Source: a virus. From it: a stretch of DNA of 37,675 nucleotides. The notes beneath the pieces were generated by a model that made no database searches, was not told where the DNA came from, and was given only the letters and a program-made list of their open reading frames with translations. Numbering within the stretch: the stretch's first letter is position 1; each line of letters starts with the position of its first letter. The DNA lies in IMG/VR virus record IMGVR_UViG_3300021579_000019, positions 1 through 37,675 of that record; one strand, given 5' to 3'. Shown in pieces: positions 1-37,675 of this stretch. The position numbers and the translations under genes are program-made.

Positions 1-130
1 ATGTAGCATGGCCGATGCTTCCTGGTTGCGGGGCTGCATACCGCCCCAAAGCATTTTCACTAGGTCGTCGTTGTTGATTCGTGCGACTGAGATTCCTAGG
101 TTTTTGACGGCGTTGGTTGCCCAAGTGGAT
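1..130. repeat. Left copy of the 130-bp terminal overlap
   Basis: Bases 1-130 match 37546-37675 with one difference, T at 4 against C at 37549, so 5-130 are identical. The difference is synonymous in pnk (CTA against CTG, Leu). The overlap lies inside a coding gene whose frame is continuous across it, so it most likely marks closure of a circular assembly, not a true short terminal repeat. It is consistent with headful packaging. Confidence 0.9.
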
Positions 131-174
131 TTGCCGGAGCCGGGGATGCCGCGCAATGCGATTACTGTTTTCAT
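1..174 (-). CDS. pnk: Polynucleotide kinase/phosphatase, N-terminal part (gene wraps the contig ends)
   Basis: This is the first part of the pnk gene that continues at the right end of the window (36814-37675). The ATG at 174-172 overlaps the stop of the upstream 84-aa gene (TAATG). The first residues contain a clear P-loop, GIPGSGKST at residues 9-17, as in the 5'-kinase domain of T4 Pnk. Read through the 130-bp terminal overlap, 38 codons here join the 263-codon reading frame at the right end to give 301 residues, the same length as T4 Pnk. The two stretches are one gene on a circular or circularly permuted genome. Function and partners are given at the right-end entry. Confidence 0.93.
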   Translation of the reverse strand, partial: MKTVIALRGIPGSGKSTWATNAVKNLGISVARINNDDLVKMLWGGMQPRNQEASAMLH

Positions 175-428
175 TACGCTACCGCCTTGCTGTAGCCGAA
201 GATTTCGGTCTTGAGCTGGGTGGTGTATAGGCGGCTGGCGGTTGCTACAAGCTTTGCGCCGAACTGTTCCTGGCTGTAGCCGTAACGGTGAATAATTCGC
301 TTGACTTCAATCTCGTAGATATGCCAAGCCATTTTGCAAGTGTCGTTGTCTGAGAACAGGTTGCTGGCTTTTGCGGTAATCCAAAGACCGGCTACCAGCT
401 CTAGATCTGCGTTTTCGGTGTTGCTCAT
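174..428 (-). CDS. Hypothetical 84-aa protein, first gene of the RNA-repair operon
   Basis: I do not recognise this family. The 84-residue product is soluble and mostly helical in appearance, with aromatic residues spread through it and no Cys cluster or membrane segment. Its ATG at 428 follows the shared leader AGAGCGAAAAGAGC, and its stop overlaps the pnk start (TAATG). It is therefore translated first in the operon with pnk and rnl1. The position suggests a role connected with RNA repair or with regulating that operon, but this is inference from context only. Confidence 0.75.
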   Translation of the reverse strand: MSNTENADLELVAGLWITAKASNLFSDNDTCKMAWHIYEIEVKRIIHRYGYSQEQFGAKLVATASRLYTTQLKTEIFGYSKAVA

Positions 429-490
429 TTTTTGCTCTTTTCGCTCTTAGGTTTTTACCTACATAAACCCTAGCACAAAACTAGAACATT
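429..490 (-). promoter_or_regulatory. Shared promoter/leader copy 1 (RNA-repair operon)
   Basis: On the minus strand the motif GTTCTAG-TTTTGTGCTAG (487-470) is followed by a short leader ending in AGAGCGAAAAGAGC before the ATG at 428. Near-copies stand before the genes at 4876 and 8818. TGC followed by TAGGGT could act as an extended -10; no good -35 is visible. The paired CTAG words could also be a repressor site. The promoter call is inferred from position and repetition. Confidence 0.6.
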
Positions 491-637
491 TAGGGTTTGT
501 TGCAAAACTGTTACCTAAGCCGCAACGTGAAGCCGAGTAGATAGCCGACGGCTCTCAAAGGATGCGGCTGAAAATGTGTAAGTGAATAAAAACGTAAATG
601 AATGGAGGCCAGTGCGGGTTAGTCCAGGTGGTGTGTC
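491..637 (-). other. Non-coding structured stretch between the 638 operon and the RNA-repair promoter
   Basis: No reading frame is supported here. On the minus strand GCCGCA and TGCGGC can pair around an inner hairpin AGCC-GTC-GGCT, forming a branched structure at about 522-567. No U-tract follows, so it is not an obvious intrinsic terminator. It lies just after the stop of the gene at 638 and just before the shared promoter box, and could be a 3'-end structure or regulatory RNA. Confidence 0.45.
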
Positions 638-922
638 TCACTTGTTTTCCCACTTGACAAGAGCGGCAAAACGGTCAGTGTCAAACTTTATGTGATAGTT
701 GCGAAGATTTCCGTCATACCTAGCGCTAATGAAACTTTTTGAGTGTTTTTCCAGTAGTTTGATAATGCGTTCCTCAGTAGCCTTAGCGATTTCTGCATCG
801 TGTTGTTCAAGCCAGCGGTGAAACTCGGCTTCGTATTTTGAATGAATAACAAACTGGTATTCGCCTCTCGCGGCAACATACCAACCTTTTACTTGTCCAG
901 TTGTAGGTGTTTGTTCGCTCAC
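638..922 (-). CDS. Hypothetical 94-aa protein
   Basis: Not recognised. The product is 94 residues, with a helical, charged middle section and an aromatic N-terminal part. The start is a GTG at 922 inside GTGA, overlapping the stop of the upstream gene by 4 nt, the usual coupling in this region. It is the last gene of the operon that begins at 4876. No catalytic motif or membrane segment is visible. Confidence 0.72.
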   Translation of the reverse strand: MSEQTPTTGQVKGWYVAARGEYQFVIHSKYEAEFHRWLEQHDAEIAKATEERIIKLLEKHSKSFISARYDGNLRNYHIKFDTDRFAALVKWENK

Positions 923-1245
923 TTGTTTTCTCCCTCTGTCAAAGAATCCACGGTTTCGGTGTCAACGATTCCAGACTCTTGCTCTCCCTCTAAATAAATA
1001 CGCCGAGCCTCTTTACGAACCTCACCCAAATCAAAAGCAGTCTTACGAGTAATGTCCATCAAACGACTAGCACACGCCTGCCAACCCTGCTTATAGGCTT
1101 TCTTGACTGCTCGGCTTTGTAAGGCTTCGGTTTCTGTGTCTTTGAGTTGTTTTTCAAGTTCAGCAATACGAGCATTTCGTTTAGTTAGTGTTGCTTGTAA
1201 GCCTTCGATGTGAACGATGTAATCTTCACGGCTATCCAGATTCAT
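919..1245 (-). CDS. Hypothetical coiled-coil protein
   Basis: The product is 108 residues. Residues about 14-45 have a heptad-like charged pattern typical of a coiled coil, and the C-terminus is acidic. The ATG at 1245 follows GGGGAGAAGTAA, a good ribosome-binding site, and starts directly after the stop of the upstream gene. It is coupled by GTGA to the next gene. I cannot assign a function; coiled-coil small proteins of this size are common in phage early regions. Confidence 0.72.
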   Translation of the reverse strand: MNLDSREDYIVHIEGLQATLTKRNARIAELEKQLKDTETEALQSRAVKKAYKQGWQACASRLMDITRKTAFDLGEVRKEARRIYLEGEQESGIVDTETVDSLTEGENK

Positions 1246-1473
1246 TTACTTCTCCCCTGCTGATTTCATACCATTTTCGGTATGTTTTTTACACACAACA
1301 AGCTCACGCAAAGACTTCAACACACGCACAACCCGATCCGACTCAACCAAGCAATCCTCACAAAAACAGTTATCCGCAATCTCAGAATCAATCAACTGCA
1401 AAACACGTTCAAGCTCGGCCTCCGCACCCTGCTTGCGATAGTTCTCACGAACCTGCTCACCAAAATCATGCAT
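1246..1473 (-). CDS. Hypothetical small protein with CxxC pair
   Basis: I place the start at the ATG at 1473, which overlaps the end of the dNMP kinase gene by 8 nt. A longer frame up to 1533 would run deep inside that gene with an Arg-rich, shadow-like N-terminus. The resulting 75-aa protein has a CFCEDC cluster near the middle plus another Cys, which could bind a metal, flanked by helical segments. No family is recognised. It belongs to the 4876-638 operon. Confidence 0.65.
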   Translation of the reverse strand: MHDFGEQVRENYRKQGAEAELERVLQLIDSEIADNCFCEDCLVESDRVVRVLKSLRELVVCKKHTENGMKSAGEK

Positions 1474-2014
1474 GAAACTGCGCCCCCAACGTAACCTCAG
1501 CCTGCGCATAAAAATCCACAAACGAACCATCATTCACCAACACGGCATCAAAGTCGTAACCATCCATCGAAACCTCCGACAAATGACCGTTAGTAGGTGA
1601 CACTCCAGGTCGTTCGATACGCCAAATCTTGCCACCCCGTTCACGGATCGCATCCGCCTCATTCCTGAACCTTACGTCCGGCACAATAATGTGGCCTGCA
1701 ATCTCCCACTCGAATAAACGCTCCACCCAAAAGTCTTCGCCCCAAAGTTGGCGGGCTGTCATGCCCATGCGTTGAATCAGTGGACGGTATTCAAACGAGT
1801 GTTCCTTCAACGCTTCCCAACCTTCAGCGTCGACGATTTGTTTTAGGTTGACGCGGTAGCCTTGATAGTCGATGTTTGGGTCGAGGCTGTAGAGTGCTTG
1901 CCGTATTGGGTCGGCGAGACTGATTTTGTAGAAGCCGTGGCGTTGCTCGAAACGGTCTGCGAGCGTGTCTTTACCACTGCGACTGTAGCCTGATAGGCCA
2001 ATTATTTTCTGCAT
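1466..2014 (-). CDS. Deoxynucleoside monophosphate kinase
   Basis: The 182-residue product resembles T4 gp1-type dNMP kinases, which phosphorylate dNMPs to dNDPs to feed phage DNA synthesis. It opens with a P-loop at residues 9-17 (GYSRSGKDT), where the GKDT form is characteristic of this family. It then has ADPIR (residues 34-38) and a PDVRFRNEADAI segment, the usual base- and phosphate-binding region. The start is the ATG at 2014 after GGAAGGGAAATAAA. Family members are about 180-240 residues, so this is a short but complete version. It is the only nucleotide-metabolism enzyme visible; I saw no DNA polymerase, so replication probably relies on the host. Confidence 0.88.
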   Translation of the reverse strand: MQKIIGLSGYSRSGKDTLADRFEQRHGFYKISLADPIRQALYSLDPNIDYQGYRVNLKQIVDAEGWEALKEHSFEYRPLIQRMGMTARQLWGEDFWVERLFEWEIAGHIIVPDVRFRNEADAIRERGGKIWRIERPGVSPTNGHLSEVSMDGYDFDAVLVNDGSFVDFYAQAEVTLGAQFHA

Positions 2015-2036
2015 TTTATTTCCCTTCCTAGAACAT

Positions 2037-2903
2037 TTATAGCACGTTTAACGAGTTTTGAACATTCCGAATCGTTTCGCCACTACAACTTAAGACCTGT
2101 TGAATGTGGCCAGTCGATGCGCCGCGCCGCAACAAAGCTGCAACATACGCCGATTTGGAACCCCACGGCACTTTCACAGCAAACCCAGCCATCAAATCAT
2201 CAACAACGACCTCATCAACGACAGAAACAACCTCAACCACTGGCGGGGCTTCATCCAAATCAATATCATCCCAAGCGGCCGCTGAAACCCAGTTGAATGC
2301 GCGAGCAGTATTCAACGCCCTCGTAACCCCGGCACGCTCCTGGCTGGTTTCAGGCATCGGTTTACGCAACTCATACTCATCAAACAAAGCCTTGATTTTG
2401 TTGAAAGTAGCTGCACTAATAGTTTTGCGTTTCAACAACTGTGAATAGTTTTGAGTTGACCAACCTATTTGCCGTGCCTGCCATGCAAGCGAAAACCCTT
2501 GCGCCGCCAACGCTTGCATCCGACGATGCGCACCCCGCGCATTCACAGACACGCCACCAGGCACATCCAAGCTGAACCGCAACGCCAACAACTTCTCTGC
2601 ATTCGTTCTAGAGATTTGCTTTAACTGGGTTGGTCGCGGATCTGAACCGCTACGGCCATACAAAACATTCGTTACTTGAGTGCGGTGGACACCCGACTTC
2701 AAAGCAATAGTGCGAGTCCCCCAACCCCGCTTCACTAATGATTCCAAATGTTCCCGCACCGGGGCCACGTCCACAAACTTTGATTCATATTTACCGAACA
2801 GTTTTGCGCGGGAACGCTCCCTCTGCCTGACCGTGTTCGCGGTTTTGCATTCCTGGCATCGGCATTTCTGGCTAACATAAGTAGCCGCCGTTCCATGCTT
2901 CAT
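2037..2903 (-). CDS. Helix-turn-helix DNA-binding protein with N-terminal Cys motif
   Basis: I choose the ATG at 2903 (ATGA overlap with the upstream gene), giving 288 residues; a longer frame to 3056 would lie on top of that gene. The new N-terminus, with HGT followed by CRCQEC, matches a zinc-binding opening often seen in actinobacterial and actinophage DNA-binding proteins. Two or three segments look like helix-turn-helix units (residues about 65-85, 135-165 and the last 40). An acidic, Val-rich linker precedes the last one. It is probably a phage regulator or replication-associated DNA-binding protein, but target and role are not shown by the sequence. Confidence 0.75.
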   Translation of the reverse strand: MKHGTAATYVSQKCRCQECKTANTVRQRERSRAKLFGKYESKFVDVAPVREHLESLVKRGWGTRTIALKSGVHRTQVTNVLYGRSGSDPRPTQLKQISRTNAEKLLALRFSLDVPGGVSVNARGAHRRMQALAAQGFSLAWQARQIGWSTQNYSQLLKRKTISAATFNKIKALFDEYELRKPMPETSQERAGVTRALNTARAFNWVSAAAWDDIDLDEAPPVVEVVSVVDEVVVDDLMAGFAVKVPWGSKSAYVAALLRRGASTGHIQQVLSCSGETIRNVQNSLNVL

Positions 2904-3160
2904 CGCTTCACCTTGATAGGTGTTCCATCGGCTAGGAAATAGTCGTTCAGCTGCGCCTTGTTTTGCACGATAAGCCATTGGCGGGTCATAGATAAACCCA
3001 ACTCTTTTTCTAAAAGTTCTTGGCAACTCCAAACGATTTTCATGTTGGCGCGCCACTCTGGGGTTACTGAGATTAGTGTTTCCGCTGTTTGTAATGCTTC
3101 GCGTGCTTTCAAGATTTCTGGTTCTAGCAGTGCGCGGCGTTCGTTAGTCAGCTTCTTCAT
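2900..3160 (-). CDS. Hypothetical 86-aa protein
   Basis: Not recognised. It is a basic, helical 86-residue protein. The ATG at 3160 has GGAG seven bases upstream and overlaps the previous gene by 17 nt; its stop overlaps the start at 2903. The tight coupling and good ribosome-binding site make it a real gene, but no motif allows a function call. Confidence 0.7.
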   Translation of the reverse strand: MKKLTNERRALLEPEILKAREALQTAETLISVTPEWRANMKIVWSCQELLEKELGLSMTRQWLIVQNKAQLNDYFLADGTPIKVKR

Positions 3161-3437
3161 TTAGCATCTCCATAAGTTTTCCGTGGGCTTCAACAGCTAC
3201 AGTGTCGCGTGCGCCCGCCGCGAATCTTCCGGCCGCAAACACTATCCGGTCGCGTTCCTGCTGAGTCTTAGAAGTCAAATGCTTACGATTACACGGCTTC
3301 ACAATAGTGCGCGTAACAGGGGTAGGGTCGGCGACAGGTTTCGGTTCGGCCTGCACACGATGCGCCACATTAAACCGTTCCTTGTTCAGCAACAAGTTGA
3401 ACGCTTCAGCCTCCGAGAAAATAGGGTTCAAGCTCAC
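3144..3437 (-). CDS. Hypothetical 97-aa protein
   Basis: Not recognised. The 97-residue product has an N-terminal helical part, a Pro-rich linker (residues about 31-45) and a C-terminal helical part. The start is GTG at 3437 within GTGA, overlapping the stop of the LexA-like gene. It lies immediately downstream of that regulator and could be its functional partner, though only position supports this. Confidence 0.68.
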   Translation of the reverse strand: MSLNPIFSEAEAFNLLLNKERFNVAHRVQAEPKPVADPTPVTRTIVKPCNRKHLTSKTQQERDRIVFAAGRFAAGARDTVAVEAHGKLMEMLNEEAD

Positions 3438-3640
3438 TTCACAACCCTTATCGTGCGATGCGAACCAGGCTCAAAAGTAATGTGACCCTTAGCCGCCAAA
3501 CGGTCAACCAAAGCCTTACCCGAACTACTCGACTTAGATCCGATACCCTCCGTCACCTCGCGGATACTCGGCGAATACGGATGCGTTGCAATAAAGTCCT
3601 CAATGAACTGTAGGGCTTCGGCTTGGCGTTTAGTTAGCAT
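3434..3640 (-). CDS. LexA-type winged-helix DNA-binding domain, stand-alone
   Basis: The 68-residue protein matches the N-terminal DNA-binding domain of LexA over its whole length: LTKRQAEALQFI at the start, then YSPSIREV in the region that contacts the SOS box, then KGHI and RTIRVVK at the end. Full LexA is about 200-240 residues and has a cleavage site and a Ser-Lys protease domain; both are missing here. It could bind SOS-like operators in phage or host without being cleavable by RecA, either as a phage regulator or as a competitor of host LexA. That role is inference. It is coupled to its neighbours by short overlaps (11 and 4 nt). Confidence 0.85.
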   Translation of the reverse strand: MLTKRQAEALQFIEDFIATHPYSPSIREVTEGIGSKSSSSGKALVDRLAAKGHITFEPGSHRTIRVVK

Positions 3641-3818
3641 TGTTTTTCTCGATTTCTGTGTAAGCCATTTGAATAGCTTCAGCGAACTGTGTGGGGGTTG
3701 TTACTACGGATAGGGCGCTAATAATGTTTAGGAGTGCTTCTTCGCGGTCTATGCCTACGGCTGTGGCGCGGGCTACATAGATTGCGGTGATTACACCGTC
3801 CTCGGTTGACCGGCTCAT
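3630..3818 (-). CDS. Hypothetical 62-aa protein
   Basis: Not recognised. It is a small helical protein (62 residues) with an Ala/Ile-rich core. It starts at the ATG at 3818, one base after the stop of the Cas4-like nuclease, and overlaps the LexA-like gene by 11 nt. No motif is visible. Confidence 0.65.
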   Translation of the reverse strand: MSRSTEDGVITAIYVARATAVGIDREEALLNIISALSVVTTPTQFAEAIQMAYTEIEKNNAN

Positions 3819-4715
3819 TTACTTCACCGTCAATCGCATCGAAGGCGCGCCCTGCTTCATCGGCACAAACGGCAACTGCATTTTGATAGCATCCAAATCA
3901 GGAGTCTGACGGCCAGCAACCTCAGACCACTTCACAGTAATCCCGTCAATGGTCACACCCTGCACACCCTCAAGCTCGGCCTTAGCCGCAGCCTGCAAAC
4001 CCTCCAGACGCTTAATCTCGGCAGACAATGACACATAGTCGGCGGCCGCGCGAGCCTTCACCTCATCAGTAATAGCATCCCCCGAAACATCCTTCGGAAT
4101 GCCCTGGCAAGCATCCCCGAAAAACGGGCAGTAACTGGAACAGAAAGTGCCAGACATTTCAGGTTCCGGCGCAAACGGTGCAGACTTCACAGCCTCCAAC
4201 CAAGCCAAAGCCTCCAACGCAACACTCTCGTCATAAGGCTCCGAATGCTCAACAATGTCATTCTCAGTGCCGTCACGAGGAATACCAATCAGCTTGACCG
4301 TATCAACCTCGAAACCCTTCAACGTCAGCAGGTAAGCATAGGTTTGAATCTGCCAACGCTTCTGCTTACCAACAAAATATGGGACACCCTTCAACGTAAT
4401 CGTTTTCCAGTCAACAACCGTCTTAGTGGCAGGGTCATAAAAGTCAATAGTCGCCGGAGGGAAACCATCCACCTCAACACGAGTCTCCAACATAGCCCCC
4501 GAATCCACCAACGCCGACTCAATAGCTGCATGGATAGCCGTTCCCATAATGCTCGCCAAACGCAGGCCCTTATTGGTTTCCGGCTGGTTGTTCAACTTGA
4601 ACCACACCTGGCGGGAACAACCCCCAAGTTGAGATACACCGATGGCAGTCTGTTGACTGCGGGCGCGATTGTTGTCGGCCTTGATGAGGGCTTCGACAAG
4701 TAGATCCTTGTTCAT
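3819..4715 (-). CDS. Cas4/RecB-family exonuclease (PD-(D/E)XK, Fe-S)
   Basis: The 298-residue product has the Cas4/AddB-like layout. C33 (GGCSRQ) is paired with a C-terminal C192-C196-C203 cluster (CSSYCPFFGDAC), the four ligands expected for a 4Fe-4S cluster. The nuclease core has D91 (IDFYD), then D102-W-K104, and the downstream Q-x-x-x-Y motif at about 122-126. Such enzymes process DNA ends and in phages commonly accompany single-strand annealing proteins; an ERF protein is encoded at 8222-8818. The start is the ATG at 4715 in TAATG, coupled to the membrane peptide upstream. This is not evidence for CRISPR: no array or other Cas gene is present. Confidence 0.87.
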   Translation of the reverse strand: MNKDLLVEALIKADNNRARSQQTAIGVSQLGGCSRQVWFKLNNQPETNKGLRLASIMGTAIHAAIESALVDSGAMLETRVEVDGFPPATIDFYDPATKTVVDWKTITLKGVPYFVGKQKRWQIQTYAYLLTLKGFEVDTVKLIGIPRDGTENDIVEHSEPYDESVALEALAWLEAVKSAPFAPEPEMSGTFCSSYCPFFGDACQGIPKDVSGDAITDEVKARAAADYVSLSAEIKRLEGLQAAAKAELEGVQGVTIDGITVKWSEVAGRQTPDLDAIKMQLPFVPMKQGAPSMRLTVK

Positions 4716-4876
4716 TAGTGATTCCTCTCAATCCACTTACGGCATTCAAGGACGCAAATGTATGCAAACGCGCCCCAGAACATGAACGCGTACAGCCAAT
4801 AGGCTGGCGAGTTTGGTGCGCTTGTGGAGCTGGCGAGTAGGCTGGTTGCTAATACGCCGTATAGGAAGTTAAGCAT
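4715..4876 (-). CDS. Small membrane protein, 53 aa
   Basis: I start this gene at the ATG at 4876, just after the shared leader, and not further upstream: a frame reaching 4972 would translate the promoter box itself. The 53 residues contain two hydrophobic stretches, about 2-14 and 21-40, so it likely sits in the membrane with a short basic tail. Its stop overlaps the Cas4-like gene (TAATG). It is the first gene of a long early operon. First-position membrane peptides often affect the host, for example in superinfection exclusion, but no family is recognised. Confidence 0.65.
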   Translation of the reverse strand: MLNFLYGVLATSLLASSTSAPNSPAYWLYAFMFWGAFAYICVLECRKWIERNH

Positions 4877-4945
4877 TCTTCGCTCTTTCTGTTTTCGCTC
4901 TTTAGGCTTTCTGCCTGTATTTAGAATAGCACAAAACAAGAACAA
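4877..4945 (-). promoter_or_regulatory. Shared promoter/leader copy 2 (4876-638 operon)
   Basis: The minus strand carries GTTCTTGTTTTGTGCTATT (4942-4924) followed by a leader with two AGAGCGAA units before the ATG at 4876. TGC-TATTCT is a good extended -10 candidate. It is closely similar to the copies before 428 and 8818. Promoter function is inferred from the repetition, AT-rich character and position. Confidence 0.65.
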
Positions 4946-4964
4946 ATAGTGATGATTCATAAAA

Positions 4965-5360
4965 GAAACCAAAACGTTACGAAACTAAAACCTAATCACA
5001 GGGCAAGGCTATCTGGAGGGCAGAGAACGGCTTAAAGCCAGCCGCCTCTGAACCACAGGTATAAGGAACCTATCGGGTTTTCTAAACGGGTCACGCCTTA
5101 CGGTAGCGACTGTCCACGCCCAACCAACAACCATTCACTCCGACCAGGTGGACACTATTGGGTTCGGTGACTGTTGATTCTTACTTCTCTCGCAGAAGCA
5201 TTTGCCCCGATCTAAAGCTGAACCATTTGCGGGACGCGCTAAACCGGCGGCCTCTAACGCTCGGTATCTCCGCTGGTTAGGCGTGAGCAGGTTTGACTTT
5301 ACGACAGTCCAACGGGCGCGGCCCTCTGTCAGTTTATTCAGTTGTGAGTAAAACTCTAGC
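4965..5360 (-). ncRNA. Candidate structured non-coding RNA, about 390 nt
   Basis: No coding frame is supported in this long gap between the HNH gene stop and the shared promoter. On the minus strand many local pairings are visible: GACAG/CTGTC closing around GGGC-CGC-GCCC (about 5294-5331); a CTTCT/AGAAG hairpin (5185-5200); and a two-part stem CAGAG/CTCTG with CGGCT/AGCCG (5020-5049). There is also an H-type pseudoknot arrangement in which CCCAA pairs with TTGGG while TGTCCAC pairs with GTGGACA (about 5110-5162). I cannot match it to a known RNA family; it lacks tmRNA, RNase P and group I intron signatures. It could be a 3' structured RNA, a regulatory RNA or a replication origin. Confidence 0.45.
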
Positions 5361-6110
5361 CTAATTATTTAGGCCTCTCTGCCACTTTCGCCATTCAGTA
5401 ATAGTTTTTTTATTCTTACTACGATTGCAAAATTGGCAAGCCGAAACAAGATTTCCGATGCTATGCCGACCGCCACGCGCCAATGGCACAACATGATCTA
5501 TTTCAATGTTTTCTGTAGAACCGCAATAGGCGCAAGACCCGCTATAAAGCCGCTGAAGCTCTTTGACGGTTATCAAATAAACTCCGCCTTCAATCTTCCA
5601 AGCTCGACGCTTCATCGCCTTGAGAGCCATTTTTTCAGGATTATTTTGGCGATACTTTTTTGCCGATGCCGCAGTCCGCTCCGGATGGTTGGCGCGATAT
5701 CGTCTCGTAGCTTCTAAGTTTTTATGAGGATTATTGCGAGCATACTCAATGTCTTGAAGTCGCTTGCGTTCTTTTTGCTCAGGGGTTCGATTGGCTCTAT
5801 AAGCGCGAACATGATCCCGATTTTCGGCTTGCCATTTTTGACTATTGGCTTTTACTTTTTCTGGATACTTTTCGCGATAGCGTTTATCCATAGCCGATTT
5901 TTTATCGGGATTATCTTTATTCCATCGGCGTTTATTTGCGTTTATTGTGTCGCGATGCGTGGCAGAATAGATTTTACTTGCTGCATTTTCGCAAAGTTTG
6001 CAACGGCTGCGGTGGCCGTCTTTGGGGGCTTTGGGGCCATTCTTGATACTGAAACTATCGAGTGGCAAAGTTTGCTTACAGCCATTACAGAATTTGCTAG
6101 ACTGTTCCAT
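5361..6110 (-). CDS. HNH endonuclease with basic repeat region
   Basis: The start at 6110 is set by a GGAGG seven bases upstream of the ATG; a longer frame to 6134 would lose it. The 249-aa protein has three parts. First is a Zn-finger-like opening (CNGCK and CKLCE, residues about 9-36). Second is a long basic helical region with recurring RYR...PE units of about 17 residues. Third is a C-terminal HNH nuclease (CAYCG, IEIDHVVPLARGG, then N and CQFCN). Such proteins are free-standing homing-type endonucleases common in phages. It is followed by a long non-coding structured region, and a hairpin spans its stop codon. Confidence 0.88.
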   Translation of the reverse strand: MEQSSKFCNGCKQTLPLDSFSIKNGPKAPKDGHRSRCKLCENAASKIYSATHRDTINANKRRWNKDNPDKKSAMDKRYREKYPEKVKANSQKWQAENRDHVRAYRANRTPEQKERKRLQDIEYARNNPHKNLEATRRYRANHPERTAASAKKYRQNNPEKMALKAMKRRAWKIEGGVYLITVKELQRLYSGSCAYCGSTENIEIDHVVPLARGGRHSIGNLVSACQFCNRSKNKKTITEWRKWQRGLNN

Positions 6111-6194
6111 AGCGAACCTCCGTTGTTCGTTCACGCCTCCGGCAGTTCACAGCTGCGCGGGGGCTTCTTACTTCAAGTTTACCAGCCTAAAAGA

Positions 6195-6548
6195 CTAAGG
6201 CAATTCGTCCCAGTCGTAGGCCTCAAACACATTGTAAGAATCATCTAAGTAATACCAGCGGTTCAGCACAGCATCCCACACAGGTCGCTCCAAAGGGTTC
6301 TCAAAGCTCTTTAGTTTCCATCCGCGAGCAATCGCTTCTTGCGCTGCGTCTGGGTCGGATTCCATAAGACCATTAAATAAAGAGCAAATAGGAATTATGT
6401 TTGAAGGCTGATTGCGTTTACTGGTTTTAGCGGATCCACCGGCCTGGCGATTAATTCTATGGTGCGGTGAAATAGCTTCATCGTCGCGGCCGCAATGTAA
6501 ACAGTATGGGTGGCGGATCAAATACTTAGCCCATTCGCGCGCATTCAT
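6195..6548 (-). CDS. HNH-like endonuclease, small
   Basis: The start is the ATG at 6548 within ATGA, overlapping the upstream stop; this gives 117 residues. It contains a CxxC pair (CLHCG), an HH-R segment and N-x-IPIC followed by N and ESD, the arrangement of a phage HNH/His-Me finger fold, although the last His is not obvious. It could be a homing endonuclease or a packaging-associated HNH protein. Its location far from the terminase genes favours the former. A 60-base AT-rich gap with a Shine-Dalgarno separates it from the next HNH gene. Confidence 0.72.
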   Translation of the reverse strand: MNAREWAKYLIRHPYCLHCGRDDEAISPHHRINRQAGGSAKTSKRNQPSNIIPICSLFNGLMESDPDAAQEAIARGWKLKSFENPLERPVWDAVLNRWYYLDDSYNVFEAYDWDELP

Positions 6549-6799
6549 TTGACGTGTTCCCTGTTCACGCAATCACGATTCCGGCAAGCACGGTCGCCAG
6601 GCAAAAACAACTCCCCATCCAGCAACGGATTATCGGCCTCATCGAAATCCCCATGCCACGGAATGCATTTCCCTAACGGCCCCGCAATCGTTTTAGCGGG
6701 TTTCGCGCAACAGCTGCGGCACAGCAACTCAACGTGCCGGTCACGGCGTTTAGCCATACGGATTGAATCCTCGTCGAAGCCGCAACGTTTACAAATCAC
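6545..6799 (-). CDS. Cys-rich zinc-binding protein, HNH-like
   Basis: The 84-residue product has three CxxC-type sites (CKRC, CRSCC, and C..DC near the end) and a C-terminal CVNREH segment that looks like the terminal part of a His-Me finger nuclease. The middle contains CIPWHGDFDEADNP, a pattern found in actinophage Zn-binding proteins of unknown role. The GTG at 6799 begins 15 bases after the 3' end of the tmRNA-like RNA, so the RNA may be cut from the 5' leader of this mRNA. It overlaps the next HNH-like gene by ATGA. Confidence 0.6.
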   Translation of the reverse strand: MICKRCGFDEDSIRMAKRRDRHVELLCRSCCAKPAKTIAGPLGKCIPWHGDFDEADNPLLDGELFLPGDRACRNRDCVNREHVK

Positions 6800-6814
6800 G
6801 GTTCAAGTTTATTG

Positions 6815-6892
6815 TGGAGATACCGGGATTCGCACCCGGCTCCGGTCTGGTCGCTTGCGCGGGTTCGCAGACCGTCGAAACTATTTATCCCC
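6815..6892 (-). ncRNA. tmRNA-like RNA reduced to the tRNA-like domain (78 nt)
   Basis: The minus strand reads GGGGATA at the 5' end and TATCTCC-A at the 3' end, a 7-bp acceptor stem with a G3-U70 pair and discriminator A, the alanine identity set used by tmRNA. Next is GTTTCGACGG, the hallmark tmRNA D-loop word. The T arm is CCGGG-TGCGAAT-CCCGG, preceded by GGAG where tmRNAs usually have GGAC. Between the two halves, where a normal tmRNA has about 300 nt with tag frame and pseudoknots, there is only a 6-bp stem (GGTCTG/CAGACC) closed by an 18-nt loop containing CGC-GCAA-GCG. No peptide tag is possible. It lies after a terminator and before a Zn-protein gene. A canonical tRNA does not fit, since no D stem or anticodon arm can be drawn. 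Confidence 0.75.
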
Positions 6893-6946
6893 AAAACCTC
6901 GGAGGCGAAGCAGCGAGGGCGTGTCTAAAACTTTAGCAAATAGAAA

Positions 6947-6976
6947 GAGGGCCACGCGAGCGAATACGTGACCCTC
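6947..6976 (-). terminator. Intrinsic terminator ending the ERF operon
   Basis: On the minus strand a 10-bp stem, GAGGGTCACG with CGTGGCCCTC (one G-U), has a 10-base loop and is followed by TTTCTATTT. It lies between the last small gene of the ERF operon (stop at 7027) and the tmRNA-like RNA, so that RNA would need its own promoter or read-through. Confidence 0.75.
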
Positions 6977-7026
6977 TAAACGCCTAAGCGTCTAATAGCG
7001 CAGCTACAGTGGTGCGCCTACTTATT

Positions 7027-7155
7027 CTAACGGTTTCGCTCCACCCATGCCAAAACACGTTTCCGATACTTCGGCCAAGTAATGTTGCGCCAATTCAACT
7101 TGAACGCAAACCATTCATGCTTGACACCATGCCAAGCAGGTGACGGCCTAGTCAT
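7027..7155 (-). CDS. Small basic protein, 42 aa
   Basis: A short frame begins at ATG 7155, overlapping the end of the membrane peptide gene by 8 nt, and ends at TAG 7027. The 42-residue product is basic and rich in Trp (five) and Arg. The coupling, orientation and position in a tightly packed operon support it as real. No function can be assigned. Confidence 0.55.
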   Translation of the reverse strand: MTRPSPAWHGVKHEWFAFKLNWRNITWPKYRKRVLAWVERNR

Positions 7156-7264
7156 GTTTACGCTCCGAAACAGTCCACGCCAAAAAACTAATCAACGCAC
7201 TAACAGCAACGCACGCCAAAACGATTAGTACAGCAGCTAAACCTGTACCGATTATTTGCTCCAT
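7148..7264 (-). CDS. Single-pass membrane peptide, 38 aa
   Basis: A frame from ATG 7264 to TAG 7148 encodes 38 residues with one hydrophobic segment at about residues 8-31, a short outer end and a basic tail (SERKHD). It overlaps the upstream gene by 13 nt and the downstream one by 8 nt. The membrane-like composition is unlikely in a random frame. It could be a holin-like or host-modifying peptide, but lysis genes lie elsewhere. Confidence 0.58.
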   Translation of the reverse strand: MEQIIGTGLAAVLIVLACVAVSALISFLAWTVSERKHD

Positions 7265-7449
7265 CGCTGCACCATCTTCCGTACATCATCGGCTGTGTAA
7301 AGGTTCGGGGTGCTGTCGGCAGTGCGTTCGGCACGGTCGAGGTCTTTCAAAATCAGCCAGGTAGCGTTCGCACGGCCAGCCAACTCGCCATCATCCCAAC
7401 CATCGTTGTAGGCGCGGCGGATCCACGGCTCAATCAGTTTCTTGAACAT
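7252..7449 (-). CDS. Hypothetical 65-aa protein
   Basis: Not recognised. It is a 65-residue protein with an N-terminal helical part containing DGWDDGE, a charged motif common in small phage proteins, and a basic C-terminus. The ATG at 7449 overlaps the previous gene by 20 nt and has a CAGGAGGTAAAG-type ribosome-binding site upstream. It is part of the ERF operon. Confidence 0.68.
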   Translation of the reverse strand: MFKKLIEPWIRRAYNDGWDDGELAGRANATWLILKDLDRAERTADSTPNLYTADDVRKMVQRWSK

Positions 7450-7684
7450 TCTTTACCTCCTGTAGGGCAAGCTCTAAACCGCGAATGGTGAGAGCGTTCA
7501 CGTTGATGGATTTTGCGTAAGCCACCAACTTTTCTAGTTTCTTGATAATGTCGGCGCGCTCCGATTCGATACCGGCACGGCAAGCATCACCGCAAGCAGA
7601 CACTAACTGCTCTTGCGTGTATTCGCGTTTAGGTGCGGGTTTGAACGGGCGGGAATACTGTTCCAAATCCTCAATGAAACTCAC
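7430..7684 (-). CDS. Hypothetical 84-aa protein
   Basis: I choose the GTG at 7684 within GTGA, overlapping the upstream stop by 4 nt, over an ATG at 7711 that would overlap by 31 nt. The product is helical, with two Cys (ACGDAC) and a basic N-terminal half. The family is not recognised. It belongs to the ERF operon. Confidence 0.62.
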   Translation of the reverse strand: MSFIEDLEQYSRPFKPAPKREYTQEQLVSACGDACRAGIESERADIIKKLEKLVAYAKSINVNALTIRGLELALQEVKNVQETD

Positions 7685-7917
7685 TTCAACCTCATCTCGG
7701 TTATACGCCAATCAACTTCACGGGCAGTCTCAGAGTCAATGAAATCCACCCAAACCCATTCCGCTGAAACATCCATCATCCACACCTGGTAAGTGACTTC
7801 ATGCACACAGAACACGGGTTCGCAACGGCAAGTCGGTTCAATGATTTTGATTTGCGCCAAATCGGTAGCCACCATGTCGGCTAAGAGTTGTATTTCGGAC
7901 TTCCAGCGACGGTTCAC
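7681..7917 (-). CDS. Hypothetical 78-aa protein
   Basis: The start is the GTG at 7917 in GTGA; a GGAGG lies seven bases upstream, which decides it over a TTG at 7929. The protein has a CRCEPVFCVHEV segment with three Cys and one His that may bind zinc, and a beta-rich, Trp-rich second half. No family is recognised. Confidence 0.65.
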   Translation of the reverse strand: MNRRWKSEIQLLADMVATDLAQIKIIEPTCRCEPVFCVHEVTYQVWMMDVSAEWVWVDFIDSETAREVDWRITEMRLK

Positions 7918-8222
7918 TTCAACCTCCAAACAATGCTTTTGCGGCCCGAAGGAAGTTCACGGAACTCACCCGAAGCCTCAACACGCCCCATGTCAACCAG
8001 TTCGGCGCGGCGGCTACGAATGCCTGATTCGGATGCGCGAGGCACATCGCCGAAATCAACCAAATCGTTGTAGGTGCGGATCAGTTCAGTGTCCGTCATT
8101 GGGGAGTGTTCCAGGATTGCCAAGATAGCGTCCTGAGTGCGGGAGGTGGCCTCCGGAGAGGCCTCCTCTGCGGCCCAATGTGAAGTTACAGGGTCGCTTG
8201 CGCGAGCGTGACGGCCGTCCAT
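7914..8222 (-). CDS. Winged-helix DNA-binding protein
   Basis: The 102-residue product has the layout of small actinophage wHTH proteins. It opens with SDPVTSHWAAE, then has a helix followed by MTDTELIRTY, then SGIRSRRAELVDMG as the probable recognition helix, and a beta wing ending in SIVWRLK. It starts one base inside the stop of the ERF gene (TAATG). It probably regulates phage transcription or helps recombination; the DNA target is not known. Confidence 0.75.
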   Translation of the reverse strand: MDGRHARASDPVTSHWAAEEASPEATSRTQDAILAILEHSPMTDTELIRTYNDLVDFGDVPRASESGIRSRRAELVDMGRVEASGEFRELPSGRKSIVWRLK

Positions 8223-8818
8223 TACTTCGCCACCTTCTTCTTCGCAGCCATGATTGCAGCCTTCAAAGTGGTTCCCTGGACAGGAACGTCAGCGAAACTG
8301 CTTACAGCATCCCAAATGGTTTTCAGTTCATCAGTTGTGGTCGCATCGTTGACGGCGGCCAGCCAGTCAACCAACACGCCTTCATCAACCTTCTGAGCCA
8401 CAATCTCGTAGCTGTCGTGGTCAGGGTCAGGCTCGTCAGTTGGCAGACACAGCAACTGAAGCAGGAACGTGCGATACGCCACACTCATGGCCTTAGCGGT
8501 TGCCTTGTCGCCCGAATCAAACGCTTCAGCGACAGCAACACCAAAAATCGGTGCGCCCTCGGATCCGTAAACCGCATACTGCACGGTTAAACGAACCACG
8601 TTCAAAGCCTTGCCGTTGTTGCTTGGCACGGTTGTGTTGTCAATGCCGGTAACGGTAGGAACAATGAATCCGCCAGCTTCACGGATTGCGGGGCCGACTG
8701 CGTTCATTACCGCGTCGATGCCTCGGAAGTTGAACCCTTGCGCCTGGTTGCGGTCTTTCTTTGCCACGCCCTGAACCTTGTTCATGGTGGCGATGATTAC
8801 TTCGGCTGCTGTAGCCAT
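8222..8818 (-). CDS. erf: ERF-family single-strand annealing protein
   Basis: The 198-residue protein matches the ERF family, which anneals complementary single strands during phage recombination and genome circularisation. The core has FNFRGIDAVMNAVGPAIRE near residues 29-47, a beta-rich centre, then KATAKAMSVAYRTFLLQLLCLP (about 104-125), the conserved ERF block. The C-terminal third is a separate helical, Lys-rich tail. It begins right after the shared promoter/leader and heads its operon. It likely works with the Cas4/RecB-type nuclease (3819-4715), SSB (34244-34681) and RusA resolvase (34916-35314). Confidence 0.87.
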   Translation of the reverse strand: MATAAEVIIATMNKVQGVAKKDRNQAQGFNFRGIDAVMNAVGPAIREAGGFIVPTVTGIDNTTVPSNNGKALNVVRLTVQYAVYGSEGAPIFGVAVAEAFDSGDKATAKAMSVAYRTFLLQLLCLPTDEPDPDHDSYEIVAQKVDEGVLVDWLAAVNDATTTDELKTIWDAVSSFADVPVQGTTLKAAIMAAKKKVAK

Positions 8819-8885
8819 AGTTTGCTCTTTTCGCTCATTGCCAGCTGGATTGCCGACACACTTATTTTAGAACAAATCTAGAACG
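8819..8885 (-). promoter_or_regulatory. Shared promoter/leader copy 3 (ERF operon)
   Basis: The minus strand carries GTTCTAGATTTGTTCTAAAAT (8884-8864) and a leader ending in GAGCGAAAAGAGC before the ATG at 8818. TAAAAT is a good -10 candidate. The box and the leader end match the copies before 428 and 4876; the spacer between them is longer and different. Confidence 0.65.
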
Positions 8886-8926
8886 AAGGTGAGACATTTA
8901 TTTATAACAGTTTGATAAACGTTTTG

Positions 8927-8994
8927 CCCCAGGTCAGAGAATCGAACTCTGCAAGACAAGTTTTGGAGGCTCGTCACCGCCCAGCGGCCCTGGA
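8927..8994 (-). tRNA. Irregular tRNA-like element, closest to tRNA-Trp (CCA)
   Basis: The minus strand has a good T arm, CAGAG-TTCGATT-CTCTG, followed by ACCTGGG-G. TCCAGGG at the 5' side pairs with it at six of seven positions (one G-U). An anticodon loop CTCCAAA with CCA at 8966-8964 fits tRNA-Trp, and the stretch from the loop to the T arm resembles bacterial tRNA-Trp. However, the D region is only about 11 bases, folding as CCGC-TGG-GCGG, and the anticodon stem closes with a C-A mismatch, so the whole is only 68 nt. It may be a non-standard tRNA, a decayed gene or a structured 3' end. It lies after the metallophosphoesterase gene and before the ERF promoter. No CCA end is encoded. Confidence 0.5.
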
Positions 8995-9044
8995 AAGCGA
9001 CTCGTTTTTATTTACTAAGGAGAGTCAAACCTTTGTTATTTTAC

Positions 9045-10196
9045 CTAAAACACAAGCACAGTGCCGCTAAACGGCACGTCACGAACCAGCTCGAAACAAA
9101 CAATGCCAGGCTTACTGTCCTCACCCGAAGTCAACCGATACCAGCCGGAACCCGAATCCATAGTCTTAGCTTGAATCCAATACCTAGATCCGCCATTACC
9201 CGCATCGCCTAGCTCTTGAACGCGCAAGTGATGAAAATGGCCGCTCAAGCAAATAGAGGCTGCTGAAATCGGTTGCTTACCAAACGCTTGCTTACGCCAA
9301 AAATCAGGGAAACTTTCAGGGCGATTCACTTGATGGCCGTGAACAACACCAACAACATGACCTAAAACGTCTATCGCCAACGATTCATCGTGCGGGGCTG
9401 GCACAGAAACGGTCACAGGAAGCCCTGTAGCGCCCGCCAAGCGGTTTATTTGCCCTGCGACCATAACTCCCCAGTCAGCAACCCCCGGCGCTCCTACGCG
9501 CTGTTTATTGAGGCGGAACTGACAATGATTCGAAGCAATGGAAACATACGTCACAGGCGCAAACTTTGCGGCACGTTGCACAATCTCCCAAATAAGACTG
9601 ATGGCAACATCAACCTGCTGCATCAAAGACAAATCATTCGTCACAGCCTGGTTCATGTCAGCCGCGTTAGCAAACCCCTCCACAATGTCGCCAACATCCA
9701 CCAACACAATGCGCTCATACTTGCCACGCTTGAACTGTGCCTCAATCTGGTCAAAGCTTTCAAAAACACGGGCAACAAGTTCCTCGGATCCGCCCCGCCC
9801 ATCAGTTTTACCAATCTGGAAATCCGACAAAGCAACAACAAACGCTTTACCCGAATTGTGTTTTGCCACAATTTTATTTTTCGCGGCCTTCTTAGCGTTC
9901 GCCCACAACAATGGCAAATCAACAACTTCAGAACGTATTCTGAACTGGAACCGGTACGAAGTCAACCACTCGCCATCATACTTCTGCCATTTAGAAGTCC
10001 GAACCGTATTACCAATAACCTCATGCGTTTCAGGGTCAAACCCTAACTCGCGTAGGAAATCATCAAAGTTAGGTTGTCCCACCAAACCAGCCGTAGTAGC
10101 TGTGCCGGTCGTGCCATCAAACTCGACGGCAGGCCGCCAACCATTCGGGGCTTGAATACGTTCCGCCGCTTCCAAACGGTTCAAATCATCCAGCAC
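9045..10196 (-). CDS. Calcineurin-like metallophosphoesterase
   Basis: The 383-residue protein carries the ordered metal-binding motifs of the family: SDFQIGK (about 124-130), VGDIVEG (168-174), SNHCQ (about 222-226), GVVHGHQ (about 283-289) and SGHFHH (about 316-321). The His in the first motif is replaced by Gln, which is common among phage members. Phage enzymes of this group are thought to hydrolyse phosphodiesters in DNA or small nucleotides; the real substrate cannot be read here. The first 100 residues are an added N-terminal region. The start is a GTG at 10196, overlapping the upstream gene by 11 nt with AGGGGCGA before it. Confidence 0.85.
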   Translation of the reverse strand: MLDDLNRLEAAERIQAPNGWRPAVEFDGTTGTATTAGLVGQPNFDDFLRELGFDPETHEVIGNTVRTSKWQKYDGEWLTSYRFQFRIRSEVVDLPLLWANAKKAAKNKIVAKHNSGKAFVVALSDFQIGKTDGRGGSEELVARVFESFDQIEAQFKRGKYERIVLVDVGDIVEGFANAADMNQAVTNDLSLMQQVDVAISLIWEIVQRAAKFAPVTYVSIASNHCQFRLNKQRVGAPGVADWGVMVAGQINRLAGATGLPVTVSVPAPHDESLAIDVLGHVVGVVHGHQVNRPESFPDFWRKQAFGKQPISAASICLSGHFHHLRVQELGDAGNGGSRYWIQAKTMDSGSGWYRLTSGEDSKPGIVCFELVRDVPFSGTVLVF

Positions 10197-10422
10197 ATTC
10201 GCCCCTAGCGTGGCGGGTCAAAACCCCAGACTTAATTTCGTGACCATTCTTGGTCAACACTTTCGACAACTGCGACTTGCCGATTTTCGGGTTCTGTAAC
10301 AGCTCGTTTACTTTTGCGCGTTCGGCCTCGCTCAAATCATCCAGCAACGAACACATTCCGCAACGCTGATTGAACTTGCTTGTCAATGCTTCGGTATTAT
10401 TCAAATCGTCTAAAAGACTCAT
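10186..10422 (-). CDS. Small HTH-like protein preceding the phosphoesterase
   Basis: The 78-residue product has a CGMC pair (residues 21-24), then SEAERAKVNELL and IGKSQLSKVLTKNGHEI, which reads like a helix-turn-helix in which the second helix contacts DNA, and a basic end. Similar proteins stand before metallophosphoesterase genes in many actinophages, as here. The ATG at 10422 follows GGAGGGGCAAA, the strongest ribosome-binding site in this part. A DNA-binding role is likely but not proven. Confidence 0.7.
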   Translation of the reverse strand: MSLLDDLNNTEALTSKFNQRCGMCSLLDDLSEAERAKVNELLQNPKIGKSQLSKVLTKNGHEIKSGVLTRHARGECAG

Positions 10423-10508
10423 TTTGCCCCTCCATTGGTTTGACTTTTTTAGTCTAACCCCATAAAGGGTGTTTAGGGAATAAAACTAAACCAACGCTTG
10501 AAGGTGTG
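10423..10508 (-). promoter_or_regulatory. Intergenic region with candidate operator before the phosphoesterase pair
   Basis: This 86-base AT-rich gap separates the tail genes from the 10422 gene. On the minus strand CTAA-(6)-..GGGGTTAG forms a weak dyad around CCC/GGG, followed by ACTAAAAAAG. A promoter is expected here because transcription units change, but I cannot fix -35 and -10 elements. Confidence 0.35.
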
Positions 10509-10724
10509 TCAAACCCACGTAATTGTTTTCACTGTGCCGTTCTTGTCCACGGCTTTCAAAGTGTTGCTGGTGGAGTTTAGCCATATGTCTCCGCTGCGCG
10601 GGTTGGTGGGATCCGTAGCAACCACAGGCGCAGTGAACCGTTTAGCGGTCTCCAACTTGTTGAGTCGCCGTTCAATCAGCTGAAAAATTTCGCGTAGGTT
10701 CGGGGGCAAAATAATGTTAGGCAT
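10509..10724 (-). CDS. Small tail-associated protein
   Basis: The 71-residue protein has an N-terminal helical part (residues 8-26) and then a short beta module with PRSGDIWLNSTSNTLK, a motif widespread in phage tail-tip and fibre proteins where GD-x-W-x-N is a repeating fold element. It directly follows the minor tail gene (stop and start adjacent). It is probably a tail-tip accessory protein. Confidence 0.65.
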   Translation of the reverse strand: MPNIILPPNLREIFQLIERRLNKLETAKRFTAPVVATDPTNPRSGDIWLNSTSNTLKAVDKNGTVKTITWV

Positions 10725-11843
10725 TTACACTCCGGTCGTAGTCAAAGCTAGGGTTAGGGTCATGCGTTCGGGGCCGTTCTCACCTGGGGTAACGTCAAGG
10801 GCTACGAGGCGGTAAATCTTGTCTAGTCCGCTAGGGAAGTTGTCGTCAGTGATGCGGACGCGCACATCGTCGCCGATACTGAACGTGCCTAGTTTCGGAT
10901 CTAGGTAAGGTGCGGCAATAATGCGGATGCTGTTTGGTGGCGTGGATTGTGCCGCAAGCGCGCCGTCACTCAACTTTTGGAGCAGGGTCGAATCCCAAAC
11001 ATCTGTGTAAGAAACAGCGTCCTCTAGGACAGGCCAACCCGCCGCAAGTTTTGTTGCATCGCTGGAGGTCGTCAAACCCATACCCTCGTTGCTACCTGCA
11101 CCAACACCATAAACCTTGTTCGCCGTAACAGAGCCATCCTCGAAACTGTCGTAGGCGAGAATGTTGCCGGACGGAAACTCAAACACGGGCGCAGTCGGGT
11201 TGCTTGCCGAATACCGAGTGCCAGACTGAGGGCTGTAACAGTTGAACTGTTTACTAATAGTGCCGTCAGTGTTGTAACTCAACGCAATGTTGAAATCGAA
11301 CCCATAAGAACCAGTTGCACCAGTTCCCTGCTTGCTCAAGTCCTGTATCGCCGCCAAAACCGACTTCAACTCATACGAGTAATAAGTACGGTTCACGTTG
11401 ATGCCGGAAGTCTGACCCCACGGCGGAATGATACCAATATCGCCGTTCTGGGTAATTGTCGAACCCAACAGCAAGTTCAAAACAATCACAAACTGGTCAG
11501 TAGCATTATACACCTGCGTAGTCGTGATACGGCGACGGTCATAATACGATTCGAACTCTTGACCCGACAACTCTAAATGCTGACTGTCACTGTTCCAGCT
11601 GCGGCCCCAAATGATGCCACCCCAAACAAGAACACCGTCACGGTCAACATAGAGCGCGGTTCGGCCAGGAATAGTAGCGTTACGCACATTCAAACCCGAA
11701 GCGTTCACACCCGACAGCAACAAGTTGCCTTTGAACGTGCCAGGCGCATTCAAAGTCTGTGTAAAGTTCACGGCCGTCATAGGCAGTTCAGCCAAAATAG
11801 CGTTCGTCAACAAGTCGGCGAACAAGTAACGGTAAACGGTCAT
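10725..11843 (-). CDS. Minor tail protein (tail-tip/Tal-like)
   Basis: The 372-residue protein begins with MTVYRYLFADLLTN and a beta-rich domain with GRTALYVDRDG and WGGIIWGRSW, typical of the actinophage minor tail protein that follows Dit and forms the tail hub. The later part has SYTDVWDSTLLQKLSDG and a C-terminal oligosaccharide-binding-like beta domain (DVRVRITD). It is separated from the Dit gene by a fibre gene and the lysis cassette, an unusual order. A terminator precedes it (11860-11893), so it may need its own promoter or read-through. Confidence 0.75.
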   Translation of the reverse strand: MTVYRYLFADLLTNAILAELPMTAVNFTQTLNAPGTFKGNLLLSGVNASGLNVRNATIPGRTALYVDRDGVLVWGGIIWGRSWNSDSQHLELSGQEFESYYDRRRITTTQVYNATDQFVIVLNLLLGSTITQNGDIGIIPPWGQTSGINVNRTYYSYELKSVLAAIQDLSKQGTGATGSYGFDFNIALSYNTDGTISKQFNCYSPQSGTRYSASNPTAPVFEFPSGNILAYDSFEDGSVTANKVYGVGAGSNEGMGLTTSSDATKLAAGWPVLEDAVSYTDVWDSTLLQKLSDGALAAQSTPPNSIRIIAAPYLDPKLGTFSIGDDVRVRITDDNFPSGLDKIYRLVALDVTPGENGPERMTLTLALTTTGV

Positions 11844-11859
11844 GTGTCTAGTTTACGCT

Positions 11860-11893
11860 CAAAACAAAACCCCCACCGCGCGGACGGTGAGGG
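11860..11893 (-). terminator. Intrinsic terminator after the lysis genes
   Basis: On the minus strand CCCTCACCG pairs with CGGTGGGGG (9 bp with one G-U), followed by TTTTGTTTTG. It lies between the holin stop (11924) and the minor tail start (11843), so it ends the capsid-tail-lysis transcript. Confidence 0.85.
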
Positions 11894-11923
11894 CTTTATA
11901 TATCCTTGAGAGACAAGTAAAGA

Positions 11924-12307
11924 TTACTGCGGTTTCGTTACAGTGTCAACAATCGGTGCGACAACATCCGCAACAGCTTCAACCGTTGGTGCGACAGCGT
12001 TCACAGCCTGATCCACTACAGGGGCGGTAGCGTCCTCTAAAGCGGTCGTGGCAGCGTCAGCGAGAGTGGCGGCAATCTTTTCCTGCTGGGCTGTGCCGTG
12101 AGGCGCGTCAGGCAGTTTGATAGGGCGCAAACCAAACGCTTCATCGAGCGGGTTCAAAGCCTTCACGAGCGGGCCAGCGAAACCCACTAGGAACGCCCAA
12201 AGGAAATCTGTAGGGTTCTTAGCGCCGCCAGTGTAGGCGAGGACGATAGCCGAAGCAATACCGGCTTCAATGTAGGCGAATAGGGCGGTCTTGATTTTAG
12301 AGTTCAT
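11924..12307 (-). CDS. Holin
   Basis: The 127-residue protein has a basic N-terminus (MNSKIK), one clear hydrophobic helix at about 8-26 and a second at about 33-50 (FLWAFLVGFAGPLVKAL). A soluble Ala/Val-rich acidic C-terminal tail follows with recurring VAP and VD units. The layout and its place right after the endolysin gene fit a holin that opens the membrane for the endolysin. The long acidic tail is unusual, since most holins end in short charged tails. It is 8 bases downstream of the endolysin stop. Confidence 0.78.
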   Translation of the reverse strand: MNSKIKTALFAYIEAGIASAIVLAYTGGAKNPTDFLWAFLVGFAGPLVKALNPLDEAFGLRPIKLPDAPHGTAQQEKIAATLADAATTALEDATAPVVDQAVNAVAPTVEAVADVVAPIVDTVTKPQ

Positions 12308-12315
12308 GGTTTTCC

Positions 12316-12774
12316 TTACTTCGAATAGGTTGGTCGGCCGTAACCGAGGATCCAGTTGTAACTGATGGCGTGACCGTATTCGGAAACCAGTCCAGGGGCA
12401 GGAGTAGTGCTGTCAGCAGACACAACCCAAACACCGTTCTTGTCAGCCTTGATAACAATACCGATGTGGTCATGGTTCACAGTGCCGTGACCCATACTAG
12501 CTTTCGGGTTTTTGTGTGCAGTCTCCCAATCAAAAATCACGCAATCGCCCGCCTGCGGAATACCGGAAGTGAACCAAGTTTTGCGAGCCTTGAAATGGTC
12601 AACCCAGTCACCGCAAGAAACAATGGCAGGATTTACGCCTAACACCCACGAAACAGCGGCGGCGCAATCAAACTCGGATCGTTGCTGCCATACGGCGGGA
12701 AGCCACGGCAAAACCTTACGAGGCTTACCCTCCCAAACTTGCAGTTTCTTTATAGCCTGTTGAGCGGTTTGCAT
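12316..12774 (-). CDS. CHAP-domain endolysin
   Basis: The 152-residue protein fits a CHAP amidase/endopeptidase: catalytic Cys in FDC (C37), His in HDHIGIV (H103) and an acidic partner in SADS (D121), with GDCVIFDW in between. It would cut peptidoglycan peptide bonds for host lysis. There is no signal peptide and no separate cell-wall-binding domain, so it is minimal and needs a holin, which is encoded next to it. Family assignment rests on motif order, and NlpC/P60 is the alternative. Confidence 0.82.
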   Translation of the reverse strand: MQTAQQAIKKLQVWEGKPRKVLPWLPAVWQQRSEFDCAAAVSWVLGVNPAIVSCGDWVDHFKARKTWFTSGIPQAGDCVIFDWETAHKNPKASMGHGTVNHDHIGIVIKADKNGVWVVSADSTTPAPGLVSEYGHAISYNWILGYGRPTYSK

Positions 12775-12779
12775 AATCC

Positions 12780-13100
12780 CTACTTCTTAGTTGAAAAGAA
12801 ACCGTTAGCAACCAGGTTAGACCAGATTTCTAATGCGGTTACTACAACGCTAAACCCGCCAATAGCCATCCATAAACGGATTTCAATCTTTCTTAAGCGA
12901 GTAAAGATTTCCAGTTCGTTTTCTTCCAACTTGACGATTCTTTCTAAACTGTTGGCAAGGCTGGCAGTAGTGGCTTCTTGTGCGCGAATGCGTGATTCGT
13001 GGTCGTCAATGGTTTCGCGGTGGCCGTCAAGTTTCTGGTCAATGCGTTCAACCAAACCCAATAGCGGGATTGCCCACTGTGGGGTTGGTTCGCTACTCAT
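12780..13100 (-). CDS. Membrane-anchored coiled-coil protein, probable second holin
   Basis: The start is the ATG at 13100 in TAATG, coupled to the fibre gene. The 106-residue product has a long heptad-rich region (about 15-70) and one transmembrane helix near the C-terminus (about 77-97), ending in a basic tail (STKK). Proteins of this layout sit in phage lysis cassettes and act as holin partners or antiholins. Here it lies upstream of the endolysin, with the other holin downstream. Confidence 0.68.
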   Translation of the reverse strand: MSSEPTPQWAIPLLGLVERIDQKLDGHRETIDDHESRIRAQEATTASLANSLERIVKLEENELEIFTRLRKIEIRLWMAIGGFSVVVTALEIWSNLVANGFFSTKK

Positions 13101-14251
13101 TATGCCCACGCTCCAACGCTAGTGACAGTGGAAGAACCGATAGGGGTTACGCGCACGAACGAACCAGCAATCAACTGAGCTGCAGAAACAGTACCACCCG
13201 AAATAGTTATAGACGGCGTGAGCGTGGTTGCGGCCGAGGTTTGGACAATTCCACGAACCTTCACCGTACAGTAGTTAGTTCCCGCACCAAGACCCGACGC
13301 AACAGTTTGAGCAATAGCGTTAGTGCCTGTTCCGCTAACCGTTGCAGTGTTTAGTGCAGAAGTAGTAGCAAGCGAAGTGGCGTTGCTTCCGAAATCAAAC
13401 GTTGCCGAATGGGCGGTTGTTGTAGCACCAGTCACCATAGTAACGACAGAAGATACTGTGGGTGCAGACACGGAAATGGTTACACGCAACAGAAGTTCAT
13501 ACTCGTAAGTAGTGGAAGCCGCAAGGGTGAGGACACCGTTACCTGTAGAAAATAGGTTCTGGATAGTACTACCCGTAGTCAGCGAGCGAGGCGAAACACT
13601 GTAATGCGAACCATTAGCAACCGAGCGACCCGAAGCACCCGCAGTCGCATAAACAGCGTTACCGTCATACTCAAACGCGCCCGCAGTCTGAGTGGTCAAG
13701 TTAGTGCCAGCAGTCAACTTCAACGGAGCCTGAACAGTCGTGCCAGCAATCGGAGCCAACGCAAGCGAAGTCGAAGCCCAAGGACGCACATCCGCAATCT
13801 GGCCCGTACCAATAGTCGCCGCACCGTTCGCAACCGTAATCTGTGCCAACGCAATCGAGTTAGCTGGCGTAGTTGGCACACCCGCGCCAGGGGTTCCCGC
13901 ATAAACCGACAACGTGGCCGAGTTAGTTGCACCCGAATACTGGGTATCGGTGAAAGTCAAAATCACTAAGTCAATACGGGTCGAACCAGAACTGTTGCTA
14001 GTGACATTCACGTTGCTGGAAGTATCCGAATAAGTGGAATACATTCCAATGCCGAGGCCAGAACTTCCACCCGCACCAGTAGCCGCAGCCCAACCAGGTG
14101 CAACCGACAACTGCAAACCGCTAGAAGGGGTTACAGCGAACGCACCCGCACCCGCAACACCCTGAGTGGAAAGCCAAGTCTGGACAGCCAAACGGTCATT
14201 CTCGGCAGTGTAAGAACCCGCCTGAACCCAAGCCGGAGTGCGTATAGTCAT
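13100..14251 (-). CDS. Tail fibre / receptor-binding protein
   Basis: The 383-residue protein has an N-terminal region (about 1-150) like actinophage minor tail fibres (VQAGSYTAENDRLAVQTWL at the start), with IDLVILTFTDTQ and then a link through GQIADVRPW. A junction GAFEYDGNAVY (about residue 193) leads to a Ser/Thr-rich beta domain of about 190 residues. That C-terminal domain resembles the end of the large fibre encoded at 27294-30653. It most likely binds the host surface. It lies 9 bases after Dit and is coupled to the lysis genes. Confidence 0.75.
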   Translation of the reverse strand: MTIRTPAWVQAGSYTAENDRLAVQTWLSTQGVAGAGAFAVTPSSGLQLSVAPGWAAATGAGGSSGLGIGMYSTYSDTSSNVNVTSNSSGSTRIDLVILTFTDTQYSGATNSATLSVYAGTPGAGVPTTPANSIALAQITVANGAATIGTGQIADVRPWASTSLALAPIAGTTVQAPLKLTAGTNLTTQTAGAFEYDGNAVYATAGASGRSVANGSHYSVSPRSLTTGSTIQNLFSTGNGVLTLAASTTYEYELLLRVTISVSAPTVSSVVTMVTGATTTAHSATFDFGSNATSLATTSALNTATVSGTGTNAIAQTVASGLGAGTNYCTVKVRGIVQTSAATTLTPSITISGGTVSAAQLIAGSFVRVTPIGSSTVTSVGAWA

Positions 14252-14260
14252 AGTTCTATC

Positions 14261-15118
14261 CTAAATGTAGGCGCTCGCCGAAGTGACGACCGCGTTCGTT
14301 GAACCAGTATTGTTGTAAGCCGTGAAAACTAGCGAGTTGCTGCCCGTCTGCAACTGAATCCAGCTGGAACCTGATTGCAAATAGTTGCGGGCAGGAGTAG
14401 TGATACCGCCCGAAGTTTTCGTGATAGCACGGTTCAGGCAGTCAATGTTTAGAGTTTCGCCCGTATTCAATGACAGGCTGAAAGTCATTGTCTGGTTTGT
14501 GGTCAAGTTTTGCAGGATAGCGGATGAGAACGGGCCGTTCAAAACAATCTGCGGGCCAGCAACCCAAGTGCCGTTATTGGTGATGGTTGTTGGTGTTGAC
14601 GAACCGTAAATGTATTGACGGTTAAACGTCAGGTTGTAGGTTCTCGCGCCCGTTGGTGTGGCAGGTGTCAAAGTGTTGATTGTAGAAGCTTCATAGCTGC
14701 GTGGATCAGGTGCAAAGAAAGTAACCTGCGCTTTGATGAACCCGTAAGTGTATTCAGGGTCAAGGTTGATTTTGCGGTCACGGACACGCACACCAATAGT
14801 TTTCTGTGTATCGCTAGGCGACAGCAGGTAAGTGAGTGTGGTTACGCCCTGCTGTTGCGGAATCAAAGCCGCACGGAACAAGTTGAAATTAGTTTGCGCC
14901 GTATTCGAATTGCCAGCCGTAATAATGAAATCCATAACAATGTCACGGCCACCCAAAAAGTCACGGCCGCTAAACATACCGTCGTTGTAACCCTGATTAT
15001 CGTCCTGCGTACGCATCATCGGCAGGGTTTGCAAACCGTCAATGTTTTGCACCTGGAACGGTGTACCTGCACCGAAAACGAAAGAGCCAAACTGGAACTG
15101 ATAAGTAGTCAACGCCAT
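14261..15118 (-). CDS. Distal tail protein (Dit)
   Basis: The 285-residue protein has the Dit layout. The N-terminal half is the belt domain with FGAGTPFQVQNIDGL, GRDFLGGRDIVMDFII, a Leu/Pro-rich loop and then VTFFAPDPRSYE at about residue 140, the conserved junction. The C-terminal half is a jelly-roll galectin-like domain ending in GSNSLVFTAYN. It forms the ring connecting tail tube to tip. The start overlaps the tape measure stop (TAATG), the usual gene order. Confidence 0.85.
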   Translation of the reverse strand: MALTTYQFQFGSFVFGAGTPFQVQNIDGLQTLPMMRTQDDNQGYNDGMFSGRDFLGGRDIVMDFIITAGNSNTAQTNFNLFRAALIPQQQGVTTLTYLLSPSDTQKTIGVRVRDRKINLDPEYTYGFIKAQVTFFAPDPRSYEASTINTLTPATPTGARTYNLTFNRQYIYGSSTPTTITNNGTWVAGPQIVLNGPFSSAILQNLTTNQTMTFSLSLNTGETLNIDCLNRAITKTSGGITTPARNYLQSGSSWIQLQTGSNSLVFTAYNNTGSTNAVVTSASAYI

Positions 15119-17037
15119 TAGCGGCCAACTCCCGCCGTAATCGGCAAACCAAACTTGATACTGGACACGATAGCGTTAGCGACAGCTTGCGGACTGGCTT
15201 GCGTAGTGCTGGTCGAAGTCACGTTAATAATCTGCTGGTTAGCGAACTGTGTTTCAGTCGCCAACTTGCCCGAAATGCCCTTCAAACGGCTCGTAGTGCC
15301 AGTCTTAGAGCCCTCCGCAGTGACACTGCCTCTAATCTTTGCGAGGCTGTCCTTGAGCGTTACAGCCGCATTGTTCATAGCAGTAGCCAAAGCCTTAGTG
15401 GACTCCGTGAACTGGTCAGTAATCTGAAGCGACAAATCATTCACGCCAGTGGTCGAAACATCCATCGTCTGCTTATAGAGGGCCTGCAACTTAGCAGCCT
15501 GCTCCGGCGAAGCCGCCAACAGGGATTGAGCCATCTGGTCGCCCACAACAGCACCCTCACCCATAACCTGCTTCACGAACTCGGCAGAATAACCAGCAGC
15601 CGACAAACGCGCCGCATCAGCCGCCAACTTGTTAGCCTGCTCCAACTTCATTTGAAGCGCATTCGTCATCTGGTCAACGCTACGATAACCCTGGTTAAAC
15701 AAAGTCGCAGCATTCACTTCAGTAGCTTTAGCGAACACGTCACGGAAATCAGTGATTTGTTTTTGCACCAAATCAGCAAAGTTTTGGTTTGCTTTCAAAA
15801 TGCTGTCCGTGTATTTCTGATGCGCGGCCTTGATAGCGTCAGCGGTCTTAGAAATAAACGCAGCCACAGGATCCGTTCCAGTTGGGGTAACATTCCCGCC
15901 ACCCAAACCAGAGGTATCAAACGCACCCAAACCAGAAGTATCAAAAGTCAACTTTGCAGACTTAGGGGAAACCAGCGCATCCGTAATGCTTTTAATGGTT
16001 TGCGGAATAGCACCCAAACCGGCCATCTGGTCAGCCCAATAAGCAGCCCCACCAAAATCACCAGCCTGCAAATCCTTCATCACTCGCGACAAGTCCTTAT
16101 ACTTGTCACCCAACGCCTGCAACAAAGCCGCCAAAACGTTGATAGTTGTCGCCATACCATCAAACCCGCCCGACGTATTCAAAAAGTTGAATAAAGCCGC
16201 AAACTCTTGCCCAACATACTCAATCGAATACACCAGGTGAGCAAACGACTTACCTAAAGCGGTAGTAGGATTCTCCAACTCAGCAAAAAAAGCTTGAATC
16301 TTAGGAACAATTGAATCCAACCAGTTAGCAAAATCACGCAACACCGGCAACAGGGCAGAGCCAACAGATTCCTGAATGGTCTTAAACGCAATCTGCATTT
16401 TTGCGTAAGGATCAGCATTAGCTGCCGCTGCGGCCGCGCCCTTAGTTTCCTGCGCCAACATTCCAACAGCATCAGCCGCGCCCTTAGTTTCAGGAGCCAA
16501 ACGAGCCAAAGCACCCATCTGCCCCTCCTGGGCTTTAGCCAACGCCATAGTTACAGCACCCAAATCCTTATGTTTTGCAGCTGCAATGTCTTGCGCCAGC
16601 GAAAGCAAATGCATGGCTTTTTCAGAATCCCGAGTGACACCCAAAAACTTTTCAAACGCCGGACGCAAATCGGCGGCCATAACGTTCGTCTGCAACGCCA
16701 TCGCTTCAAGTTGTTTATTGGTTTCCTCAATCTGCGCATCAGTAGCGCCAGTCATATTGCGCAACTGCACAGACATAGTAGCCATGCCGGCGGCGGCCTC
16801 ACCCGCAGCCAAAGCGGCTTCCTTCAAATAGTCCACAAGTTTTTCAGCAATATAAACTTCGGCAAACTTTTTAGCCAACTCAACAGCTTTTTCAGTCAAA
16901 TGCTCAAACGGGGTTTGCGTTTCCTCCGCGGCGTGACCAACAACTTTCAGTTTTGATTCAATCTCGCCAAGTTTCGCCGACAACTCATCGGTTTTAGCTT
17001 GCAATTCAATAATCAGCGGAGGAAGCATCTCACCCAT
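15118..17037 (-). CDS. Tape measure protein
   Basis: The 639-residue protein is mostly helical, Ala/Lys/Gln-rich, with coiled-coil regions at the start (about 8-45) and around 395-480, and hydrophobic stretches in the middle. It lies between the tail assembly genes and Dit, as expected for the tape measure, which sets tail length during tube assembly. At about 1.5 Å per residue it predicts a tail of roughly 95 nm, short for a siphovirus. No lytic transglycosylase or peptidase domain is visible. The ATG at 17037 has GGAGG seven bases before it and overlaps the previous gene by 8 nt. Confidence 0.88.
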   Translation of the reverse strand: MGEMLPPLIIELQAKTDELSAKLGEIESKLKVVGHAAEETQTPFEHLTEKAVELAKKFAEVYIAEKLVDYLKEAALAAGEAAAGMATMSVQLRNMTGATDAQIEETNKQLEAMALQTNVMAADLRPAFEKFLGVTRDSEKAMHLLSLAQDIAAAKHKDLGAVTMALAKAQEGQMGALARLAPETKGAADAVGMLAQETKGAAAAAANADPYAKMQIAFKTIQESVGSALLPVLRDFANWLDSIVPKIQAFFAELENPTTALGKSFAHLVYSIEYVGQEFAALFNFLNTSGGFDGMATTINVLAALLQALGDKYKDLSRVMKDLQAGDFGGAAYWADQMAGLGAIPQTIKSITDALVSPKSAKLTFDTSGLGAFDTSGLGGGNVTPTGTDPVAAFISKTADAIKAAHQKYTDSILKANQNFADLVQKQITDFRDVFAKATEVNAATLFNQGYRSVDQMTNALQMKLEQANKLAADAARLSAAGYSAEFVKQVMGEGAVVGDQMAQSLLAASPEQAAKLQALYKQTMDVSTTGVNDLSLQITDQFTESTKALATAMNNAAVTLKDSLAKIRGSVTAEGSKTGTTSRLKGISGKLATETQFANQQIINVTSTSTTQASPQAVANAIVSSIKFGLPITAGVGR

Positions 17038-17467
17038 TTGACAGCCTCCGTTTCACTGCGCGCACAAAAATGTCGGTAACTTGCGGCTTCACCTTGTCAT
17101 AGGCAGGCCTCATATAAGGATACCCTTGACCGCCCCTACCCAGTTCGACAGCGCGAGCATAAACCATAGACGGCCCCACCGAAACCGAATAAGTGCCAAA
17201 CCCTTGACGCATCTCCGTGAAAATGGATCGGCGCAGATTACCTGTCCGCACGTTAGGGAAATCAGGTGCGCCGTGAATATGCTCACCAGGTTCCCAATGC
17301 CCATCAACGCGACGGTGAACGCCCTGAAAGTTACGTTTAGCTTGCGCCTCAAACGCCAAACCCGCCTGCGCCGTAGCATACGCGGCCGCCTCATCCAACT
17401 TAGATTTAAACCCACCCAAACTAGAAACCAGTTCGGACAAGCCCTTAACCTGGACTGTTATAGGCAT
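17030..17467 (-). CDS. HK97 gp10-like tail completion protein
   Basis: The 145-residue protein has the gp10 family signature: an N-terminal GLSELVSSLGGFKSKLDEA helix, then GNLRRSIF, then SVGPSMVYARAVELG and a C-terminal RPAYDKV helix. Such proteins complete the tail or its junction with the head. It lies after the tail assembly chaperones, not among the head-tail connectors, which is an uncommon position. It starts at 17467 with AGGTGA before it and overlaps the chaperone frame by 23 nt. Confidence 0.78.
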   Translation of the reverse strand: MPITVQVKGLSELVSSLGGFKSKLDEAAAYATAQAGLAFEAQAKRNFQGVHRRVDGHWEPGEHIHGAPDFPNVRTGNLRRSIFTEMRQGFGTYSVSVGPSMVYARAVELGRGGQGYPYMRPAYDKVKPQVTDIFVRAVKRRLSNG

Positions 17468-17678
17468 CAGCTTTCACCTCATCAACAACACTACCGATAG
17501 CCAACAACTGTTGAACCAAACCAGCCGGTTGAGCATCCACCTGTTGCGGAGTCCAGCCAAACCGTTCAGCCAAAAGGTAATACTCCCAAGCCACGTCAGG
17601 ATAAACAAAATCAGGGTGTCGTTCGTTACCTTTCAACACCCATCGCAAGTTCTCTAACTGGCTGGCGAAACTTTTGGG
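17445..17678 (-). CDS. Tail assembly chaperone, -1 frameshift extension (GT part)
   Basis: This frame lies in the -1 register relative to the upstream chaperone and has no good ribosome-binding site or ATG start. It is read by a -1 slip at CCCAAAA (17678-17672), joining 100 upstream residues to 75 residues from here, a 175-aa fusion ending at 17445. The part contains AWEYYLLAERFGWTPQQV, typical of the second chaperone in lambda G/GT-type pairs. The fusion binds the tape measure and recruits tail tube subunits. Confidence 0.85.
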   Translation of the reverse strand, partial: PKSFASQLENLRWVLKGNERHPDFVYPDVAWEYYLLAERFGWTPQQVDAQPAGLVQQLLAIGSVVDEVKADAYNSPG

Positions 17679-17971
17679 TCGTCAACCTTGCGGGTCGGCA
17701 TCAAAGCCTCAACCAACGGCTGTGCCGCTTCAGCGATAGCATCAACATCGGCAGGCGAAAGCTTGTCCAGGCTTTCAATCTTTACCGATGGCAGTAGCAG
17801 ATCGTAAGACCAGTCAACGATAACGTTGGCCAGTAGGTTGTCGGTTAGGACAAATCCGCGGGGAACGTTGCCGCTCTGGTCAATGCTCATAATGGCTTTG
17901 CGGTCGCCGTGAGTGAGCTGGTCGGCTTCCTTCAAAGTGACCGACTGGCCGCTAGGAGTTTTGATTTCCAT
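17654..17971 (-). CDS. Tail assembly chaperone (G part)
   Basis: The ATG at 17971 is chosen because GGAAGGAAAC precedes it. The 105-residue product has the profile of actinophage tail assembly chaperones, with VTLKEADQLTHGDRKAIMS near the start. It sits between the major tail protein and the tape measure. A slippery site near its 3' end produces the longer fusion with the next frame. A strong hairpin separates it from the major tail protein gene and would lower its expression relative to that structural gene. Confidence 0.83.
   Translation of the reverse strand: MEIKTPSGQSVTLKEADQLTHGDRKAIMSIDQSGNVPRGFVLTDNLLANVIVDWSYDLLLPSVKIESLDKLSPADVDAIAEAAQPLVEALMPTRKVDDPKVSPAS
17672..17678 (-). promoter_or_regulatory. 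Programmed -1 frameshift site, CCCAAAA
   Basis: On the minus strand the chaperone frame reads C CCA AAA, an X XXY YYZ heptamer. A slip of -1 continues in the open frame to 17445, whereas the zero frame stops at 17654, 16 bases beyond the site. This is the standard arrangement for siphovirus tail assembly chaperones. Confidence 0.88.
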
Positions 17972-18008
17972 TTTGTTTCCTTCCAATCCCTTCCAAAATA
18001 ATGCGTAA

Positions 18009-18040
18009 GCGGAGCCGGTGGAAGGGGGTTCCGGCTCCGC
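18009..18040 (-). terminator. Hairpin after the major tail protein gene (attenuator-like)
   Basis: A perfect 10-bp stem, GCGGAGCCGG with CCGGCTCCGC, and a 12-base loop lie between the major tail protein stop (18051) and the chaperone. The following bases are only partly T-rich (TTACGCATTATTTT), so partial termination or mRNA 3'-end protection is more likely than full termination. Confidence 0.65.
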
Positions 18041-18050
18041 CTACTCTTGT

Positions 18051-19040
18051 TTAAATGTATGAACCGCTAGGAAGCGCGTTGGAAATAGCCCACTTCACGT
18101 TTGAGTAACCAGCAGTCGCACCCGCATCCGTAGTGTTACCGATAGCAGTCAGGTCAATGTCAACCTCAACATAATCCTTGCTACGGTCAATCACAGCAAC
18201 AGTGTAAGCACCCTTAGTGATAGTCGCCGAAATGCTAGTAGCGGTAGCACCCGCACCCTGCGCCCAAGTAATCGTAATAGCAGGCTGAGTGTTCGTCAGG
18301 AAACGAGTCAACTCAGTGTCGTCCTGCATTAAGAACTTGAACTTACCCTTAGTGGACAGTGGCCCCTGGAAAATGTTGAACGGCTGCTGAGTGTTAGCCA
18401 AACCATAAATAGCCGACACGGAACGGCTAAGGGTCAGCGAACCCTCGGTAGCGTAAGCAACACTAGAACCACCAATGGTGACGGTAGCCTGCCATACAGG
18501 GGTAGCAGTGACAGTGGTAAACGTTGGGGTTGGAGTGCTGGCAGTAGTCGAAGCCCAACCAGTTCCCTTAGCGTCATACTCCAGCAGACCAGTGCTAGAA
18601 AAGTTCAGGGTGAAGTCGTGAATCGAAACACCAGCGTAAGCACGGACGTTAGCTGCATAAAAGTCGGTCAGCGTCAGGCTGGTTGGCTGTGCATCAACAG
18701 CGACCGCGCTAGCGTTCTTTAGCGAAACGGTGTGAGTGTAAGGTGCGCTCGCGCCAGTAGTCGCAACCGATCCAAGGCACGAAGCAAGCGGCCAAACAAT
18801 AGTGTCAGCGAATACAGGGCCACCAAACTCCACAGTGGAGCGGGTGCGGCCAGGAACGTAACCGTAATCCTTGACAAGCGAACCCTGTGCCAGGTCAGAA
18901 ACCATGAGCGGGTCGATAACGTCCTGCGCCTTCAGTTTGCTAACCGATACAGGAATGAAAGCGGTCGGGGCGACTGCGGTTCCCTCGGTGGTTTCCTTTG
19001 CGACACCGAGATAAGACCGGTGGCTGTTCTGAACTGCCAT
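18051..19040 (-). CDS. Major tail (tube) protein
   Basis: The 329-residue protein begins with SYLGVAKETTEGTAVAPTAFIPVS, the hallmark opening of tail tube proteins of this type. It continues through a beta-rich body with GRTRSTVEFGGPV and a later module ATEGSLTLSRSVSAIYGL, and then a C-terminal beta domain. It assembles as rings that form the tail tube. It starts after GGAGCAGCCTA, is flanked downstream by a strong hairpin, and stands in the usual place before the chaperones. Confidence 0.86.
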   Translation of the reverse strand: MAVQNSHRSYLGVAKETTEGTAVAPTAFIPVSVSKLKAQDVIDPLMVSDLAQGSLVKDYGYVPGRTRSTVEFGGPVFADTIVWPLASCLGSVATTGASAPYTHTVSLKNASAVAVDAQPTSLTLTDFYAANVRAYAGVSIHDFTLNFSSTGLLEYDAKGTGWASTTASTPTPTFTTVTATPVWQATVTIGGSSVAYATEGSLTLSRSVSAIYGLANTQQPFNIFQGPLSTKGKFKFLMQDDTELTRFLTNTQPAITITWAQGAGATATSISATITKGAYTVAVIDRSKDYVEVDIDLTAIGNTTDAGATAGYSNVKWAISNALPSGSYI

Positions 19041-19051
19041 TAGGCTGCTCC

Positions 19052-19315
19052 TTAGTTAGTTTCCGCTGGCGCGGTGTCGGCTACCGGCGCGGCCGCGTCG
19101 GAAGTTGGGGTTTCAACAGGGGCTTCGGCGGGTGCGTCAGCAAGAACATCAGCCACAACAGGGTCAGCGTCACTCGAAACAGTCACCTTAGCGCGGCTAG
19201 ACGAAACACCAGACGCAACAAAGTCGTCAGGCGCTTCGAATACGTCACCGTCAGCCAAAGTCAGGCCGAGAGTGGGCGCAACCAAACCCGCGCCATTGTA
19301 AACAAACCTAGCCAT
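19052..19315 (-). CDS. Hypothetical structural-region protein, Ala/Pro-rich tail
   Basis: The 87-residue protein has a short folded N-terminal part (FVYNGAGLVAPTLGLTLADGDVFEAP, then SSSRAKVTVS) and an Ala/Val/Pro/Glu-rich, low-complexity C-terminal half. It lies between the tail terminator and the major tail protein, where short connector or decoration-like proteins are common. A GGAGC precedes the ATG at 19315. Function not assigned. Confidence 0.68.
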   Translation of the reverse strand: MARFVYNGAGLVAPTLGLTLADGDVFEAPDDFVASGVSSSRAKVTVSSDADPVVADVLADAPAEAPVETPTSDAAAPVADTAPAETN

Positions 19316-19323
19316 TCAAGCTC

Positions 19324-19818
19324 CTATGCTCGCACCATTTGAGTAACAACACCGGACACTTCGCACCATTGCTCGGTTGCACCGCCGTCATTAGTTTTAG
19401 GTTCCCCATGAACCGCGTCCAAGCCATCCTCAAACGCCTGCCAAATGACAGAACCATCCACCATTCCAAGTCTATGCCCGCCACCCCTCAAACGATTTTT
19501 CACGCCATCCACAATAATGTCGTAAGCATCCATTGCATCCTGGGCATAGTTCTCCATCGAATGGACAAAGATTTGAACCGTCACCCGATAGTCAATACGT
19601 TTCCAACCGTCATACGCTCCCCCCACAGCGATACGTTGCTCCGATTCGGAAGCAATAAACACGACAGCTGCGGCGCGCGTCAACTGGCCAGCAATCGAAT
19701 TGGCTTCAAAGTTGATACGTTTAGGGAACGAAGTGAACACCTGGTTCAAACCATACGGAATGTTAGGGTCAGTGCCAATCCAGTTAGCGACCGCGGAACG
19801 AACCTCGGATCTACTCAT
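19324..19818 (-). CDS. Tail terminator protein
   Basis: The 164-residue protein has the length, position and general fold pattern of tail terminator (gpU-like) proteins: an N-terminal helix, beta strands with RIDYRVTVQIFVHS, a helix ENYAQDAMDAYDIIVDGVKNRL and a last beta strand CEVSGVVTQM. It would cap the tail tube and join it to the head. It is coupled by TAATG to the connector gene before it. Confidence 0.7.
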   Translation of the reverse strand: MSRSEVRSAVANWIGTDPNIPYGLNQVFTSFPKRINFEANSIAGQLTRAAAVVFIASESEQRIAVGGAYDGWKRIDYRVTVQIFVHSMENYAQDAMDAYDIIVDGVKNRLRGGGHRLGMVDGSVIWQAFEDGLDAVHGEPKTNDGGATEQWCEVSGVVTQMVRA

Positions 19819-20711
19819 TAGCGAATCCTACGGAACGGTTTCAGAATCTCTTCAGCAACCGCAATATCGTTGCCTAAACGTTGAGAACCAGAAATCTGTT
19901 GGCTAGGGTTAGTGGTCACAGCCATAACGAGCGAAGCATCGCCACGAATCTTTAGATAAGTGCTAGTGAGCAGAATACAAGCCTGTTTGATGGCAGCCGG
20001 CAGTGACGAAGCGGAAACACCAACCGAATGAGCGTAAGTCAGTGGGGTAGTTAGTGGCACAGTGTTGCTGTCGAACACGTAAGTCGAAGCAACGGTCACG
20101 GTCTCGGTTTTAGCGCCATCGAAAATAGTGAACTGTTCACCCGCCGTCAAACCCGTGCCGTCACTCATAGTGATAGTAGTGTCACCCGCGTTCACAGCCG
20201 TGCCGATAGTGCTGTTGAAATACCCGTTCACATACGAATAGTTCACAAACAGAGGCGCGCGGGAACCAGCTGAAGCACCAAAACTAATAGGGCCCTGCGT
20301 TGACCAAGTCAAGTTAGCGTTAGCGTAAGGATACAGAACGGACTGCTCCTCCAACCAGGCGATGCTCGGATCAGGAACAGCCGTCAGATTGTTCATGTCC
20401 GTGCCAATGTTGAGAGCCGTCAACGCCACAATAGGACTGTATTTAGGATGGAAAATCACTGAACCGTCAGGACGGATACGAGTGCGTTGCTGTTCAGTGT
20501 CCACAGTTGCACCAATAATCTGGTTACAGTATTGGTCAATGTGAGACGAAGCTCGCAAAATAGCGTTTGAAAGTTCAGCATCCTGCGCCGACTGATTACC
20601 GCCAGCCACAATGTTGCCATAATCAAGAGCAGTAGGTGCGTTCTTGTATTCCTGCAACGTCAGGTAAGGCTTAGTTTGCTGCCGTCTAATAGGGCTAACC
20701 GCGGTAGTCAT
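19818..20711 (-). CDS. Head-to-tail connector (adaptor) protein
   Basis: The 297-residue protein has an adaptor-like helical N-terminal part (ELSNAILRASSHIDQYCNQIIG, about 47-68) and C-terminal helix (AAIKQACILLTSTYLKIRGD), as in HK97 gp6-type proteins. A beta-rich insertion lies between them, including a GDTTITMSDGTGLTAGEQFTIFDG module. The insertion makes it about three times the usual gp6 length, and it may be a decoration domain. The ATG at 20711 has GGAG six bases upstream and overlaps the previous gene by 17 nt. Confidence 0.76.
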   Translation of the reverse strand: MTTAVSPIRRQQTKPYLTLQEYKNAPTALDYGNIVAGGNQSAQDAELSNAILRASSHIDQYCNQIIGATVDTEQQRTRIRPDGSVIFHPKYSPIVALTALNIGTDMNNLTAVPDPSIAWLEEQSVLYPYANANLTWSTQGPISFGASAGSRAPLFVNYSYVNGYFNSTIGTAVNAGDTTITMSDGTGLTAGEQFTIFDGAKTETVTVASTYVFDSNTVPLTTPLTYAHSVGVSASSLPAAIKQACILLTSTYLKIRGDASLVMAVTTNPSQQISGSQRLGNDIAVAEEILKPFRRIR

Positions 20712-20970
20712 TCTTTACTCCACACTTCGGGCAATCATAGGCTTTGAAAACCGAATCAAAACCGCAACCAATACAAGGATAACCATCGACGTGACCGAAG
20801 CTCGCGCCGGCCGCCTCGAAAAACCCTTCACGCTTCAACTGTGCAGCATCACGCGGATTATCAACCGAAATCGTGCCATCCTTACCAACATCGTAAGAAC
20901 GCTTACTACCGTTCGGCAAATCAACATCAACACCCGAAACCCCTTTATCTGGGGCAACCAGTTTAGCCAC
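20695..20970 (-). CDS. Small connector-region protein with C-terminal Zn ribbon
   Basis: The 91-residue protein has a small N-terminal domain (DLPNGSKRSYDVGKDGTISV, then RDAAQLKREGFFEA) followed by CIGCG and CPKCG, a rubredoxin-like zinc ribbon near the C-terminus. It lies between major capsid and connector genes. The N-terminal type is seen in actinophage head-region small proteins; the attached zinc ribbon is unusual. Confidence 0.7.
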   Translation of the reverse strand: MAKLVAPDKGVSGVDVDLPNGSKRSYDVGKDGTISVDNPRDAAQLKREGFFEAAGASFGHVDGYPCIGCGFDSVFKAYDCPKCGVKNDYRG

Positions 20971-20994
20971 AACAAATCCCTTCCTTAGAGGTAG

Positions 20995-21024
20995 AGGGGC
21001 AGAACCCGAAAGCCCTGCCCCTCC
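20995..21024 (-). terminator. Hairpin after the major capsid gene (attenuator-like)
   Basis: GAGGGGCAG pairs with CTGCCCCTC (9 bp) around a 12-base loop, directly after the major capsid gene stop (21040). No T tract follows, so it may slow transcription or protect the upstream mRNA end and keep capsid mRNA levels high. The downstream gene starts at 20970. Confidence 0.55.
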
Positions 21025-21039
21025 AACCGTTACCGCTTA

Positions 21040-22641
21040 TTAGGCAGCCTTGATACCGTTTACAACAGCGTTGTAAGTAGGTGCGTATCCAACGAGAGTT
21101 CCACGCACGTAAGTGCTGAAGTCGTAGCTCTGCTGGATTACAGGCCAGGACTGACCAAGGTAGTCCTGTGGGCCAACCCAAGCCCAAGTCTCGCTAATCT
21201 GCGAGTCTGGCAGTGGGAGAGTCCAAGACGAAACGAAGGCCGAACCCTGCTCCATCCAAGGGTTAACCGAAACAGCAACCTGCTTACCAGTGGTCTCGTT
21301 CACGAGCGAACCGATAACCGCGCCACCGATGTAGTCGCCTACCTCGTTCTGTGCAAGGTTGATACGGTAAGCGGACTGCGAACCAGCCGACTTGATAGCC
21401 TCCGAAAGCTGCTTACGGTCTGCACCGTTCATAACAACCTCGTCGTAGTCAGCCTTCACAGCAGCGTAACCGTTAGCGAAAACGGTCTGGAACTCAGTGC
21501 CAGGGTTGCTGGTGCTGAATGCGCTGTTGATGTTGTTGACCTGACCGCCGCCGTTGATGGTCTGAGCGAACATACCATCGAAAGCGTTAGCAGGAGCCGA
21601 AGTGTCAACGGTTGGTGCGGTTGCACCAGTTGCTACAAGTGGGCCCTGGAGGGTGTAGGTGAGGGAACCGGTGCGGCCCTGGAAGAAAGCGTTAGCGTTA
21701 CCAGTGGTCGAACCTGCGTAAACGTTGTAACCGATAGCACCAGCAACGTAGGAGATAGTTACATCCACTACCTGACCAGAGGTTGGGGTTACAGTCTGAA
21801 CGGTCGAAGCAACCGAGTTGCCGAACGAACCAGCGTCAGCTGCAGCGTAAACATAGACAGCGGCCGCTGGCAGAGCAGTCTCCGAAGCAGTCTTAGCGCG
21901 AGCAGTCAGAGTGATGGTTGGTGCAGCAAGAGCCGAAGTGCGGCCGTAAAGGAACGCCTTCTCCTCGAACAGCATGGTTGCATACAGAACCGAGGTGGCC
22001 GACAGCTGACGTAGATCCTGGAAGCCAACACCGGAGAAGTTAGCGTCGAAGCTAACAGTGTCCGACAGGCCGTAGGTTACATAGTTGAAGGTCTGGTCGT
22101 AAGCAGTGTAGCTGATCTTAGGGCCACGCTGGAGGGCGAGGCTTCCGAAGGTGTTAGTTGCACCCTCAGCCTGACCAGCCCAAATGTTGCCCTGACCACC
22201 GGTCTCAGTACCAGTGAAACCACTGATTACCTTGGTGCGGTGAGCAGTACCCACACCCTTCTTACGAACAATCTTGTTGCGCAGAGGGGTCATGCGTGGG
22301 GTGAGCATCTTGGCAGGTGCTTCAAGGTCGTAAGCAGCGAAGCTAGACGACAGAGGAGCGGTCAGACCAATGTCCTTAACCAGAGTCTCGGTTGCGGTGG
22401 TCTGTGCAGCGAGTGCGCTGGTTAGAGCAGCAACAGCATCAGCCGACATCGACTTGTTGGCGATAAGCGACTCAATAGCGGCGGCAGGGTCAGCCTTTGG
22501 GGCAGGAGCAACACCAGGAGTGTTGCCAGGGTTGGTGAACGACTTGTTCAGTGCGTCCTCAAAGTTCTCCATAGCGGCTGCGGCCTTCTTAGCCGAGCCA
22601 GCCTCCGAGAACAGATCCTTTGCAGGAATGTTGATAGCCAT
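21040..22641 (-). CDS. Major capsid protein with Ig/Fn3-like insertion
   Basis: The 533-residue protein has the HK97 capsid plan. A helical N-terminal arm or delta-like part (1-95, including a Pro/Ala linker) leads into PLRNKIVRKKGVGTAHR, then GFQDLRQLSATSVLYATMLFEEKAFLYG, the conserved spine region. The C-terminal A-domain segment has VNPWMEQGSAFVSSWTLPLP. Between about 240 and 350 lies an added beta domain (SYVAGAIGYNVYAGSTTG), the Fn3/Ig-like type that decorates some actinophage capsids. The start overlaps the protease stop (TAATG). Confidence 0.88.
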   Translation of the reverse strand: MAINIPAKDLFSEAGSAKKAAAAMENFEDALNKSFTNPGNTPGVAPAPKADPAAAIESLIANKSMSADAVAALTSALAAQTTATETLVKDIGLTAPLSSSFAAYDLEAPAKMLTPRMTPLRNKIVRKKGVGTAHRTKVISGFTGTETGGQGNIWAGQAEGATNTFGSLALQRGPKISYTAYDQTFNYVTYGLSDTVSFDANFSGVGFQDLRQLSATSVLYATMLFEEKAFLYGRTSALAAPTITLTARAKTASETALPAAAVYVYAAADAGSFGNSVASTVQTVTPTSGQVVDVTISYVAGAIGYNVYAGSTTGNANAFFQGRTGSLTYTLQGPLVATGATAPTVDTSAPANAFDGMFAQTINGGGQVNNINSAFSTSNPGTEFQTVFANGYAAVKADYDEVVMNGADRKQLSEAIKSAGSQSAYRINLAQNEVGDYIGGAVIGSLVNETTGKQVAVSVNPWMEQGSAFVSSWTLPLPDSQISETWAWVGPQDYLGQSWPVIQQSYDFSTYVRGTLVGYAPTYNAVVNGIKAA

Positions 22642-23972
22642 TAGTTTTGTCCTTTCACAGACTTTTCAAGGTCGCGAGCCAGCTCCTCGTAACCCTTAGC
22701 GAGGGTTTTGTCGGAAGTGTTAGCGGCCTTAGTGCGCAGCGCGGCGATGCGCTGCTTCACTTCAAGGTTTTCTGGGGTTTTGGTGAACGCGGTTCGTGCA
22801 GGGCCGCCGGCGACAACCGCCGACTTAGCCACAACCAGTTCAGCCTCCAACTGGGTTGCCTTCTCTGTCTCGGCAACAAGTGCCGACTTTAGAAGGTCAA
22901 CCTCAACGGTGACTGCCTCAGTTGCGGCGGCAACAGCCTTAGCCACAATCTCATTTACCAAATCGTCAGGCATTGCAGCCTTGTCAGCGCACTTGCAATC
23001 CTTCATTGCTTCGTTGCACTTGTCGCACATTTCCACGTCAGCAGAAAGCTCTAGGTCGCCAGCCAGCAGGTCATCGACAGCGTCCTCGGCGACGGCCACG
23101 TTAGGTTCAGCAACCTCACCCTCAGCAACCTCACCCTCATACCAGTGGAATAGATGCTTGATGGACTGAAGCAGTTCCTTGATGGACTCGCGCTCATCAG
23201 AGCCAGCCTTCATCTCGTTCGCTTCAACCACAATCAGGTCAGATAGTGCGCCGATAGCTGCATCGTAAGAACCCTGGTCAAACTTTAGAAGGCTAGTGAC
23301 AGTGTTCAGCAGGTTGGCGGCCTTATCAGCCGACTCCTCAACAGTTTCCTCAACAGGCGCATCGGCCACAACTTCGTCAACAACGGCTTCAACAGTTTCA
23401 ACGATTTCACTAATCGCTTCAGCCACAGCCTCAACAACATCCGCAACTTCAACGCTCTTAAACGCGTCCGCAGGGGTCGGAATCTCAATCTGGTCAACAG
23501 CCATCAGGCTCTCTCCGTTCATCGCCTTAGCGATAGTCATTTTCGCTGAAGGATTAGCGGGGCGATCCACAACCGAAACTTCAACAATCTGGCCGCCAAC
23601 AATACGACCACCAGGGGCTTTAGGGTCACGGATAACGCGAGGGCTACGAATACCAATCGAGAAACCCTTCAACACACCATGCTTGATTTTCTTAACCGAA
23701 CCCTCATCGACAATCTTTGCGCGAATATAGTGTCCGTCAGCTTTAGCCTCATACTCGGTGGCAGTGCCAGCCGCAGTAGAACCATGCATCTCTCTGATGT
23801 TTCCTGCAGCCTCGAACCAGTCCGGCATCGCAGACTTCAACCATTCGTTGTCGCAAATCTGCTGGTCAACATCCAGAGTTTCGTCAGTAGCCTTACCGTA
23901 AACAGTGACAGTGCCGTCATCGTTCGCGTCATACTTCAAAATGGGGGCGTAAGCATAACCCATTTCAGCCAT
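22641..23972 (-). CDS. Prohead protease with C-terminal scaffold region
   Basis: The ATG at 23972 is chosen over 23993 because GGAG lies seven bases before it. The first 150 residues match the HK97-family prohead protease: NIREMHGSTAAGTA carries the catalytic His, and GVLKGFSIGIRSP carries the active Ser. EVSVVDRPANPSAKM closes the domain. The remaining 290 residues are acidic, Ala/Val/Glu-rich and coiled-coil-like, typical of a fused scaffold. A small Cys cluster (MCDKCNEAMKDCKC) is an unusual addition within it. It would cleave the scaffold and capsid arm during maturation. Confidence 0.87.
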   Translation of the reverse strand: MAEMGYAYAPILKYDANDDGTVTVYGKATDETLDVDQQICDNEWLKSAMPDWFEAAGNIREMHGSTAAGTATEYEAKADGHYIRAKIVDEGSVKKIKHGVLKGFSIGIRSPRVIRDPKAPGGRIVGGQIVEVSVVDRPANPSAKMTIAKAMNGESLMAVDQIEIPTPADAFKSVEVADVVEAVAEAISEIVETVEAVVDEVVADAPVEETVEESADKAANLLNTVTSLLKFDQGSYDAAIGALSDLIVVEANEMKAGSDERESIKELLQSIKHLFHWYEGEVAEGEVAEPNVAVAEDAVDDLLAGDLELSADVEMCDKCNEAMKDCKCADKAAMPDDLVNEIVAKAVAAATEAVTVEVDLLKSALVAETEKATQLEAELVVAKSAVVAGGPARTAFTKTPENLEVKQRIAALRTKAANTSDKTLAKGYEELARDLEKSVKGQN

Positions 23973-24009
23973 AAGAACTCCTTCGTTATCCAATTGTTAT
24001 TCTACGGGG

Positions 24010-24288
24010 CTAGTTTCTCATCGACAGAATAGTGAGGCTTGGAGTGCCAGCGGCCGCAACAGCCCACAGCGAATCTCCGCCATCGAAATGGAACTCCAAC
24101 ATCGCACCAGGTGCAATCTTGATGCCTGTGGTCGCACCAGTAGCGGTCACAGTGGAAGTGCCAATATAGACGGCGTTCGTTGCATCATTGTTCTGCACAT
24201 AACAGCGAACCGATGATTGACCGGCAGGGAAAGTGAAAACCTTCTGCGCGGTAGTGCCTAGGGTGGTGGCCTGATGCTTTTGTGCCAT
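24010..24288 (-). CDS. Probable capsid decoration-type protein
   Basis: The ATG at 24288 in TAATG gives 92 residues. It is a compact beta-sandwich pattern (VFTFPAGQSSVRCYVQNNDATNAVYIGT, then GTPSLTILS). Proteins of this size and pattern next to portal and protease genes are often head decoration or cement proteins, but the sequence alone does not prove it. It could also be a small tail spike module. Confidence 0.6.
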   Translation of the reverse strand: MAQKHQATTLGTTAQKVFTFPAGQSSVRCYVQNNDATNAVYIGTSTVTATGATTGIKIAPGAMLEFHFDGGDSLWAVAAAGTPSLTILSMRN

Positions 24289-25526
24289 TAGATTTCTACT
24301 CTCCAAACAGGGGCAGTGTCTTGCCCTAGAAGCCAGCGAGCGAACAACCTGTGATGTCCGTCAATAATAATGTTATCCCCGCCATATACCACGACGAGGG
24401 CGTTGCTACGGTAAGGGGTTACAGCTTGACCCATGTTTTTAATGTGTTTCTTCACGTTTTTACGGCGAAGGAACTCGTCTGTGCCGGTTAGATCCTTCAT
24501 CGCAACCAAAACGAGTTCGGCTTCATCCCAAACATTGGGGTCGATGGTTGGTACGTTAGTGGTTTTCCACGGCGATTCAACGTATTTATCTATTTCGGTA
24601 ACGTCGGCGCGGTTGGGGTTTGGTAGGACTGTTAGACGTGAGAGGGCGCGTTCGACTTCGAGTGGGCCAGGAACACCCTTTTTGACTAGGTTCGGGGTGG
24701 CGGCTTTGTCAGGGTTAAAACCTTCAACAACAGGGGCAATCGTGCAACGGCAGTTAGGGTGCGCTGGAGGTTCAGTATCGCCACTAGGGAACTCCGAACC
24801 CATGTCTATCGGGCCAGCATCCTCATTCTCTTGGCATTCATCACACGGCTCCATACCAATCCACTCAACCTGCTCCACGCCAAGTGTCTGATAGTTGTCC
24901 ACAGACGCAACCGACATGGCGCGAGCCATTTCCGTGTTAGCGATAGCGACAGCGCGACGCGGATCATCCAACAAATCCTTAATACCCTGCTTCATGAACT
25001 CGCGCGCCACCGTATCACCAGCAGCACCCACGCGCAGGCCGTCAGCCAAAATAGTGCCAATACGGTTCAAAGTAGTATCGTTTACATCCTTGATGGTGGC
25101 GTTCGTGCGGTTCAATAGTTGACGCAAACGACCCTTGCCACGAACCAGCAAATCAGCTGCACGATGTCCAGGTTTCCAGTTACTCCAGTCAATGCCGATG
25201 GCGGCCCCGAAATCGAACGGGGCAGCATCCTTACGCAACGCCGCATTCGCATAATGTGCGTTCGATGAATCCTCACCCAACACATACCCTTCCGCATAAA
25301 CAGTATGCAGAATGTCAATAAGCGCAGAAGAACGCGTAGTCACGTTCGTTCTAGCCCACTCACGCACCTGATTCGGGGTGACTTGCGAACCGATAGGGAA
25401 CGTGTTCAGGAACGCATCCACTACATCGTCAACGTTTACGCTTCCAGCAATGGCTTGCCGGATTGCCCCAACCTGACGTGCCGCCGTTCGGACAAGCGCG
25501 CCGTCAATCCTGTCAGCTAACCTCAC
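24288..25526 (-). CDS. MuF-like head morphogenesis protein with ParB-like C-terminal domain
   Basis: The start is a GTG at 25526 in GTGA, overlapping the portal stop. The first 275 residues are the MuF-like domain, with NTEMARAMSVASVDNYQ, then EPCDECQENEDAGPI and PPAHPNCRCTIAP, which are its conserved Cys-containing elements. From about 330 a second domain ends in NIIIDGHHRLFARWLLGQDTAP, where the DGHHR...LG pattern is that of the ParB/sulfiredoxin-like nuclease fold. Fusions of MuF with toxin or nuclease-like C-terminal domains are known in phages and may deliver an effector with the DNA. The 412-residue length is in line with such a fusion. Confidence 0.82.
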   Translation of the reverse strand: MRLADRIDGALVRTAARQVGAIRQAIAGSVNVDDVVDAFLNTFPIGSQVTPNQVREWARTNVTTRSSALIDILHTVYAEGYVLGEDSSNAHYANAALRKDAAPFDFGAAIGIDWSNWKPGHRAADLLVRGKGRLRQLLNRTNATIKDVNDTTLNRIGTILADGLRVGAAGDTVAREFMKQGIKDLLDDPRRAVAIANTEMARAMSVASVDNYQTLGVEQVEWIGMEPCDECQENEDAGPIDMGSEFPSGDTEPPAHPNCRCTIAPVVEGFNPDKAATPNLVKKGVPGPLEVERALSRLTVLPNPNRADVTEIDKYVESPWKTTNVPTIDPNVWDEAELVLVAMKDLTGTDEFLRRKNVKKHIKNMGQAVTPYRSNALVVVYGGDNIIIDGHHRLFARWLLGQDTAPVWRVEI

Positions 25527-27280
25527 TTGGAATAACGCTCCGCATACCAGCGCGCACCGTCATGGTCGCCGACAGCAACAAACTTGTTGAGCGTGTCAGC
25601 GTAACCGCTAGGAACATGGTCGAACTTGAACTCGCCCTTTGGAGACTTTTTCAGCCACTTTTTGAAACGAACAAGTTCAGCAATGTCGTTAGGCAGAGTG
25701 GACTTCGGGGTTTCTAATGCAGGTTCTGGGGTTGCGGTTTCGGGTTCAACAGTTCCAGTCGCGTCAGTGGCAGTGAACGGTTGCGGGCCAGCCTCGGTTA
25801 GCGTATAAGCACCAGCGGCAACAAAGATAGGTTGATCCGCAATCTCCGACTCTAGCAACGGCAACCCGTTCTTAGCGCGAGCCTCATTCAAAGTCAGTGA
25901 ACCATTCTTGATACGAATGTCCTCAGCCTGGGCGATAGCGGTGTCGTCTTGGCGGGCTGACGGCTGGAACTTGAACTCTAGCTCACGCGGCATACCCGCA
26001 TAAACGTAAGACAACTGACTGATTTGGCGGGCAACCCAGCGCGACAACGGTAGAAGCCCAACAACTTCAGACGACTCCGACTGGCCTTCGTGAACCGAAG
26101 CGCCACCCAAGCCAGTCTTGCCAGTGAAACCAATCTCGGTTGGCAGGATACCGAAGTGGCCGCAAATGCTAGTGACCAGGTACTCGTCCAGTTTGTCGCT
26201 GAACTTTTCGCCGTAACCATCGAACTGTACGGGTTCAAGACCGGCAGGGAGTAGGCGGGCGCGTTTGCGTTGCTCGGTTTGGCCTGCTAGGTCGTCGTTG
26301 AAAATGTTTTCGTAGGCGCGTAGCAGGTCAGGGTTGTTACCGAAGTTGGCATCGGTTTTGAACATTAGTTCAGGCATTACACCGTCCGTGTATTCGGCTC
26401 TCAGCCACTGTTGGCGGCGCAAATACAAGTCAGCGAGCGGTAGGGCGCGTTCTACAGGGCCGTAACCATAAACGCTGTTTGTGCGACGGTTGCGGACAAG
26501 ATACGACAACTCATCCGAAGTGAACTCGCCGTCAGCTTCCAAAGTTTCGGTAGGGGCAGAAAACTCGGTGCGAGGGAAACCATACAAAATCTGTTGGAAT
26601 GCAGCGTTCGGCGGGGTAGGGCGCATACCACGGTCGTTGATGAGCGGTTTGATAGTGGAAGCATCCACCAACTGAAGCGACTTCAAATCGCCGCCTACAG
26701 TTTGCTGGGGCCAGACAGCGACAGCATCCAACACAAGCAAGTCCTCTAGGAACATTGTTAGCCAGGATTGGAAATCCATACCGTTTTCGATGTCGGGGGT
26801 GGCCCAAAAGTCGCGGATACGGTTCATCTCATTCGTGAACCGGTCTTTAGCGATAGCTGCGGCACGGATCTGGTTTACGCCTTCCTCAGCCATAACCTTT
26901 TCGATAGCTGACTGGGTGAGGCTAATGTCCCATTCCAGGCCGCTCATCTTGTTTTTCATCGCTTCGATACAGCGGCGGATAATGTCTATCTGGTCCGCTG
27001 ATTGGCGTAACACTTTGAACGGCACGAGGCGGCCGCCCGTAACGTTAATGTTTTGGGCAACCTCGAACTCCCAACGGCGGGGGTCTGGTTTGCCTCGATC
27101 ACCGAGCGGGTTGATTGAACTAGGGATGAGTGGCATTGCGGGCGCGAATGGCACGTTAGCCCATTGACCTTCGCGTTCCAGTGGCACGTTTACGCCTGTT
27201 GCCGACCCTACGTTGGGGGCGGGCATTGCTTTTACTACTTCACTGGCGACGCGGGCTAGTGCTTTATCGAAAATACCCAT
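25523..27280 (-). CDS. Portal protein
   Basis: The 585-residue protein has the portal pattern of actinophage siphoviruses: an N-terminal region with KVLRQSADQIDIIRRCIEAMKNKM, then FEDLLVLDAVAVWPQ-like beta/helix core, RRTNSVYGYGPVERALPLADLYLRRQQWLRAEY, and a C-terminal helical part with NEARAKNGLPLLE. The last 90 residues are an extended, Pro/Thr-rich tail ending in a small charged domain. It forms the dodecameric ring through which DNA enters. It begins 14 bases after the fibre gene and overlaps MuF by 4 nt. Confidence 0.9.
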   Translation of the reverse strand: MGIFDKALARVASEVVKAMPAPNVGSATGVNVPLEREGQWANVPFAPAMPLIPSSINPLGDRGKPDPRRWEFEVAQNINVTGGRLVPFKVLRQSADQIDIIRRCIEAMKNKMSGLEWDISLTQSAIEKVMAEEGVNQIRAAAIAKDRFTNEMNRIRDFWATPDIENGMDFQSWLTMFLEDLLVLDAVAVWPQQTVGGDLKSLQLVDASTIKPLINDRGMRPTPPNAAFQQILYGFPRTEFSAPTETLEADGEFTSDELSYLVRNRRTNSVYGYGPVERALPLADLYLRRQQWLRAEYTDGVMPELMFKTDANFGNNPDLLRAYENIFNDDLAGQTEQRKRARLLPAGLEPVQFDGYGEKFSDKLDEYLVTSICGHFGILPTEIGFTGKTGLGGASVHEGQSESSEVVGLLPLSRWVARQISQLSYVYAGMPRELEFKFQPSARQDDTAIAQAEDIRIKNGSLTLNEARAKNGLPLLESEIADQPIFVAAGAYTLTEAGPQPFTATDATGTVEPETATPEPALETPKSTLPNDIAELVRFKKWLKKSPKGEFKFDHVPSGYADTLNKFVAVGDHDGARWYAERYSK

Positions 27281-27293
27281 ACGTTTATCCTAA

Positions 27294-30200
27294 CTAGGCG
27301 ATGTTGCCGATAGTTGTTGCGCTGCTCAAGTCCTCGAAGCGGAAGTTGGAGCCGAGCGCCGAAGTGATAGTTCCAGCGGAACAAGTGACGTTCAACTGGA
27401 TGCGAGTGTCGGCGGTGGCGATTACTGTGCCGTCAATGGTGGCAGCCATGTTGGCGTTGTTGGCGATTGAATAGGATGCGGCCGACGTGGTTGTGGTTGC
27501 ACCAGTAGCGTTGATGTGAATCGTGTTACCGTTCGTACCGATAGTGGTCGATGCGCCTTGAGTGGCTAGGTTTACGAAACCCGACAACTCTAGGGTTGTG
27601 GTTGCCGAGTTCGCGAACGAGAACGTGACCGTACCGGCTGTAGCTTTAGTGAACTTCAGATCGTAACTGAAACGATACAAATGTCCTGCTATCAGGTATG
27701 GTCTGACGGTTGCTGTGAAGAACGCTCCACCCGATGCAACGCTTGCCGAGGTGGCGAGCTTAGCGAACTGGTCGCCTGCAAGGATTTGACGGCCGTTACC
27801 GACAGTCGTGTTTCCTGTGACATACAGGTTGTTGCCATCGAACTCTAAAGCGCCCTGTGTCTGCGCAGTCAACAAAGCACCGTTAAGGAACTTGACGGCA
27901 GGAACCGTAGCCGTTCCAGCTAGTGGACGAATGAAGCCGTTTATTGTTCCAGCGTTCGTATAGTAGGAAGCATCGGTTTCGATACGGCCAATAGGAGTGC
28001 CGCTAACGTTGCCAAACTCTGCAAGATATAGTCCAGCTGCTGTCGCAGCCACAATGAGCGGGCTTGTATTATCCATTCCCGAAAGATTGTTAGCTGGAAT
28101 AGCGACCTGGCTAGAGCTAACGACAGCGCCCGTGAAAGTTGTTGCGTTTGCACCCGTAACCGTCAACGCTGGCGTGGATACGGCAGACGCATAAACGCCC
28201 TGGCTGGTAGAAGAACCGACACCGAAAATCTTGGTTCCAGAAGCGTCACGTGCCTCAACCAAAGCACCTAACTGACCAGTTGTGGCGTTGATAGCCAACG
28301 CTTTAGTTCCAGCGCTACGAGGCTTAATACTTAACATTGCTGGGGTTTGGAGTGTTCCGGCAACAGTTTGCGCACCCGTGGTCGTGTTTGCATACGAAAC
28401 AGTCCAAGGGCTGACAGCGGAAACAGCGGTTGTTACATACGTGCCGTTGTAGCCGGTCGGGGTGACACCTGAAATGACAACGACATCGCCGGCAGTAAGT
28501 CCAGGGTTTTGCGCTACCGTAATGGTGGCGGTTGTGCCGTCACCCGAAGCGGCCGTGGTTGCAGCCGAGTTAGTGGTTGTTGAGTTGTAAGACAGCCAAT
28601 GGCCGTTTATTGGGGTTGTGCCGAAATACTGTTGGTTGTTGACGTTGCAACCTCCCAGAACTGTGCCGGAAGAGGTTTGCGTCTGGTTCAGGTCAGCGGT
28701 TTGTGACGTTACACCCTTGATGATGAGTGCGTTGCCTGCAGCTGTGGCGGGCGTGAAGGTTTGCGTGTTAGTCCACGTGTTAGCGGCCGAGAGTGAAACG
28801 CCGCCACCAGAACCGTTAGCGGCAGCAGTGACGCGGCCGAAAGCATCCACAGTAATGTTTGTGTTCGTGTAACTGCCAGCGGTCACACCTGACGAAGCCA
28901 AACTAATAGCAGGCGTTGAACCGCCACTAGAAACGATAGGCGCAGTTCCCGTAACGGAAGTTACACCGCCCGCGGATCCGTTCGAAGCTGCTGTGATGCG
29001 GCCCTTACTGTCCACGGTGAGATTCGTGTTCGTGTAACTGCCAGCAGTCAAACCAGCGACAGTCGCCAAAGTAGGGTTCGGATAAGCGCCCGCAAGGTCG
29101 CCACCAGCCGTACCAGATGGAGTACGACTATCAGTTAGGCGTGTATCCGTGCCGTAAACAACCTGCGACACTGAAGCGTTACCTGTTGCGGGAACATCCT
29201 TAGTGGAAGCCGTACCAAGCCCCGACACTTGCGTGTTAGCGATAGCGAGCGCGGACTGGTTCAAACCGATAGAACCCGAACTCGTAATTGTGCCACCCGT
29301 CAACGGGCTAGTAGCAGTAATCGAAGTCACACCAGGTGGGGTTAGGATTTGAATCCAGTTAGCCAACGTGGACGCTGGAGTGGCAGACAGAATAAACGTT
29401 TCGGACAGGTCGGTGCGGACAGCCAAGTCACCAACGTTAGCGGTGAGGGCGAGCATAGCGGCCTGACTAGCAACCGTGTAAGTGTTGTTTGTGACGAGGG
29501 CGGGCAACTGGTTGGCTGGTACTTTGCCTGTGCCGTCTAGGGATGCGACACCGGATGCGACACCAACCGAAGCGGTGTTTACTTTGCCAGCCAAGTCAGT
29601 GACCAGGTTCGTGACCTGCGATTCAGGAATAGCAGAAGTGGTTGTCAGCAGGGTTGCCGAAGTTGGAATGACAGTACCGTTGATGCTCGTAGCCGTAGCA
29701 GTATCCAAGCTAGGGGTCGTGAAGCTAGGCGAAACGAGAGGCGCTTTAGCGGCCAACGCCGAAGTCAAACCCGTAACCTGCGACTGGCCAACCGTCAACG
29801 ACGATTGGGGCTTATTATTCCAAATGCCCGTAGTTGAGTTATAGACAACCAAGTCACCGTTCGCCTGATTCGTGAACTCAACATTCGAATCCGTGCCACC
29901 CAAAACCGAACCAACATCAGTGCGCACAAAAATAATGCCCTGATTAGGATGCGAACGAGTAACAAACGCGAGAGGCAGTTTCAAGCTAGGGGCAGTCGGT
30001 TTCGTAGGTGTTAGTCCACCTGGAACAGTCGGGTCAGCCCACAACACAGTTCCCAAACCCCACGCAGACGTGCTGAGGTTATGAATCTCACCAAACGTAG
30101 TTACCTTGCCATAACCATTACGAGGAATAGCCGTAGTTGTAACACCTAGACAGTAAATGCCTTGAACGCTACCGTCAGCAATCAAATGGTCGACAGTAAT

Positions 30201-30653
30201 CGTGTCCTGCTGAACACCCGTAGCCATAACAACCATGCCTTGAGCAATGTCAGAGTTGGACGAGTTGCGGACATAAATGTGTTCCTCTTGACCCACCTGC
30301 AGGCTAGTGCCGGCAACGTCAGCAATCTTGGCTGTGTCACGGTTGCTATCCCATTGGATCATGCCCGAAACTGTAGTCGGGGCAGCGGCTAAATCTAGGG
30401 TGACACCTGCGACACTTGTTGCGCCTTGCGCGTCGCGTTGAACCACATAGTTGGGTGTGTCGGCTGCTGTAGCGTTCACGCCGATTACAGCGTTCGTGGT
30501 AGTGCCAGTGTTCGTGATAGGGCTAGTAACATTCACAACACCCGAAGCGCCCTGTTGACCCTGCGGGCCGGGGGAAGCCAACACAACATTATTGCCCTGC
30601 TGAGTGACCGTCAGGTTATTGACTACAGGTGTGACGATGATTGTGTCAGCCAT
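27294..30653 (-). CDS. Large fibre protein between terminase and portal
   Basis: The 1119-residue protein, the largest here, starts with a short collagen-like patch ([12 protein letters not shown], about 27-38) as in many trimeric fibres. It continues with a beta-rich region and then Ser/Thr/Gly-rich fibre repeats, including two copies of [20 protein letters not shown] separated by about 33 residues. A final domain begins at [11 protein letters not shown] and resembles the C-terminus of the fibre at 13100-14251. It likely binds host cell surface. Its position between TerL and portal is unusual and raises the possibility of a head fibre. Confidence 0.78.
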
Positions 30654-30986
30654 TTACGCCACCTTTGGGGTGACGACAATAACGCCCTTCAGCAGGCTCG
30701 TAACGACACTGTTACTGGACGTGATAACGAGTTCGGCACGATACTGGCCTGCGTCAATGCTGGTCTGTGTAGCGGTCGCATGAAGAGCAATAGTGCCAGT
30801 CGCGCCTGTAATCGTAATGCCTGAACCAGTGGTCAGAATGAGGCTTGTTGAACCCGACACCAAACTAAACTTCGCCGTATAGTTCGTCAAGTTGATTGGT
30901 GTGCCTGTGCTGTCCTGGTAAGTAACAGTGAGATACCAGTCGGCGGCTTGGTCAATCGTGGTGGTGGAGGGGAAAGGGCTTGACAT
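30654..30986 (-). CDS. BppU/head-fibre-like small beta protein
   Basis: The 110-residue protein reads AADWYLTVTYQDSTGTPINLTNYTAKFSL near the start and is beta-rich throughout, a pattern like the N-terminal module of BppU and head-fibre-type proteins. It is immediately followed by the large fibre gene (adjacent stop and start) and may be its attachment partner. It starts right after the terminase stop. The assignment is by pattern and context. Confidence 0.6.
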   Translation of the reverse strand: MSSPFPSTTTIDQAADWYLTVTYQDSTGTPINLTNYTAKFSLVSGSTSLILTTGSGITITGATGTIALHATATQTSIDAGQYRAELVITSSNSVVTSLLKGVIVVTPKVA

Positions 30987-32351
30987 TTACTCTCCGAGTT
31001 TCGTCTGGCAGTGTGGGCAAACTGTTGCAGTCTTGCTTACTGGCATCCGGCAGGATGGACAGAACTGGGCTAGCCCTGCTAATCCCAGAATACTACTAGC
31101 ACCTTCCATAAGGTCAGTCACCGACCATATAGCGGCATCAAAATTATTTGGACTGTCCTTGCTGGCTATCGTGTAGTTGCATAACTGATCCTCAAGCACA
31201 GGAAAACCACCGACAAGATGGAACCTGTTTTGTTCAGCTAGGGAAGCGATTGGTTCGGCACGCACAATCTTGCCGCGCGTTGCTGTCACCTTCTTGTAAC
31301 TCACGGTTGAATCAACTTGACGTATCAAGTGTTCAATCATGTCGCCACCATTATTGGTTTCGGCAACAATACGGTCAGCTTTATGGCGATGGTAAGCGTC
31401 CACGGCTATGCGCGCCCAAGCATCCGGTGTTTCACGGCAAGTCAAATCTTCAAGAATGTAGTAATGCTGGTCTGATGTGACACCGGCCACGACGATACCT
31501 GTTTCGTCCGAGTCCTCACCCGAAGTCACGGCAGGGTCGATAGCGACCACGATGCGAATGAGTGGAGGCAAGTCGGCTAACGTGATTCGGTTGGCTTCCA
31601 GGTTGTCACGGTTGAATAGCGCACCCTCGACACTATCCACAATCTCCCCATACAACTCCTGCCGACCTAGGCGAGTGCCGTCATACTTCGCCAACAATTC
31701 GGCAAGCGCCGAAGGTGCAAGGTTGGCCGCGTTATCGAACGTGGAACCACGCACAACAATCACGCCTTCACGCTTCATTACATCCTTCACCAACTTGGTT
31801 GGCCTAGGAGTGGTTGTAATCATTACTTGCGGATGTTCACCCAAACGCAAACCAAACTGCAACTGATCCCAAGCGTCAGGGTTGTTGAAAGCCGCAAACT
31901 CGTCACACCAAGCCCAGTGAAACTGAGGGCCGCGCAAACGGTCTGGTTCTTCAGCTGAAAAACCTTTGATTCGGCTACCGTTTTTCAAAAAGATTTCAGC
32001 ATTAGAGCGGTTGTAGTTTTCTAACACACCAAACTCGTTGAGGATGCGGATTAGTCCGCTATCGCCTTCGAAGCAAGTGTCGCGCACATCAGCAAAGGTT
32101 GGGGCTAGGACTGCGCCGCGAGTTTTAGCACCCAAAATTGCTTTCTTAGATGACCATTCGGCGGCACTCTTTGTTTTCCCGCCGCCGCGACCAAGCAACA
32201 TCATGTAGACGCGCCACGAGTAATCGTCAGGTGGTAGCTGGTTTGGTCTCGCTTGTAGGTTCTCCCATTTGTAGAGCCTTGCTGCTACTTGCTGATTGGG
32301 TGTTAGCACTGGCAATGATTCTGGCAAGTTCTGATCTAATGTCGTTTGCAT
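30987..32351 (-). CDS. terL: Terminase large subunit with C-terminal Zn ribbon
   Basis: The 454-residue protein has Walker A GRGGGKT (54-60), preceded by the typical ARPNQLPP and WR, Walker B WCDE (148-151), TTTPRPTKL as coupling motif, and the nuclease half with AIDPA (acidic site near 265), AETNNGG and DAAIW. It cuts and translocates concatemeric DNA. The last 25 residues are CPSC...CPHC, a zinc ribbon not normally part of TerL. The ATG at 32351 has AGAGGTGA before it and overlaps TerS by 125 nt; the ARPNQLPP motif itself lies inside the overlap, so some overlap is certain. Confidence 0.92.
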   Translation of the reverse strand: MQTTLDQNLPESLPVLTPNQQVAARLYKWENLQARPNQLPPDDYSWRVYMMLLGRGGGKTKSAAEWSSKKAILGAKTRGAVLAPTFADVRDTCFEGDSGLIRILNEFGVLENYNRSNAEIFLKNGSRIKGFSAEEPDRLRGPQFHWAWCDEFAAFNNPDAWDQLQFGLRLGEHPQVMITTTPRPTKLVKDVMKREGVIVVRGSTFDNAANLAPSALAELLAKYDGTRLGRQELYGEIVDSVEGALFNRDNLEANRITLADLPPLIRIVVAIDPAVTSGEDSDETGIVVAGVTSDQHYYILEDLTCRETPDAWARIAVDAYHRHKADRIVAETNNGGDMIEHLIRQVDSTVSYKKVTATRGKIVRAEPIASLAEQNRFHLVGGFPVLEDQLCNYTIASKDSPNNFDAAIWSVTDLMEGASSILGLAGLAQFCPSCRMPVSKTATVCPHCQTKLGE

Positions 32352-32724
32352 CGTATGAAATCACCTCTGCCTGTATTTTTGTGGGTTGGTCTAAACCGAG
32401 TAGGCGCGCCCTACGTTCCATGATGCGAAGCAGGTTAGCGATGCTGGGGTTGTCGCCTTGTAACACTTTGCCCCAGATAGCGGACTGTGCCAGGTCTAGG
32501 CGTTCGGTTTCCACTTGCCGGATAGCGTCAACGTCCTCTTTGACTACACGCTTCAAAGCGCGTTCGTAAGCGTTGTAAGCGCCACTAGCGGTTAGTCCTA
32601 CACGTTCGCCAATCAAATCCCAGGTGAGGCCGCCACGGCGTAGTTTGACAACTTCCGCTTCACGTTGCGTGACTTCGGGTTTGGGTGCGCCACCCCTTGG
32701 TCGTCCACCTTTTGCGCTAGCCAT
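32227..32724 (-). CDS. terS: Terminase small subunit
   Basis: The 165-residue protein has a basic N-terminus (KGGRPRGGAPKP), an HTH at about 18-50 (REAEVVKLRRGGLTWDLIGERVGLTASGAYNAYERALKR), a helical oligomerisation part with RIMERRARLLGLDQP and a flexible Ser/Thr-rich tail. This is typical of actinophage TerS, which recognises the packaging start. The tail coding region is shared with the first 42 codons of TerL in another frame. No clear ribosome-binding site precedes the ATG at 32724. Confidence 0.8.
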   Translation of the reverse strand: MASAKGGRPRGGAPKPEVTQREAEVVKLRRGGLTWDLIGERVGLTASGAYNAYERALKRVVKEDVDAIRQVETERLDLAQSAIWGKVLQGDNPSIANLLRIMERRARLLGLDQPTKIQAEVISYDANDIRSELARIIASANTQSASSSKALQMGEPTSETKPATT

Positions 32725-32751
32725 AAGTTTTAGTGTAATCGAGAATGATTA

Positions 32752-33216
32752 TCAGTTGCAGGGAATGACTTCGCCACACGCCTGGCACGTATGCGTCCGA
32801 GGCTCCAAAACAGGCAAGGGTTCGGGGTCGGTAGGTGGTTCTAGGTTCTCGAAACCGAGTTCTCCAACTTCCCAACCGGAAGCGTCTAACTCTATGAGTT
32901 GGTTGGCGAGAATGTTTGCATCCCATTCAGCCATCTCAGCTGTGCGGTTGTCTGCGAGAGCATAGGCGCGGGCCATTTCGTAAGACCAAGTTTCGGGAAC
33001 AGCGGTAACGGCTATCTCTGTCCAACCTAAATACTTTGCCGCCTCAGCTGTGCCATTGCCTGCGAGGATAACTCCATCGTGGGTAACGACAATCGGGCGG
33101 CGTTGACCGAACTTGTCCAGGCTGTGAGCGATGGCTTGGATGTTTGCGTTAGAGTGTTTGCGGGCGTTCTCTGGGTCTGGGGTTAGATCCGCGATGCGTC
33201 TAGTTTCGATTAGCAT
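32752..33216 (-). CDS. ParB-like nuclease-domain protein
   Basis: I start at the ATG at 33216 in TAATG, coupled to the tiny membrane peptide; a longer frame to 33279 would overlap it fully. The 154 residues begin with ETRRIADLTPDPENARKHS, then SLDKFGQRRPIVV and GVILAGNGTAEAAKYLG, the ParB/Srx signature seen in phage proteins next to terminase or methylase genes. The C-terminus has CQACGEVIPC, a Cys motif. Phage ParB-like proteins can be DNA-binding or nucleases; here it sits just before TerS. Confidence 0.82.
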   Translation of the reverse strand: MLIETRRIADLTPDPENARKHSNANIQAIAHSLDKFGQRRPIVVTHDGVILAGNGTAEAAKYLGWTEIAVTAVPETWSYEMARAYALADNRTAEMAEWDANILANQLIELDASGWEVGELGFENLEPPTDPEPLPVLEPRTHTCQACGEVIPCN

Positions 33217-33284
33217 TAGTGCCACTGACTCCAAATCGTTAGCCATACGGCGAGCGCCGCCCCGACAAGAACAAGCCAAATCAT
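33216..33284 (-). CDS. Tiny membrane peptide, 22 aa
   Basis: A frame ATG 33284 to TAA 33216 encodes 22 residues, MIWLVLVGAALAVWLTIW then SQWH, almost one perfect transmembrane helix. Its start lies in ATGA with the stop of the gene before it, and its stop in TAATG with the ParB gene. Such double coupling is what real genes show in this genome. It may only serve translational coupling, and short length keeps confidence moderate. Confidence 0.5.
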   Translation of the reverse strand: MIWLVLVGAALAVWLTIWSQWH

Positions 33285-33424
33285 TCGTCGCTCCATTCAG
33301 TTGGCCGATGGTCGCCGTGCAAAACTTTGAACGTGCCTTCAGCGATATAGATTGCCCGCCAAGAACGGACAGTTGTGATGTATTCGGTTCCGCAAATGCA
33401 TCGGAAAACGATTTGGGTTTTCAC
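33281..33424 (-). CDS. Small protein, 47 aa, with CIC motif
   Basis: The start is the GTG at 33424 in GTGA, at the stop of the FmdB-like gene; a longer frame to 33577 overlaps that gene completely. The 47-residue product (IVFRCICGTEYITT at the start) has one CxC site and a basic-aromatic middle. No family is recognised. Confidence 0.58.
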   Translation of the reverse strand: MKTQIVFRCICGTEYITTVRSWRAIYIAEGTFKVLHGDHRPTEWSDE

Positions 33425-33597
33425 TTGTCTTTCCCTGCCCAGCCAGTGCCTCGGAATGTGACTGCTGGTGTCGTATAGCTGCGGATCATTGCTACTTTGC
33501 AGTTGTTGCAGGTTGGTTTGGGTAGGGTTTGCGTCATTGGTTGTGTGACCGTGAACACGGACTGGCATAGTGGGCACTTGAAGTCGTAGTGAGTCAT
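33421..33597 (-). CDS. FmdB-like zinc ribbon protein
   Basis: The start is the ATG at 33597 in ATGA with AGAGGG upstream; the 58-residue product has YDFKCPLCQSVFTVTQ, then PTCNNCKVAMIRSYTTPAVTFRGTGWAGKD, the FmdB/regulatory zinc ribbon pattern in full. Such proteins are common in actinophage genomes close to terminase or replication genes; their role is unknown, possibly nucleic-acid binding. Confidence 0.82.
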   Translation of the reverse strand: MTHYDFKCPLCQSVFTVTQPMTQTLPKPTCNNCKVAMIRSYTTPAVTFRGTGWAGKDK

Positions 33598-34115
33598 TTG
33601 TTTCCCTCTAAAAAAGGTTTGCTGGCTTTTGCCCATCTTTTCCCATTACGAATAAGGCTGATGGTAGAGGATTCGATTCCTACTATTTTTCCTATTTCGC
33701 GCTGGGTTTTACCTTGTGCAAGCAACTCAAAAATTACGGGAATATCGGCTTCAGTTAGTTTTGCCATTCCATGTTTTGAACCAGAATTATCTGGCTGCTT
33801 CATCAAGCCTCTTGCCTGAGCTTCCATCATGTTTTCTTTAGATGTTCCCCAGCGCAGGTGGTCAGGGTTGATGCACGGCGGATTGTCGCAAGAATGAAGA
33901 GTATGCATTTTGGCCCCAGGTTCGCCGTAAACCATAATTGCAACTAAACGATGAGTTCCATATTGTTTCCCGTTAGTGTAAACGTAGCCGTAGTTTTTGG
34001 GATCTCTGCCCATTTGCCATTCCATGCATCCATTTGGCATAAGTTTGGTGTTTTTTAGCAAATACTCGAGCGTTACAGGTTCGGTTCGTTGTGGGGCTTT
34101 GGTATATTGATTCAT
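33594..34115 (-). CDS. HNH homing-type endonuclease with HTH
   Basis: The 173-residue protein has an N-terminal HNH_3-type nuclease (THRLVAIMVYGEPG, then HTLHSCDNPPCINPDHLRWGTSKENMMEA, about 56-101) followed by a helix-turn-helix (LAQGKTQREIGKIVGIESSTISLIRNG, about 133-160) that would recognise the target. This is a free-standing homing endonuclease layout. It lies between ssb and the FmdB-like gene, preceded by a hairpin and repeats that could mark its insertion. Confidence 0.87.
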   Translation of the reverse strand: MNQYTKAPQRTEPVTLEYLLKNTKLMPNGCMEWQMGRDPKNYGYVYTNGKQYGTHRLVAIMVYGEPGAKMHTLHSCDNPPCINPDHLRWGTSKENMMEAQARGLMKQPDNSGSKHGMAKLTEADIPVIFELLAQGKTQREIGKIVGIESSTISLIRNGKRWAKASKPFLEGNK

Positions 34116-34143
34116 GTTGAACTACCTTTCATAGTTTGACCAC

Positions 34144-34172
34144 GCCTCCGAATGTTCTCGCATTGCGGAGGC
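34144..34172 (+). terminator. Hairpin with T tract on the plus strand, before the HNH gene
   Basis: GCCTCCG pairs with CGGAGGC, extended by AATG/CATT with a one-base bulge, and is followed on the plus strand by ATTTTTATTTT, a textbook terminator for plus-strand transcription. All genes here are minus, so it would block antisense transcripts, or act on the minus strand as a leader hairpin just upstream of the HNH ribosome-binding site. Confidence 0.6.
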
Positions 34173-34196
34173 ATTTTTATTTTATCGCCACCGCCG

Positions 34197-34254
34197 ACCT
34201 TTTAGAAAAGTGACGAACCTATAAGCCGTAAACGGTTTACCTTTTAGAAAGGTG
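34197..34254. repeat. Pair of 16-bp near-identical repeats at the ssb 3' end
   Basis: ACCTTTTAGAAAAGTG at 34197-34212 and ACCTTTTAGAAAGGTG at 34239-34254 are direct repeats, each partly palindromic. The second contains the last codons and stop of ssb. Between them is a CCGTAAACGG palindrome. They could be operators or a duplication left by insertion of the HNH gene. Confidence 0.6.
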
Positions 34255-34681
34255 CGTCGTTGTCAGCGAAAGCATAGGCAGGGTCAACAACGGGTGCGCC
34301 CCAGTCGTTGCTGTTGCGAGGCTTCGCGCTCCGTGCCGGCTCATCCCACTGCTTGACGGCAGGCTTCTCACGCTGAACCACAGTAATACTGTCGGCAACA
34401 ACATCGTGGAACACTTTACCGTTGTCGGCGGTGCGGATAGTGAGGCGGCCCGCAACGATGACACGGACACCCTTCATCAACTGGTCAGTGACAGTCACAT
34501 CAGTGTCGAAGCTGGTGACGCGGATCCAAGTGGTTTCCCCGTTCACATACTCGTTGCCAACCTTTTTCGACGGTGTGACACCAACATTGAATGTTACATA
34601 CTGTTTGCCGGCAGCCGAGGTTTTCACTTCAGCGATACTTCCCAGGTTGCCTGTGAACTCGGCCTTGATTTCTCCAGCCAT
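34244..34681 (-). CDS. ssb: Single-stranded DNA-binding protein
   Basis: The 145-residue protein has an OB fold pattern (GNLGSIAEV at the start, then KQYVTFNVGVTP, ETTWIRVTSF, LMKGVRVIVAGRL) and a disordered linker that ends in the acidic tip DNDAPF, the SSB tail that recruits other DNA proteins. It protects single strands during replication and recombination and likely cooperates with ERF and the Cas4-like nuclease. It starts after GGAAGGAAAAAGTAA, directly downstream of the WhiB gene. Confidence 0.9.
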   Translation of the reverse strand: MAGEIKAEFTGNLGSIAEVKTSAAGKQYVTFNVGVTPSKKVGNEYVNGETTWIRVTSFDTDVTVTDQLMKGVRVIVAGRLTIRTADNGKVFHDVVADSITVVQREKPAVKQWDEPARSAKPRNSNDWGAPVVDPAYAFADNDAPF

Positions 34682-34897
34682 TTACTTTTTCCTTCCAATC
34701 AGTTGTTTGCGCTCATCCGGAGTTAATCCGCCCCAAACGCCATAAGTAAAGTCTTGCCCATCCAACGCGAATTGTAAACACTTCACACGGATAGGGCATT
34801 CGTTGCAGATTTGTTTTGCGAGCGTGAATGTTGTCGGGTCGAACCACACTTCGGGGTCGGTGGTGCGACAGTTCGCTTCATCCCAAGTTTCGCTCAT
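34682..34897 (-). CDS. WhiB-family transcription regulator
   Basis: The 71-residue protein has the WhiB signature: C10, then CNECPIRVKC (three Cys) for an Fe-S cluster, then YGVWGGLTPDER, the glycine-containing turn, and a basic end (GRKK) that contacts DNA. WhiB proteins are restricted to Actinobacteria and their phages, so this is the best host marker in the window. Phage versions can interfere with host WhiB control or sigma factor interactions. Confidence 0.93.
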   Translation of the reverse strand: MSETWDEANCRTTDPEVWFDPTTFTLAKQICNECPIRVKCLQFALDGQDFTYGVWGGLTPDERKQLIGRKK

Positions 34898-34915
34898 GGA
34901 TTAAGTTTACTGCTT

Positions 34916-35314
34916 TTATAGGGTTTGTAGGCGTATTTCTGTTCTTGCTTCGCCGTAATGTTTGCGGGCCGTAATAACGATTATTTGGGCATCGTCAGTG
35001 ATTGCGCCGGATTGTGTGAGTGCGTCACCTACTGCACGGATTAGGTGATCCGTGTCGGGTTTCGTGGTCATGTGTTGGCGGCGCACTGTTTTGGGTTTGT
35101 CGAAGTAGAAGTCTATTTCCAGCTGGAGGGGTGTTTCGGCTGGGGTTTTATTCCAGTGTTGTTCTGTGGCGGCGTTTTGTATGGCGGTGATTGCTTGTTT
35201 GCGCCACGGCATCAGGTTTTTGTTTGCTTCGGTGAGGACGGCGCGGCCTTTGACAACATACGCCGTTTTGGAGCCTTGCTGTTGGGGTTTGCCTGGAATG
35301 CTAACGGTCAGCAC
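34916..35314 (-). CDS. RusA-like Holliday junction resolvase
   Basis: The 132-residue protein begins with VSIPGKPQQQGSKTAY, then has IDFYFDKPKT and the catalytic block KPDTDHLIRAVGDALTQSGAITDDAQI (about 84-110) with the conserved acidic residues of RusA. It resolves branched DNA before packaging. The GTG at 35314 overlaps the upstream gene by 14 nt. It probably serves the same recombination pathway as ERF and SSB. Confidence 0.87.
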   Translation of the reverse strand: MLTVSIPGKPQQQGSKTAYVVKGRAVLTEANKNLMPWRKQAITAIQNAATEQHWNKTPAETPLQLEIDFYFDKPKTVRRQHMTTKPDTDHLIRAVGDALTQSGAITDDAQIIVITARKHYGEARTEIRLQTL

Positions 35315-35528
35315 GGTGAATCAGGTAGTCGATTGCGTCGAACCAACCGGTCTTATAGCTGGGGGTTTCCGAGATTTCGTCTGCGAGCGGGTCGGCTTCG
35401 GCGAGGGCTTCAGCGGCCTCTAGGCGTTCTTTGCGTAGGAACTCTAGCCAACGTTCGTTTGCTTCCTTTACGCCTGTTGTTGCTCCGGCAGCGAAGTCGT
35501 TGAGTGCTTTGTCTAGTTTCTCGTTCAC
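35301..35528 (-). CDS. Hypothetical 75-aa protein
   Basis: Not recognised. It is a helical, acidic protein with an Ala/Glu-rich middle. The GTG start at 35528 lies just downstream of the terminator at 35547-35568, so it is the first gene of the next transcription unit and a promoter is expected in the few bases between or by read-through. Its stop overlaps the RusA gene. Confidence 0.68.
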   Translation of the reverse strand: MNEKLDKALNDFAAGATTGVKEANERWLEFLRKERLEAAEALAEADPLADEISETPSYKTGWFDAIDYLIHRADR

Positions 35529-35546
35529 GGTTTTAGTCTAAAAGAA

Positions 35547-35568
35547 AACCCCCACCTAAGTGGGGGTT
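35547..35568 (-). terminator. Intrinsic terminator ending the RNA-repair operon
   Basis: On the minus strand AACCCCCAC pairs perfectly with GTGGGGGTT around a TTAG loop and runs into TTCTTTTAG. It follows the tRNA-like sequence downstream of rnl1. Confidence 0.92.
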
Positions 35569-35725
35569 CCAGCGAGTCACCTTACCGCTCACCGTCTCAA
35601 CACATCGTCTGGTTTCGCCTGTTCCAGCAAACTCGGTTAACTGACCGAGGTAAGGATTCGAACCTTACTGTGCGCGACCTGGTAGGAGGACTGCTCTAAG
35701 TGTTGATTTACTTATTTAGATTCTA
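35569..35725 (-). ncRNA. tRNA 3'-half-like element and downstream hairpin
   Basis: Within this 157-base gap the minus strand carries a perfect T arm (TAAGG-TTCGAAT-CCTTA, 35667-35651) followed by CCTCGGT-CA, an acceptor 3' strand. Upstream are TTAGAGC and CTCCTA-(C)-CAGG, words typical of tRNA D and anticodon regions, with GTCCT/AGGTC pairing at four of five positions around a 6-base loop. No 5' strand complementary to CCTCGGT exists upstream. CTCGGT pairs instead with ACCGAG just downstream (35649-35632). It is therefore a tRNA 3' half with a degenerate 5' half: a decayed tRNA, an attP-like remnant or a structured 3' end of the rnl1 transcript. Confidence 0.5.
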
Positions 35726-36814
35726 CTAATCTGCATCGTTAGATACAAGCCTAATAGTTTTCGGATTCACTGGACGCAACTGTCGCCAAAGCAATGCTTC
35801 AAGTTTTGTTGTAGCACCATCGAGAAGCAGAAACATTGCCGCCCTGTCTGGGTGTTTAGCAAAAATAGCTGCATAATCTTTCCGGCTTGCCTCAAACAAG
35901 TTTTCGGTCAGATTCTCAAACTCGTAATCCAACCGAACAAACTCGGCTTTGAAAGTGTCCGTCAATGTTTCGGCAACCTGCTTCACCCAAACATGGAACT
36001 CGTCAGGCGCACCCGCAAACTCGGTTTCAAGATTCTTACCTTGAGAGAGGACTTCCCAAATGTGGCGTTCGTTTACGCGCGTCAAATACTTGTGTAGGCG
36101 TTTGTATTCGTCGAACTTGATTTTGACCATGCCAGTGTAGGCGTGAACAACATAACCTTCAGCGTTCGGTCTGGCGGGGAGTGACAAAAGTTCACCAAAT
36201 GTCATAGTGCCAAACGATTGAACGCAGTCACGAAAAATGTCGCTAAACGGCCACGTGTCAGACGTAAACAATTTGCCCGTCTCGTTGGAAACAGCACCCA
36301 AAAACCGCATCGTGTTTACGGATCCATAATCAACCACTACACGGTTCTCTGGGTAAATGATTTCAAACAAATACGTGAAACCAAAATCCAAAAAATCGTC
36401 GCGGTCGGACAAGTTTTCATTCCAAAACTTGGTTGCCCAAACTGCTTGCTCGCTAGAAAACGAACCCCTGGTCGCTACAGCTGTGGAACCGTCCGGCATT
36501 GGGTAAAGAATGCCCAAAGAACCGTCTGCCTTATCGAATGCGGTTACTTCAGCGTTCAAGGAAATGTTGGGGGCTTGTTCCTGGTCGTAGTTGAAAAACT
36601 TGCGTATTGGGCGCGCTATGACTTTGTTTGTTTCTGCATGGACAATGAGTCCGCGGCATTGCAAAGTTACTTCATTCCAAGCTTCATCCCAAGTGCAACT
36701 ATCTGTGTAGTTGTAAATGATGTAAGGCGCGGTTGGATGCGTTTGGGCTTTTATGTAGCCCGCCTGCATCATGTCCAAGAACTGTGATTCTGTAAACAGG
36801 TCAAAAAGGTGCAT
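35726..36814 (-). CDS. rnl1: T4 Rnl1-like RNA ligase
   Basis: The ATG at 36814 in TAATG, coupled to pnk, is chosen over one at 36868 that would sit inside pnk; it gives 362 residues against 374 for T4 Rnl1. The nucleotidyl transferase motifs are in order: motif I DKADGSL with Lys95 (T4 Lys99), FLFEI-type motif III in YLFEIIYPENRVVVDYG, and motif IV EGYVVHAYTG followed by VKIKFDEY. The C-terminal helical domain, which gives tRNA preference in T4 Rnl1, is retained. With Pnk it would repair tRNAs cut in the anticodon loop. The order pnk-rnl1 with translational coupling makes equal output likely. Confidence 0.93.
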   Translation of the reverse strand: MHLFDLFTESQFLDMMQAGYIKAQTHPTAPYIIYNYTDSCTWDEAWNEVTLQCRGLIVHAETNKVIARPIRKFFNYDQEQAPNISLNAEVTAFDKADGSLGILYPMPDGSTAVATRGSFSSEQAVWATKFWNENLSDRDDFLDFGFTYLFEIIYPENRVVVDYGSVNTMRFLGAVSNETGKLFTSDTWPFSDIFRDCVQSFGTMTFGELLSLPARPNAEGYVVHAYTGMVKIKFDEYKRLHKYLTRVNERHIWEVLSQGKNLETEFAGAPDEFHVWVKQVAETLTDTFKAEFVRLDYEFENLTENLFEASRKDYAAIFAKHPDRAAMFLLLDGATTKLEALLWRQLRPVNPKTIRLVSNDAD

Positions 36815-37675
36815 TAGAAGTTTCCGTTCGCTACTTGAAAAGTTGGCAATCCGAGACGGTTGCGCCACAAATGAACAACCTGGTCGCGATCATCCAAAAC
36901 AAAATCAACAACATACTTGCCTGCAATGTGTTGCTGAAACAATTCATACTTCACAATCCAGTCGGGTCGCCTGTCTCCGGCGGGGCGCATATAGAGTTCA
37001 ATCTCCCAAAGCCCCGTGTTGTCCAACAGCCAAGCCTCAGTTTCGGTGCGGCATTCCTCGCCTCGACCAGACATGAAAATGATTCGGCTAAGGCTTTCAA
37101 GCACAAGATTGTCGATAAGGTCGCGCACAGGCTTGTTGGGGATGTCTGTGTGGACTTTATCGAACTCGTAAGGGCCGCGGCCGTTCATCAAAGCTACAGT
37201 GCCGTCAATGTCGCACAAAATAACGCTAGGAAGTTTTTGCTTATTGTTGTAAGGCTCAACGATTGGTGTTACGTTCCCCGTCCAGGGCTGTAGGCGGTTA
37301 GCCTGTTTCGCCATGTCGCGAATAACTTTCTCACCCACCGGTGCGGGCCGTAACGCGTCACGCTTAATGCATTCCTCAACATCAACAGCTAGGAAGTCGT
37401 CTTTCACTGTGAACCATGCGCCGAGTTCGTTGCTCAAGTTTTCAAGGGAACGAACCGTGGACTTGTTCAAGTTTGTGTTGTCAATAATGACTGTTTCGAC
37501 GTGTGGCTGAGTGAGTAGGAACCGAAGCAGGTTTAGGCGCGCTTCATGCAGCATGGCCGATGCTTCCTGGTTGCGGGGCTGCATACCGCCCCAAAGCATT
37601 TTCACTAGGTCGTCGTTGTTGATTCGTGCGACTGAGATTCCTAGGTTTTTGACGGCGTTGGTTGCCCAAGTGGAT
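36814..37675 (-). CDS. pnk: T4 Pnk-like polynucleotide 5'-kinase/3'-phosphatase (main part)
   Basis: Joined to 1-174, the gene encodes 301 residues, like T4 Pnk. The N-terminal kinase has the P-loop (in the left-end part) and VIIDNTNLNKST. The C-terminal phosphatase is a HAD domain with CDIDGTVALMNGRGPY (Asp170 and Asp172), FMSGR and a final LDDRDQVVHLWR. It removes 2',3'-cyclic phosphate and phosphorylates the 5'-OH of broken tRNA so that the ligase can seal it. The stop overlaps the rnl1 start. In T4 this pair defeats anticodon nucleases such as PrrC; the same role here is inference. The terminal overlap shows one synonymous difference within it. Confidence 0.95.
   Translation of the reverse strand, partial: STWATNAVKNLGISVARINNDDLVKMLWGGMQPRNQEASAMLHEARLNLLRFLLTQPHVETVIIDNTNLNKSTVRSLENLSNELGAWFTVKDDFLAVDVEECIKRDALRPAPVGEKVIRDMAKQANRLQPWTGNVTPIVEPYNNKQKLPSVILCDIDGTVALMNGRGPYEFDKVHTDIPNKPVRDLIDNLVLESLSRIIFMSGRGEECRTETEAWLLDNTGLWEIELYMRPAGDRRPDWIVKYELFQQHIAGKYVVDFVLDDRDQVVHLWRNRLGLPTFQVANGNF
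37546..37675. repeat. Right copy of the 130-bp terminal overlap
   Basis: Identical to bases 1-130 except at 37549 (C against T at 4). It shows that the assembled molecule closes on itself, or that the DNA is circularly permuted. The repeat ends in the middle of pnk with the frame intact. Confidence 0.9.

Follow-up and report, generated by a model that had tools for sequence, protein, structure and literature searches.

tmRNA is a bacterial RNA that frees stuck ribosomes, and trans-translation is nearly universal in bacteria. To our knowledge, viral interference with this process has been remarked on for a single phage gene. The stretch of DNA analyzed here (the window; 37,675 nucleotides, an IMG/VR virus record that we designate G000) carries a 78-nt element on its minus strand at positions 6815 to 6892, which raises two questions: is it a tmRNA without its mRNA-like domain, and if so, what would a phage do with it? 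Positions 1-130 and 37546-37675 of the window repeat each other (130 nt, 129/130 identity, one mismatch); thus, the record probably represents an entire genome whose terminal redundancy arose in assembly. Its genes include a large terminase, portal, endolysin, Erf, HNH, T4-type RNA ligase, and polynucleotide kinase, and we detected no tRNA gene, no SmpB, and no full tmRNA in the window. The nearest terminases of isolated phages, which infect several hosts, are less than 50% identical to that of the window.

The RNA at positions 6815 to 6892

We identify the element as a complete tmRNA tRNA-like domain (TLD) without an mRNA-like domain, running from G1 to discriminator A78, and refer to such TLD-only tmRNAs as mini-tmRNAs. 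All of its parts lie on the minus strand and are given in that direction. The 5' strand of the acceptor stem, GGGGATA (6886..6892), supplies G3 of a G3-U70 wobble, a pair read from the sequence and conserved in the family described below. The D region, AATAGTTTC (6877..6885), forms no D stem but keeps TTCGAC, carries A at 6882 (tRNA position 18) instead of the G found in other members, and is followed by GAC. The GA at 6875-6876 belongs to tandem G-A/A-G pairs and adjoins the 5' strand of the P2 helix, CGGTCTG (6868-6874). Next come CGAACC, a cap hairpin (CGC-GCAA-GCG, 6852..6861, supported by folding and by relatives), AC, and the P2 3' strand CAGACCG (6843-6849). P2 pairs covary, and the GA 3' of the helix (6841-6842) shares the covariation entry for P2. 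After one further G, the T arm CCGGG-TGCGAAT-CCCGG (6823..6839) has G at 6833 in place of U55, and the RNA closes with the acceptor 3' strand TATCTCC, which contains U70, and the discriminator A (6815..6822, read from the sequence). CCA is not encoded; CAA follows.

The preliminary description had pointed to the GGGGATA/TATCTCC acceptor stem, G3-U70, the discriminator A, the D-loop word, and a T arm after GGAG, all of which are present. It had inferred a tmRNA cut to its tRNA-like domain that keeps alanine identity and provides no tag, a reading now backed by homologues, covariation, and Rfam. Its 6-bp stem, however, is really a 7-bp P2 (C19-G50 to G25-C44) plus the G-A/A-G tandem. The 18 nt that it assigned to the loop are there, but they make up an internal loop and a 3-bp hairpin with a GCAA cap, replacing the mRNA-like domain. 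It overlooked that the D loop reads AG for GG and the T loop TGC for TTC.

Covariance models recover the RNA end to end. The Rfam tmRNA model RF00023, a check proposed earlier, scores it at 40.7 bits, with E 8.7e-15 when 701 bases are searched and E 1.1e-16 over the genome, in an alignment that spans model positions 1-374 with about 308 middle positions absent. Since the gathering score of RF00023 is 47, the RNA is missed by default cmscan, which did not list it; 46/50 mini-tmRNA family records exceed this cutoff. ARAGORN called no tRNA or tmRNA in the window, and a BLAST search of phages with the window RNA as query yielded nothing beyond chance matches. A second, independent model (R1), built from 12 homologues with the window excluded, gave 53.2 bits (E 2.4e-11 in 940 kb), compared to no more than about 32 bits for its false matches to tRNAs. 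RNAfold predicts -31.6 kcal/mol (z -2.2).

Like standard one-piece tmRNA (RF00023), the window RNA has an acceptor G3-U70, a D region (GG..TTCGAC in the standard form) without a D stem, P2 with a GAC/GGA junction, and a T arm. In contrast, standard tmRNA has pseudoknots, an mRNA-like domain, a resume codon, and a stop, and measures about 230-400 nt rather than 78 nt. Pseudoknots PK1-PK4 are absent from the window RNA, which has only 18 nt between the two P2 strands, and so is an mRNA-like domain with resume codon and stop (308 model positions missing). Ordinary tRNA-Ala features are lacking too, with no D stem and no anticodon arm.

We also considered whether the RNA might be one part of a split or permuted tmRNA, with the mRNA-like piece encoded at another place, as marine phages such as Melnitz have tmRNAs in two pieces (PMC9004378). 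The permuted/two-piece tmRNA model RF04321 matches only weakly (16.9 bits, E 0.32), and the gene order is standard: 5' acceptor, P2, T arm, and 3' acceptor follow linearly within 78 nt, which contradicts this assignment. The TLD lacks nothing, since this single piece supplies both strands of the acceptor stem. A second tmRNA piece had been named as a possible refutation; no other tmRNA or permuted-tmRNA match was found in this genome, which looks complete by its 130-nt terminal repeat, and we give the split reading next to no credence. We regard the TLD core as established, comprising the acceptor stem with G3-U70, the D region without a D stem, the T arm, and a P2 stub with a GAC/GGA junction. 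That the RNA is a phage-encoded tmRNA reduced to its TLD is secure; its function is inferred.

A phage-borne family under selection for structure

Homologues were sought by scanning viral contigs, and then bacterial genome contigs, for a D word separated by 31-60 nt from a T arm, followed by a fold test requiring all seven acceptor pairs without specifying pair identity. Among the matches listed, the folded RNA was found in 88/117 viral loci and 4/118 bacterial loci, the latter all on metagenome-assembled contigs, which indicates that the family is virus-borne. We collected at least 84 distinct members, almost all of them from phage contigs; among them are a natural 63-nt RNA (L092) and the RNAs of two phages (G015 and G005) whose terminases are related to that of the window; the structured copies in related phages that had been suggested as a check therefore exist. 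Isolated carriers are Streptomyces phages LuckySocke, GiJojo, BRock, pSt2308, Alone3, and Shaeky and Stenotrophomonas phage Jojan60. The GenBank records of isolated phages that we inspected have no RNA annotation at the mini-tmRNA site, where the RNA lies in or beside a tRNA array; in Shaeky, it occupies the gap between tRNA-Phe and tRNA-Leu. A tRNA lies within 500 nt of the mini-tmRNA in 21/76 loci, in some only 2-10 nt away. ARAGORN overlooks nearly all family RNAs. BLAST matches in phages Schmidt and PA_L9 and in a Bacteriophage sp. contig were rejected as members for want of a convincing fold, and Kumao was rejected as a carrier because it has a full, annotated 407-nt tmRNA.

In 77 aligned members, 96.8% of paired cells across four helices (acceptor, P2, cap hairpin, and T) can pair, compared to 69.4% in shuffles, and double-change cells number 458 versus 138. 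As a control, sliding the partner by 1-3 columns lowered pairing to about 50%. The alignment was fitted to the covariance model and hence leans toward it, but a model-free check agreed: in a set selected without pair constraint, G3-U70 and A73 are both kept in 65/65 distinct viral RNAs. In the aligned members, pair 3-70 is G-U in 77/77, whereas acceptor pairs 4-69 to 6-67 each show four or more pair types. In tmRNA, the third acceptor pair serves as the identity element for alanyl-tRNA synthetase (PMC3985003). Fixed G3-U70 and A73 beside variable neighboring pairs point to selection for alanylation, and selection acts on mini-tmRNA structure throughout this large phage family. The cap hairpin (helix 3 of the alignment) is 95% paired and covaries; its frequent sequence is AAAGCC-GCANGC-GGA, and the cap motif AAACCGCGCAAGCGAC is common to the window and loci L127, L137, L166, L207, and L226.

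No SmpB gene was found in any of 50 phage records of the family (0/50), while 10 bacterial controls were positive in the same search; host SmpB must therefore serve. The same 50 records contain no full tmRNA. Tags of two amino acids exist in Fermentibacterota tmRNA, and a hidden short tag was considered and rejected: GCN...stop frames occur in 24/65 family RNAs but are unalike, so that no conserved frame exists in the family, and the window RNA has none at all.

A -10-like hexamer lies within 30 nt upstream in 17/84 loci, compared to an expectation of 3.0 for randomly chosen positions in these loci, and in nine loci, from few lineages, it starts exactly 12 nt before G1. This fits transcription of the mini-tmRNA as a discrete RNA starting at its first base, for which no expression data exist for any member. 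A comparison of encoded CCA in mini-tmRNAs and neighboring tRNAs, as a test of tRNA-type maturation, gave no clear pattern. The base after A73 is C in 59/65 distinct viral members, most of them without encoded CCA, and is perhaps a processing signal.

Several observations lie at the edges of the family. Microbacterium phages Quenya (L349, 339-427) and Dismas (L356, 339-427) have unannotated, divergent relatives with the D word TTCGCC and a longer arm, followed after 4 and 50 nt, respectively, by a tRNA-Gln gene close to the end of the genome. These keep G3-U70, score 37.5 and 33.2 bits with R1, and are possibly a second class of mini-tmRNA. Salinibacter phage M31CR41-2 (L350, 337-429) has a tmRNA-like T arm and acceptor 3' strand, for which we found no well-matching 5' strand. 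A longer, 86-nt member is identical in viral contig L201 and in a 233-kb Phycisphaerales metagenome-assembled contig (L315, 6913-6998), which may be a prophage or a misbinned virus.

The A18/G55 elbow variant

D-loop and T-loop residues are near-invariant across the family, and the window RNA alone in the alignment departs from them at two positions, with A at the first G of the D-loop GG (column 22: G in 76, A in 1) and G at U55 of the T loop (column 108: T in 76, G in 1). By analogy to tRNA, these residues form the G18-psi55 contact between the D and T loops. Scanning for the A18 and G55 double change returned 16 loci with real members, representing eight distinct RNAs including the window's. 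Mixed states are almost absent: GG with G55 had no members in the scan, and AG with U55 had three, two of which have GG two bases earlier, leaving about one true case. Fisher's test on the counts 60, 1, 0, and 8 gives P about 1e-9, which overstates the evidence because the sequences are related and one or few events are possible.

These observations bear on whether the window RNA is a functionless relic, left either by decay of a tmRNA or by copying of host ssrA at an attachment site. Phages often integrate at host tmRNA genes (PMC11915505), and the window copy lacks the canonical G18 and U55. However, decay through loss of these residues was rejected since the double change recurs in 16 loci with mixed forms almost absent; a coupled swap shared with seven other distinct RNAs implies that the window copy has not decayed and argues for a functional variant. 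Also against a relic are covariation over 76 distinct sequences, intact acceptor strands and P2, and, among the matches listed, the presence of the fold in 88/117 viral compared to 4/118 bacterial contigs. The relic reading is already contradicted, and we consider it very improbable. We found no description for tmRNA of a swappable A18/G55 elbow or a conserved cap hairpin.

Possible roles during infection

The preliminary description offered three functional guesses: a decoy or inhibitor of ribosome rescue, a tag-less rescue RNA, and a noncoding alanine carrier. We favor the first because a TLD-only RNA like that of phage DS6A is reported to inhibit tmRNA in E. coli (PMC11915505 and PMC4131195, citing Mao et al. 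2009), independently of charging (PMC4131195). We therefore hypothesize, with a modest balance of confidence, that the window RNA is an alanylated decoy that binds host SmpB and blocks SsrA tagging. Charging, SmpB binding, and inhibition are all inferred, and there are no expression, charging, or binding data. Host AlaRS would charge the mini-tmRNA, host SmpB would bind its elbow, and, as with tmRNA, EF-Tu would carry the complex to stalled ribosomes, where the A site is empty. Lacking an mRNA-like domain, the RNA could supply neither tag nor stop codon and so would compete with host tmRNA, tying up SmpB, occupying stalled ribosomes, or both. The predicted outcome is dominant-negative inhibition of trans-translation during infection.

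Alanine identity is absolutely conserved even though the published inhibition does not need charging, which suggests that the charged form is delivered by EF-Tu to stalled ribosomes and that titration of SmpB cannot by itself account for the role of the RNA. Other points also count against the decoy. The window elbow is noncanonical at two contact residues, for which there are no SmpB-binding data; simple titration leaves the conserved cap hairpin unexplained; and the window has no -10 box immediately before the mini-tmRNA, while a terminator-like hairpin with a T-rich tail (6946..6977, minus strand, from a consensus scan) lies about 50 nt upstream. This hairpin is weak evidence alone (one found versus 1.3 in shuffles).

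Conserved alanine identity also keeps alive a rival in which the alanylated RNA and SmpB enter the stalled ribosome, take over the nascent chain, and displace the broken mRNA, after which peptidyl-tRNA hydrolase, ArfA/ArfB, or RQC frees the ribosome and phage proteins are spared the SsrA tag. Titration can do without charging (PMC4131195), yet the absolute conservation of G3-U70 and A73 implies that the RNA is charged; in addition, tag-less mitochondrial tmRNAs are kept together with SmpB and thought to help (PMC11915505). On the other hand, the RNA provides no stop codon, we recognize no gene for a release partner near it, and the TLD-only RNA tested in E. coli is reported to inhibit rather than rescue (PMC4131195, PMC11915505). 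We consider such tag-free rescue possible but rather unlikely.

Returning to the decoy, the TLD-only kind of tmRNA is already known from DS6A and organelles. The mycobacteriophage DS6A RNA (tmRNA Website tmID 11587; Mao et al. 2009) is likewise phage encoded, TLD only, and without a tag; it was reported as a single case, whereas the window RNA belongs to an A18/G55 elbow subgroup of a large family. Jakobid and oomycete mitochondrial tmRNAs (RF02544) and the ~65-bp Mallomonadaceae plastid tmRNA are also tag-less and kept in organelles (PMC11915505, PMC3985003). Those organellar forms are mostly permuted in mitochondria, with nucleus-encoded SmpB, whereas the phage RNA is one-piece and its host also has a full tmRNA. 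An artificial TLD with capped P2, the Thermus crystal construct (5' 25 nt and 3' 34 nt joined by UUCG; Bessho 2007), binds SmpB (PMC3985003). Though man-made, it is almost matched in size by the 63-nt L092; most natural members differ in having a longer P2, an internal loop, and the conserved cap hairpin. For a database of 97,179 tmRNA sequences, its authors listed no more than 79 from phages and a total of 9 "standard, no CDS" forms (PMC11915505).

The present analysis adds to this how large and widespread the family is, how exactly it conserves alanine identity, and that its members share a conserved cap hairpin and can undergo a coupled swap at the elbow. We think it reasonably likely, without being confident, that TLD-only tmRNAs are a widespread, selected phage weapon, with which many unrelated phages switch off host SsrA tagging through an alanylated decoy (or swap in tag-free rescue), using an RNA in which the cap hairpin is conserved and the A18/G55 elbow swappable. 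With at least 84 distinct sequences of invariant alanine identity, whether and why phages routinely disable or divert ribosome rescue becomes testable. If a natural RNA competes with tmRNA, it would provide a genetic tool and a lead for antibiotics against trans-translation.

Other genes of the window bear on a role outside ribosome rescue, in which the RNA would sequester AlaRS or EF-Tu, feed a nonribosomal transferase, or bait a host tRNA-cleaving defense. In addition to conserved alanine identity and the many members housed in tRNA arrays, this idea draws on an RNA-repair pair in the window, a T4-type RNA ligase (PF09511, 35726-36868) and a full polynucleotide kinase-phosphatase (PF25109, 36814-37605, continuing across the record ends to about 1-170). 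However, the conserved D-region word and GGA junction are features of the SmpB-binding domain of tmRNA that such roles do not need, and, of the mini-tmRNA records searched, only 8 contain an RNA ligase, with seven of these from phages that have BRock-like ligases. A general partnership with RNA ligase was rejected on that count, the eight records being mostly one Streptomyces-phage type, and we find a role outside rescue improbable.

As separate observations, the kinase motif GSGKST of the polynucleotide kinase-phosphatase is read across the record junction, the RNA-repair pair sits in a phage without tRNA genes, and BRock-like Streptomyces phages likewise encode an RNA ligase, close to their mini-tmRNA. 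Directly downstream of the window mini-tmRNA is an 84-aa Cys-rich ORF (6545..6799, minus strand) with a homologue in G015 (L347) that is 49% identical and about 240 nt downstream of its mini-tmRNA. A conserved gene cassette was considered and rejected, since homologues of the HNH-like and Cys-rich ORFs recur at several loci in differing order and orientation. The window ORF at 6195-6572 lies downstream of the mini-tmRNA on the same strand, and its homologue is divergent and 62-63 nt from the mini-tmRNA in L119, L127, L144, L166, L173, L206, L211, L225, and L226.
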